Assembly (NCBI GenBank): GCA_037833965.1 | Contig: AP031356.1 | Span: 6,780,501-6,844,500 of the forward strand | Length of the DNA stretch: 64,000 nt | Reading direction: 5' to 3' | Source: Marchantia polymorpha subsp. ruderalis | Taxonomy: Eukaryota > Streptophyta > Marchantiopsida > Marchantiales > Marchantiaceae | In this document: in pieces, positions 1 through 64,000 of the stretch | Numbering within the stretch: the first letter of the stretch is position 1 | How the letters are laid out: each line of letters starts with the position of its first letter | Program-made: the position numbers and the translations under genes | The notes under the pieces: model-generated | Told to the model about the DNA's origin: nothing | The model's input: only the letters and a program-made list of their open reading frames with translations | Databases searched by the model: none

Positions 1-265
1 ATTGAAGTGTGAAACCTGAGATTGAGATCTGAGATTGAGGTGCGAAAATCTGTGAGTGGGAGCTGAAATCCGAGTGGAAGATCTATGAGTGGGAGCTGAG
101 AGTGAAGTGAAATCTGAGACTGAAATCTGACAGTCGGGATTTGAATTTGAAATTGAAAAGGGAGGGTGGAATCTGAGAGAGGAATCTGGTGGGGTCTGAA
201 GGTGGAAGCTGAGAAATCGACACTGAAATCTGAGTAGGAATTGGAAGTGGAACTCGGAGCTAGGA
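1..265. repeat. Purine-rich low-complexity tract
   Basis: The tract is made of irregular reiterations of short words such as 'gaaatctga', 'gagattga' and 'gtgggagctga'. There is no convincing coding frame and no fixed period, so it looks like degenerated simple-sequence DNA. Confidence 0.6.
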
Positions 266-1079
266 TAGACCACAGCGGCTGTGGTATTGAGAAAGTCACC
301 CAGAGTTGGGTTAGATCTTTATGATCTAGATGTAACAAAGAGCTTGTCTGCTGCTCTTGTGGAGATAGCAGACAGCAAGTTATTATTTTCAGTTCTGGAT
401 AATTTGTCTGTGAAAGAGCAAGTGTTTATGATCTCATTGTCTTGAATACACTTTGACCACATGGTTGAGATCAGAGAAGTTAGATTATGGGAGCTCGAAC
501 CCCCACCTGGACTACAAACGCTGAAGGGTGGGGAGTTTAGGCTCACACTCGATGTTCAAGTCGGATAGGGTAGCAGAAGCAAAGATACAAGTCTTCAAGG
601 CCATAAAAGCTGGAAGCAATTTGAAGCAGACCATGTTAGACGGGACCTTCTCTGTATAATAGATCAACGGGTTGCCTGATGGTGTGTCTGGTTCGATATC
701 GGGTTCAAAATCCTGACATCCGTAACCTTCTGCTTGAGTTTTTTTTTGAAAGAATGGAAAGGTCGTAGCTCTCGTTACACTGTAAGGATAGTTGCTTCTT
801 GAGCAAGGATGATAACTAGCTTGGAGCCAGTTCTCAATCCAATTTTGAACCTTTAATCTCGTGTCCCGCAAACCCCAAGCTATCCCCTTGTCTACTTTTA
901 GTTTAGAGTAAACCACTCCGTAGCCTCATTAACCATATGCTCACCATAATACCGGGGCAAATATCTCAAACGGATTTTCTGTATACTCGCTGCCCAGTGG
1001 TCTTTTCTTGACGACGCTTTAACCTTATTAATATTTAGATTTTCCATAGGTCGTAGGACTTTAATTTTTTTTTAATGAT
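266..1079. other. Gene-poor stretch, nothing recognised
   Basis: A minus-strand open frame of about 130 codons lies at 512-916 but shows no domain I recognise and lacks a convincing ATG context. I see no splice-bounded exons or structured RNA. It ends where organelle-like sequence begins. Confidence 0.4.
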
Positions 1080-1111
1080 AATTCATCATTTTTATGACGT
1101 TTCTAAAAGAT

Positions 1112-1190
1112 GCGCATTATTGGACTTGTACCAATAACCAATAGGAACGGATTTTAAATCCGTCGTGTTTACCTTTTTCACCAAATGCGC
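1112..1190 (-). tRNA. trnL-UAA: tRNA-Leu (anticodon UAA), mitochondrial type
   Basis: Read on the minus strand, the acceptor stem pairs GCGCATT with AATGCGC. The anticodon stem pairs ACGGA with TCCGT around the loop TTTAAAA, giving anticodon TAA. The T stem pairs ATTGG with CCAAT around a 7-nt loop. There is no encoded CCA, and the variable arm has the length expected for a class II Leu tRNA. It is AT-rich with a run of A in the D-loop region, as in plant mitochondrial tRNAs. It lies next to nad5 fragments, so it is probably a nuclear copy of a mitochondrial gene. The structure is intact; whether it is transcribed is unknown. Confidence 0.75.
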
Positions 1191-1806
1191 GAAAGAGCGG
1201 AGACAAAAATAGATATATTGCTTTAGTCCTTTTGGTTTTTTCCGTTTCGCTGTGCTCGCCAACATCTGCTAAAGCGTAGAGCTTCGCTCCATGGCTAATA
1301 CCTTCTAAGCTATATATTTTGCGTTTCCCGAAGCAAGCTTATTCTCGCCTTCGTAATCCAACTGTAATTTGATGACGCATAATCAAACCATAATTCGAGT
1401 ACGGGACATTAAGTATTATGTAAATATATTATTCAATTTTTATTCCTTAATATATGATTATACATGAAAAGGAGGTCGTCTTATGGCGGAACGATTCCCT
1501 TAGCCATAGGCTAAAAAATGGCAAAAAAAAGTGTATGCTACGATGAAAATAAACTAGACCTACGTTACTAAATCAAGGTAGGAATCGAAGAACAAACATT
1601 CTTGAAAATCAAAATTTGAAGTTATCGGTACAACTTCGGCAAACAAAAAACATATGTGTATATTCGGTTTTTGATTAGTAGATTTTTTAAGCTGGATTTT
1701 GCAATTATTTATAACATTAGTGAAAAATGTATATACTAGTAATTTTATTTAAAATTTTACAGTGACCAGAGAACACTATTTTAATAAAATGGAACAAAGA
1801 GAATAC

Positions 1807-2040
1807 TCAGTGCCTGAGTACGAAGCCAATGTAAGGGAAGCTTACAATGAGCAAGAGACTACAAGGAATAAAAGCAACTCCATAGAAACTCGCTATATTA
1901 TAAACGTAAGTTATATTAAACCTCGCCGACCCCTGAGGTTGCCTGAATCTATTCCGAAGATTAAAAGTAGAGCCTACATAAATTAGGTTCTTTTTCCGTT
2001 GATAAATCAAAATGCCTTCCGGCAAGTCGAATTCAAGCAA
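1807..2040 (-). other. Open frame with GIY-YIG-like motif, unassigned
   Basis: The minus-strand frame contains the run YVGSTFNLRNRF. This resembles the second half of the GIY-YIG nuclease signature seen in mobile-intron endonucleases. No clear GIY half and no other catalytic residue can be assigned with confidence, and a plus-strand frame of similar length overlaps it. It lies inside the organelle-derived block. It may be a remnant of a mitochondrial intron ORF, or a coincidence. Confidence 0.2.
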
Positions 2041-2054
2041 AAAAAAATAGTACT

Positions 2055-2386
2055 TATGTATTTACTTAAAGTAATTTTACCGTTTACGGAAATAAATATC
2101 ATTAATCCGAGCAACATAACAAAGGCATAATGATAAACAAATCCACTTTGAATTGTATTTATTTGCTGGGCCATTTTTTGAATGTGTACGAAATTCCATA
2201 AGGACCCAAGATTTCAATAGCACCTTTGTCTAAAGCTTTAAATGAGACTTCATTTCCAAAACGCAAAAACGATCTAGCTAAAAAGTTGTCAAAAACTTTA
2301 TCGAAAAACCAGCGCTCATTGAAAAAGCAATATAGTCGATTACCAAAAGTACTAGTTTTCAAAGCGAAAATGAGTGGATTCACCAC
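2055..2386 (-). pseudogene. nad5: nad5 C-terminal fragment (NUMT)
   Basis: The minus-strand translation contains [17 protein letters not shown] and [19 protein letters not shown]. Both are typical of the C-terminal part of mitochondrial NADH dehydrogenase subunit 5 (complex I). Near 2174 the frame shifts, after which the expected continuation (IQSGFVYHYAFVMLLGL) appears in another frame. The large N-terminal part is missing here. A frameshifted fragment next to a tRNA of mitochondrial type is best read as a nuclear pseudogene copy rather than a working subunit. Confidence 0.8.
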
Positions 2387-2446
2387 AAAATTTACACTAT
2401 ACGCCAGAAATGAACCTAAAGTACTAATAACAGTTTTCGTATTTTA

Positions 2447-2517
2447 GGGTTTATTGGCGCTGTTGGAAAATCTGCAGAGATTGGATTGCATATTTCATTA
2501 TCCGATGCAATGAAGGG
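2447..2517 (+). pseudogene. nad5: nad5 internal fragment, inverted relative to the C-terminal piece
   Basis: The plus-strand frame reads GAVGKSAEIGLHISLSDAMKG. This is a diverged form of the conserved proton-channel region of nad5, which normally lies well upstream of the C-terminal piece and on the same strand. Homology stops after about 70 bases. The opposite orientation of two nad5 pieces within 60 bases shows rearrangement at or after transfer. Confidence 0.65.
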
Positions 2518-3205
2518 TTTTATAATATTTGAGGGCTCTCATGTGCCATTAGATACATTCCAACAATCTCACTGTATACTGAATCGTCGACGAAATGAGA
2601 GTCCCTATCGAAAAAATATCTCATTTTGACCAATCAGCAGATAATCTATTAGGGTCATATCCACTCCGCGAAGTCAAGGCCGAAGGAGCTCTATACGATC
2701 CCCAGAGACTCTACGTAATACCCCTTGTTCGAAATTGAATCTCTCCCGAACCTGCTGGCCCAAAGGGCACGAAGACTAGAGGGAGGGGACTTTGTTTGTC
2801 TGACAGGGACCTGGACTATCATAAACAAGAAAAAAAACTGAATGCTGCATATTGAAAACAAAATGCTTATTCAAATGGAGAGAAGTCTACACAGCAAATT
2901 TCAAAAACTTTCTCAGGATTTTAGGTTTAAAATTTAAATTTTCAAAGCTACAAAACTTTTAGACAAAATGATTACGCAACTAAAAACAAGTCTTTATACC
3001 AAATTTAAATCTACACACAAGCTATTTACTTCCCGACTTAGTTTGAATGAAAATTAAAACAAAATTCACACAAAAACTTCGCCAAATAGGCAGAATTTAT
3101 GGAAACACTGACTTGCAACTGGCTGATATTAAAGAGAGAAAATCTTCCCCTTTTAAGGGATGAATTCTCATAAGTCTAAAGTATCTTCAATTTAACTCTG
3201 GAGCC
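2518..3205. other. Intergenic, nothing recognised
   Basis: AT-rich sequence without a supported gene. Its right edge holds the 3' flank of the LEA-like gene that reads toward it from the right. Confidence 0.5.
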
Positions 3206-3210
3206 AGATT

Positions 3211-6200
3211 TTAAGCTGTGAGATACTGACATCAAGCATGCATATCGTAGCGTTATTGCTTGTCCACTCAAGAACCATATGAAGGATGCGCGCAATCAGA
3301 ACAAGCTAAGGTTCTCTTCGACATCGCACAAAGTGCAGGAATATATAAAAACTGGAATTAAGAAAAGAAATTCCTTCACCTTTTTACCAGCCTGCAATCA
3401 GCCAAACGGTGCTTATCAGTCCACGGACGTAAAACCTGCGTGACAACACAACTGCGATTCACATGCTGAAAGAAGAACGTGATTTAGAGAAAAAATACCT
3501 TTCGCACGAAACGCCATGTCTTGTGCTTGGGCTTAGCAGCCTGCCCCAATCCCTCAGCGTGTGCTTCGGCCTGCCCAGTCTTCTCGGCTACAAAATTCTT
3601 GGTCTGCTCCGTGGTGTGAGCAGCGGAATCCTCGGCCAACAGAGGAGTGCTACACTGAGATCATGCATGCATACCGTAGCGTTATTGCTTGTACAGTCAA
3701 GAACCATATGAAGGATGGGCGCAATCAGGACAAGCTTTGGTTCTCTTCTTTCACCCGTCATTGCACCAAGCGCAGTAACCTTTACAAACTGAAATTATGT
3801 TAAGAGTTTCCATCACCTTGTCACCAGCCTGCAATCAGCCAAACGGTGCTTATCAGTCCAAGGACGTAAAACCTGCGTGACAACACAACTGCGATTCACA
3901 TGCTGAAAGAAAAAGTGATGTAAAGAAAGGTACCTGTCGCACGGAACGCCCTGGCTTGTCCTTGGCCTCAGCAGCCTGGCCCATTTCCTCAGCGTGTGCT
4001 TGGGCCTGCCCAATCTTCTCGACTACAGACTTCTTGGTCTGCTCCGTGGTGTGAGCAGCGGAGTCCTCGGCAAACAAAGGAGTGTTACACTGAGATCATG
4101 CATGCATATCGGAGCATTATTGCTTGTACAGTCAAGAACCATATGAAGGATGGGCGCAATCAGGATAAGTTTTATTTCTCTTCTTTCACTCGTCATTGCA
4201 CCAAGCGCAGTAACCTTTACAAACTGAAATTATGGTTAGAGTCTCCATCACCTTGTCACCAGCCTGCAATCAGCCAAACGGTGCTTATCAGTCCACGGAC
4301 GTAAAACCTGCGTGACAACACAACTGCGATTCACATGCTGAAAGAAGAACGCGATTCAGAGAAAAAATACCTTTCGCACGAAACGCGATGTCTTGTGCTT
4401 GGGCTTAGCAGCCTGGCCCAATCCCTCAGCGAGTGCTTCGGCCTGCCCAGTCTTCTCGGCTACAAAATTCTTGGTCTGCTCCGTGGTGTGAGCAGCGGAG
4501 TCCTCGGCCAACAGAGGAGTGCTACACTGAGATCATGCATGCATATCGTAGCGTTAATGTTTGTACAGTCAAGAACCATATGAAGGATGGGCGCAATCAG
4601 GACAAGCTTTGGTTCTCTTCTTTCACCCGTCATTGCACCAAGCGCAGTAACCTTTACAAACTGAAATTATGGTAAAAGTCTCCATCACCTTGTCACCAGC
4701 CTGCAATCAGCCAAACGGTGCTTATCAGTCCACGGACGTAAAACCTGCGTGACAACACAACTGCGATTCACATGCTGAAAGAAGAACGCGATTCAGAGAA
4801 AAAATACCTTTCGCACGAAACGCGATGTCTTGTGCTTGGGCTTAGCAGCCTGGCCCAATCCCTCAGCGAGTGCTTCGGCCTGCCCAGTCTTCTCGGCTAC
4901 AAAATTCTTGGTCTGCTCCGTGGTGTGAGCAGCGGAGTCCTCGGCCAACAGAGGAGTGCTACACTGAGATCATGCATGCATATCGTAGCGTTAATGTTTG
5001 TACAGTCAAGAACCATATGAAGGATGGGCGCAATCAGGACAAGCTTTGGTTCTCTTCTTTCACCCGTCATTGCACCAAGCGCAGTAACCTTTACAAACTG
5101 AAATTATGGTAAAAGTCTCCATCACCTTGTCACCAGCCTGCAATCAGCCAAACGGTGCTTATCAGTCCACGGACGTAAAACCTGCGTGACAACACAACTG
5201 CGATTCACATGCTGAAAGAAGAACGCGATTCAGAGAAAAAATACCTTTCGCACGAAACGCGATGTCTTGTGCTTGGGCTTAGCAGCCTGGCCCAATCCCT
5301 CAGCGAGTGCTTCGGCCTGCCCAGTCTTCTCGGCTACAAAATTCTTGGTCTGCTCCGTGGTGTGAGCAGCGGAGTCCTCGGCCAACAGAGGAGTGCTACA
5401 CTGAGATCATGCATGCATATCGTAGCGTTAATGTTTGTACAGTCAAGAACCATATGAAGGATGGGCGCAATCAGGACAAGCTTTGGTTCTCTTCTTTCAC
5501 CCGTCATTGCACCAAGCGCAGTAACCTTTACAAACTGAAATTATGGTAAAAGTCTCCATCACCTTGTCACCAGCCTGCAATCAGCCAAACGGTGCTTATC
5601 AGTCCACGGACGTAAAACCTGCGTGACAACACAACTGCGATTCACATGCTGAAAGAAGAACGCGATTCAGAGAAAAAATACCTTTCGCACGAAACGCGAT
5701 GTCTTGTGCTTGGGCTTAGCAGCCTGGCCCAATCCCTCAGCGAGTGCTTCGGCCTGCCCAGTCTTCTCGGCTACAAAATTCTTGGTCTGCTCCGTGGTGT
5801 GAGCAGCGGAGTCCTCGGCCAACAGAGGAGTGCTACACTGAGATCATGCATGCATATCGTAGCGTTAATGTTTGTACAGTCAAGAACCATATGAAGGATG
5901 GGCGCAATCAGGACAAGCTTTGGTTCTCTTCTTTCACCCGTCATTGCACCAAGCGCAGTAACCTTTACAAACTGAAATTATGGTAAAAGTCTCCATCACC
6001 TTGTCACCAGCCTGCAATCAGCCAAACGGTGCTTATCAGTCCACGGACGTAAAACCTGCGTGACAACACAACTGCGATTCACATGCTGAAAGAAGAACGC
6101 GATTCAGAGAAAAAATACCTTTCGCACGAAACGCGATGTCTTGTGCTTGGGCTTAGCAGCCTGGCCCAATCCCTCAGCGAGTGCTTCGGCCTGCCCAGTC

Positions 6201-8013
6201 TTCTCGGCTACAAAATTCTTGGTCTGCTCCGTGGTGTGAGCAGCGGAGTCCTCGGCCAACAGAGGAGTGCTACACTGAGATCATGCATGCATATCGTAGC
6301 GTTAATGTTTGTACAGTCAAGAACCATATGAAGGATGGGCGCAATCAGGACAAGCTTTGGTTCTCTTCTTTCACCCGTCATTGCACCAAGCGCAGTAACC
6401 TTTACAAACTGAAATTATGGTAAAAGTCTCCATCACCTTGTCACCAGCCTGCAATCAGCCAAACGGTGCTTATCAGTCCACGGACGTAAAACCTGCGTGA
6501 CAACACAACTGCGATTCACATGCTGAAAGAAGAACGCGATTCAGAGAAAAAATACCTTTCGCACGAAACGCGATGTCTTGTGCTTGGGCTTAGCAGCCTG
6601 GCCCAATCCCTCAGCGAGTGCTTCGGCCTGCCCAGTCTTCTCGGCTACAAAATTCTTGGTCTGCTCCGTGGTGTGAGCAGCGGAGTCCTCGGCCAACAGA
6701 GGAGTGCTACACTGAGATCATGCATGCATATCGTAGCGTTAATGTTTGTACAGTCAAGAACCATATGAAGGATGGGCGCAATCAGGACAAGCTTTGGTTC
6801 TCTTCTTTCACCCGTCATTGCACCAAGCGCAGTAACCTTTACAAACTGAAATTATGGTAAAAGTCTCCATCACCTTGTCACCAGCCTGCAATCAGCCAAA
6901 CGGTGCTTATCAGTCCACGGACGTAAAACCTGCGTGACAACACAACTGCGATTCACATGCTGAAAGAAGAACGCGATTCAGAGAAAAAATACCTTTCGCA
7001 CGAAACGCGATGTCTTGTGCTTGGGCTTAGCAGCCTGGCCCATTTCCTCAGCGTGTGCTTGGGCCTGCCCAAAATTCTCGGCTTCAGAATTCTTGGTCTG
7101 CTCCGTGGTGTGAGCAGCGGAGTCCTCGGCCAACAGACGAGTGCTACACTGAGATCATGCATGCATATCGTAGCGTTAATGTTTGTACAGTCAAGAACCA
7201 TATGAAGGATGGGCGCAATCAGGACAAGCTTTGGTTCTCTTCTTTCACCCGTCATTGCACCAAGCGCAGTAACCTTTACAAACTGAAATTATGGTAAAAG
7301 TCTCCATCACCTTGTCACCAGCCTGCAATCAGCCAAACGGTGCTTATCAGTCCACGGACGTAAAACCTGCGTGACAACACAACTGCGATTCACATGCTGA
7401 AAGAAGAACGCGATTTAGAGAAAAAATACCTTTCGCACGAAACGCGATGTCTTGTGCTTGGGCTTAGCAGCCTGGCCCATTTCCTCAGCGTGTGCTTGGG
7501 CCTGCCCAAAATTCTCGGCTTCAGAATTCTTGGTCTGCTCCGTGGTGTGAGCAGCGGAGTCCTCGGCCAACAGAGGAGTGCTACACTGAGATCATGCATG
7601 CATATCGTAGCGTTAATGTTTGTACAGTCAAGAACCATATGAAGGATGGGCGCAATCAGGACAAGCTTTGGTTCTCTTCTTTCACCCGTCATTGCACCAA
7701 GCGCAGTAACCTTTACAAACTGAAATTATGGTAAAAGTCTCCATCACCTTGTCACCAGCCTGCAATCAGCCAAACGGTGCTTATCAGTCCACGGACGTAA
7801 AACCTGCGTGACAACACAACTGCGATTCACATGCTGAAAGAAGAACGCGATTTAGAGAAAAAATACCTTTCGCACGAAACGCGATGTCTTGTGCTTGGGC
7901 TTAGCAGCCTGGCCCAATCCCTCAGCGAGTGCTTCGGCCTGCCCAGTCTTCTCGGCTACAAAATTCTTGGTCTGCTCCGTGGTGTGAGCAGCGAAGTCCT
8001 TGGCGCTCCCCAT
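3211..8013 (-). CDS. LEA-like protein with tandemly amplified exons
   Basis: Twelve exons can be placed on the minus strand: 8013-7867, 7585-7430, 7148-6993, 6711-6556, 6274-6119, 5837-5682, 5400-5245, 4963-4808, 4526-4371, 4089-3934, 3654-3499 and 3225-3211. Exon 1 starts at ATG (MGSAKDFAAHTTEQTK...). Exons 2-11 are each 156 nt, phase 0 and stop-free, bounded by CAG acceptors (usually ctcag) and AAG|GTATTT or CAG|GTACCT donors. The last exon encodes four residues and TAA. The predicted protein is about 573 aa. Each exon encodes a hydrophilic Ala/Glu/Lys/Gln-rich segment such as EKIGQAQAHAEEMGQAAEAK, with roughly 11-residue periodicity, resembling group 3 (LEA_4) late embryogenesis abundant proteins. 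These protect proteins and membranes during drying. Introns are about 281 bp. The splice model and family are inferred from sequence alone; a satellite array with fortuitous open frames is the alternative. Confidence 0.62.
3230..8010 (-). repeat. 437-bp tandem repeat array (about 11 units)
   Basis: Units recur every 436-437 bp, with equivalent points at 3463, about 3899, 4335, 4772, 5209, 5646, 6083, 6520, 6957, 7394 and 7831. A degenerate partial unit lies on the left. The six units from 4335 to 6956 look identical. The units at 6957 and 7394 share variants in the exon (an aattctgaagcc stretch on the coding strand). The unit at about 3899 is the most diverged. Each unit is one exon plus one intron of the LEA-like gene. 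The short plus-strand open frames in each unit are antisense shadows of the exon. Confidence 0.95.
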
Positions 8014-8289
8014 CTGATCAAATAATACGAGTGAAAGGAAACTGCGAGTAGTGTGTTATGCTGATCCAATACTAGCACGGGAATTCTTAGTACGGTCGTC
8101 GAGGGCTGAAACTGCGAGTACTGGATACTGATAAATCTGAACTGAATCAAAACTGGAAGCTGAGTGAACAAGAGTACGAGCTTGCAGTGTGTGTGATGCT
8201 GATCCAGTTCTGTCTTCCCTTCCCAATCTCCTCCACTTCCCTTCCCAAACTGAGCAAAATCCCGAAGTATTAGGGTCTCAGCCTTTACA

Positions 8290-8297
8290 TATTTATA
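8290..8297 (-). promoter_or_regulatory. Candidate TATA box of the LEA-like gene
   Basis: TATAAATA on the minus strand, about 277 bp upstream of the ATG at 8013. Just upstream of it in the direction of transcription lies a GC-rich palindrome cluster (8317-8346). The position fits a leader of roughly 250 nt, which may include a 5' intron because the ATG is preceded by an acceptor-like gatcag. Confidence 0.4.
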
Positions 8298-8316
8298 CTG
8301 AATCTGCACCTCCGCC

Positions 8317-8346
8317 CTCCGCGGAGGTGAGATGCACCTCCGCGGA
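8317..8346. repeat. CCTCCGCGGAGG palindrome cluster
   Basis: A perfect 12-bp palindrome (8317-8328) is followed by a second half-copy, cacctccgcgga (8335-8346). The outer gaggtg/cacctc words also pair. It could be a protein-binding site in the LEA-like promoter region. Confidence 0.35.
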
Positions 8347-8499
8347 ATGCATTTTTCCTTCGGGTGTGTCATGACCTGTCTTTTAAAATGACGAGATTTG
8401 CCTCCTTATAGATGGAGTGCCTCTCCTTTATGGACAGTGAACGATGCGTGGACGTTGAATCCACGCACGCATGCCTTTCTACATTCCTCGAAGTCTGAG

Positions 8500-8935
8500 C
8501 CTACCAACTCTCCCAACTTCTCATTTCGTTGGATCCACGACTGCTCTTCGGGTCTTCCTTTCCAGTCCACCCCAGTCTACATTCCTGAAAGTCTCCCGCC
8601 TACTTGACCCTCTCTCTCAAATTCTCATTTCGTTGGATCCACGTCTGCTCTTCGGGTCTGAGCCTACCAACTCTCCCAACTTCTCATTACGTTGGATTCA
8701 CGTCTGCTCTTCGGGCCTTCCTTTCTGTTTTGTTATGGGACGTGTCGAGCTTGAGCATAAAATGCAGAATGTGGAGAGTTTCCTGTACCATTTTCCCTTC
8801 CTCATGTCTCCACCCCAGCGTCGCCAAGTCTGCGCACGCATGCCTTTCTACATTCCTCAAAGTCTCATCCTACTTGACCCACTCTCCCAAATTCTTAGTA
8901 CGTTGGATCCACGTCTGCTCTTCGGGTGTTCCTTT
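8500..8935 (+). repeat. Four imperfect copies of a CGTTGGATCCACG-CTGCTCTTCGGG motif
   Basis: Copies of about 27 bp lie near 8528, 8630, 8691 and 8901 with irregular spacing, each followed by related flanking sequence (ctaccaactctcccaa). A single related copy lies downstream of the plus-strand U6 gene near 15108. The long open frames here come from the repeat structure, and I do not support them as genes. Confidence 0.6.
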
Positions 8936-10190
8936 CCTGTCCAACTTTCCATTTTGCAATGGGACCTGTGGAGCTTGAGCGCAATTACAATGTGGACTGT
9001 TTTGCTTGATTTCTGTAGTCGCATCAGAACTGGAAGGACTCGTCGGATTAGTATTTTAGGTTAAATTCTGCATAAAGCTGTAAGGTGAATCGATGGGACT
9101 TATTTTTGGCGAAATAACGCATTGCACTTAAACGAACTAAAATCGTCTTTCACAAATATGATATCAGTATGGGATAAGAGAATCTGTAAGTGCGTTCATG
9201 TGGGGGAGAGAGGCTTTGGTTGGGGCGAAGGTGACCGAAGTTTTTAAGTCTAAGAATAAGCAAAATAGTCAATCAATTTTCTTCTACATCTTGACAGTTC
9301 TTGAAAGCTGATTCAGATCAGATATCGAATTGAATTCAATGTTTGTAATCTGAGGAATGAATAATTCTACCAAGTTATAATTATAGAGTTAGTCTGATTA
9401 TTGATTTTGGGCTATACTTCTTATTTTATTTTATTTTAAAAACTTGCTAATGTTTTCTCCTATATATAAGTTGTATGTTTAAATTTAGTTTTATTCTTGA
9501 AATTGAGTTAGAGATAAATTGATTTCAAAAGAGTGTAAAATTTCACTGTTTACTTACAGTGGTTTTGAATTTTGTACCAATCATCACTATTTCAACTTTT
9601 TTAATATTTAGGAGAGATATCGAAATCTGATAAGAGGAAAAGCAGAAATTTAAATGACAAGGTAAGAAAGATATGATTACATCGTTAGAAAATTAGACCA
9701 AATGATTAAATTAGCGCGTTTTTTAAGGTGAAATGTAGATTGTATGTTTAGAGTATTGTAAAAAATCAGCTAATTGCTCAAGGGCCTAACCCTTCAAGAT
9801 CTAAGTTCAGATCTTTCTGAGCTTTACGAAGAAAGGATCGAAGTGTCTTCCGGACACGAAGAACAAGGAACTCTCCGTAAACGAAGGGCGTTGAGACTCT
9901 ACCACTTCTTTAGCCTTTTCAAGCCTATTATGGAAGTCAGGCCAAGACAAACAAATTCTTCACTCGTCGTGTGAATGCGAACAGACAGGATACATCTCTC
10001 TAATTTGATTAAAAAAAGATGTCCAGCGTTGGAGTTCGGTTCAATTGAACGACTTATGATTGCGGAGTGAAGAGTCAAATTGTGTGTACGTAATCAAATT
10101 ATGGAATTACATTAGCTAACACGAAATTGATACAGAGGTTATTTCTTTTCTTACCGAAGTATCTTAAAATATCATATCTTAAAAAATCAA
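8790..10190 (+). repeat. Copy A of the U6-flank segmental duplication (U6 lost)
   Basis: From ccagcgtcgccaag onward the sequence closely follows 15040-16400. Shared blocks include cattttg-aatgggacctgt, gcgaaataacgcattgcactt and the gggcctaacccttcaagatc block. The U6 body itself is absent at the equivalent left end. The copy ends just before a short gtgaactgt reiteration (10198-10228) and the first phosphatase exon. It shows many substitutions relative to the two U6-bearing copies, so it looks older. Confidence 0.8.
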
Positions 10191-10323
10191 TAAGAACTGT
10201 GAACTGTGAACTGTGATAACTGTGAACTGTGATTGTCGCCTGTTTTCTCACACTCAGCTTTGTCTTTGGAATTGTCAGAATCGAGATTTTTAGCGGAGTC
10301 ACAATGTTCTTTGAAGCAAACAG

Positions 10324-11431
10324 ATGCTGTTGACTCGTCTTGACATGCTAGGTTATGCTATTTTGCAGGACAAATGTTACGAATATTTCCCGTCTGAATT
10401 GGATATGCCAGTACGGTACGGACGACTCATTGTCACCAACAAGTTCGTTGGGAGCATGGCGAATCATTCTATCGTCAAAAGGGTGTTCGAAGTCCGAATG
10501 ATGACTGATGTACGTTCATTAAAGTTCCTGTCCTTAGTAGAACTTTTCTTACTGGACCTGTTTTCTGCTTTCTGTAGTCCATGTTTTCTTACTTGTCGGT
10601 TATCACCTGCCGGGGAGATGGTTTTCAAAAATTGATATGCAGCAGAAGTCGTTCGAGTGAATGTTGCTCATCAGGCTGATGACATGTGTCTTTTGCAGCC
10701 CGAGGCTCCACCACACTACGTCCTGCACCTAGAATATTTCGAGTGGCCTGACTTTCGTGTACCGAGCACAACTGTATCACTCCGAGAGATGATGAGAAGT
10801 TTGCAGTTCATACCAGTGGATGCCGGTCCATTTGTCGTCCATTGCAGGTTTGTCCTTACTTTCCAGGAGGATGAAACCGTCATCGTGCTTCAACGGGCAT
10901 GTCTTCTTGTGTGTGTTTCATGTTTTGTTGTCGAGGATTAAGCGAAGTTGCAATTCGGTGTGCCGGATTTTGTGGATCTTTTCCAGTCTATCGAGTTACT
11001 ACTACTGGCTGATTGGTGGTCTTGATATCTTTCAGTGCAGGTATAGGTAGAACCGGCACGTACTGCGTAATAGATCACACATTACGGCGAATTCTCAACG
11101 GTGATCTAACAGCAGTTGACGTATGCCAAACTCTTAGAACCTTTAGGAAACAACGATACGGCATGGTGCAAACTAGGGTAAGTTTGAAATCGATATCTTA
11201 CGTTCGAACGTGTGAGTCAGATCGTTTGGAGATTCTTACCTTTTCTCTGCTCTTCTTATGTATTGGATCGATACGCCACATCTGGAAAACTGACATCCCA
11301 TGTTGGTGGTACTCTTTTAGGATCAATTTCGCTTCTGCTATGACGCCGTCTGCGATGAACTTGAAGACATGATTTCCCATTCCCAAAATTCCACCCAGCA
11401 TTCCTTCAAGGCAGCTGTAAACTCGCGCTGA
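10324..11431 (+). pseudogene. 5'-truncated protein tyrosine phosphatase (plant PTP1-like)
   Basis: Four exons fit: 10324-10509 (alternative acceptor giving 10369), 10699-10847, 11036-11177 and 11321-11431 (TGA). All have GT/AG borders and compatible phases. Joined through the intron at 10848, they give the P-loop HCSAGIGRTG, the signature of classical cysteine-dependent tyrosine phosphatases. Upstream is the general-acid WPD of the WPD loop (EYFEWPDFRVP), and downstream are FRKQRYGMVQT and the Q-loop region. The C-terminal half of the PTP domain is therefore complete. The N-terminal half (phosphotyrosine-recognition loop and earlier strands) is not present upstream, where sequence switches to duplicated U6-flank DNA. 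I call it truncated and probably non-functional. A distant 5' exon on the far side of 8 kb is unlikely because the LEA-like gene lies there. Confidence 0.75.
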
Positions 11432-13139
11432 GTGAGCCCTGAGCATGCAACGTAAGCACCCTTGTCATGTTATGGAAATCCAAGTGGTCCGATGTCCATA
11501 AGATCTGCTCGGAGTCAATCATGCAGTCGCTTAAGAAAGCTCGTGAGCCCCAACTTGCGACAGGTTTAACTCAGTGCGTGGATGATCGGCCATCTTCGTC
11601 GTCTTTCAATTTGGATCTTAGCAACTCTGATCTGGAGCAAAGTATCATTGGGCAACAGTTCTGCTGCAGTGCTGTTGTAGAAAATCACTCATTGTGATAG
11701 ACGGTCATCAGTGGTTAAAAGCTCCCTGCAAGAGCTTACAGAAAACCATTCAAGATATGTTAATTGTCTTATAAGGACGAAATACTTGAATTGCGATGTA
11801 TAAGTGAGGTCTAATACAGGGCACCGTTATTTGCACGGTGAACCTTCTCTCATACAGTAGTTTATTTAGAAGTGGAAGCTAGATTTTTCTTCAAGAAGCT
11901 TCATGTTGAAGGATTGCCAGGCAATCAGTTTCTCAAGCTAGCTTGAGCTGGAGCAGCTCCTCGGTCACCTTAGTTTGAAGTCCACGGCGTTGCAGTGCTT
12001 TTCATGCACGCTGTTCTGAATAGTTCAGCTCGTCCTTTTTCACTCGCCAAATTTGGTATCCAGAAGTAGTCTGGTCTACACGTTTGGCTCTCACAAAAGC
12101 CGTCCTGTTCATTTTGGGAACTGGACTGGACAGAAAAAATCCGATCATATTTAAGCATCACGGAGTTGTGTCAGCCGCATTGTATTCTCTGCCAGAATCC
12201 AGTGTATGAGATGCGTATGGAGTGTAATGCAGTCGACTGTGTATCTGAATGCTTCAATCGTTTCGTTGTGCAATTTATCTCTTCTTCCCTTACCACTGGC
12301 GCTTTCTAAATGTGTGCCAATCTCCCATAGCACATCGTTCTTGTGATCCTTTGGTCACAAAAACGGCTGGTTTGACAATTTCGCCATTTACAGAAAGGCA
12401 TATCGAGAGCAACTTCGCACGAGGTCACGTAAACCGACACGACGAAATGATATGCCCTTTTGGCTACGAGGTTTTGACTAATGTAAAGATTTGTACGGTT
12501 ACAATCGTAGCTCTGCATGAGACTTTTAGAAAAAGTACCTCTGACTACTTCAAATGACAACCTGTAATGTAGTTACTGGAAAATTAGCCCGTGAGCACCT
12601 GGATGAAAGTACTGCTCTGGACAATTTGAAAGACGGAAGAAGGGACCGCCGCAGATTGTGGCCGAAATCCTGCACACAGATCCCTGGATACCCTTGACAA
12701 GCACGATTTACATCAGAACTGACTGTTCAGCAAGCCAACCTCTAAACTCTTCCGACCCCCATCGACTGTGAGTCTTCTTTTGAGAACGTCACGGCCGAGA
12801 TTGATATAAAAAAGGATGGCTCCTCCCATAACCTGTACAACTATCAATATTCTTTATGGATATTATATTCATAGTTGTACATATTTATTATTGTACTATA
12901 TCATCCTAATAACTAAATAGAACATTTCATAACTCAGAACTTAAAAATCTTATTCATTATCAATATTGAAATATCCAAATTACAAGCAAAAAGAATGGGT
13001 ATTCCCATCAAGCTTAAATATCCATCACCTAGAAATCAGTGCGCATTATATACCATAAAGTCCGCAATTTCCCCACTTCAAACTATATGTTTGAGTACAA
13101 TAATTTACAGCGTTAAACTTAATCATCTTTATTCAGCAA
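11432..13139. other. Phosphatase 3' region and intergenic DNA
   Basis: It holds the probable 3' flank of the phosphatase and several overlapping open frames on both strands (11467-11697 plus, 12306-12560 minus and others) without recognised motifs. From about 12830 it becomes AT-rich. Confidence 0.4.
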
Positions 13140-13249
13140 ATAAAATAAAGCTACGAGTCCTTTGAGTTCTGATGCGGCTACAGAAATCAAGCAAAACAGT
13201 CCACGTTGCATTTGCGCTCAAGCTCGACAGGTCATATTACAAAATGAAA
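13140..13249 (-). repeat. Partial extra copy D of the U6-flank segment
   Basis: On the minus strand this repeats the block containing gacctgtcgagcttgagcgcaaatg through ctcaaaggactcgtag. The same block occurs at 13800-13920, 15155-15255 and 8950-9050. It directly abuts the truncated end of copy B, which suggests a break and re-joining between copies. Confidence 0.65.
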
Positions 13250-14049
13250 TGATTTTTGAATATCTCTGCTAAATATTAAAAAAGTTGAAATAGTGATCAT
13301 TGGTACAAAGTTCACAACCAATGTATGTAAACAGTGAAAATTTACACTCTTTTGAAATCAATTTACCTCTAACTCAATTTCAAGAATAAAACTAAATTCA
13401 AACATACAACTTATATATAGGAGAAAGCATTAGCAAGTTTCAAAAACAAAAATAAGAAGTATAGCCCAAAATCAATAATTAGACTAACACTAAAATTATA
13501 AATTGGTAGAATTATTCATTCCTCAAATTACAAACATTCAATTCAATTCTTTTTCTGATCTGAATCAGCTATCAAGAATCGTCAAGATGTAGAAGAAAAT
13601 TGATTGTCTAAAATATTGCTTATTCTTAAACCTAAAGACTTGGGTCACCTTAGCCCCAACCAAAGCCTCCCTCCCCCACATGAACGCACTTACAGATATC
13701 ATACTTGTGAAGGATGGTTTCAGTTGGTTTAAGTGCAATGCGTTATTTCGCCAAAAATAAAATCCCGTTGATTCACCTTTCAGCTTCATGCAGAATTCAA
13801 CCGAAAATACCAATCCTACGAGTCCTTTGAGTTCTGATGCGCCAACAGAAATCAAGCAAAACAGTCCACATTGCATTTGCGCTGAAGCTCGACAGGTCCC
13901 ATTACAAAATGAAAATTTGGACAGGAATGGAAAACCCGAAGAGCAGACGTGGGTCCAAAGTAATAAGGGCGAACAATGGCGTGGGTGAATGACGATGAGA
14001 TTGGGAAGGGACTTGGCGACGCTGGAGAAGAGGGGAAGGGAATGCGAAA

Positions 14050-14099
14050 AAAATTTGGACCATTTCTCGATTTGTGCGTGTCATCCTTGCGCAGGGGCC

Positions 14100-14131
<32 letters not shown>

Positions 14132-14151
14132 TCGGATGTCCCCGAAGGGAC
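14050..14151 (-). ncRNA. U6: U6 spliceosomal snRNA (copy B)
   Basis: On the minus strand the RNA starts GTCCCTTCGGGGACATCCG, contains the ACAGAGA box (5' splice-site pairing) and the AGATTAGCATGGCCCC region that pairs with U4/U2, and ends GGTCCAAA followed by a run of seven T. That run is a Pol III terminator (14047-14053). The internal CACAAATCGAG matches the usual plant sequence. TATATATA lies about 30 bp upstream. With a full body, promoter element and terminator, it looks functional. U6 is the catalytic snRNA of the spliceosome. Confidence 0.95.
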
Positions 14152-14173
14152 GAGAGGGGAGGTGCAGCTGCGG

Positions 14174-14181
14174 TATATATA
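14174..14181 (-). promoter_or_regulatory. TATA box of U6 copy B
   Basis: TATATATA with its near edge 23 bp and far edge 30 bp upstream of the U6 start at 14151, the spacing used by plant Pol III U6 promoters. I did not find an exact angiosperm-type upstream sequence element (RTCCCACATCG) in the 40 bp further upstream. Confidence 0.8.
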
Positions 14182-14469
14182 CGCGTAAAGCTGGAGATTA
14201 CAATACTTATGCCATTAATGCGCGGATGCAACACACGTGGCGCGCTCGAGGACCGCCTCCAGTGGTACTGGAAGTGAGGTCTGGTCTCAGCCCGCGTCAG
14301 TTTAGAAAAGGAAAGCCAGGATGCCGGTACTCTTCTTGCTCACACTCCAAACCCTTAATCTGCTTCCTCATCCCGTAACGTGGGACCTTGAGAAACCGAC
14401 CAAACCGGTCGTGCTCTCGTGCCTCAAGCCTTTACACGGTTGACACTGTACGAAGGCCGCATCCGCCAT

Positions 14470-14498
14470 GCTCGAGATCACGCATGCGGATCTCGAGC
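14470..14498. repeat. Inverted repeat GCTCGAGATC / GATCTCGAGC
   Basis: Ten-bp perfect arms (14470-14479 and 14489-14498) around acgcatgcg, which itself contains GCATGC. A related word, gcatgcgtgatctcgagc, recurs at about 14566-14583. It sits midway between the divergent U6 genes. Confidence 0.6.
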
Positions 14499-14677
14499 AA
14501 AACGCATGTAAAATACGCAATAAATAACAAGGAATAAATTTATACTTATACATTTTATATCAAGGCATGCGTGATCTCGAGCAAAACGCAATGCCTCAAG
14601 AATTAATCCATGAGGCCTTGCATCTACGAAAAATACGCTTCATCCTCGATTTTCTTGAAAGAATTTGCATACGTGTT

Positions 14678-14715
14678 TAAAAGCATGCGACTTCAAACGA
14701 AGTCGCATGCTTTTA
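14678..14715. repeat. Perfect 17-bp hairpin between the U6 genes
   Basis: The arm 14678-14694 (TAAAAGCATGCGACTTC) pairs perfectly with 14699-14715 around the loop AAAC. The stem ends in A/T runs. The context is the spacer of the U6 inverted repeat. Confidence 0.75.
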
Positions 14716-14880
14716 TCGACCTCGAGCTTCGTGTTCAGACCTGTACAGGAGATTGAGAGACGCCCGGGGAAAAGGAAGAGACCAAGTAGCCAGAGGCCTC
14801 ATGAGGCGATCCCCGAGAGCGCCACGTGTGTTGCATCCGCGCATTAATGGCATAAGTATTGTAATCTCCAGCTTTACGCG

Positions 14881-14888
14881 TATATATA
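14881..14888 (+). promoter_or_regulatory. TATA box of U6 copy C
   Basis: TATATATA beginning 30 bp upstream of the U6 start at 14911, a mirror image of copy B. The upstream words gcattaatggcataagtattgtaat are shared by both copies and are candidates for the distal Pol III element. Confidence 0.8.
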
Positions 14889-14910
14889 CCCCAGGTGCAC
14901 CTCCCCTCTC

Positions 14911-14930
14911 GTCCCTTCGGGGACATCCGA

Positions 14931-14962
<32 letters not shown>

Positions 14963-15012
14963 GGCCCCTGCGCAAGGATGACACGCACGAATCGAGAAAT
15001 GGTCCAAATTTT
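14911..15012 (+). ncRNA. U6: U6 spliceosomal snRNA (copy C)
   Basis: The full U6 body starts GTCCCTTCGGGGACATCCG and carries ACAGAGA and GATTAGCATGGCCCC. It ends GGTCCAAA followed by a run of seven T (15009-15015) as the Pol III terminator. It differs from copy B by one visible substitution near the 3' end (CACGAATCGAG in place of CACAAATCGAG), outside the ACAGAGA box and catalytic stem. With its TATA box at the correct distance it is probably expressible. It is divergent from copy B, with starts 760 bp apart. Confidence 0.93.
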
Positions 15013-15815
15013 TTTCGCATTCCCTTCCCCTCTTCTCCAGCGTCGCCAAGTCCCTTCCCAATCTCATCGTCATTCACCCACGCCATTGTTCGCCCTTATT
15101 ACTTTGGTCCCACGTCTGCTCTTCGGGTTTTCCATCCCTGTCCAACTTTCCATTTTGTAATGGGACCTGTCGAGCTTCAGCGCAAATGCAATGTGGACTG
15201 TTTTGCTTGATTTCTGTAGGCGCATCAGAACTCAAAGGACTCGTAGGATTAGTATTTTCGGTTGAATTCTGCATAAAGCTGAAAGGTGAATCAACGGGAT
15301 TTTATTTTTGGCGAAATAACGCATTGCACTTAAACCAACTGAAACCATCCTTCACAAGTATGATATCTGTAAGTGCGTTCATGTTGGGGAGGGAGGCTTT
15401 GGTTGGGGCTAAGGTGACCCAAGTCTTTAGGTTTAAGAATAAGCAATAATTTAGACAATCAATTTTCTTCTACATCTTGACGATTCTTGATAGCTGATTC
15501 AGATCAGAAAAAGAATTGAATTGAATGTTTGTAATTTGAGGAATGAATAATTCTACCAATTTATAATTCTAGTGTTAGTCTAATTATTGATTTTGGGCTA
15601 TACTTCTTATTTTTTATTTTTGAAACTTGCTAATGTTTTCTCCTATATATAAGTTGTATGTTTGAATTTAGTTTTATTCTTGAAATTGAGTTAGAGGTAA
15701 ATTGATTTCAAAACAGTGTAAATTTTCACTGTTTACATACATTGGTTTTGAACTTTGTACCAATGATCACTATTTCAACTTTTTTAATATTTAGGAGAGA
15801 TATCGAAATCTGATA

Positions 15816-16400
15816 AGAGGAAAAGCAGAAATTTAAATGACAAGGTAAGAAAGATATGATTACATCGTTAAAAAATTAGACCAAGTGATTACCTTAGCGC
15901 GTTTTTTAAGGTGAAATGTAGATCTCGTGCATGTTTAGAGTGTTGTAATGAATCAGCTAATTTCCTCAAGGGCCTAACCCTTCAAGATCTAAGTTAAGAT
16001 CTTTCTGGGCTTTACGAAGAAAGGATCGAAGTGTCTTCTGGACACGGACACGAAGAACAAGGTACCCTCCGTAAACGAAGGGCCAATTCTTTAGCCTTTT
16101 CAAGCCTCTAATGGAAGTCAGGCCAAGACAAACAAACAAGCTCTTCACTCGTCGTCGTGTGAATGCGAACAGACAGGATACATCTTTCTAATTTGATTAA
16201 AAAAAGATGTCCTGCCTTGGAGTTCGGTTCAATTAAACGAATTTTGATTGCGGAGTGAAGAATCAAAGTGTGTGTACGTAATCAAATTTATGGAATTACA
16301 TTAGCTAACACGAAATTGATACAGCGGTTATTTATTTTCTTACCGAAGTGCATTTCTAATATACTCTTTCAAAAATATCTTAAAATATCAATAAGAGCTG
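15816..16400 (+). repeat. Distal part of copy C, shared only with copy A
   Basis: Matches 9600-10190 (caaggtaagaaagatatgattac, the gggcctaacccttcaagatc block, ggttcaatt-aacga). Small open frames here have no family resemblance. Confidence 0.7.
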
Positions 16401-18501
16401 TGATGATTTTAATAGTGTTGGACTTACAAGTTGATTGAAATATAATGTGTAGTTGAAAAAGTCATGGAATTCAAAGGATTTCAAAGATGTGTTTGAAGCA
16501 TGTGAAATGTTTTTGTTCTTTGAAAACACATTACGATAAGACAGAAATTATACTCAAAGATCGGTTAGCATTTAACTATCCAATCCATGGATGTAACAAG
16601 CTTCCTAACAAATAGACGGATGAGGAAGTAAAGAGAGTTCGATATACAGAGGGTATACAAATAATCGTATCGCTCCCAATCATTACAAGAGAAGCAATAT
16701 CCGATTACATTGGTAGATCTGAAGCTCAGTTTGATATGGATGTGGAGGTGCCAGCGAGGATGTAAACTTTGGCCACAAAAAGATGTGACTAGTTTCCAAA
16801 GGGGTTACACAACGGGAAATCTTAGGGAACCAAGGAATGGAAAATGCAATTGTACGAGGCGTTGATTTGAGATTCAAAGGAAACAATTAGGCTACATGCT
16901 CGAAATTTCAAGGATTACATGAGTTTACATTTCAAGAAATGTGGAATAGGATTGTGGTATTTCTGACTTGCAAGTGCTCAGTGTTGAAGCCGCAAACCTT
17001 AATTACAATACGAAGAATAGATTTAATGGACTGTAGTCGCTCAACTGCATGTATGGCCTCTTCGCCCTGTGATTGGTTTGTTAATCTGGAACGAACATCA
17101 CAACGAACCCTTACGACGTCAATGTCAATCTGGACCTTCCGTTGCACTCCCATGACATTACAACTTGAGGTCCACATCGGCGCCGTGACGATGTTGTGAG
17201 CTTTGGTCGATACTGTACTTCCCTTTGGTGGTCTGTCACGCAAGTCTCGCAAAACGATCGATCGATGGAGTTTGGCACATTTGGAGGACGATCATCGGCT
17301 GGAAGCAGTCCATGCAGGTCATTGTCTGCTCGCCTGTGTAAAGCACATGGCAATTGCAATTGGCGATCCTTGGTTTCAGTCAGCCCCAGAGTCGAGTTAC
17401 TTCTGGACAAGTCATCAACTGATAGCCAATATAAGAGAGGGGATGGCATCCTCCTCCGCATCACGGTGATCAGATTTCTTCCTTCAGCCTTGAGAGCCTT
17501 CGATTGGTTGGCAGTTTGAGGAAGAAGGCACAACATGAATATAATACTCGTAGTAATGAACTCAAGTCATATTATACTGATTTCGTTACCCCAGACGGTG
17601 TAATACAGACAGGCGATGATTGTATCGGCGGCACGAATGGCCGACGAGAAATCTTTTCTACCTAAAAGTGCAACTAACTAACATCCGCGAAGTGGAATCA
17701 TCGGGAATTGGGTGAACGACCCTGGGATTTTTCTCGAGCAACGCCTGAAGAGCCTTCCGGCGAACCTCCATAGCTAATCCTGAGACGTCAAGCCCTGTTT
17801 CCCCTGATAACACCGGAGAGAGTCCATGTTGGAGCTACAATGGGCCAGCCTTTGCAATGGCGCTCCCTAGCAGCTGCAATTGAGCTCATCTCTTTCCACA
17901 GTCGCTGCCTCTCCTGTCGAAGAAGCATAGCTTCGATCTCATTCGACTTCTAAAGATACACGCCCTCGCTTTCGCATCGGCGAATTGTTTATGCTGTATT
18001 GACTTCTATACACTAAGGTTTGCGGGTACCTCATGATACTAATTTCTGTACGAGCCAAGCTCCTCTGCAGTCAAGTGAGAGGGACCGCCTGTACAGCCTC
18101 TTGCTCGATCGCAGGTAGCACTGGAACACTGAAGTCGCGTGAGAAACTTGCTGGAACTTGCCCCTGCGAGGCAAACACAATAAGGTGATGAAGTCCTGGC
18201 AATACCGGAGCAATCGGTCTGAGACTGGTCTTCGTAACACTGTCGAACAAGATGAAGCATGAAAAAGCTGTTGGTAGTAAAGTTTGACATCTTTCGTCGA
18301 GTACAATTCGGACAGCAGAAAGTGACAAATGTGGCAATTATGTAACTATGTAATCTTTGATAAAGTCTTAAGAATAACACTTAGATCCCTTGCGAGTCAG
18401 TAGGTACAACTACATCAGATAGTTTAGGAATATGTGCGAATGGCTCACGTGGTGGGAAAGGGCTCGGATTCCAGTCCGAAATCACCGTAACTTGACATAA
18501 T
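16401..18501. other. Gene-poor stretch with unassigned open frames
   Basis: Overlapping open frames occur on both strands at 16932-17536 (up to 141 codons on the minus strand) and 18031-18380 (three minus-strand frames). No domain, splice pattern or consistent frame lets me call a gene. These may be decayed genes or transposon remnants. Confidence 0.35.
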
Positions 18502-18861
18502 TTAAACCTTAGAAGCTTTTGGACGGAACCTTACCAGAAGCTTTCTCGATCTCGACTGACTGTCTCCATACATGGAGCGTGGCTTCTGACCCAGATGTGG
18601 GCCTCGGTTGGCTCCGTGATTGTAACTTTGTTTATAGCTCTGCTTGTAGGCCGCTCCGTCGCTGCTAGAAAACCTCGGTAGATGAGAGAATTGGTCGACA
18701 GCCATGAAGACAACCGTCAACAGCAGGGAGCATGAGACAAAGAAGAAGAGTCTCCGAAATCTCATCATTCCACGACAGCATTCACCGTTCGCTTTGCAGG
18801 ATGCACCACTTTGCGAACCACCCCTCGCAACCCTTCCCACTGGTATACTCGCAATCTCCAT
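18502..18861 (-). CDS. Possible small single-pass membrane protein, unrecognised
   Basis: A 119-codon frame on the minus strand. A basic segment (MMRFRR) precedes a hydrophobic stretch, LFFFVSCSLLLTVVFMAV, at about residues 38-55. The rest is polar, with tandem KQSYKQSY and a basic C-terminus. Started at the internal Met-Met, the hydrophobic stretch would act as a signal peptide or N-terminal anchor. A good donor-like sequence (CTG|GTAAGG) lies near the end, so this could be a first exon, but I could not find a matching second exon. No family is recognised. Sequence upstream becomes GC-rich, as upstream of other genes in this window. Confidence 0.3.
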   Translation of the reverse strand: MEIASIPVGRVARGGSQSGASCKANGECCRGMMRFRRLFFFVSCSLLLTVVFMAVDQFSHLPRFSSSDGAAYKQSYKQSYNHGANRGPHLGQKPRSMYGDSQSRSRKLLVRFRPKASKV

Positions 18862-19559
18862 CGCTGTGTAAATTCCTCGATCAGCTCAGCACTTCTGCAC
18901 ACGATTACATTCTGTGAGTGGCAGGCAGTTTCGCTTCTAGTGCACAGTTGGGCTGAACAAATAAATAGCCCATCCCCTTTCTCACTCTCCCACTCTCATT
19001 TAATACCACAATCACTAAATTAACTCAACCAATCACTGTGGGGCCAAATTAGACAGCGACCGCGTCAGACCCGCAGCAATTGCCACGTACAGGCCCGACA
19101 ACAGAAGCACGAGAAACCAGCGTTATTAAGGCGAGAATGTTAATCGGTGCTCATCGCCTTGGCAAGAACCAATTGTAGGCTCAGACCGATTGCGCAATTC
19201 CGTCGAGTCTGCCCGATGGACAGAAATGATGAAAAGTGCGACCAGAATATAACAGAATCATATCTCGGAGACAGGAGAGGAGCATGGCGTGCAGACTGCT
19301 GTTGCTGTTACCACTCACTTGCACTTCGACCAACTCCATGCATGTTCCGACACCATGAAGAACAAATCAACACGCAAATATCACACCCCCGACTCAATAA
19401 TGCTATCCACTCTGACTGACAGACACCCAATGCCCGACCTGCTTGCATTCTCTTCAATATATCGCGAGGGAGAGAGGAGATGGCGATAGGCTCGATGGTT
19501 TCAGCGCCAGAGACGTTGTGTATTCAACGTACGAGTGAGTCGATGTCCATGAGGACGAC

Positions 19560-20710
19560 GTTGCTGTGCCAGTTCGACTTCGACTTGGATCCAACGGATG
19601 CTCAATCTGGATAACCTTGCCTACGCTCCTCCAACGTCTAACCCCCGCCCGCCCGCGCATGCGCTCGACGGCGACCTCGAGCGAAGGTCGAGCATTACGC
19701 GCTCCGAATTCCGGATCTCCCGACGGCGGCCGGGGCCCGAGAACGGCCGCTGCAATCTCCCGACGACTGCGGCCCGCGAAGCTCTCTGTCGCCCGGAGAG
19801 ATGCCAAGAAGACGAAGACGAAGAAGATCGCGGACCCGTTAAAACCCCGAAACGCCGGAAGACAACAACGACGACGACGAAGAAGAAGAAGGGCTCACCC
19901 TCGACAACGTTCCGCTCTAGCCAGATCTCGGCTTCCGGCCTCGCCGGCCACTAATTCGCTCCCTCCGCCTCGCGTCCCGCCGGGCGTTCCATCGCTCGAG
20001 CGCTCGAAATTCGGCAGCGCCTAAACGTTCGTCTCCCGCGCCACGCGCCCACGGTCGTCGAAGAAAGACCGAGAGAAAGTCAGACCGGCGGATGGCCAGA
20101 AGACGACAAAGAAGAGGCGGAGGAGAGAAGGCGAGCGGGAGAAGAGATGGGACACGCACACGGACAGGGTCAGGGACAGGGACACGGGGCTCGGGACGGG
20201 ACTGCGGATGATGGGACGGCGGCCGAGTTCCAATGATTGGGAGGCCAGAGAGAGGGATCGAAGGGCTTGCTCTGCGGGCCTGTCCCTCTCCCTGTCCCTC
20301 TCGCGCTCTTCGCTTCTCTTCCGCTGCTCGTGCGCGCTCGCTGCTCTGTCAGAGGGCCGAGCGTGAGCGCCAGAGTCCGGTCCCTGACATCTCTTCCCGG
20401 TCCGACCGAGCCAGACTTCTCCGACCGCCCTGCGGTGAAAACGCAACCCTCCCTCCCGGCTTCAAGGCGGCCGTACGTTCGGCGTCCAGTCCAACCGCGA
20501 CCGCATATTCCAGTTCAGTGAACGTGGCTGTTGCGTGCGGGACACGTGTCCAGGGCCGAATGGAGGAAACCCGCCCGGAAACGGATTACACGTTACCAGA
20601 CACCCCGATGGAACAACCTGCTTCGGTTTACGGCAGGTTTCCCGGTGAGGAGGAACGGGTGAATGCATGCGGTCTTGCGGTAAAGGTGAGGTTGGAAGGG
20701 TGTTAGATCG
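19560..20710. other. GC-rich block, possible promoter or leader region
   Basis: Visibly GC- and CpG-rich with long overlapping open frames on both strands, caused by low AT content. Similar blocks precede the xylanase, GRAM, SUFD and rhomboid genes. By analogy it may be a promoter or untranslated first exon, either for the minus-strand ORF at 18861 or for a plus-strand transcript. A potential plus-strand start at 20561 leads to a donor-like AAG|GTGAGG near 20688, but no downstream exon is seen. Confidence 0.35.
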
Positions 20711-23700
20711 CGCGGGTTTGGACTTGGATTCGTCGGCAAACCGTTACGTACGAGCAGAAACCGGAAGTTACCGTCTTCAGCGCGTACTCTCGGCGGCTCG
20801 GGGCAGAAGATTGAAGGTCGGGTGAAGGTCGTTAAGGGTCCAGGCCATACCGTTACTTACAGCTGTCAGGTTTACTTCTGACCGAGGAAGGACTTCGACT
20901 TATTCTCCGTCTAGTTCCGTGAGCCCGTGCACAGAATTAGGATCTCCCCCGTTTCCGTGGAGGACTCGATAACGCAATCGAGTGAACCTCGTGCATGTGA
21001 CGTGATTTGGATCTCCTACGTAATTGCATGTACGAGTTGAGCGGTACGATCCGGATTTGCGTGCATGTTAATTGATAACAAGACTCGAGAACCGAGCTCC
21101 TCTAAGAGGATTTAGAAAAAGATTGCAAGAAAAACGGAGGAGGAATATATTCTTTCTCAGTCGTACATGTAAATTGAGTTCTAAAGATCCATGTTTCAGT
21201 GATATCCATAAGAGGTCTTTATTCTCTTTATTGAAATTGGTTCAATTCTGCATTCAGACGTGTAAGAAGGTTGGTTCAATTCCATTCAATTGGTTCTCGA
21301 TTTTTCGAAATGGTTCAATTCGGATTCAAATGTGAAGTGACCGTAATCGAGATTCTGTCCACGTGTTAAGCCCAAATTATTTCATGCAATATAATATGTG
21401 TTTCTCAAGATTCGCTTCTAATGAATAAAATCAGTAATAGTTTCATGTAAATGCTAGTACTTCACCAAAAATTGAGAATATTCCAAAGCTTTGTTAAGCA
21501 GTAAGAAATATTTTCTATTTCCCCGTTTCTTACCAGAAAAATCCGATTTTGATATATAAAATAGAGAGAAGTTCAATTAGATCTTCAAATTACTCAATCA
21601 AGGCATATCTGCCTTCCTATGGAGTTGTTTGTGTGCGACATTGTTTCAAGGTTCGTTGCAATCTCTTTCGCAATACGTGACTACCTATAATAAGTTCAAG
21701 CTGACAATAACAGTTTTATATTGAATAATTAAATATATTTGTCAAAACAGATAGCTTTAATCAAACTATCGGAAACCATCTTTGATCTGCTTATCCAACT
21801 TTTTTTCCCATTAATGAATGTTTATTACCACATTTAAGGGTATTGGAATCTTTCAAAATAAAATTTTATTGACTCTATATGATACGATGTCTAAGATATC
21901 AAAAATTCACAGTTTCTTTTCCCGATAAATATATAGACAAATTTTTTACCGTTCGGTGCAAATTATTTTATTAATGCAGGACATATATTTTCCTTTGTAT
22001 ATGAGGGGGTCAATCCCACTGCACGGTGTACACTGAACAGGAACCAACATGTCTCTCGAGATGATTATCTTTTCAGATATGGGCCACACTCTTCTCCATC
22101 ATCACCACACAAAAAAAAAGACTAACTAGATATTGTATTCTACTAAACTCTGTAAAAATGAATTCAAACAAAACCACGGAACAACTATGAAGTCTCGGTT
22201 GTGGAAAACTCAGCGGGATGTAGTGGATTCCCTCAGCGAATGGAAGGCACTTCAGTGGTGCAATTGTGATAGAGCAAGTAGTTAAGCTGTTAAGGCATCT
22301 TCTTAAGGTAATACATTTCAAAATCATAAATTTCTTCTTCTATAAAATACTTAGTATCTACTTAGTAATTTTTAATCTATATAAGTCGAATTTCAACAAA
22401 GTATTGAAAATATGAAAAAAAAATTTCAAAATTTTACCGCTGGATATCAATTTACAAGTCATTATAAAATTTCATACTTCTTCCCTTTTAAATTTGAGCT
22501 TATTATAAAATCAACCAACTCTAACTTTGAAGAATGTGAAAAATGTTAGCACTTTCATAGTAAACATGACGATTTTTTAATCTATAGAAGTCGAATTTGA
22601 ACCAATTATTGAAAATATGAGTTTTTATTTCAAAACTTACAGCTAGATATCAATTTAGAAGGCAAATTAATCTGCTGTATTTATTTCTTTTGATTTTAAT
22701 TCCTTTTAATATTATAAACTCTAAAGAATGTGAAAGTTGTCCGTTGATCATTGGAATAAAGGAGATTTTTCACATTAATGATAAACCTCGGAAAGAGAAT
22801 GGGAACACTCCATCAAGGAAGAAACGAAACAGCAAACCAGGGAATAAGCCCTAACTAACCACTAACTAACCCCAGCAGCAGGGTCAGGGTCAGGCTTTGC
22901 TCGTGTGGAGATGGCAAGTGCAATTTCTTGTTGGAGCTCTTGGCGTTCACTTAGGTCATGAATGTCCTGAATCAAGGATGGCTTTGGAGGAGCTCAGGAC
23001 TTTGGGCGTGAACCTCGGAGATAGTTCGATGCTCAAGGAAGAGGGTGCACCAACTGCTCCATCTCCATCTCCTCGTGCTACGTCCTGGTGAGGGCTACTT
23101 GAGCTTCTCACCAACTGGATCCGTCATTCAGGCATTGATTCGTTCGCTTGCCCCCACCGACGAAGACTTTCACACGTTCTTCTTTTGCACGCAGAAGAGA
23201 AAGTTTGTATGTGTGGTCCAATTGCACATGCACTCACTCTGAGCATGGTTGAGGTGCAGTCTTGTTCGTGTGCTGCATTGCACGCAATCCTCGCTTCACC
23301 TTTTGGAAGGCTGTAGATTGTGGCCCATCTACGGAGCATAACTCACTGAACCAAGTTACTGGCTAGTCTACGAGAAAGAAATCGGGAGCAAAACCTCCAG
23401 AAGACAGAAGCCGCAATGACCGAAAGTGATCAAGACTCCTTGAATTTGTTATGTATGTAGATTGTGTTGTAGGGAATTGAACTTGGGGACGTAGGAATAG
23501 GTGGACCTATGAAGGATTCTTGATTTAGGTCGAGGGATTGTTTAGAAGTTCTTGAGCATTGTTGTGGCATGAGGGAAAATTGCAGATTGCTTTCCTTTAG
23601 AGCTACTGGTTTCGAAATCGGTTCACTTCGAACGCGCCTCCGTCATTCACTCATTCAAGGCTCGAATCCTTATCCTGCTTGACGGCTGTGAGCTCACGTT

Positions 23701-24480
23701 CTTTTATTATTTTAAGCTAGAGATGATAGTCGTGTCCCTGGTCTTCCCCTCGTCCCCGAGCTTTTTAAACTCACTGATTCTTCCTCGATCAAAAGAGGCT
23801 GCCAGGATTTCTCGGATATCAGAAGTGGTGCACATACAATTCAATATGGTAAACCAAGCGATCCGAGAGTCCATACTCCATTTGTTGGTCTCTGGCCCGA
23901 GCACGTGGTGATTCGCACCAAATTCTTCGCCTCGTCAATAATTCCATGCTAACCACTAAAAACGATTTTTCTCACTTTATTTTCCTTGTAACATAGTCCA
24001 CTCGGTTTCTCCAGTTTCCAGTTTGCAAACCACATGCAACATTGATCGATCCTTACCTCCAGATCAAATTTCTGTTGGTCAAGACCTCACGGGCTCATCC
24101 CTCACTTTCATTCAATCTTCAAAGGTTGTTTATCTGTTCGTGATTCTCAAAAGGTACGACTTCCAAATGGTAAGTTGTCACCCACTTCTGAATTCAGAAC
24201 ATGCCTTTAGTGATCGAGTCGTTCGTTATCTTCATCTCTCGACTATTTAGATGCAGCCATTCGCCGTTCTTCTCTTTCTATTATTTTGACTGAAATCTAG
24301 TTTTCGTATGGACATTATTTTGCTTTGAGAACCATTTATTTTTTAGCTACAAATTAGTCTCTTCTATTCCTTGTATGAGTTATTTACGTCAAAAATTGTG
24401 CGTTTCGTAAATTTTCCAGTTGTTTGAGGTTGCTCCAACTCCAATTTGTGATAGCAATAACTATACCGTACACTCTTAAC
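20711..24480. other. Intergenic, nothing recognised
   Basis: Mostly AT-rich non-coding DNA. Short open frames near 21072, 22897 and 23045 show no recognisable motif. No RNA gene or repeat of note was seen. Confidence 0.45.
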
Positions 24481-24592
24481 ATAAATGAATAATTGTGGTT
24501 TATCTCCATTTAACTATTCAATAAACTCTTCATAACATAAATGAATAATTGTGGTTTATCTCCATTTAACTATTCAATAAACTCTTCATAGT
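24481..24592. repeat. 56-bp direct tandem duplication
   Basis: Two adjacent copies of a unit beginning ataaatgaataattgtgg (24481 and 24537). The copies look identical, so the duplication is recent. Confidence 0.85.
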
Positions 24593-25184
24593 TTCTTTCG
24601 CGAAATATTTTCCCAAGCTTCTTGAATCTAGAGTTCGGAATAATATTATTTGATATTATATTGCTTTTTCTGAAAATACAATAAAATATATTTATATTGC
24701 ATTTCAAGACAATACAATATATTGGTATTGTCAATCAAACAATACAATATATTGCAATATCTAATATAGAAAATTAGACATATTGAGACCATCTACTCCA
24801 CTTCACTTTCTAATTGGCTCGGGTATCTTAGTCACAATCGATATTAATCACAATTGAGACCAAGGCCATGTTTTAAAGGGTGCGATTCTATTTGAGAAAC
24901 AATAACGCATTTAGAGTATGAGACAACAGAAGTCTGAGTTTGTCCAAAAAGATTCGCTTGCTCATAAAGAATAGCCACTCGACATGATTTGATGTAGGCA
25001 GGAGAAATCTGGTATCAATGTAGTCGGATCGGTTGGATTGCTGCATTCACTGTCGCTTCAGCGTGCGTTCTGCAAAAGAAAGGCTAGTATCATTCTTCCC
25101 GCACATCGGTATTTGACATCTTCAGGCATAGAACATCATCCTTTTCATTATCTAGCATTTTGCACTCCCTTCCCGATTGAATCT

Positions 25185-26415
25185 TTATGATGACATCTTC
25201 AAATGTGGGATTGTGAACGATGGGCGCATCAGTTGAAAGATATGAATCGAAATGGAAATTTGGAACACTGTTAATGAAAGATTGGAATAAAGTTTGAGAT
25301 TTCCAATAAAGACATTCTCTCTTTGCAACAATTCGGTCACTAATTTGAAATCAGATAATGCGCCAATATGGTGGCGAATGACATTTCGTTGGTGAGCAAT
25401 TGGAAGGAGTTCCGCTACATCAAAATTGGTGTCGTCAATGTGACGTCGCAATCTTTCATAGCGATCAAGCATTTTGATCACTCCGAGCCAACGAGTCTTA
25501 TTGTGTTTAACAAGACGCAATGAGATGGTCATGCGCAATCAATCCGCCTCTTTCAACGTTGACAGCTTTGACATCGAATTGCTCACCAAATCAACTTCGG
25601 TTTCTAGATATCGATCAATGTAGGCTTCGACTGCCAAGTTAAAACAATGGTTGCGACAGCTTAGCAATGGCAATCCGTGTAGGTCTGCTGTTGAACAGTT
25701 CGTGCTGCAGTTGTCACCAATCAAACAAATGAAATTGCTGATAGGCAGATGATACCAATCCAGTGTTGCCAGAATAAAATCCCGATGGTTGACTGTTGTG
25801 AATGTAGTTTTGTCCATCAATGGCCCAAATGCCAACAGATGGATGTCAAAAGAGGACGTTGTCGCATCTTTGGCGGGACGAGTGATGAATAAACCAATAA
25901 AATGAGTGGAGTCTTCCGTCCAGCCATCAAAGATAAAGGCATAGCATGACGCAGCTGAAGCCAATGTTGTGATCTTTTATTCAACATCATCCATCCGCAG
26001 GAACATATACTTCTTCAGAGTTTTGGAGCAGATCTTCGGCAGGTTCGTGTTCTCTGTGGTACGATTTTTTTTGCAAAAACTTAGCTCGTGCTCGCTCATG
26101 ACTATCCAGCCATTTGTATATACCGCGCGACTTTGAATCAATCATACATTCGAGCGTGGTTTGCTCAGCTCCATTATTGGAAGAATGTGATCTGCTTGAG
26201 TATGATTCCAGAGCAAACGCCGCGTAGATCTCGAGATAATCGGGATGCTTGCTCTTTATGTGGGTCATAAGATTATTGTACCCATTTTTAATGACATCAC
26301 ATTACCGTTCTACTCCACATCCACACTTCCAGATGTTCTTAGAAGAAGGAATCTTGCCGTAGAAGAGGCGACATATTGCCTTGGATGACGGGGAACTGTT
26401 GGTCTTGCTGCTCAT
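25185..26415 (-). mobile_element. Degenerate hAT-superfamily transposase with BED-type finger
   Basis: Read on the minus strand from ATG 26415, a BED-type zinc finger is visible (KCGCGVE...MTHIKSKHPDY, with paired Cys and His). It is interrupted by an in-frame TAA at 26304-26302. The transposase core follows: IFDGWTEDSTHFIGLFI holds the first catalytic Asp region (DGW). IGDNCSTN and CRNHCFNLAVEAY are typical of hAT elements. A frameshift lies between 25987 and 25964 and a TGA at 25541-25539. The C-terminal hATC dimerisation region is missing. The element is therefore dead. The wording of the core recalls hAT elements of oomycetes and animals more than the usual plant ones. This is from memory of the family and was not tested. 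Confidence 0.75.
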
Positions 26416-26562
26416 GATTGATGATGCGAATCATTTTGCGGAGTGCGCAAGAATAAGAAAAAATAAGAGGGCCCCTTGTAATCAAAGCATAATTCCTTAA
26501 TCAAAAAAACTAACCAATTGAGTTGCAATACCCTAATTGAGTCATACACGTCGGGCCATAGC

Positions 26563-26722
26563 GACCATCATGTTGAGCAAAAGTTTTGATGTCTAGGAGT
26601 TCTGTGGAACATTGTACTGCAAAGGAGGACGGCAGAGTCGGTGACCATCATGTTGAGCAAAAGTTTTGATGGCTAGGAGTTCTATGGAACATTGTACTGC
26701 AGAGAAAGGCGGCAGATTCGGT
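26563..26722. repeat. 80-bp direct tandem duplication
   Basis: Two copies begin gaccatcatgttgagcaaaa (26563 and 26643) and differ at several positions. They lie just outside the transposase coding remnant. Confidence 0.85.
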
Positions 26723-29700
26723 GATCAGTGTGGTCCAGGAGGAGGTATTTACAAGATTTGTCCATTCAATTGTCATTGGGACTCGTCTCATTCTCAGTCC
26801 TAAGAATTCTTCTCACGTTGGATTGCATGAAGATCTAGATTGCTCTCCAGAGAAGCGAGAGCTTATGATTCTTTAAGCAGTTGGCTGAAGAAGTTGCCGA
26901 TTATACCCTAACCCTAATCAGAAAACTCACAGCACAATCCCCGCACTATAACTACGGTCATATTTACAAGAACTATGTCTAGAACATGGCCGACGGCACA
27001 CAGTCGTTGGGTTCCCATCGCGTAAAATGGAACATAGCGGGTCCCATCAAGCAATTTAGTTTCCATTGAAGTACCATCAAGCAAGTCTCTTCTTTGAATG
27101 AAGAAAATAGTATTGATATTGAATTGTCATTTTAAGGAGCAACAATATAATATATTGCTATTGGAAACGCGACCAATAAAATATATTGGGTACAATATAT
27201 TGTTAGATAAATATATTATTCCCGATCTTTGCTTGAATCATTTGGTTTATCATCCAAAAAAAAAATTCCAAGTTCCCAAGTAAAAAACCTATCACAATTT
27301 TCAAATTCTCACTTCAATCAATCTCAAACCTCCCAAAAGTATGTGTTAAACATCAAAATTATCTCCAAAAAACTTTTATAGAGAATTTCCGTTAGAACCA
27401 CAGTTGTAAATTCGACATAATAATATAATAAATTCTTCAAATTGAGAGCAATCTTACAATTTTTTTATTCAAAAATCATTATTTCACTAGCATCTTGCAC
27501 TCACATCTAGTTCAAATGAGACAAAATTTTAGTCTTTATTACCAACTTGAATTGCAAAATTTTTGATGATCAAATTAGATCTTTCAGAAGCCTCATAATG
27601 TTTTTGGAATCACACAAAACATAGACCAAGGTACTAGTTTCACTTCTCAACCTTAATTGATCATAAGTGAGTAATGAGATCAGTCAAATTTTGAGACATG
27701 CATAGCTCTTCCCTTTGCACATCTTCTCGAATATGCTTCCAACTTATGCTACTCATGTTCAAATGACTTGTCTTTGCATTCAAACCCTGGTTACACTCTT
27801 GTGGGCAAATTGTACTTTCTATTTTCACTTTGTCTATGAACTTCTTTTCCTTCCAAAGAATCACTTTAATCCTTCTCCATCTCCGAAACTTGATTTTTTT
27901 CCATCTGGATGTATTTTCTCGTCCCCTCACTGCTATTATATCTTCCACCTTTAATAACTCCAATCCTTTGGGCTTTTGAAGCGAGAAAAACTTTGAGAAT
28001 TTGTATGAAAAACAATTTTCAAAGGGACCCAGATGACATCCGTCTTCTCATCACGATCTTTTTCATACCATCATCACTCATCACCGCCTGTGATAAAGAT
28101 CTTGTTGAGGTCTCTTAGGTTTATAAAAAGTATGTGGATTGATAGATTATTGAAAATTTAGATTTTGAAACACGTTCTAAAAATATTGTCTGAAAATTCT
28201 AAAATTAAGAAGGTATAAAAATACAAAAGAATGGAAAGAGAAATATCAGTTCTTTTGTGAATGAAGTTACATAACTTTATCTAAGATTTCAGCTTTAACA
28301 CTTTTGCTTCTGCATTTCTTTCCATAGTCTGAATGTTTTGGCTCTTTAGCAGTTCGATTTTATGCTTCGGCATTTGGACTTCGATACGAGGACTATTTCA
28401 GCACTTTTTTTACAACCTTTATTCTTTGGCAAATTTTTTTGGCACTTCGTCTTCTCAACTCCGACTTTTTTCCCACTTTGACTTTGACTTCTGTTCTTTC
28501 GCATTAGACCCTTCGAATTTGTCTCTTCAAATACGACATAACATCTCGGCTTTGATGCTCTAGGCAACTAAACAGCATTAGAAAGAATGCTTTTTCTTCA
28601 CTATTTTTTAAGCTTAGGCTCTGATACTTCGATTCTTCAGCTTTCGCACTTTGTCCGTTTTTGTTTTTCATCATTGGCGCTTTAGGCTGTCCGCAATTTC
28701 ATTCTTCCAAAATTCGCTTTTCGTTATTTGACTTCGGAGTTCCGAGATTCCAAACGTCGGAAAACAGCAAGATTGCTGATTTTATCGCGCACCCGTATTT
28801 CTGCAGTACATACTTTCTCGAGGTAAATTCGAGACTCGGTTCATGGTGACTGAACTTCTCGAGCTCATGCACGATTTGGCCGCAGAGTCCAGTACATGAA
28901 GGTAAGGAGAGATTGGAAAGCGTAATCGCACTAAAGACCAGGTCTGTTTACAGTAAGCCTCACATTGGTAGCAACTGTATTCATTAACGTCTGAGACCGT
29001 CCAAGTTCACTATTTTGAGAAGTTCATAAGTCGTCCTCCGATGAGTTGGGTGGCTGCTCAGATCAAGTCAATGAGTGAGTTTGAAGCTTATCATGATCGG
29101 AGATCGCCGAGATCAGCATCATGATTGCAGGCTGTTACGGTTTGTCCTCTGAAGAGTCTCTCATGATCCAGCCATCATTCACCGGACCGACCTGAGCAAC
29201 ACAGCCGCCATCTTTAGATCCGGTGATTTGTACGAGCTCCAGAATGTGATCCCCAGACGTGTACTGCTGTCGCACATGGAAACTCTCGAGGAATAACGGT
29301 AAAGCTAGTTCAGAGAATTTCATGTCACCAATACTGCAGTCCAACGAGCAGTTCCAGCCCTTCTTCACAAACCCTTGAAGGTACATCACGAGCGCTCAGA
29401 GCTCGGTGATATCTTCCTGATACAGGGGTCGAAGCCTGCAGGGACAGATGGTACTTCTCAAAAAGTACGAAGCGCTCGGAGCTTGGCGAAAGCTGACTGA
29501 CACAATCAAGCATACTGGGAAGAACTCAGAGCCAGAAACACATTCCTGTCATGGGTATTATAAGGTACGATACGGTTGAAACTGAAACCATCATCCACAG
29601 GTGCGATTCAATGCACGAACACTCGAACCTTGCAGTTCCAGATCATCCATCAGCTACTATGATACGAATATTCGAAAATTGAGTGTATACATATCTTACA

Positions 29701-30316
29701 CAGTATGGACAGACAATACAAGAGCGGAGCAGAGGACCTCCTGCAGACGTATCTCCCTGCCAACTAGCCAGCAGCAGCAGCAGCAGTAGCTACTCAGTAA
29801 CCAAAATAATGCTCCTCGACCAGATACTGTTTCTTGCACCAAACGAGCTAAGAATACAAGAGACTTCTTCACTCCCTCGTTGGCATTAACCGCACGTCTC
29901 TTCAAAGCCTCTGCAACTGTACTAGCACAACTCTATTCACTCCAGTAACAGAAATATGTTTTCTAAGATCAGCGAGTCCTGATGGCTTGATGTGTCAGAT
30001 CAGCATTCAAACGGGCAGCACAGCCTCCAACCCAACAGAGCGTATAGGCCTTTGCAGTCAGTATGATATCGGTCGCAACAGGCAAGCTCAGTAATCACCT
30101 CCACAGAGAGGTAGGTCAAAATTTTCAATGTGACAGTTCTGTTGGCGCATTTGCTGCTCGGATCGATCAAGCATCAGGTTGCAGAGGGGCCCGTTTGGTC
30201 TGCTCTCTTCGATGTCTGGTCGCAGAACATGCCCTCTGGTTATAGATCAGAACGGATTCTAGTGTAATTGCAGCGTTGGTAGTTGCTCGTGTCAGAAGAT
30301 GAGCTGAAGGCCAGGA
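26723..30316. other. Gene-poor stretch
   Basis: AT-rich to about 28.6 kb. A minus-strand frame of 100 codons at 27661-27963 is basic and helical-looking but not recognised. Two minus-strand frames at 29135-29513 sit downstream of the xylanase, and I do not support them as exons. A (CAG)n microsatellite lies at about 29769-29787. Confidence 0.4.
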
Positions 30317-33300
30317 TCAGAAACTCAATTCTACGTAGGCGGGTTCGTCACCTTTCACCAGCTCAAAAGTCTGGGTTAATCCAAAGTCATCGACCGAAAT
30401 GGTGTAGTCGCCAAGGAAGCCTCGGAAGGGTACCTCACCTTGCTCATTCACAACACTCTCGAAGCTGGTTTGCCACTCCTCCTTGAGGGCAAGGAGTCGG
30501 AGGCCTGCTTCGTTCACTCTCTTATCAGAGTCAACGAGATGAGCGTTCTTCCTGCACATTGTTCCTTCCCAGAAACCCCAGAACATGAGTCCTTCTATAG
30601 CAGGGTGAGCGAAAGCCTCTCTCAAAAGCACTTCCAAGTCGTCTGCACGCGTGAACTCATTCACCGACTCCACGTCAATCTCTGTGAACCAGATGGGAAG
30701 TCCTAAAGTGGCCAAATGGTCGAGAGCATGCTGAATTACAGGTCCAACCGGAACATCTATGTGACCTTGCAAGCCTATGCCTCCGATTGGGGCGCCGTTG
30801 TGGATCAGATCCACGATGTGCTCGACGTAAGCTGTGGGTGAGGACTTGCAGTCACAGCCATCCTCGATATGATAGTCGTTGACAAAGAGGACAGCCTCGG
30901 GGTCAACTTGATGGGCGAGTTGGAAGAGGTAGGGCAGGAACTGGGGGCCCAGTCTGTCCTTGTAGTAAGACCCGTGAAGCATCTCGTTGTTTACGTCGTA
31001 GTGCCTGAATCTTCCCTTGTAGCGTGACAGGAGTCCAGCAATTCTGGAATGGACTGCTTCTTCCAATTCTGGGGGCGCGAGGGGTTTCAGCCAGTCCTGG
31101 ATGGTATCCTCCGTCTCCCAGAGGATGCAGTGCCCTCTGCAAGGAATACCGTTTCTTTCACAGAACTGCAGCAGATCATCTGCGTTTTCGTAATGGAGTT
31201 CCCCCTGAAGCTTTTCGATCCATCCCCATTTCAGCTCATTCTCGAAGACGGCCCAGTTGAAGGTGTCCAAAAAGAACTTTGTGTATGCTGAGTTCTCCAA
31301 GCTATAATGGTTGATGGCTGAGCCGAGGGGAAAGCTAGAGCGATTTTGTCTTACAGTTACTCTTGTGCCTGGAGCAAGAGGTTCACCGTTTGAGCTTTGG
31401 AGCTTTACAACCACATCCCGCTTGCGAATCTACAAATGACAAAGAACACCGAGATCGAGTGAGATGATAATCAGTGGCAAATTTCAAAACGGTGGGCGCA
31501 AATGATAAGGAGCATAAACGTACGTTCAGTCATGAGGTAATCCTGTGCACTGTGTTTCCGAACTACGGAAAAGAAGTTTAAAAAACGAAGAGAAGCATCC
31601 AATTTCAGTATGATGATGATGATGATGATGGAAGCAGAGACATGACTGGAACGGAACAGAATTGGGGCTTTCGAACAAAGTGTGGGGTTCAGAGTGAGAC
31701 GCTGGGGGTACCTGATCCGTTCGTTCCCGGAGCATTGGAAATCGTGCAGAGCGATCGACAGCAAATATGTGCAGTCCGGCCAGCATCACGTCCACACCAG
31801 CACCAGGGCCCTGGAGATAGACGTGCACATTTTCAGGCTGCTTCTCTAGCCGAAAAGATCCCACTACCTCCTCCCATACGTCACCTGCGAGCACTTCACC
31901 ACCTTGAACCCACTTGCCATCCACACTCAGACACACATCCACTTTGTGCTTCATTCCGGGCTGATCAGGACTCCGAGTAGCCACCCATGCACTGACTTGG
32001 TACGACATGTTAGTCTGAAGTCTTTCAGTTATCGTCTGTGCAGGACCTTCCCAGTCATATGAACGATTCGTGATCAGCAGATAAGATCCCCTGAGTCCGG
32101 GTGGTGGTGAGTCCATGAAAGACTTCTGTGCAGCGGGGCCTAACAGCGTTGGGCACCCATGGGCAATACTCAATCGACAATTACCCTGAGGATACCAGTG
32201 TTTCAGTCCACTGTCAAAGTTGGTGTTGTGCACGATGTTCGTGCCAAATCTTGGATTCTGAAGACACAGACAGAAGTGGTTAAAACATGATCTTAACATC
32301 AGGCCCTTTCATATAGCAATGATTCAGATACCTGCTTGAAGCATCCTCTGTGACACAGATTGCTGGAAACCTTCCAACGTTGCTTCGATGGGATAGCCAA
32401 GAAAAAAACTTTGGCTATCCCAAAGTTTTTTCATCATTCCAGTGGTGCATCAAACTACAACAATGATGCTGGTATGCGGCCAGCAGCCAAAGTCTACAAG
32501 GAACACGAAGGGGTTGGTTGCATTGGTGCAAACCTGGAACAGTATAGGCCCCTCGACCTTCGGCCTCTCCGGTTTGAAGCAGAAGATGCTGTTGTAAAGC
32601 ACGTCAACGCCTCCGGGAGGACCTTCCATATAAATTGAAGCTCGCGCAGGTAGCTTATTCACAAGGAACTCTCCTTTGAGTTCCGACCACTGCGCACTTG
32701 ATGCATTGACTCTGTTCCACGATCGATATCAACGAGTAAGCGACTAGCCAAGGGCTTGAAAAAGTGAAGTCTTTAACAAGTGTTGGAGCAGAAAGACCAA
32801 ATTGTCGTACACAACGGCAGTTGACTTGACATCCTTATGATCGACAATCACGATCTGCGAAGCAGTAAGTTTTCTGAAAGCAATTAAAGGTGAAAGACGA
32901 TCGAAATTCTGTTTCCAGACAATGGCCATCTTCTGATGAGGGGAGTAATTGTATGCATAAAAATGATCAATCAAGACCGAACAAAAGTGGACACCAAGGA
33001 CACCAACCCTGAACTCACCTTCCAAGGGTCATGTACTGCTCCTTCCCATCGTATCCTTTCATGTAGAGCGTTGCCATCACCATTGCTTCCTTTACACCAC
33101 CACCGTTCACTCGAACCTTGGCAGAGACATGGTAAAGGGTACTTTCTTCTATGCGTCCCGTTATATCTTGCTCAATTCCCTGCCATGTTTCCGTTCGCTG
33201 TGAAGCGACTGCAAAGTACTTGCCAGTTTCGGGACCAATGGCACCCAAACTTTCGGTGACATATGCTTTACAACCCTTCTGTGTCCAACTTTTCAAGCCA

Positions 33301-35091
33301 TCATCGAATGTTGGGTTGTGCAGCAGACCGATTGACGGCTGGATGGCAGCTGGCTGCATACTGCTTGCTGGTGTGCCCGCCTGTCCAGAACAAGAGCAGA
33401 CCGTTTATTCGACAGGGTACAACTTCAAACTTATCCACAAAGGTTACTTGAAATGGCATAATCTCCGTCCAAAGGTGAGTGAGCTGCATCATCTCGTGTC
33501 CACATGTGAAAAGGTAACGTGAAAAAGGCTTAGGTTTGACAGCGAGTACACAAGTTGGGATCTCTGATCTTCAAAAGTCAGGACTGCTATAAACAAGGAA
33601 CCATATCTACATTCCGCACGAAGCTTAAACACGCATGACGTTTGTGAAGCTGAAAACTGTCAATACAGGATAGCCTCGTTCTCCGACTTTAGTTTAAGAG
33701 CATATCCGGTTGCTGGATCAGAAGGCGAGTTTACAACATGAACTCAGAGTGGTTTGAAAGATTGCTGTGATCTGCTCCTCCTCATGGACGAATGGCTGCA
33801 TTTCCAACTTCCCCGTTTGATGTTTGAGATAAATAAGATGACAAACATCTGATTTTTGGTCCTTACCGGATGGCCCATGAGATTTCCCATTTGACTGGCT
33901 AGTTCGGAAGCTCCAGGAGTCGTCGGTATGACAGCAACACTACTGACAAGAACGTCGACTCCACTCGGGGGACCTTCAATGTACAGCACTGAGCTTTTCC
34001 CCAGGTTGTCAATTTTGAATTTTCCTGAAAGGAGAACCCACTGTCCTTTCGTAGCTGTCACACTGCACCACGGGCAGAAATCCACTGTGAGCACAGCACA
34101 CACTAACGCCACTCCCCATCACTTCACTACAAGAGAACCATGCAAGGAACCAATCCAATTTCAACTTTTGTGACCTCCCTGCGCTGAAAATATATGACAA
34201 AACATCCAGCCTGGCTACTACTATTGCTCACTCGCCCACCAAAATGGACAACTCATGGATCTCAGATGCTTCACCTGCGGGGCCTGACACAAGTTCAGAC
34301 AAGATGATCTGGCACAACCCCAAACATTCAAGCCAAGGTCTCTAGAGAAGGCATTCATTACCTTCCCGAAGCACCCCAAGTCTTCAAACCCACAGCATTT
34401 TCAAGCCATCTACCAAATCATGAATGCACACCCGTGCCCAACAGCCAGACCGAGATTCACATAGAAAAGAAAAATGCCTGTCTTAAGAAGAATAACAGAA
34501 GCGTGAGAAAGCAAGCACGAGAATCGTGACCGGGAATTCAGGCCATCACCTTCCAATCCAGTTGTACTTGGTGCCATCAGACTCGGTCTCCACTTTGACG
34601 GTGGCCGTCACAGGTGCCTGTTCTTCAGGACCGTAAGCACCGATGCCGACCCAAGCTTCAAAGCGGTACTCCTCATCCAGCACCAGCCTCTCGCCAATTT
34701 CCTGGGCGATCCCCTGCCACGTCTCTGTTCGGCCGTGGCCAACGCCGTAGCTGGATCCATTCTCGTGATTCACAGACAAAGAGCAGCCCATTCCGAACCA
34801 CCATTGCGTGCCCTGATCGAAAGTCGGGTTCATCATTATATTGTACATTGCTGCACCACTGTCCCCCATCCTCGTTGCGCTGGACGGAGCAGCAGCAGCA
34901 GCAGCAGAGTCTCGATTCTCGTTGGAACCCAATTTCTTCTTTACCAAATCCTTTCCTTTGCGACCTAGTGAATGGAAGAACTTACTCATCTGTGACAAGT
35001 CCTCCGAGTACTGGGCACATATATCACTCTGCTGAGCACCAATCGCCTCACGAATCTCACGTGACCGCAGGATGATCACTGTCACTAACAC
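30317..35091 (-). CDS. XYN1: Endo-1,4-beta-xylanase, GH10 with three CBM22-like modules
   Basis: Six exons on the minus strand: 35091-34550, 34062-33867, 33380-33019, 32711-32534, 32257-31712 and 31429-30317 (TGA). All have GT/AG borders and consistent phases. The protein is about 978 aa from the upstream ATG, or 944 aa from ATG 34989 (MSKFFHSLGRKGKD), which I think at least as likely. Three carbohydrate-binding repeats follow, each with a NPTFD- or NTNFD-type start and a GPP/GPG-GVDV end: about residues 82-232, 262-420 and 430-590. The C-terminal GH10 barrel contains the acid/base Glu in DVNNEML (about 757) and the nucleophile Glu in WFTEIDV (about 858). The enzyme cleaves internal xylan bonds in the cell wall. 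The order matches plant XYN1-type xylanases. No clear cleavable signal peptide is visible, so its export route is open. Confidence 0.9.
31608..31630. repeat. (ATG)n microsatellite in xylanase intron 5
   Basis: About seven ATG/GAT repeats inside the last intron. On the coding strand, read-through of the intron would give a His run, which explains a misleading extended open frame here. Confidence 0.9.
32390..32431. repeat. Two overlapping hairpins in xylanase intron 4
   Basis: GGGATAGCCAA (32390-32400) pairs with TTGGCTATCCC (32411-32421). Alternatively AAAAAACTTTGG (32403-32414) pairs with CCAAAGTTTTTT (32420-32431). The two stems share bases, so they are mutually exclusive. Confidence 0.7.
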
Positions 35092-36236
35092 CCAGAATTT
35101 CCGCGATGGCTCCAGCTAACCGGTCGATCGGCGAATCAGCCGAGCGACGTGCGCAGTCTCGGACTCCGAAACTCCTCCGGGCTCCAGCAGACGAAGCCCC
35201 TTCCAGCGTCCATGCGCTCAAGGGACCTCCGCCCCTCTCTGAGCGACCGAGACAATTGTCGGTGAGCCGGTCACAGCACGAGAATTCTGTAACTTCACGA
35301 ACTCGAGCCTTCGAGATTATTAAAATACTCGTAAATCGAAGAGGAGGGAGGAGGTGGTTCCAAAACCGGTCGATCTCGATCTCTCTCCTCTTACCTTTCG
35401 TCGAGCTGAAGTCACGCGCGGCCGATTATTGGATCGAAGCGATTCTGTCTGCAAGAATTCCCTCGACAGATTCCGCACACCACGCAACCGATCATGCGCA
35501 GAGATCTGGCCCTCCTCCTCCTGCTGCTGCTGCCACTCCAAGCGCCATAAAACTGCGGTTGCAGGAGGCGCTCGACCTCTCGAGGAAGCGATCGAATGAG
35601 GGCCCCGGGGGAAGGAGGGGGGTTTAGCAGCTGTTGAGCAACTTTTAAAGAGCTGCTGCTTCGGCTGCCCCCATGTCCGGTGACAAGAGCGCCCTGGGCT
35701 CGACACGTGGCCGCTGCGGGCGCCTCCACGGCGCGTGGGGTCAGTTCGAACTTCAAACTTCGAGCGTCGGGAGCGTCGGGAGCGTCTGTACTGATTGCGT
35801 CGAGAGAGAGCGACAAAAACGTCACTAATTCGCCGTTTGGGCTTTTCCTCGGGGCAGGAGGGGGACTTAGGAACGGCCGGAGGAGGCCGCGTTCTTCCGT
35901 TCCTTCTTCTTCTTCTTATTGTCTTCTTCTTCCACTTATTCTAATCCAACGTTCGTCCGTCCCTCCTCCTTCACTTGAGCGAAATTCCTCGTCCGCGTAC
36001 AGTAATGGTGTACATGGCGAACCGAAGTGGGACGACGAATGGCGTTCGAGGTTGAATGTGGATCCCGGACAACTGGTTCCCATCGAAAAGCAATGATTGG
36101 AGCGAGTTTGACTTGTGTGCACGACCGGAGGAGCAAAAGTTCTTCGGGAACTCAGAAGGGCTGATTCGACATCTGACACCCGGATCGTCCGGTCTGCCAT
36201 GGCAATGATGACTGCACCGTAGATGGCTACCGCCGA
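35092..36236. other. GC-rich upstream region of the xylanase gene
   Basis: Long open frames on both strands come from high GC and short repeats (gcgtcgggagcgtcgggagcgtc near 35765, ctcctcctgctgctg near 35515, cttcttcttctt near 35905). They show no domain. This is the likely promoter and leader region for the minus-strand xylanase. I could not place a confident TATA box. Confidence 0.45.
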
Positions 36237-36632
36237 TCCGAGTCCGTATTATTCCTTCCATATTCCCACGTGGCTTCCTTTCTAATCCGACGTGGCAACG
36301 CTTACTGTATTCTATGTGTATCGGTGACCTGTACTGTACTAGACTGGGTGACACTATAATGTTGTCCGACGTGGATGCTCCCCGAGCCTGCCTACATGGC
36401 AACTGTTCATTCATGTCAAATATTCGTTCGAGTCCGAGTCCGGGTATCATTTCTTCCATATTCCCACGTGGCTTCCTTTCTGAGCCGACGTGGCAACCAT
36501 CACAGTTTTCTATGTGTACCGGTGACCTGTACTGTAATAGACTGCGTGACACTATAATGTTGTCCGACGTGGATGCTCCCGGTGCCTGCCTACATGGCAG
36601 CTGTTCATTCATGTCAAATATTCGTTCGAGCC
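36237..36632 (+). repeat. 198-bp tandem duplication with ACGTGGC motifs
   Basis: Two units of 198 bp (about 36237-36434 and 36435-36632) are followed by a divergence point. Each unit contains CCACGTGGC (36266-36274 and 36464-36472) and GACGTGGC (36289-36296 and 36487-36494). These words match the ABA-response element core bound by plant bZIP factors. The block lies 1.1-1.5 kb upstream of the xylanase start. Weak open frames in it are not supported as coding. Confidence 0.85.
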
Positions 36633-38328
36633 AGACCTTCATTATGTCATCATTTTCTCCTCCTTCTACTTGTCATTGCTACGCATTTCGTTCTATCGAA
36701 GCTGTTGTCGATTCGGAATCCCGTGGGTTCGATAGCATTCACTAGCATAGCACCAAGGCCCGCAATATACGGACCTTAGGAAGTCTTGGTATCATCTTCA
36801 CTGGGTGGAATTAGAACTTGTCAGTGACCCATTTCACACCTACAAATCAAATACCTGGGACTTGCGCGAGATGCAATGTCCTTCCTTCTTGGACCTCTGT
36901 CGTGTCCAGATACGACTTAAGAAGTCAGGCATGCAAAGAGAGAGTTTCAGGTTTCGTAAGGTCAGTACGTGTGGCTACAGTGATATCCACCTACCAACTC
37001 CCCAGGGTTTACATACAGGAATTTGCGTACAGACGTATGTTTTACTACCTGACTTGCTCTACTGCAAGGGTGAGGGTCACGCACAGGGACAGTGCAAATT
37101 TTCATTCTTAGTTTGCTTGCAGATATATTGCAAGTTCACGTTTTCGGTATCGGACATGGTCAGTCAAAATTCATGTTTATGTAAATCATCGCTGTGGGGG
37201 TAGGAGCACGCGACTTTTGAATGAGACAAGGGAGACATCGCTCTTAATTGTATGTTGGTGAAGTATATGTTGTCTGGTGAGAAAGCAACAACTGCAGCTG
37301 CAGAAAATCCAGGAATCCTGTTCCAGGTATGAGCTAGAAACAACGGGCTTCTGGTGCAGCTGCAACTCCATAATGCTGTCAAGACTTCGGCCTTCAGAAG
37401 TCCTGTACTACATTGACTAAGTCAACACAGAAGCGATGCAATTGTCAGTACCCCGACGTTCACACCAATGCTCCCCCTTCGGATTCATCAATTTCTCGAA
37501 ACATCAGCAACCTTAAACTACTGTGCTCAGCCACAATCTCTTCGTAAGTTGCTAGGTCAACGTTTTAAACAACGGGCTGAATGGCAGATGAAGAAATATA
37601 ATTCACTTAACGGTAAGCGCCTACATGGTCACAGGTCAGTACTGGAAACGCACTTATGCTTTTACTGACTTGATATGTATCGCAGTCCACACTGTTCGTC
37701 GATAAGAGTTCAAATGGTCACTGTTCAGTAAAGTACTGAACATGTTTCTCAGTTTAGTTTTTTGGATCAATTCAAGGTTGATAATTTTCGATCCCTCCCC
37801 GTAGCAAGTAAAAGCATCCGTAATATCCGATGAGATGAAGAATGTATCAAGTTGTAAGGTCAGTAAAGCACCTGTCATGCATGCATGCAGCTCGGGGGAT
37901 TTTCTCAAAACTAGTCAAAACACCATTGGCTCTCTTCTGCGTTACCTTGCAGATATCAAAAGGCCTCCTGGGATTGGAAGTGCAGAACTGGGAGACAGAC
38001 GGAACAATGATGAGTTACTCCAGGCTAAGAGACACAATGACTCGACAGCCATAATCAATCATCTTGTGTTGGTTGATTGTACAAAACGCATGAGAAAGCC
38101 GGACTTCGTCAAGTTTAACACTACAATTTATAAATCGATCAGAACACTGACTGTCTCAACTTATGAATACATAAAGAAAATACACAGCTACCCTCTCTGA
38201 TAAATTCTTATCCTTAATCAACAGGGGTGTTATATTAGATCCTAGCCTTGATATGACTAAAGAGTCGTTGTTACATATATGCATAACAAGAAAGTAAGTT
38301 CCTAAAACATTTTATCGATACACTAAAT
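36633..38328. other. Intergenic, nothing recognised
   Basis: Plus-strand frames at 36805-37203 and 37835-38200 have no recognisable family and no partner exons. The right end is the 3' flank of the minus-strand GRAM gene. Confidence 0.4.
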
Positions 38329-40283
38329 CTACAGTTGGCCTTCTTCGGGAGCATAAGCTTTGTATGTACGCCTTCTAAGACTCGGTTGAGTATCAAATGG
38401 TTGCTGCAGGTACACCCTTGTGGGGTCATTTGGATCGATATATCTGCAAAAGCAGAAACGTCACATTTTGTGTAAAAAAAAACTGATTGAACACAGGTGA
38501 ATACCCTGCTGAAATTTAAAGAGATGAGCCAATCTCGTACATCGACACCTTACCAATTTTGTTGCTAAACTCAAAGTTAGTCCCCACACAACCTGGCTCG
38601 CAAAGGGTAAATAAACTTACGCATGTCTGATCATGTCTTCCACGGGTGCTTGCTCTGATGGAAGAGGGTTTGCTGGAGGAGCTGAAACATTGACTGATTC
38701 GACATTCGCTGCACGCACAGATCTTAAAAGGCCGAAAAATAATGGTACGAAGGTTCCGACGCCACCTTCCTTGAACAGAATCTTAAAGCTGGACACTTTG
38801 TATAAAGATGGATGTTCGCCATCAGGAACTACCTGCAAAAGTTGAACAGCAGTGCCACAAGTTTCAATACTTTCGTGCTCCTGCAGCTTACAGGTTGCCA
38901 ATGAATAAAAATGAGCAATGAAATCAGATAAAAGGCCTTACAGGATGAACTTTGCCCGAGAGATTGTTGCAAAACAGAATAGGCTGATTGAATTTCTCGT
39001 CGTGTATGTAGAGCTGCACAGATGACAAGCACACGATAAACATACTGGCTAAAATTGAGATTTTGTTACTGTAGGAGCAGTACCAAATCGTCACAATCAT
39101 TTCCAGTGTATTGTACTCATGATGATGGTATTCTCATCGGAACGGAAACAGATCGAGAAGGAACGCCTCTCTGGTTTTAGGACATGAGTCCAAATCCACA
39201 TCGCAGCTTCTGAAGTAAACGATATAATCCGAGTCGACTTTTGGAATGGACTTGAACAGCCAGACAGGGCTCTACGTGTATCGCGAAACCACGTTCCTTT
39301 ATCGGCCCACCACGCTGAGAGCCTGGAAATCAAAGGAGACGAGGGTAGGACAAAACCTCCTACCAAAGCACAAACAAGAATTTTACCGACCACTTACGAG
39401 ACCACATACTTACAAGAGGCAAGTCATAAGCTGCAATGTTTCCGACTGGCTTGGTGGCAACGAAGACAACCCGAAAATTTGAAATGAGAAGTGATCCTTT
39501 TGCGCTGAACTTGCTTCCGGGAGAACTGTAAAACAACAATGTCATATAATGGGATATAGCCACACGCCACTCTCCGTATTTTGCTTTCATCACTTCAAAC
39601 CAACATGTCATAAAACCCTATGTATAACGAGATGAGCTGACACAAACGAGTCTTTTATATGTAGGGCCTAAGCATATGAGTTGCACAATATTTTGAAAGA
39701 GTACTATCTCAATTCAGCATCAAAACAGAGCACAGTCACTCCAAGTAGCTTTCTCTAAGAGGGCTTGGGTTTCAGAAATTGGGCTGAACGATATAACGAT
39801 GGAAACATTCACTAGTCAATTGACCTTCATAACTGACAACAGTTAATTATAAGGGCACGTTGACTGTTTGCAAAGACTAATGAAACTTTCAATATCTTCG
39901 TGAACCGTCGGGTGAAGAATTCACAGATTGCAGTCAAGTATTTTCAGAAACTTCAAACCTCAAAGTTCAAATCGAAATTCCGTAACGGAGTGACAAAAGC
40001 AATAAATCAACCGCACTCGGTGCACAGTCCACACCTCGTACTCTAATTCAAAACCTCCGGACACTCTACTCTAATCCCTCACAATCACCTCCGGCAGCCA
40101 ACCAACAAAGTGAGACACAAAATAAAAAGCTGCACGACGAATCAACCACACACGTTCCGGAAAAAAATCCACTCACTAAGGATGATCGACGTTAAATTCG
40201 ACAGAGTCGCGAGTCAGCACGAACATCTCATCCACGAACGGAATCGGGGTCCCGTTCCCGAAAAGCGGCGGATTCACAGCCAT
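38329..40283 (-). CDS. WBP2-like GRAM-domain protein
   Basis: Five exons on the minus strand: 40283-40177, 39525-39414, 39013-38942, 38832-38621 and 38443-38329 (TAG). All splice sites are GT/AG and the phases agree. The product is 205 aa, close to the family's usual length. It begins MAVNPPLFGNGTPIPFVDEM. A GRAM domain (PH-like lipid/protein-binding fold) spans about residues 20-140, with KGSLLISNFRVVFVATKP, LYIHDEKFNQPILFCNNLSG and FKILFKEGGVGTFVPLF. A short Pro/Ala linker precedes the plant-specific tail IDPNDPTRVYLQQPFD. Relatives are the animal WW-domain-binding protein 2 and conserved, poorly characterised plant proteins. The start is fixed by the strongly conserved first residues. The upstream sequence is GC-rich with a (TC)n tract. 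Confidence 0.92.
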
Positions 40284-40820
40284 CGCTGCGATCAAAATCA
40301 AAGCCCTGCTCTGTGTGCCACCCACCCACCAATCCGAACCACCAAACCTTCCTCGTCCTCTCTCTCTCTCTCTCTCTTTCTCTCTCCACTCCTCTGCTCC
40401 TCTGCTCCAATTCAATCCACTTTCAAGAAGGCCGACGAGCGCTGGGCAACGGGCACGGATTGGCAACTATGTATGGGCTCGACGATCGGGCCAGAGCGGG
40501 CAGGACAGGCAGGCAGCGGAGAGGGCAACGGCTCACACGGAAGTGGTGGAAGAGGCGGGCAGAGGCAAAATGCGTGCCGACAGAGACAGAGGCCGTCCCA
40601 TTCCTTCCGCGCTGCGCTTAACTACTACCTCTGCAGGCGCCACCTGGCGCCCTGCTGGCCCGCTCTCCTCTGACTCCACGTCTTCCGCCGCGGTTACCAT
40701 AGTTTCCCTTCACTCGGTCGCCCGTCCGCATGCCACCCCGACCACGTCGTCCGTCCTGAATAGCCTTGTACTGTACCTTCAGAGTCCTTTCTCACACATA
40801 GGCTCTGCATAGAGTAGTAA
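40284..40820 (-). promoter_or_regulatory. GC-rich leader/promoter region of the GRAM gene with (TC)n
   Basis: GC-rich sequence with a (TC)n run at about 40360-40378. On the transcribed strand this is (GA)n, a common feature of plant core promoters and leaders. The open frames here are composition artefacts. Confidence 0.45.
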
Positions 40821-42480
40821 CGTAGTCGACGGGCTACCATGTGAAATGTATATTATATTATCTCATCTCTATAGTTTGTGTATGGTAGAGATATATTATT
40901 TTCGTATTCTTTCATTTTTTAGCATTATGCTAAAGCGATAATTTCTTTAATTCCAGTTCGTTCTATTCGTTGATGAGATTTTCCATCAGTTTTGCTATTT
41001 TTTGGCCCACCGTACATCTGAATTTCCTACATGAATTCTAATTCCCAATAATTCGGCGGCTGTCAAGGTTTACAAACATATATGCGCTTGTGGTTCACAT
41101 ATGAAACGAATCAGAACTAAATTGACAGGTCTGTTTGGTGATGTCACCTGTGTCTAGAGTGTAGCATAGAAAAATAGTTTATACAATTCTTACTTCAACG
41201 AACAATGATTATTCAATTAGAATACTAAACTATCCTTCAAATTACGATAATCTGTAAGTTGAGCTAATGAATTTTTAAATCCTCGAGTTTTGAACATGCA
41301 TATGTACTTTTTTAGGTTCTCTTCTCCTGAAACTGTCTCTAAGATCTGAAATTTTTTGGTTTTTTAACTAAATATTATGAGCTTTCCAACCATATAAAAC
41401 TATTGTGAGACCAAACTCGCAATGGTGATATGAAACTGGATAGAACGTGGTAGACTTGAGCAACGCCCCAAACAACGCCAAGTAGGCACGAACTCTGACA
41501 CGTGAGATCCCACGTGTCAGATTCAAGGGGTCTAATCAGCTCGACGATCCGTTGTTTAGTGAGCAATAATGTCACCAAAGGCTACTTCTCATGCTCTTCC
41601 GAAATGACAGTTCTCGCCTTCATCTCAGTTGGAAGGTTTTGAAGGGTCTCTAGGAATATGATGCTGTAAGTAACATCGCTAATCTTCGTCGTGTACAGAA
41701 CGCAACGCAGATTGCCAGAAGTCCAGACAGCTGCAAAATCTCACCTGTCCAGAATCTTCTCGAACCTCCGTACATTTCACATGAACATGTCAATTTCATG
41801 ACGAAAGAACCTGATCCTTCCAGTTCGACTACACAGACCAACCACGTGGTGGTCCACGGTCTGGATTTCGCTCATCCTGTCACTGTCAGTTGAACCACAG
41901 TAATCCTGATGAACCATGGTTAGTTACATTCATCTGATTCACACGAAACCCGGGAGAGTACTGTAACCCAACGGTTAAAACTTCCTCGCTAAGTTTCCAT
42001 TGGTTCCTTGTGGACAACACTGAAGTCTCAAGAGTCCAGAAATACATACTGTACAATACGGTGCACGAATACAATACATAACAAACGGAAAAATTAAAAC
42101 TCAAGGAGCCAAAGAGATAAATGGAGTATCCTTCATTAAACCTACCTCACAAATATCCTTCATGATGTATTTCGCTATTTATAAGTCCACTTTTTCGGTT
42201 TATCTAAAACGCCTACGTAGGCTAGGAGCAGAACCTGAGGAGTACTTGGGAATAATGACCAAAACATGAAAACACAAGAAGGTCGTCGATATTTAATTTA
42301 TAATTAGATTAAATATCGATTTATTTAATCAACTTATATGTAAAAAGATTTCAATCTGGATAATTAGCACTTATCGATGGTCACGATTGCAGCCCGTTCC
42401 CCTCTGAGCTCTAAGTTAGTTTCCCACAGTCGACCCCACACTCACTGTACGAAGAAACTCTCCTTCTTACAATGACAAAG
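40821..42480. other. Intergenic region with an inverted G-box pair
   Basis: AT-rich, with no supported gene. At 41494-41521, TCTGACACGTG and CACGTGTCAGA form perfect 11-bp inverted arms around agatcc, each containing CACGTG. Short open frames on the minus strand (41375-41578, 41650-41841, 41886-42104) are not recognised. Confidence 0.5.
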
Positions 42481-42972
42481 AATTGAGTGGTGCAGTCGTC
42501 CCGTCCCTCGTTAGAGTGACTCACCACTTGCTAAGGTGAATCGACAGCTTGTACTGCTTCGCCGCACTGGCCCGTACAGTACGAGAGCAACGTGTACCGA
42601 AGAAGGTCTGGAACAACAACAACAACGACAACAATCCGCTGGACTTTGTCCCGAAACGGGATTGGACTGGATGGTCCCAACGACGAGCCGAGTTATCTTC
42701 CCCGCGACGGGGATTGCAACGACCGGCACCGGCACAGGCGAGTGCCGCCCGACCCTCATCCCGTCTCCTGGCGCTCATTCGCTCGCCAGCTTCAGCAGAC
42801 GACGAGAGAATCGGAGCATCGCAGCAGAGCAGCAGCGCGAGCTCGAGCGGTGGTGTGCCACTTGTGTTTGGGGTGGGTCATCGATGCGGACGAGCAATTG
42901 GAGCTGATTCGAGGTTTGTGGGATTCGCGCGTGGGATTTTGGAGGCGGGGGTTAGATTTTACGGGAGATTTC
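42481..42972 (+). promoter_or_regulatory. GC-rich leader/promoter region of SUFD
   Basis: GC-rich DNA with a (CAA)n stretch near 42613-42635. Several frames stay open through it into the first coding exon, but the transit-peptide-like sequence begins at ATG 42973, so upstream open frame is taken as leader. Confidence 0.4.
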
Positions 42973-45854
42973 ATGGCGCCTGTGCTGCAGCATTCCATCG
43001 CGGGGCCGGCGTGCTTTGTTGTGCCCCGGAGGACCATCGCCATCGCCGCCGCCGCCACAGCGCCAAGGTCTGCAGCTCCGAGGTGCAATGTGGCCTCCGT
43101 TGCCGAGCCGCAAGCGCCCCCTGCTGGCAGTCCCTCTCTTCCGACGGTATGGTGCTCGATTCTTGCGCTTCGTTTTCTGTCGAGAAATCCAGTCGTTCTT
43201 CCCGTCTTTCTTCCTGTGGCAGGCAGGCAGGCTGGTCTGGTGGGATTTTCGTGGCCAGTGTTTTGAGCTAGTTTTCGAGTGGTGGTTTGTGTTTGTGTGT
43301 TCGAGCGGAGACCGACCTTGGCCATGTTCCAAGTTTCGGCTCGGTGGTCTGCTTTTGTGGAGTGGAAGTGCGTCGTGCAGATTCAGATGGTCAGCTGATT
43401 GATTGAATCCTGTGACACTGCAGGGGTCGGCTGTGAGTTCGAGAAGGTACCCGAGGTCTGTGGCCCTGCGAACTGCGCTCTCCGAACCGGCAAAATCTGG
43501 AGCTAAAATTGGAGGTAATTCGACACTGCAATCCACATGTAGAGTTGGATTTTGGACGTCAAGAAAGAATGAAAATGATGAAACTCTTGCTGAGAGCCGC
43601 TGATTCGTAGCGTGATTCCGAGAATTTATGTTCGTGCGGCTGAGCTCTGAGTTCGATTTTAATCCGAGTTTTTGGACAAGAAGGAAATTTTGTGATGAAA
43701 AACCCTTGTGGAAATAAAAGTGCATAAAGCGTGCCTAAGCAATTGCTTCTACCTCAGCCAGTGTTAAATATTGCCGTCGTCCGATTCAATCTTGCAAGTG
43801 ATTGCTGTGAGCTGCCGTGAGGATTCCGTGGTTATGTCAGGTCAAGCAGCTCGTGATAATTGATCGAGCTTGGCGTTCTGACTTGAATTTTGAACCTTTG
43901 AGCCCAGAATAGGAAGAAGGCATGGAGCTTATGTTCAAGAAGCTGCTCTAAGAGACCAAGCCGAGGCATCGATGTCTTTCGTGTCTGCGTCGACTCCTGA
44001 TCTCTTCCTTCTCGACCTCGCGTCGAAGCTTGAAGATTCAATCGCACAGGATGGTCTTGCAAATGATCCACTGGCAAGACTTAGAGAAGAGGCCACGGAG
44101 GCAACTTTGAGCTGTCACTGGCCCACAAACAAGGATGAATCTTATCGCTTCACGGACGTGAAGTTTCTGAAACAGGCCAACATCAATCCTGTGAACGTGC
44201 CATCCGAGTCATCTTTCGATCCTGCATCGTTGAATCTGCCAGATTCTAATGGCAGCAGACTCGTATTCGTAGACGGAGTGCTGTGCAAGAATTTGTCGAG
44301 TCTGGAGGACGTGCCAGAAGGGGTGGTCATAGGGAGCATTTCGTCTCTGCCCAAGGAGGCTGTGGAAGAGCATGTCTTACCGAGGCTGTCAGGTGTTGCC
44401 AGAAGGAGCGAGGGAGACGTGTATGCTTGTCTGAATGGGGTTGGTGCCAGGGATCTCGTTGTAGTCATTGTGCCTACAGGTGTGAAGGTTCCGAAGCCTC
44501 TGTATGTTCTGTACTACTCAGCCCAAGGAGGTCCAGTTGGTGGCCCAGATTCTGCCTTTGCTCTTTCCAACCCTCGACTTCTTGTCAGCGTGGGAAAGGA
44601 TGCAGAGTTGGACTTGGTCGAAGACTTCACTGGAGCTCCGCAGACATTGTACTGGACGAATTCCGTCTGTGAGATTGACATTGCGGAGAGCGGTCGAGTT
44701 GGTCACAGCTACGTGCAGGAGCAGAGTCTGAACGCTGTCCACATTCGACAGACTTACGTTTCACAGGTTAACTTTACTCCTGTGAATCTGCGCAATACAA
44801 CACTGTTTCAGTGTGCCTCCACTCTCTCCTATAGTCCTCCTTGGTATCAGAAATCATCATTTCTTCATGCACGTCCTGGGTGAATTTTTCCGGATCTCCT
44901 CTTTCATTCAAATGCATATATCTCTGGGAGCTTGGTAGAAGTGTGTAGCTCACATTTGGACTCGTTCGCTAGTTTCATGACCAAGATATTTTTGTCTTCA
45001 GGTGACGGCGAGCACCTACAAGCTGGTCGAAGCTGGATTCGGGGGAAGACTCAGTCGTCACAACTTGAGCATTCAACAGCTTGGTCCAGACACCATCACC
45101 GAAATGTCCACATTTCTGCTGGCGGGTCGAAAGCAGCTCCATGACCTGCACAGTAAGCTTGTCCTGGATCATCCTAGGGGAATTTCTCGTCAACTCCACA
45201 AGTGCATTGTGAGTGATTCTTCGGGGCACGCAGTGTTTGATGGCAACGTGAGGGTTAACAGGTATGTCCCCCTCTGTCGGATCTGGAAAAAGTGACAATG
45301 TACTTTCATAGTCTGTCCCTTTGGATGCGAAGTGAATTGACCGAAGCCTGCCATGCTTGACTTCTTCAAAACAACACTCGATTTTTTTGCTCTGTACTGA
45401 AAGATATGCTAGGCGGCAAACTAGTTTCACCTCCGTCTTCATTTTATTTTGGTTAGGGGTTTTTCTGGTCCTTATGAATCAAGGTGGAAGATTACAACAT
45501 GCACGTCGTGAATGCAGATTTGCACAGCAGACCGATGCCGGACAATTAAGCCGAAGTCTGCTTCTTGCACCGAGGGCAACGGTGAACGTGAAACCCAACT
45601 TGCAAATTATCGCCAACGATGTCAAATGCTCTCATGGTGCAGCTATAAGTGATCTGGAGGAAGATCAGCTGTTTTACTTTCGAGCTCGGGGCATAGACGT
45701 CCAGACAGCGAGAAGTGCTCTGGTCTTCTCCTTCGGTGCCGAGGTGCTGCAGAAGCTGGTGGGAGAAGGTCTTCGGAAGAGGGTTGAGAATCTTGTGAAG
45801 AGCTCGTTAGCTGCAGAAGGCTACATCAAACCCGATCTTCCTGTCACAATTTAA
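42973..45854 (+). CDS. SUFD: SufD, plastid Fe-S cluster assembly scaffold subunit
   Basis: Five exons fit: 42973-43146, 43424-43514, about 43913-44766, 45002-45261 and 45518-45854 (TAA). The product is about 571 aa. Residues 1-60 are rich in Ala, Ser, Pro and Arg and poor in acidic residues, as in a chloroplast transit peptide. The core matches SufD: a FRFTD-like SYRFTDVKFLK, then a right-handed beta-helix. Within this are VQQLGPDT-like IQQLGPDTITE, LDHPRGISRQLHKCIV, FDGNVRVNRFAQQTDAGQ, NVKPNLQIIANDVKCSHGA and DLEEDQLFYFRARGID. SufD works with SufB and the ATPase SufC to build Fe-S clusters in the plastid stroma. The exon 3 acceptor is the least certain border (aatag|GA at 43913 or caag|AA at 43940). 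Intron 3 read-through at 44767 is excluded by the GT donor. Confidence 0.9.
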
Positions 45855-47663
45855 CATTCGACACGATGCAGTGTATTCTAGGCAGTATCAGTCCATTGGG
45901 GACCGATACTCGAATTCAGTCAACCATTAATTTTGTCACATAGAGTATACCATGATCGCAGAGACGAGGTGCCACTGCAGTGATGTTTCAGGGTGTTCAT
46001 GTCGTACCTGCTGTCGGCAGATAGTGTTCCACGGCTATAAGCTTTTGTTGGAGTTGGTGACTAATTGCTTTTGTTTGAGATGTAGAAAGTTTGAGGCTGT
46101 GAAAACTCAGTCACGTCTAAGTTCTAGAGCTGCTACTCTACGAACTTCAATGTACACATGCCAACTTCATGAGCAGTAAAACTGTTTTCAAATTACTTGG
46201 TACTCAATCCTGCAGACCGGCGAGCACGTGCGCTGTCACATACCTCCGGACATGCACTACGACTCTCTTTTTATATATCGACACTAAGTCCTTTCCTTAT
46301 CCTTCTCTTCATACTGAACAATCGTCTAGTATGAATACGGCTTCTCTGTATTTGGTATTGATTCTGTCAGGTCATGATGATTGAGGGTATTACATACTGG
46401 AGATTGTTCTGTTTACTGAGACAACTTCGTGTCTCTGTCGAGTCCGACAAGAGTGGAGGGCCTGCAGGCCCTCGAGGGTCAGTGGTCTTTGAATCATTCA
46501 TCCGAAGCTTGTACGCAATTGCGCAATCATTACAGAGAGTATTAACATTTGGTTACTCTACGAGTATTGTAATCAACCATGGCCCGCGGAAAGTATCTGA
46601 AGTAGACCAAGTCGAAAGGGAATCTTGTGAGTAGTCAGATTTCACGTCAGAATTCGATTTATCACTAGCGAGAATCCTGGTGGATATCTTCTTCGGCACT
46701 ATTGTGCTTGTGAACAGAACATTTCACAAGGGAAGATTAAAGCAGACTCCAATGAGAAAAGATCTTGTCTGTCAGGATTTGCGGAAATCGAGCCATACAG
46801 TGTGTCACAATGTAATCAGTGGGATCACATGCGGTCGTGCTGGCGGCAGTGGACTCCCGTGGTTATCGACTTTTGAAGAATTGGAACAGATGGCAAAGAC
46901 AAAGTCGAACAAGACGAAAAATGATAAACAACATGCTCCGCTCCAAACAGAAACGTGAGAGGTGTTCCACATGTTAGAAATGCCAGCGAGCAATTACACC
47001 TTCAGATTGTAGAAGCCGCTCCGCGTGGAGCACAACACCTTTATTTTCTCGACTTTCTGTTCAGAAGGATAAAGTACTGAACATCCTAAAACATAAGCTT
47101 CTCGAGACAGAAGGAATAATGGCTTCGAGAAGGAAGACTGGGCCTCAGTTGAAAGAGTGATGTAAATCAAACCGAAGATTTCAAAGAACTGTCTCCGGCT
47201 GACGAGCCAACCTATCAATCTATTCTACATCCTAAGCTCTATGTCTTACAGAAGCTGGACGTTGTCGTCCACAAGAATCAATGTAGTTGTTATGTAGCCA
47301 GCCCTGCTACTGGTCTAATCAAATGCTAGACTTACAACAGAATTAAATTGAGTAACTTTGAAGAACACCAGCCAGAACGGAAATGAGAACTTTCCTGGAC
47401 AGAGCGTCTCCATAGGGGCCCCTAGACGAAATCACGAAGGGAATGAATGTATATGTTTAAAGAAGCTAGATTTACAGTGTCGGCCAAACAGGCCGGTCCC
47501 CATTGGTGCACAAGTCCTCGAGATATTTACAACGAATGGGCTACTCCACAGAAGAAATCCGACAACAGCTGCTGCTTACAGGAGCTCAATGCGTGAGCAC
47601 CAACCTTGCCGTCAGGTGGAGTGGCGTCGTAATTTGAGATGACGATTCAATTAGTCCCTAGAA
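45855..47663. other. SUFD 3' flank and intergenic DNA
   Basis: Open frames at 46374-46634 and 46680-46958 (plus) and 46994-47218 (minus) show no recognised domain. The right end is the 3' flank of the minus-strand rhomboid gene, so the two genes converge here. Confidence 0.4.
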
Positions 47664-48668
47664 TCAATCGCACTTCCACCGGGAGGTAGGAACACAGCTC
47701 AAATAATGGCACCAGCTGCATTCCTTGTTCGCATTCACATCCTTGAAGAGGGCAACCACGGCAGCGGTGTAGCCGGCCAGGAGCAGGACCAATGACACCA
47801 CCCACAAGATGTACTGAATTGGGCTGTGCTTCGACACGGGCAAGTCTGCTGCTCTGACGTCGCGCAGATTCACCCATCCGTATTGTGGTTTGACCAGAAA
47901 CACGAATCCCAAGAGAAGACCACCCAGAAATCCTCCGATATGAGCGAAGTTGTCCACATGAGGCATCAATCCGAATGCCAAATTCACTGCGACGATGATA
48001 ATTAGGGACCATAGAGCCATGCACTTGTGGGCATAGATAGTCCAGTTTGTGATGAGATCCGATATCGAAGCTCCAAGAAGACCAAACAATGCTCCTGATG
48101 CACCCACGGAGATCTGATTTTCGATGAATAGAGCGGACAATAAGCTGCCTCCGAAGCCCGACACCACGTACACAATGCCGATTCTGATGGATCCAAACTC
48201 TCGTTCCAATCTAAGTCCTATGAGAAGAAGGCCAATCATGTTGGCAAGAAGGTGGAACACTCCTGCGTGAAGCCACATGCACGAGACCAAGCGCCATCCC
48301 TCGTCCTTGTTGATGACCAGATCCCTATCCAGCCCTCCCATTCTGCGCAAGGTCAGGGCAGAGGGCCCGAGCAGTGGGTTCTCGCTCCACGGCTGGAAGG
48401 AAAATCTGCCCAGCCAGCGCGCAATACATGTCGTGTCGGTTTTCTTCGGGCAGTCGTTGTAGTACATGGTGAGAATGAACACGACGATGTTGGCCACGAC
48501 GAAGAGTGGTATGAGAAAAGCGAAGTGCCTGCGTTCCTCCATGGGCATGGCAATCATGCCCGGATGATTCGACGAAGTGGGGTACACATAGTTCTTGCTG
48601 CTATTGGATCTCTTCCTCAGAGATCCATCTTGTTCCACATCTATTTCATGCCTCCCTGAAGCCCCCAT
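47664..48668 (-). CDS. RBL: Rhomboid-like intramembrane serine protease (RBL type)
   Basis: A single-exon gene of 334 aa with a basic, Ser-rich cytosolic N-terminus and seven hydrophobic segments. The rhomboid landmarks are present: GWRLVSCMWLHAGVFHLLANM (the WR and LHAG loop, with Asn143 for the oxyanion hole), GASGALFG with catalytic Ser191, and HVDNFAHIGGFLGG with catalytic His243. The TM1 to loop-1 layout, with a long Cys-containing luminal loop (NDCPKKTDTTC), fits plant secretory-pathway rhomboids of the RBL1/RBL2 kind, which cleave transmembrane substrates in the Golgi. The start is the first Met of the frame, in good context and 225 bp from a TATA box. Cys residues in the tail (CSWC) are notable. 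Substrates are unknown. Confidence 0.93.
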   Translation of the reverse strand: MGASGRHEIDVEQDGSLRKRSNSSKNYVYPTSSNHPGMIAMPMEERRHFAFLIPLFVVANIVVFILTMYYNDCPKKTDTTCIARWLGRFSFQPWSENPLLGPSALTLRRMGGLDRDLVINKDEGWRLVSCMWLHAGVFHLLANMIGLLLIGLRLEREFGSIRIGIVYVVSGFGGSLLSALFIENQISVGASGALFGLLGASISDLITNWTIYAHKCMALWSLIIIVAVNLAFGLMPHVDNFAHIGGFLGGLLLGFVFLVKPQYGWVNLRDVRAADLPVSKHSPIQYILWVVSLVLLLAGYTAAVVALFKDVNANKECSWCHYLSCVPTSRWKCD

Positions 48669-48890
48669 TGCTCCTCCGCCTCGAAGCGCAAGTAAATCAA
48701 AACAACCTCTAGAAACTGATCACACACTTCCTAACACACACACAATAGCGGCTGATGTCCGTATCAATCGATCGATCACACTTTCTATCAAACACCTCGT
48801 CGCACACTAAAAAGCTGCACTCTGCACAGAATATGTTCAAGCCGGGCTACACGAGGCAGGCAAGATCCGGCCCACGTCTCAAGCAGGCCC

Positions 48891-48897
48891 TTATATA
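48891..48897 (-). promoter_or_regulatory. Candidate TATA box of the rhomboid gene
   Basis: TATATAA on the minus strand, about 223 bp upstream of the ATG. A (TC)n/(GA)n tract lies just upstream of it (48919-48950). Confidence 0.5.
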
Positions 48898-48899
48898 TC

Positions 48900-50460
48900 G
48901 TCCGAGTCTGTCAACCTCTCTCTCTCTCTCTTTCTCTTTCTCTTTCTCGCTCGTCCGCTTGAATCTTGACGCAGGCTATCTATGTGTCCCCAAAGTCCTC
49001 TGCTCGCCGCTCTGCCTGCCTGCCTGTGGAGAATCGATTAAACACACTCCCTTTACAGCTCGCTTCAACCTACGACCTAGTTCGCATCGTACCGCACACC
49101 AACACGCACACACACGCACAACTGGAGTCACTGCTCAGCTGGGAGCAACTCGAGAAAAGAAAAATGGGATAAAGAATCGCCCGCAAGAAGACGACGGACG
49201 CGAAATGCTTCAGAATCCGCAGGCTCTGAAGGATGAAATGGGGAAGGATGAAATGGTCAGATTCGAGGTGCCTGCCCTGGGTATGATATGGGAATACAGC
49301 GAGGAGGAGGAGGAGGAGGAGAGCAGGGATGGCGCGAGGGAAGACAGGCCAAGAAAAAGGGGATCGCGGATCACACACTGACCCACACGGTTTCACGGAA
49401 GCGACCTCCAGCGGGACCTGCGGTGCACATCGGCCGCAATTGCATCGGCGCACAATTGGGCTCCGAGGGCCCCGGTGGCCTACAGCAGCACGGAATCTTG
49501 CAGGAGGGGGATATCACTTCCTCCTCATCATCATCGCCGTCCTCCGTCCGGATCGTGCGTGCCTCCGGATCGTCGTCTCCGCCTCGGCCTCGACGACCAA
49601 TCTGGTGTCAATTCGGAAGATAAATGCTAAACGGACGAGGGGCCCCCCTCCCTTTGGCATGGCGACAAAGCGAGGGGAGGGGATGGGACGGGAGTTGCTG
49701 GCGACGAACGAGTCGTCCAAGTGTTGTGTGATCGAAGAAACGCGAACGGCAGGGAGACAGCAGGGAAAGGTTTGAACGTCGTTGTGTTACGCTAACGAGC
49801 GAACGGGGCCGTGAGGGTGCATTCGAAATTGCGCAGCAGCAGCTGCAACAGACAGCTCGCACGCTCCCCCGCGCGCCCCCGCGGCCCCGTTGCTGCTGTT
49901 GCTGTTGCAGCGTGGGCGCGGGGGGCGGGGGGCGGGGGCATCGTCGGTCACCGGTGAGCAGTCCCAAGAAACGCGCACACGCCCGCCTGTCGTCTCGCGG
50001 GCAAGAAGAAGAAGAAGAAGAACACGAGTCACGACGCCTGCCGCGTCGTCTCCGTCCGTCTGTACTGTACTGCGGCACTGTACGTCGTTCTGCCGCATCG
50101 TGTCTCCTGACTTCCCGACTGCGTTCGCATTCCGTCACCGTGTTTCTTTGTCGATGCCTGCCTGCCTGCCTGCAGAGTTGGCGGCCTCTTTGCTCTGTCC
50201 CGCAGTCGGTCCGGTCCCGCAATCGCGTCCCCACGCCGACTCCTCACATGCTCCCTCACTCCAGAGTCCTTCGGTCCTTCGGCCCTTCTGCGTGCGACTT
50301 CCGCCCGGGGACCGACCTCATTACCACTGTGACGTACGGGAGAGGCTCCCCTGCTGTCGGTTGCCACATTTGGCCCGCCATTTGGTGACCGGTCGACAGA
50401 TGTGTCCCACCTCGATGAGCCGTGCCGCCCTCATGAAGTTGCCTCGACGCTAAATCTGGT
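48900..50460. other. GC-rich upstream region of the rhomboid gene
   Basis: A strongly GC-rich block with simple repeats: (GAG)n near 49298-49320, (GCT)n near 49890 and a dense G-run cluster at 49914-49938. Open frames up to about 208 codons exist on both strands but are low-complexity and overlap each other. No domain is seen. Confidence 0.45.
49914..49938 (+). other. G-quadruplex-forming sequence
   Basis: Four G-runs (3, 6, 6 and 5 G) are separated by 1-3 bases, satisfying the classic G4 pattern. The cluster lies about 1.2 kb upstream of the rhomboid start, in a GC-rich region. Confidence 0.7.
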
Positions 50461-52559
50461 TCCGGTTCTCCCGGTACTAAGCTAAAGCATTGCTTTGTCA
50501 ATTTCAGACAAAGATTGAAACATCAAAGATAATTCAAACTTATGCTCCAACGATAACAAACGTTCTAATTGCTCAAGAACTCCTATATTAAAATTCAAAG
50601 TCCAGCTTTACAGCATTCCCCATTGGTAAAATCTACACTTGTGAACTTCGTGTCAGCGATTAATTCTTAGTATAATACACAACATCCCTCCAGTACGTAC
50701 TTGCAGTCAGTTTCGTATTGGCACCCCCGCCATAGCAACCACCGTTGCAATCATTTGGCATCGACCGGTTTGTTGCATGAATCGAGTTGAGGTGACCGGC
50801 TGCTGCGGATCGACCGGTCGGCCGTACAATCGTACTCCGCATCCGCGGGTGACGGAAATCCGCCCGCTGACGGTAGCGTGGAATAAAACAAAAGTAACAC
50901 GTCGCCTTGCCTTCGAAGTAACAGTTGACCAGGGACGCGCTCTGCAATGAAAGCTAGAACAGTTGAACAGGCCAGCGCTTGGTACAAGAACAAAGGTGGA
51001 ATGAAGGCCTTGTATGGTAGAGATGTGTGTGGGTTACAGTGGTAACCTTTACTGGGGTTAGGCCCACCTTACCCGAGTGTGAAGTTTTCTTCTTTTTTTA
51101 TGAGTGTTTCCCATGCTGATGACGTCACGTGATTTCATGCACTGGACCCTCTTCCTTCGCCAATGTATCGGAAGATAAGAAGTCTTCTTTGCTCCACGTG
51201 CACGCGAGCATCTACATTTTGTCATCTTGACAAAATGTAGATTCGATGCTACAATAGTTTGTAGATACCAAAGACTATTCTCACCATTGGAGGTCAAGCC
51301 TGCCTTTGTGCTTCATAATATGTACTACTTCTGAATATATCCACTTATAGCTAGACTTAGCGAGCCTATGGTTCTCTTTTTCCCTCTACTCTTAGAGTTA
51401 TAAATCCTCCCCCATTCTTACTGTCGTTCATTGCTTCTGTTGGAGGCAACCGAGTTCTATGAATTTAATAAAAAGTTGTCATCCCGAGAGAAATGGGACA
51501 GGGGGAGCGACAACACAGGTTCATTTGATTTACCCAAATGTGGAAGGGCAAAGGATGCAAACTGGATAAGAAAAGTATTGAATGGTCAAAAAGGGAGAAA
51601 TTGGACGGAGCACCGTGTAAGCACGACAAATGCGTTGAGTTCAATCATGCACCAAGTTGTGTGATACTTCTCGTCAATCAAGCTGCTATAATTTGATAGG
51701 CCAAAAGCTCAAAAGCCACTTTAGCTTGAGCATGAAACTTCGTGCTCAACTATTGCAATTTTTTAGCATGCCTGCATGCATTTTGTCAAACAAGCGCAGT
51801 ATCGCGCATAAAGAAGATGAAAGTTGGAGAGCCCAGAAAATACTCTTGAGTGTTGTTTTTTTCTACTCGAATTTAGTGCCAAAGGTAATTTAACCATAAA
51901 TAACATGGAGGCTAAAAATAGTTCCCAAGGAAATCTACGTGAACTCCTTCCAGGAAACTCACTTCCCATACCTGTCAGAGTTTTATTGTTCACATCTGTG
52001 AGTCCAGAAAAGCCTCCAGTTGTTTAGCCAGTAAAATATAATCTCGTCTTCCTTGCCCCAAATCTGGATAGAAATGAAGTTCTGGAAATGGACTGACTGA
52101 GGAATAAAAAGTTAGATAATGTCAACTTGCCATAAAAATTTGGTATATTATTCATTGAAGCCATGAAAGGCTGTTCCCTTGACTGTCATCGAGGGTTGCG
52201 AGTGTGTTTTGAACCCCCTAATTTTAAAGTTAGAAATGAAGGAACATATGCAGCCTGTCTTGGAATGATGATGGAGCTGCTCAAGAGTGTGGACTCCAGA
52301 GACATGGAGGAATTGTTCATGATGTCTCAATCCATTCATGCATGCAAGCCTCCAATTATGTCAATATTTGTTGCAGTATTTAAGCACATGCATGTATATT
52401 GTGGCCTTTCTTGCCTTAGTATGTTCAGGGGCCATCTTTCCATGTTGCATGAGCTGGTCGGAGACGTTAGAATCATGAGACTCTTTATGTTGTTCTATCG
52501 ACCCATTGAGCTTCGACGCTGGCTGCTGTCATTATCTTGAAAGAGTCTTGCATTCCAAA
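50461..52559. other. Intergenic, unassigned open frames
   Basis: Frames at 50660-50947 and 50751-50993 (minus), 51431-51664, 51657-51893 and 52163-52540 (plus, 125 codons) match nothing I recognise. Some may be remnants of repeats. Confidence 0.35.
51210..51242. repeat. Perfect 15-bp hairpin with 3-nt loop
   Basis: The arm 51210-51224 (ATCTACATTTTGTCA) pairs perfectly with 51228-51242 around the loop tct. Outer bases agc/gct (from about 51207 and 51248) extend pairing after a small bulge. Confidence 0.75.
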
Positions 52560-55017
52560 CGGATTTCTTGGCATATCTAATCTTTTACATCAATCTACAA
52601 CTCCATATTGGTACTACTCTAAGTATGACGCTTCATGACATGTATTATCCAGGCCTGTCATATGAACAACTATAACCTGTCTATCTTCTCATTCCATGGA
52701 ATATTAATTTTGTAAATTCAAACATATTTATTTGATACATGTTTGTAAATCAAAAAGTAGAATGATGGAATTGTAAGCTTCATTATACTAATAGTTTATG
52801 TGTATGACATATTTATTTTGACAAAGAATTACATATTTACATATCATTCACAATGAAAAGATTGATAAATCCAATAGTAAACTAGTAATGGAAGTTTACA
52901 TGAATATCAATTGAAGAAAAATCATGATTAAATTGATCAAGCACATTAAAAATGTGCTTGATAAGTCAATATCCAATTGAATTACAAACCATTTGGAAAA
53001 GAATTGGTTGAAAAATATTTCCGTAATTGTAGTGAGTTATACTAATAAGTTTGCTAGTATACACAAGAAGTCTTCGTAGTTCTCACTGGCAAATAATTAA
53101 TAATTAAAAAAAAAAATTATTGCCAAATCTGTAAAATAACTCTAATTGGATTAATTTTTAAAGATTTCAAGTTAATTAATTATCTAACCTAATTTTACTC
53201 AAATTATGCTATATTTTGTATTCCAAATGACTTAAATACAATTGGTCAACATAATTTGATGCAACGAAAAGTTAGAATTCTTTTCAAAAAATTTCCCAGA
53301 ATATTATTAAAAAACTTTATTACATTTTTTTATTTTTAAAATGATAATAAATTTTATATCTCATTCATGCTTAATTTTTTCAATCAAAGGTAAACGAAAT
53401 TATAATTATAGGTCAAAATTTAAAATATATCAAAATTTAAAATATATCAAAATTTAAAATATATCTAAATTTTTTGATAAAATGATGATTTGTTAAACTG
53501 TTTTTTTGAGAGTTTTTTTCATCAATAACGTAATTTTATTAGACCCTGTTAAATTTTTTAGAATAAAATATTTAGATCTGATTTTAAATTGTAAAAATCT
53601 GTAAGTATTGTAAAGAAATCAACCTAAATGTTTCTGTTTTTGAGACAAAATCTATCCAAGAAAAAATATAAAACCATTCCAAGAATTCTACGAAATCAAC
53701 CAACTGTCGAAGAAGCAAACTTAAGAGATACTGATTAATTCTACTTTGAGGAAAGAAACATAATATAAACCTATGACCTTAAAAAATCTCTCCAATCATG
53801 ATAATAAGAATATATTCTTAACCCTAAACTTTGGAGATATAAATTTTATTGCTAGATTCATATAAATCATATAACTAATTTTTGTTATAAATACGTTTTA
53901 AATATCTAAAACTGATATTGAAGATTTGACAAAAATGAATTCAAGTAAATCAAATATTTAAATTTGAGAAATATAAACCTTCCTTATAATATTTAAGAGT
54001 GTTAATGTTGCATGTTATGATTTATTATGTATTATAGATCATGACTAACTAATATGCTATTTTATTTACATGATTTTTTATAATAATAATATTCATCCTC
54101 ATCACTTGAGTATAGCCTTGAACAAGTAAAAAGTAACTAAACATATTTTATTATTTTTTTTAAAACATTAAATATTATAGGAAAATTGAAAATTAAGGAT
54201 ATGAATATAAACTATACATTTTTTAAATAGTATTTCTATCATTATCATATAATTTTCTACAAAAAAAATTTAATTTGTAAGTTTTACAAAGGAGGCAGAC
54301 AAGATTTTACGAATGCTTCTCCTTTGTAATGAAGTACGTGCAGATTCTATGATTTGAAAAAATCCGATTTTATAAATTTTCCAATTTTTAGCAGCACTTC
54401 GGCCTAGACGTCTCCACGCTAATGCTGCTCTTTAGTCTGTCTAGCAAAGCCTCTTCTTCTTCTCACACCAGTTTTGGAACCAAAAGATGCTTCTTCTCGA
54501 CGTGCTAAACATCTACATCCGAGTTATCAGAAGTGTGTTCTTAGAAAACTTCCTTGTTGGAGATCATTTTAGCCAGCTCTGATTCCATTATGTTGGACCA
54601 TATGTTCAGTATCAAACTAATCTTTGTTCTTCGTAACAATGAAAGAAACTACTTCATCTGTAGCTCTAATACCAATTGGAACAAGAATTCATAAACATAA
54701 ATTGTCGAAAGACAAACACATGCAGAGTGTTGACAAAAAAAGAATGTGACACTCTTGGGCTCCGTCCACATGAACATTGAGATTTCATCTTTAAAAGCTA
54801 CAAAGTGTTTGAACATCAAGCATTGCAATATATCATGTGTGACGCTCTACAACTCTTGTGGTTGAAAATATACAAAGAGAAAATAAAAGTTGGATTTTTG
54901 AGTTCGTCAAAATACGGATGGACGCATGACTCCAAAACGGTGTAACATAAATTTGTCAAATACTCTTGATACTCTGGTGATAATCTTCTATGAAACAACT
55001 TATACCAAGGTTAGATT
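52560..55017. other. Strongly AT-rich non-coding block
   Basis: No open frame of note. It contains a 12-bp hairpin (52936-52947 with 52951-52962), three 17-bp repeats of a caaaatttaaaatatat word (53414-53464) and many A/T runs. The composition differs sharply from the genic parts and resembles intergenic heterochromatin. Confidence 0.6.
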
Positions 55018-58000
55018 TCTTTATTTTTTTTTGAGACAAATGGTCAGATTTCCATTGCAAGAGTAAAAATACATCACCGCCGCAAAACCACGGAAGTAGT
55101 ACCCTCGCCGGCGATACCTATTGTTTGAATTTTCCTACCTGATAACAATACCTACCATAAAACCAATAACACAAACACCCCACATACGGGGCCGGTGTAG
55201 TTTCATCAAACATAGTTCCCTTAGAGAGAACAGAGAGAGTCGCTCGGAGCCCAGTAAGTGAAGAAGATCAATTCAGCGTTTTGCCCAGCTTGAGCTTGCT
55301 AACTGCCGAGCAAGATGAAACGCTCCTAGGCCATGCGGGCAAGATCCAAGGTTGCATCCCAGATGGCGCCTTCCAGCTGTTGTGTCGGCCAGTTGATATT
55401 GATGAAGACACTTGCATTCGTTCTGAGCCATAAGGTCCATAGTACCGAGCCACGTAGTAGGGACCATGTTCGTTAGAGCTCAAGCAGATGAGCTGGCAGA
55501 TCCATGCCAAGGAGACACTGTTCCATCGTAGGCTGCTTCCACGACATGGAGGTGCGAGAACTCCCTGCGAGCAGATGAAGGATTGTACTTGCGAAGTCCC
55601 ATGCAGATTGAGCTGCTTCACATTCAAAGAACGCATGGTGTATGGTCTCTAGCACATCCTAGAAGCAGCACCGGCAGCGATCAGTTTTACCCTTAGTGCC
55701 AACGCTACGCCAGTGGTTCATCGTGATGGCCTTATGGTATATACTCCACAAGAAGGCTGCCTCCTTGCGAGGGGGGCTAGGGTCGCATACTGCCATCCAA
55801 TTTGGATTATACGAGGCCGAGACCAGGTCCCTCCATTTAACGCAAATAGAGAGGGATAGACTTGACCTAGAACGAAACCAATGATGAACTTGTTGTGCCG
55901 TGTAGGCATACAACAACTTCTCCAACGACCATTTCCAACGTCTCAGGTCAAAGGTAGGATGCGCGATTGGTGCCAAGAATTTGTAGATACTTGGTGAGGA
56001 CTTACAGGATGTTGACTGCGGAGTCTGCACAATGCCGACGCGCTGAACAATGCCAGAGAAGAGGGTGTGAGCTCTCCTCACCAGGGCGTGACTGATAAGA
56101 GACTGAGACTATGGTCCAACCATGAAGGTGGCATGGGAGCCAAGAGATGCTATCGCGCATCCGAAGGAGGCCAGCCAAGTAGGAGGTGGGTGGGCAGCGT
56201 ACCGGTAAATTCCACACTTGTGCCGATTGAGGCTGATTTGAGTCGCTTTTTCAAAGATGGTGAGGAGGCTCGATGCAGCTAACAGGTTCCGCTTTGTGCC
56301 AAAGAGCAAGAAAGTGGCATCAGCCGCAAATTGAATGAGAACCTACTGCGTGATGTCTTCCGGGAGGCGTATGCCATGAATAATACCTTCCGTCATTGCA
56401 TGGCGAGTCGCTGTTGAAAAGGCTTCGGCCACAAGCAAAAAAAGATACGGCGCCAGGGGACAACCCTAACGCACTCCTCTCAGAATAGGAAACGGAGTTG
56501 TATGGATGCCTTTAAGGGACACTACCGCAGATGCATTCGCCAACAACATGCGCACCATGGAAACATAAAGAGCGGCCAAGCTCATTTGCTCCATGACTCG
56601 AAACAAAAAACTCCACCGCACAGAGTCATAAGCTTTACAAAAATCAAGCTTGAGCATAATGAGCGGTTGTCCAGTAGCCTTTGCCCAAGAAATGGTTTTG
56701 TGTTGAACCATTATGACATCAAGAATGTTGCGGCCAAGGAGAAATGCAGACTAGCCCGCATGAATGATGTCCAGGAGAAGAAGTTGAAGCGGAATCTGCA
56801 GCACCTTAGAGAGGATTTTATAGGAGGTGTTCAATAAAGTAATTGGCCGCCAGTTTGGTAGCTGTTCCAAGTCTCCATCCTTCAGAATCAACGCTACCAG
56901 GCCATGCGTCATGCCGAAGGAATATGCACCATCTGTGATAGCTTGGTGGATCATCTGGGCAAATTCGTTGTCGATTAACCCCCATAAGTGTTTGTAAAAT
57001 TTGATGAGGATGCTGTCAGGTACCAGACTCTTGCCCGGCGCCATGTGTTGCAGTGTCGAGAATAATTCTCCAGCGTCAGGCGGAGCGTTCAGAATCTTGC
57101 GAATGCTCGGAGAGGACTGATCCGTGAAGGATGCAGGGATCATTCCAATCAGATTGTCTTTGGCTAGTTGCGTCTTCAAGCTGGTACATTTGGCAGCGTA
57201 GAGCTTGCGGTAATAGTTGGTCACTATATAGTCGAGGCCTTGACGATCTGTAACGCGAGTGCCAGTCGGATTGTGAAGAGCAAAAATCGTGTTCGTGGTG
57301 CTGAGTGCTCGAACCGCCCTGAAAATTTTCTTAAAGACCGTGTCTCCCCGAAGCTTCCATGCAATCCTGGATTGAACCTGACGTCCTGCGATTTTCCGGT
57401 ATTGATATTCCTGCAGGTGTTGTCGACTATGGCCCCGGACTCGGAGTAAGGAATCATCATGCAGTGCATTTTGGGCCGAACGAGTGAGGGATTTCACTTC
57501 AGCAATAAGGGCGTCTTTGTCTGCCGGAAGGCTTGAGCCTTTGTTTTACAAAAGCCACGGTAGTACCTTGTCTTGCGCCGTAGTTTGGAGAAGAAAGCAG
57601 TGTTTGGCAGAGCGTTCTTCCATAGCCATGCGATTTCCTCTGTTGCGTTGTCGAATCATTGACTATTCATTTTCCAGTGAATAGCACGGCGCAGTTGTAT
57701 TGCAAACTGGACAGTAGCGAAGACCGAATGGTGATCAGATCGAATCATATTGCCGCGGATGGAGTATTTGAGGAGGACTTGGTCAGCAGCGCCGTGGGAG
57801 TCTTCAAACAGGTACAACCTGTCAAGTCGTGCGAGTGAGCGGGCCGCTTGAGGCCGTTGATTATCCTATGAAAATGGGAGACTATGAGCTCACAAGGGGA
57901 CTCATCAACTTTCAAGGCGGCCTTCATGCCGTTGAAGATGATCCACTCATGCATAGGGACAAGGGCTGCGCTTTGACGTGTTTTATCGGCATGTCTCTCC

Positions 58001-58775
58001 ACCATATTAAAATCTCCCAGAATTATCCAACGACATGTCTAAGGCAGGTCTCAGGCTAATGCTTCCCACAACAAGCAGCGTGAAAGTGAGTCATTCGGTG
58101 CGTAGATGTTGGCAAAGCCCACATCAGCCTTGGGCAAGCCTTGGAGAATGAGCCACTAGACTCGATTAGCAAGGAAAGAACTTGTAGCATCGACTTTGTG
58201 ACTCCAACACGGGTGGAGTATGGTGAGGATGTCGCCGCAGCCATCGCCCGGATCATCCTGACTGTGGCTGTATCCAGGTGAGGCCTCCAGGCCAAAGCTT
58301 GGTGCATGGCGCCATACGCAATTGGAGACGTGAGAAAGGGAGGAGCCCCTGAGTTTATGCTCATGGATGGTAATAACGTCCGGGTTAGGGAAGCAATCTC
58401 GGATATAAGATTGCAAGTTACTCACGGCAGAATCCTCGTTGAGACCACGAGCGTTGAAGGAGAGAAAATGCACTTTCATTTATCACCAAAGGGGATACTG
58501 GCGTCCCCCCGCTCTCTGGGATAGGCTTCCGAAAGCTCCTCACTTCATAGATGGAGGATCGGGATGAGGCCGGTGTAACGACCTGGCGCGCCGTTGCTCG
58601 AAGATTGCGCACTGACATCGGAGCTGAAGCGGCCGATACAGGTTCAGGCCGAGGCATGTCCAAGGCCTCTTGGAAGGACAGTATGTGACTCGCGAAGCTT
58701 TGACTATGAGCCTTGGAACGAGCCGCACTTGCACTCATAGTCCCACCAGAACTAGAAGTCAATGTTGGGACGGCC
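55018..58775 (-). mobile_element. Broken LINE (L1-type non-LTR retrotransposon)
   Basis: Read on the minus strand. An apurinic-type endonuclease start (FLSFNARGLN... ITIHEHKLRG) lies near 58479-58350. Reverse transcriptase pieces follow: NWRPITLLNTSYKILSKVL (about 56840), LKLDFCKAYDSVRWSFLF (about 56640), RGVRQGCPLAPY across 56460, and a palm-region remnant near 56280. A zf-RVT-like C-terminal segment (CRCCF...HHAFFECEAAQSAW) lies at about 55690-55580. The 3' end carries an A-rich tail, seen as a T run at 55025-55032. Many stops and frameshifts make it non-functional. Its 5' part is cut at 58775 by the gypsy LTR, so the remainder should lie beyond that element. Confidence 0.88.
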
Positions 58776-59183
58776 TGTAACCATCTTTAGTTAGTTAGAA
58801 CTAAAGTAGAGGTTACTCTAAATATTGATGTAGATACTTTAGTGGGCACTAGTCATAGTTGCCACGTCAGCGATCCGCGCACTTTGTAGGTATAGAGTGG
58901 ATGTGTTAGTTGATAGTGCCACTTCAGCAATCCGTGTGCTTGTAGGTAAGGATTGAGTGTGTTAGTTGGGTGCACCACGTTAGCGATCCGTGTGCTTGTT
59001 AGGGTTATCCGCCACGTCATCCATCCACTAAGAGTGGGATGGATGGTGGGGATTAGATCTTATCACCTTCTACTTGTTGGTGAGAGCTATATAAGGGAGA
59101 GGAGAACCATTGTTGATATCTTTCATCATCACAGTTTACGTTTCTATCTTCGAGTGAACTTCTCTCTAAACTCTAGTGTTACA
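58776..59183 (+). repeat. 5' LTR
   Basis: 408 bp, starting TGTAAC and ending GTTACA, a perfect 6-bp terminal inversion. A TATA-like ctatataagg at 59088-59097 marks the likely Pol II start region. The U3 part contains three diverged direct repeats with a period of about 57 bp (from 58861, 58918 and 58974). Confidence 0.88.
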
Positions 59184-59184
59184 A

Positions 59185-59196
59185 TGGTATCAGAGC
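59185..59196 (+). other. Primer-binding site
   Basis: TGGTATCAGAGC one base after the LTR, complementary to the 3' end of plant initiator tRNA-Met, the common primer of plant LTR elements. It fixes the LTR end at 59183. Confidence 0.92.
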
Positions 59197-59797
59197 GACC
59201 TTGCTCTTTCCTTGAGTGTGGATTACCCCTCATGGAATAGCAAGTGAGTGATGATGGAGTGTAGTCTTGAGAGTGTATAGAGGCTGGCAGAGGTCATTCA
59301 TCTGCATGTAGAGAGAGGTGGAAGGAGGAAATTGTGGTTTTGCAGATATGGATGGGATTGACAGGAATCCAGTACCGCACTGGCCAATTCCTAACCTATT
59401 CGATATTCACCTTCGTTGCATGGAGAAACATCATTTTCGGATATAACTTGTGGCTTGTTGGGGTGCAGATTTTATGACTAGAGTGATGGAGTCAAGAGTG
59501 CCACTGATTCTTCCAATAGTTACTTATGGAGAGACTTGGAATTGTACTATATACATTATATACTGATATTTTCATGGATTTGAATCGCGAACCACCTGTC
59601 CCGGTTCAATTCAACACTTATGTAGAGATTAGAACAGTATATAGACAGAAGAGGATATGGAGAGAGTTTCTTGTGAGAAATTATGGAGAGGAGTACTATA
59701 GAGTTGTGATAGAGTCACCTGCACCTTTTGTGATTCCTTTGTTGAGAGGTCACATAGTGATTATACTCACTTTGTATTAGAGGGAGTGTGAAAAAAC
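59197..59797 (+). other. Untranslated leader of the gypsy element with a short ORF
   Basis: About 600 bp between primer-binding site and gag. An 84-codon frame at 59526-59780 is not recognised. It may be noise or a short leader ORF. Confidence 0.5.
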
Positions 59798-60963
59798 ATG
59801 GGGACATCAATTGATATGGGTGATGTTCTCAATGCAATCATGGCGAAGATGAAAGAGTTGAGAAAAGAGATAGTAGATGGGCATACCAAGCAGCAAGCCA
59901 TGGAAGATAAAATCTTCGCATTGGAGAGTGAGAAAGTAGAGAGAGAGAGAGAGTTGGAGAGATGAAAGTTAAACCTCAAGTTCAAGCTTCCCAAGTTCAG
60001 CCAGAACCAACTCCTATTGATGCAGCATAGGCAAATAGGAGACGTCTTCAAGAGATTGAAGATCAAGCAAATCTTTTGCTTCGAATGGGAAAATCTTGTT
60101 AGGTGGAAGCTTACAAAGAAAGTAGAGCAATGGAAGTGTTAGAGGGATGGATTATGAAGATAAATATTCATTTATCCCATTTTGATGTTTCTGATTATAT
60201 TGCAGGAATGTTCATGAGATCTTATCTTACAGATAAGGCTCTCACATGGTACACAACATGGGAGAGAATGCTTTCAGAACGAGGTGCTACCATTTCGTGT
60301 AGTGGAATGCAGGAAGGACTTCTGCAAAATTTTCAAGCGGTGGATTCTCTTCAAACTGCAAGAATGAAGTTGTGGGATCTGAAGCAGAAAGGAAGTATTC
60401 ATGAGTACATTGAAGAATTTCGTGATCTTCAAGTATCTATCATGGATATGAGTGGAGCTGAAGCCTTGGACGTGTTCAAACGAGGATTGAAGGATCGAAT
60501 ACGGAAGGAGGTGATGGTAAGCAATCCATCTACTGTGAATGAAGCAATTGCAATTGCTCAACGAATTTTGGGTGCTTTTGGTGTCACACACGGTGAACCA
60601 GTGAGCAATTTTCGAGATCCATCTAGTCCAACACCGATGAAGTTGGGAAACCTCTGACGTAGAGAAGGTTTTGCACCGACAAGAGGACCACCACCAAGAT
60701 TTGGAGGTGAGATTAGGCGACCAGAAGTTCCAAATTTGCAAGAAGGTTATGCAAATAATGGAATGGTTCGAGGAGGAGCTGGAGTTCGTGACAATCGCCA
60801 ATGCTATGCATGTGGACGAATGGGTCACATAGCCGAGTTTTGTCGAGTTTGGCTGACACAACAAGGATGACGGTCCATGCAGCGACGACCGTTCAACAAT
60901 ATGGAGGGGATAGAGTATGAAGAGATGGAGGAAGCAGTTTTGAGAAATAAAGATCACCAGTAA
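59798..60963 (+). pseudogene. gag: gag (capsid/nucleocapsid) remnant
   Basis: Starts at ATG 59798 and ends at TAA 60961-60963. A frame change lies in the GA-rich tract near 59937-59953. In the main frame, in-frame stops occur at 60028, 60100, 60655 and 60868. The retrotransposon gag core is recognisable (LTDKALTWYTTWER, LKQKGSIHEYIEEFRDL). A CCHC zinc knuckle (CYACGRMGHIAEFC, 60802-60843) follows. The gag protein packages element RNA; this copy cannot make it intact. Confidence 0.85.
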
Positions 60964-63900
60964 TCTTGCCTCGCGGCCTTACTGGTTCTACAAAGCGAAG
61001 AAAATGCGAGGTTGGAAGAAAGCAATGGTTGGGAGCTCATGGAAGGGGTAAGAAGCAAGCTCAACTCATTATCATTAATGGTTTCATGGAAGTACACAAG
61101 GTGAGAGTTTTAATTGATCCTTGAGCAACTGAGAATTTTCTATCAAGGAGTGTTGCTATGAAGTTAGGTTTGATGTTGATGAAGGACGTGAGTGAAGAAG
61201 TTGAATTGCCAAACGGGCAAACTGAAGTGATAGAAACACTACCACGAAGTGTAGAATTATCCATAGGTAGATACAAGGAGAGCATTGAATGGAGAGTAAT
61301 TCGTTTAGCTCGATATGATGTCATCCTTGGAATGCCATGGATGGAACAATATAATCCGAAGGTAGATTGGAGAAGAAAAGTGATTACAAGTAGTGGATGG
61401 AAGATCTATGGAGATAGAATTAGATCTCAGAATAGAAATTTACCCCTCTTTGTGATGGATACAACATCCATTTCTAGAGATGATGTATGTTTCCTTGGAC
61501 TTATAAGAGATATTGGGTCCACGGACAAACCTTACATCCCGGAGTGCTTGAACGACATTTTTATGGAGTATAAAGATGTTTTTCCAGATGATCTACCTGC
61601 AGGATTACCACCAAAGAGGCGAGTAGATCACAAGATTGAGGTGATACCTGGAAGTACACCAACTTGCAAAGCTCCATATCGTTTGGCTCCAAACAAATTG
61701 GAAGAATGCAAAGCTCAAGTGGAGGAGATGTTGAGCAAGGGATTCATTCAACCAAGTGTTTCACCTTATGGAGCTCCAGTACTCTTTGTGAAGAAGAAGG
61801 ATGGATCCATGAGACTATGTATCGATTATCGCGGGTTGAATCAGCAAACGGTGAAAAACAAATATCCATTACCTCGTATGGATGATTTGTTTGATCAACT
61901 TCAAGGAGCGAAGTATTTCACCAAGCTAGATTTGAGAAGCGACTACAATCAAATTCGAATTGCAGATGAAGATGTTCACAAGACAGCTTTTCGTACTAGG
62001 TATGGACACTTTGAGTATCTGGTGATGCCTTTTGGTCTCACTAATGCACCAGCTACATTCATGGGATTGATGAACGATATCTTTCGCTCTTATCTAGATA
62101 AATCTGTCATTGTTTTTCTAGATGATATATTGGTGTATAGCAAAACTTTGAGTGATCATAGAAGTCATTTACGAGAGGTACTTCAAGTTTTAAGAGACAA
62201 TCAATTGTATGCCAAAGCTTCAAAATGTGAATTTGGCAAGTCAAAAGTAGATTACTTGGGTCATAGAGTTACAGCTACAGGAATCCAAGTGATGAGTGAG
62301 AAGATAGATGCCATTCAGAAATGGATAGCACATGAGGATCAAATTCAATTGAAGAGTTTTCTAGGGTTCACTGGATTCTATCGTAGATTTGTGAAAGGTT
62401 TTGCTCGACTAGCTCAGGCCTTGACTTCCATGTTAGGGAAAGGTCAAAAGTGGAGATGGGGAACAGCTCAAGAGTTAGCTTTTCAAGCATTGAAAGATGC
62501 TTTGTTACACGCACATATTCTCAAGTGGTATGATCCTAACCGTTCTATCAAGTTGGCCACTGACGCATAAGGTACAACAGTAGGTGGCATACTTCAACAA
62601 GAATGGAAGGATGGATGACATCCATTCACTTTCTATTCTCAAAAGTTGATGGCGGCGGAACAAAATTATCACACGACAGAACGAGAGGAGTTAGCCATCG
62701 TGTTGGCAACCAAACATTGGAAGCATTATTTGGGTGATAAGGAGTTTGTGGTGGAGACTGATCATAAACCCTTGGCTTAATTGGAAACTTAGAAAGATCT
62801 GTCCAAACGACAAATTCGATGGGAAGAGTGGCGTCAACGCTTCAACATGAAGATTGTGTACGTGGAGGGAAAGAAGCAACTTGCAGATACTCTCACACGC
62901 TTGCCTTGTTTGAATCATGTTGCAGAAGTGAAAATTCAGGCGGATTGGTGGAGCAAGATGTCACAAGCCACAAAGGAGGAAGAAGAGATCACTCGGGCAC
63001 TACAAACTGGAAAGGCAGAGAAATCTCTAGGTTTGGCGTTTTACAATCAGCGTATATGGATTCCACAAGATCACGATTTGCGCACAATGATTTTGGCAGA
63101 AAGTCATGATACAGCCATTGCAGGTCATGTGGGAGTGGAGAAAACCGTGGAGAGTATACAACGAGTGTACTATTGGCCCAAAATACGTGAGGATGTGGAG
63201 TCTTACGTTCGAAGTTGTGTTGCTTGTCAACAAAACAAGACAAGTAATAAAAAACCAGCGGGTTTATTACAGCCTCTTCCTATTCCCGAACAGCGATGGG
63301 AACATGTCACCATGGATCTTGTATGTGAGTTACCAAGGACTTCGTTAGGACATGATTCAGTGGTGGTTTTTGTGGACAAATTGATCAAGATGATTCACAT
63401 TAGGCCAACCACAAAAACGGTAACAGCTCCACAACTAGCTCAATTGTATCTAGATGCAGTTTTTGTGAATCATGGCTTAAGCAAAGTGTTAATCACGGAT
63501 AGAGGTACTCACTTCACTAGTTTATTTTGGAAAACTTTGTTTAGTTTTTTCAAAACAAAACTATCAATGTCAACGGCCTATCACCCTCAAACTGATGGAC
63601 AAACTGAGAGGGCAAATAGAACCATAGAGGATATGCTACGAGCATTCACATTAGAAGAGCAAGAAGAGTGGGACAACCTTTTGCCACTTGTGGAATTTGC
63701 ATATAACAATTCTGTTAATGCATCCACAAAAGCGTCTCCATTTTTTCTTATGTATGGAGCTCATCCGATAACTCCTTCAAGTTTGATGAGACTTCCGAAA
63801 GGAGAGGAGTTTTCGACCAAAGTTGCAGCAGTCAACGAATTCGTGGAGCATATTCACCGAGGACTACATCAGGCCAAGGAGAAGTTGGTGATAGCTCAAA

Positions 63901-64000
63901 ATCGGCAAAAGCAGCATGCCGATGCTCATCGTTGAGAAGTGATTTTTGAGGTTGGAGATTATGTTTGGTTATCTACAACGAATTTGTCTCTTGTAGGAAC
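60960..64000 (+). pseudogene. pol: pol (protease, RT, RNase H, integrase) remnant
   Basis: One frame, offset from gag, is continuous without indels but has stops at 61122, 62568, 62616, 62778, 62790 and 63933. The protease active-site region (VLIDP then stop) is lost at 61122. RT motifs are clear: [37 protein letters not shown] and the catalytic FLDDILVYS near 62120. The RNase H segment holds three of the stops. Integrase has a His/Cys zinc domain (GHVGVEKT...CVACQ) and a core with ITDRGTHF and TDGQTERANR. The start of a C-terminal GDYVW segment is cut by the window end, so a chromodomain cannot be judged. Confidence 0.92.

Follow-up and report, generated by a model that had tools for sequence, protein, structure and literature searches.

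An array of exon-like repeats in Marchantia polymorpha is probably a tandemly amplified, degenerate copy of a two-exon LEA-like gene

In a 64,000-nucleotide stretch of contig AP031356.1 (C7) of Marchantia polymorpha subsp. ruderalis (C7:6780501-6844500; hereafter the window), a head-to-tail array that resembles a series of exons is very probably a dispersed, degenerate copy of a small two-exon LEA-like gene that was amplified in tandem. Judged from the sequence of the array and its relatives, an ordinary duplicated gene remnant is the most likely identity, and the array appears to be mostly or wholly non-functional, its exon-like look probably reflecting the portion of the old coding frame that every copy has inherited. 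A first-pass annotation had instead joined the units as exons into a single working gene whose length could be tuned; the repeat that it described is real, and it is the reading of that repeat as a gene that is not supported, because the ancestral acceptor and stop lie in every unit.

The array pattern is far beyond chance. Tandem Repeats Finder, run on the window, returned a period of 437 bp with 11.0 copies and 96% matches, and the 11 units follow one another at 437 bp with a sole exception (435 bp from unit 10 to unit 11; Table 1). On the minus strand, the orientation given in the first-pass annotation and upheld here, each of the 11 units holds an open segment whose length is divisible by three (147 nt for the unit with the ATG, 156 nt for the remaining ten), directly followed by GTA in all 11 and directly preceded by CTCAG in the ten units that do not have the ATG. 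Plus-strand open stretches of at least 60 codons also recur (73-126 codons), each shorter than one unit. The eleven open frames amount in essence to a single observation, because the units were copied from one another. Amplification proceeded in whole units, as had been proposed. Units 4-8 show no differences over 437 bp, which indicates that the array is young or homogenised; relative to these, unit 2 differs at 10 sites (nine in exon 1 and one in the intron), unit 3 also at 10 (the same nine and one in the 24-nt upstream part) and unit 9 at 11, every one in the 3' part of the unit, and divergence is greatest in units 10 and 11. The array length is that of the assembly, in which five identical 437-bp units can be mis-assembled.

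Table 1. Coordinates of the array, its units and the flanking features within the window.
Feature	Position	Strand	Basis or remark
Tandem array of 11 units, spacing 437 bp (435 from unit 10 to 11)	3225..8004	-	Repeat finding, unit alignment
5' leader of unit 1	8014..8210	-	Homologous to L010
Exon 1 of unit 1, 49 codons, sole ancestral ATG	7867..8013	-	69 nt shorter than in full-length relatives
Putative intron of unit 1, 107 nt	7760..7866	-	Homologous to the relatives' intron
Putative exon 2 of unit 1, 25 codons, with stop at 7684-7682	7682..7759	-	Matching exon with stop in units 2-11
Unit 2, 156-nt exon of the first-pass annotation, first 24 nt being duplicated 3' flank	7430..7585	-	Alignment to L010
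Unit 3, corresponding 156-nt segment	6993..7148	-	Open frame
Unit 4, corresponding 156-nt segment, identical in units 4-8	6556..6711	-	Open frame, unit alignment
Unit 5, corresponding 156-nt segment	6119..6274	-	Open frame, unit alignment
Unit 6, corresponding 156-nt segment	5682..5837	-	Open frame, unit alignment
Unit 7, corresponding 156-nt segment	5245..5400	-	Open frame, unit alignment
Unit 8, corresponding 156-nt segment	4808..4963	-	Open frame, unit alignment
Unit 9, corresponding 156-nt segment	4371..4526	-	Open frame, unit alignment
Unit 10, diverged segment	3934..4089	-	Open frame, unit alignment
Unit 11, last copy	3499..3654	-	Open frame, unit alignment
3' flank of the last copy, holding the proposed 'tiny exon with a stop'	3073..3225	-	Homologous in pieces to the L010 3' flank

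Relatives of the units were sought across the genome (241 Mb, 9 contigs). A whole-genome DNA search with two units as query gave at least 34 matches, which lay in the array itself and at places at C7:3.84-4.07 Mb, with none of those listed on other contigs; a protein search with an intact exon 1 gave at least 42, including six protein-identical copies from C7:3.934 to 4.046 Mb and more distant matches on C5, C6 and elsewhere on C7. Eleven 10-kb stretches from the related gene cluster on the same contig (C7:3.87-4.07 Mb) and its surroundings, and one stretch from beside the window, were searched with tblastn; this recovered 18 distinct exon-1 copies outside the window (from 19 rows, because L018 and L019 share one copy), and the stretch beside the window yielded none. 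The start pattern used for gene models took in 14 of the 18, with four diverged copies falling outside it (L014 near 4156, L015 near 6432, L016 near 6906 and L019 near 6260). Eight of the 14 modelled copies gave a two-exon, 93-aa gene with an intron of 114 or 136 nt and a second exon that starts AGDKV after TGCAG; three (two of them in L014 and the third in L018) yielded no such model under a strict acceptor pattern, L012 has a stop at codon 2, and the L010 and L011 models have another C-terminus than the 93-aa genes.

These loci fall into recognizable groups. L013-L018 (C7:3.934-4.067 Mb) form a LEA-like cluster in which six copies have an identical exon-1 protein with silent differences. At three places (L014, L015 and L016) a diverged copy lies 2.1-2.3 kb beyond a canonical copy, a pairing that suggests segmental duplication. 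L010, L011 and L012 (C7:3.866, 3.888 and 3.895 Mb) are degenerate relatives with a changed exon-2 end.

Aligned to the relatives' gene, a window unit covers the leader (in unit 1), exon 1 minus 69 nt in frame, the intron and the start of exon 2, with leader and exon 1 of unit 1 matching L010 at 84.5% over 330 aligned positions. The family's second exon, with its acceptor (TGATTGCAG, then GCTGG...), lies inside every stretch that had been read as an intron and has its own in-frame stop in all 11 units (the peptide of unit 11 differs); an exon-amplified gene would hold no such internal terminal exon. The exon-2 end and 3' tail in the window resemble those of L010, L011 and partly L012, and are unlike those of the canonical copies. 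By this alignment, each unit is apparently a cut-down copy of the whole two-exon gene and not an exon, so that what was amplified would be a truncated gene, where the first-pass annotation had seen a 156-nt exon. Only unit 1 has both the ATG and the leader, which are absent from the other ten; splicing would presumably follow the ancestral sites, and at most unit 1 could yield a product, of 74 aa.

The boundary between units is equally informative. L010, the longest of the listed DNA matches outside the array, aligns with the unit to either side of the junction and not across it: its match to the window tail stops at query base 523 (window 5378), and its exon-1 homology starts at query base 82, which corresponds to 5382 one unit on. 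This places the joint where the 3' flank (TGTTGGCCGAAGG in L010) meets exon-1 codons 4-6 (GCCAAGGAC), two sequences with a few bases in common. From this position it follows that ten units carry other codons where the ATG end stood, that the last unit continues into a flank aligning piecewise with that of L010, and that the upstream 24 nt of the '156-nt exon', non-exonic in this nearest relative, are copied 3' flank together with their CAG. The exon borders described earlier are present as described (AG before ten units, GT after all, phase 0), but their acceptor is an AG in the flank; the ATG of the outermost unit is likewise present, as an original start that was kept while the other units lost theirs at the joint, and the tiny terminal exon with a stop falls within the 3' flank of the last copy. 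An in-phase acceptor of this kind is easily come by: when shuffled noncoding sequence was joined to the same frame, an in-phase YAG preceded any stop in 47% of 2000 shuffles, and in 32% when it had to lie at least 15 nt upstream.

Coding constraint was assessed from silent and replacement changes, counted over 44 codons in the array and 67 codons in the canonical copies. The counts (silent, then replacement) are 0 and 16 for units 4 and 10, 0 and 9 for units 2 and 4, and 2.3 and 17.7 for unit 4 and L010; pairs among units 1, 2, 4 and 10 have 0 silent and 9-17 replacement changes each (0 and 1 for units 1 and 4), and pairs with unit 11 have 2 silent and 2-14 replacement changes. The replacement excess is not universal, with 2 silent and 2 replacement changes between units 4 and 11 (dS 0.069, dN 0.020) and dN slightly lower than dS against L013a for both unit 10 (0.163 and 0.192) and unit 11 (0.212 and 0.240). 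For L010 against L013a, dN is 0.121 and dS 0.190, so some constraint may have acted on L010 during part of its history. Among the six canonical copies, nine of the 15 possible pairs were counted, and these have 2-6 silent and 0 replacement changes. Regional divergence (13 comparisons) gave opposite patterns: between unit 4 and L010, 20 of 132 exon-1 bases differ compared with 16 of 257 in intron and tail (p=0.005), and between the canonical L013a and L013c, 4 of 201 in exon 1 compared with 28 of 248 (p=8e-5). For the two exon-1 parts, the intron and the tail, unit 4 differs from L010 by 8.3%, 27.1%, 7.5% and 5.3%, respectively (L013a and L013c: 4.8%, 0%, 9.6% and, downstream, 12.7%), so the exon excess sits in the last 48 nt of exon 1 (13/48) and the first 84 nt (7/84) have diverged no more than the intron. 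The array therefore shows no clear purifying selection, whereas the canonical copies do show it, and the codon-level constraint between units expected of an exon-amplified gene is not clearly seen. Homology to an intact gene, loss of start and leader in most units and relaxed constraint, as in a tandem array of duplicate pseudogenes, were all found.

Simple drift does not account for a patch in units 2 and 3 (7585-6993), where nine replacement changes relative to units 4-8 cluster in exon 1 and intron and tail carry one change or none. Diversifying selection on the array would concentrate replacements in exon 1 and leave intron and tail nearly identical, as in unit 2 against units 4-8 (132 exon bases hold 9 changes, every one a replacement, and 281 bases of intron and tail hold 1; Fisher p=2e-4) and in units 4 and 10 (16 replacement to 0 silent, p=0.014 if silent sites are hit proportionally). 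We nevertheless give this explanation very little credence: units 2 and 3 carry the unit-10 base at six of the nine sites, so short-tract conversion inside the array explains most of the cluster, and the other three sites are too few to argue selection. Independent events are few, the tests were picked after the data had been seen, and units 4 and 11 differ by as many silent as replacement changes. A paralog elsewhere was considered as donor of the patch and set aside, because the best outside match (L010) reaches 90% and unit 10 reaches 94%, which makes a source in the array likelier.

ACGTGTC-type elements act as ABA-responsive elements. ACGTGTC occurs within 500 bp upstream in all 11 scanned copies with an intact exon 1, and all six canonical copies carry GGCACGTGG there as well. 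In the 500 bp upstream of unit 1 and of L010, neither ACGTG nor CACGT occurs; the degenerate L011 and L012 each show a single pentamer of this kind and no ACGTGTC.

Likeness to the Pfam LEA_4 family (PF02987) is weak in the two intact relatives (14.7 and 15.1 bits, E values 0.02-0.03) and in the 74-aa two-exon product of unit 1 (16.4 bits, E value 0.009), and all of these scores are far below the gathering score of 51.1 bits, so the LEA-like label is provisional for the whole family; the LEA-like parentage suggested earlier is accepted on those terms. The search of the joined exons that the first-pass annotation had put forward as a check gave, for the 569-aa protein of all 11 exons, no LEA_4 match at E<=1. 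Scorpion-peptide and DUF models scored high for the joined protein and were rejected, because no stretch passes alone and the scores are sums of weak repeats. The outcome comes close to the last of the results that the first-pass annotation had listed as speaking against it, namely no LEA-like score and no codon-level constraint between units.

These observations bear unequally on the remaining explanations. That 52-aa modules are spliced together from one 11-exon gene into a long LEA-like protein of variable length would account for 11 of 11 segments being open and multiples of three, with AG (in ten units) and GT in phase 0, yet it is very improbable given the terminal exon inside every 'intron', the flank origin and easy chance occurrence of its acceptor, the lack of clear purifying selection, the failure of the joined protein to match LEA_4 at E<=1 and the absence of the relatives' upstream ACGTGTC. 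A variant in which a broken LEA-like gene was reborn as a modular one would have the old terminal exon skipped, or its first 12 nt (AGDK) used as an in-phase micro-exon, and exon-1 copies joined across the array, with array length setting protein length and replacements spread by conversion; we regard it as just as implausible. It is possible, though on balance doubtful, that unit 1 is a working, truncated two-exon LEA-like gene with ten bystander copies in its 3' region. It has an ATG, donor, acceptor and stop, together with leader homology and TATAAATA at -284; missing are ACGTGTC, the conserved exon-2 end and 23 exon-1 codons, and purifying selection is not clear. A working unit 1 is compatible, as a sub-case, with the array being a degenerate copy.

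The degenerate-copy explanation draws its strength from several sides: the two-exon, 93-aa structure of 8 of the 14 relatives, whose kind of acceptor recurs in each unit; the second exon with its own stop in all 11; the break in the L010 match at the junction; the replacement-rich divergence of unit 4 from unit 10 and from L010 beside silent-only canonical paralogs; and an ACGTGTC absent from unit 1 and present in every scanned copy with an intact exon 1. Against it count the exon-1 frame and GTA donor kept in 11 of 11 units, both of which a very old dead array might lose (the identity of units 4-8, however, points to a young or homogenised array), and unit 1, which with its ATG, leader, donor and acceptor could be expressed. 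The comparisons without replacement excess (units 4 and 11, and units 10 and 11 with L013a) and the confinement of the exon excess to the last 48 nt also count against it.

We infer the following order of events from the alignments. A relative of L010 (C7:3.866 Mb), its exon-2 end already changed, would have been copied to C7:6.784-6.789 Mb, and an in-frame deletion between two similar GGCTGC[C/T] stretches would have removed 69 nt of its exon 1. An unequal exchange may then have fused the 3' flank (...TGTTGGCCGA) to exon-1 codons 4-6 (GCCAAGGAC), creating a 437-bp unit with neither ATG nor promoter, and further unequal crossing over and conversion could have led to 11 units, five of them identical. 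If unit 1 is transcribed, its transcript would probably be spliced at the ancestral sites to give the 74-aa product, with units 2-11 as untranslated 3' sequence.

Together, these results suggest that the array illustrates cleanly how a gene fragment, once duplicated in tandem, can pass for a multi-exon gene, with open segments and splice-like borders inherited from one parent frame, and gene predictors could well annotate such an array as a long repetitive protein. Should the exon copies prove to be joined in RNA, a pseudogene would here have given rise to a new modular gene.

Elsewhere in the window, a glycosyl hydrolase family 10 domain (30317-31411, minus strand; Pfam E value 2e-48), part of a SufB/SufD-like iron-sulphur assembly protein (43972-44880, plus strand) and a rhomboid domain in a single 334-codon open frame (47664-48668, minus strand) were observed, as were reverse transcriptase and integrase zinc-binding domains (61158-63932, plus strand) that probably belong to an LTR retrotransposon. 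A two-copy tandem repeat of 198 bp with 91% matches lies at 36237-36630.

Among the literature matches listed (titles and the starts of abstracts), no description of the array was found, and its closest counterparts are in the same genome. With the C7:3.87-4.07 Mb cluster the window copy shares exon 1, the intron, the exon-2 start, donor, acceptor and leader, and thus the homologous parts and common splice sites by which the family is recognized; unlike the cluster, it lacks 69 nt of exon 1 and the upstream ACGTGTC, has another exon-2 end and 3' flank and is tandemly amplified. A 93-aa product under purifying selection is not found in the window units, because they would yield 74 aa at most and their divergence is mostly replacement-rich (units 4 and 11 excepted). 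L010 (C7:3866411-3866205 and flanks) is like the window copy in exon-2 end (...GYCAWC.D), 3' flank and leader, and unlike it in having a full-length exon 1, with no junction and no tandem array within the matched stretch. Beyond this locus, excerpts of earlier reports describe LEA-like (MpLEAL or MpLEA-like) products of the liverwort Marchantia as hydrophilic and ABA-induced (PMC9370073, PMC10715061), and M. polymorpha LEA-like transcripts as ABA-induced (PMC9370073); the array family is likened to these genes by description.
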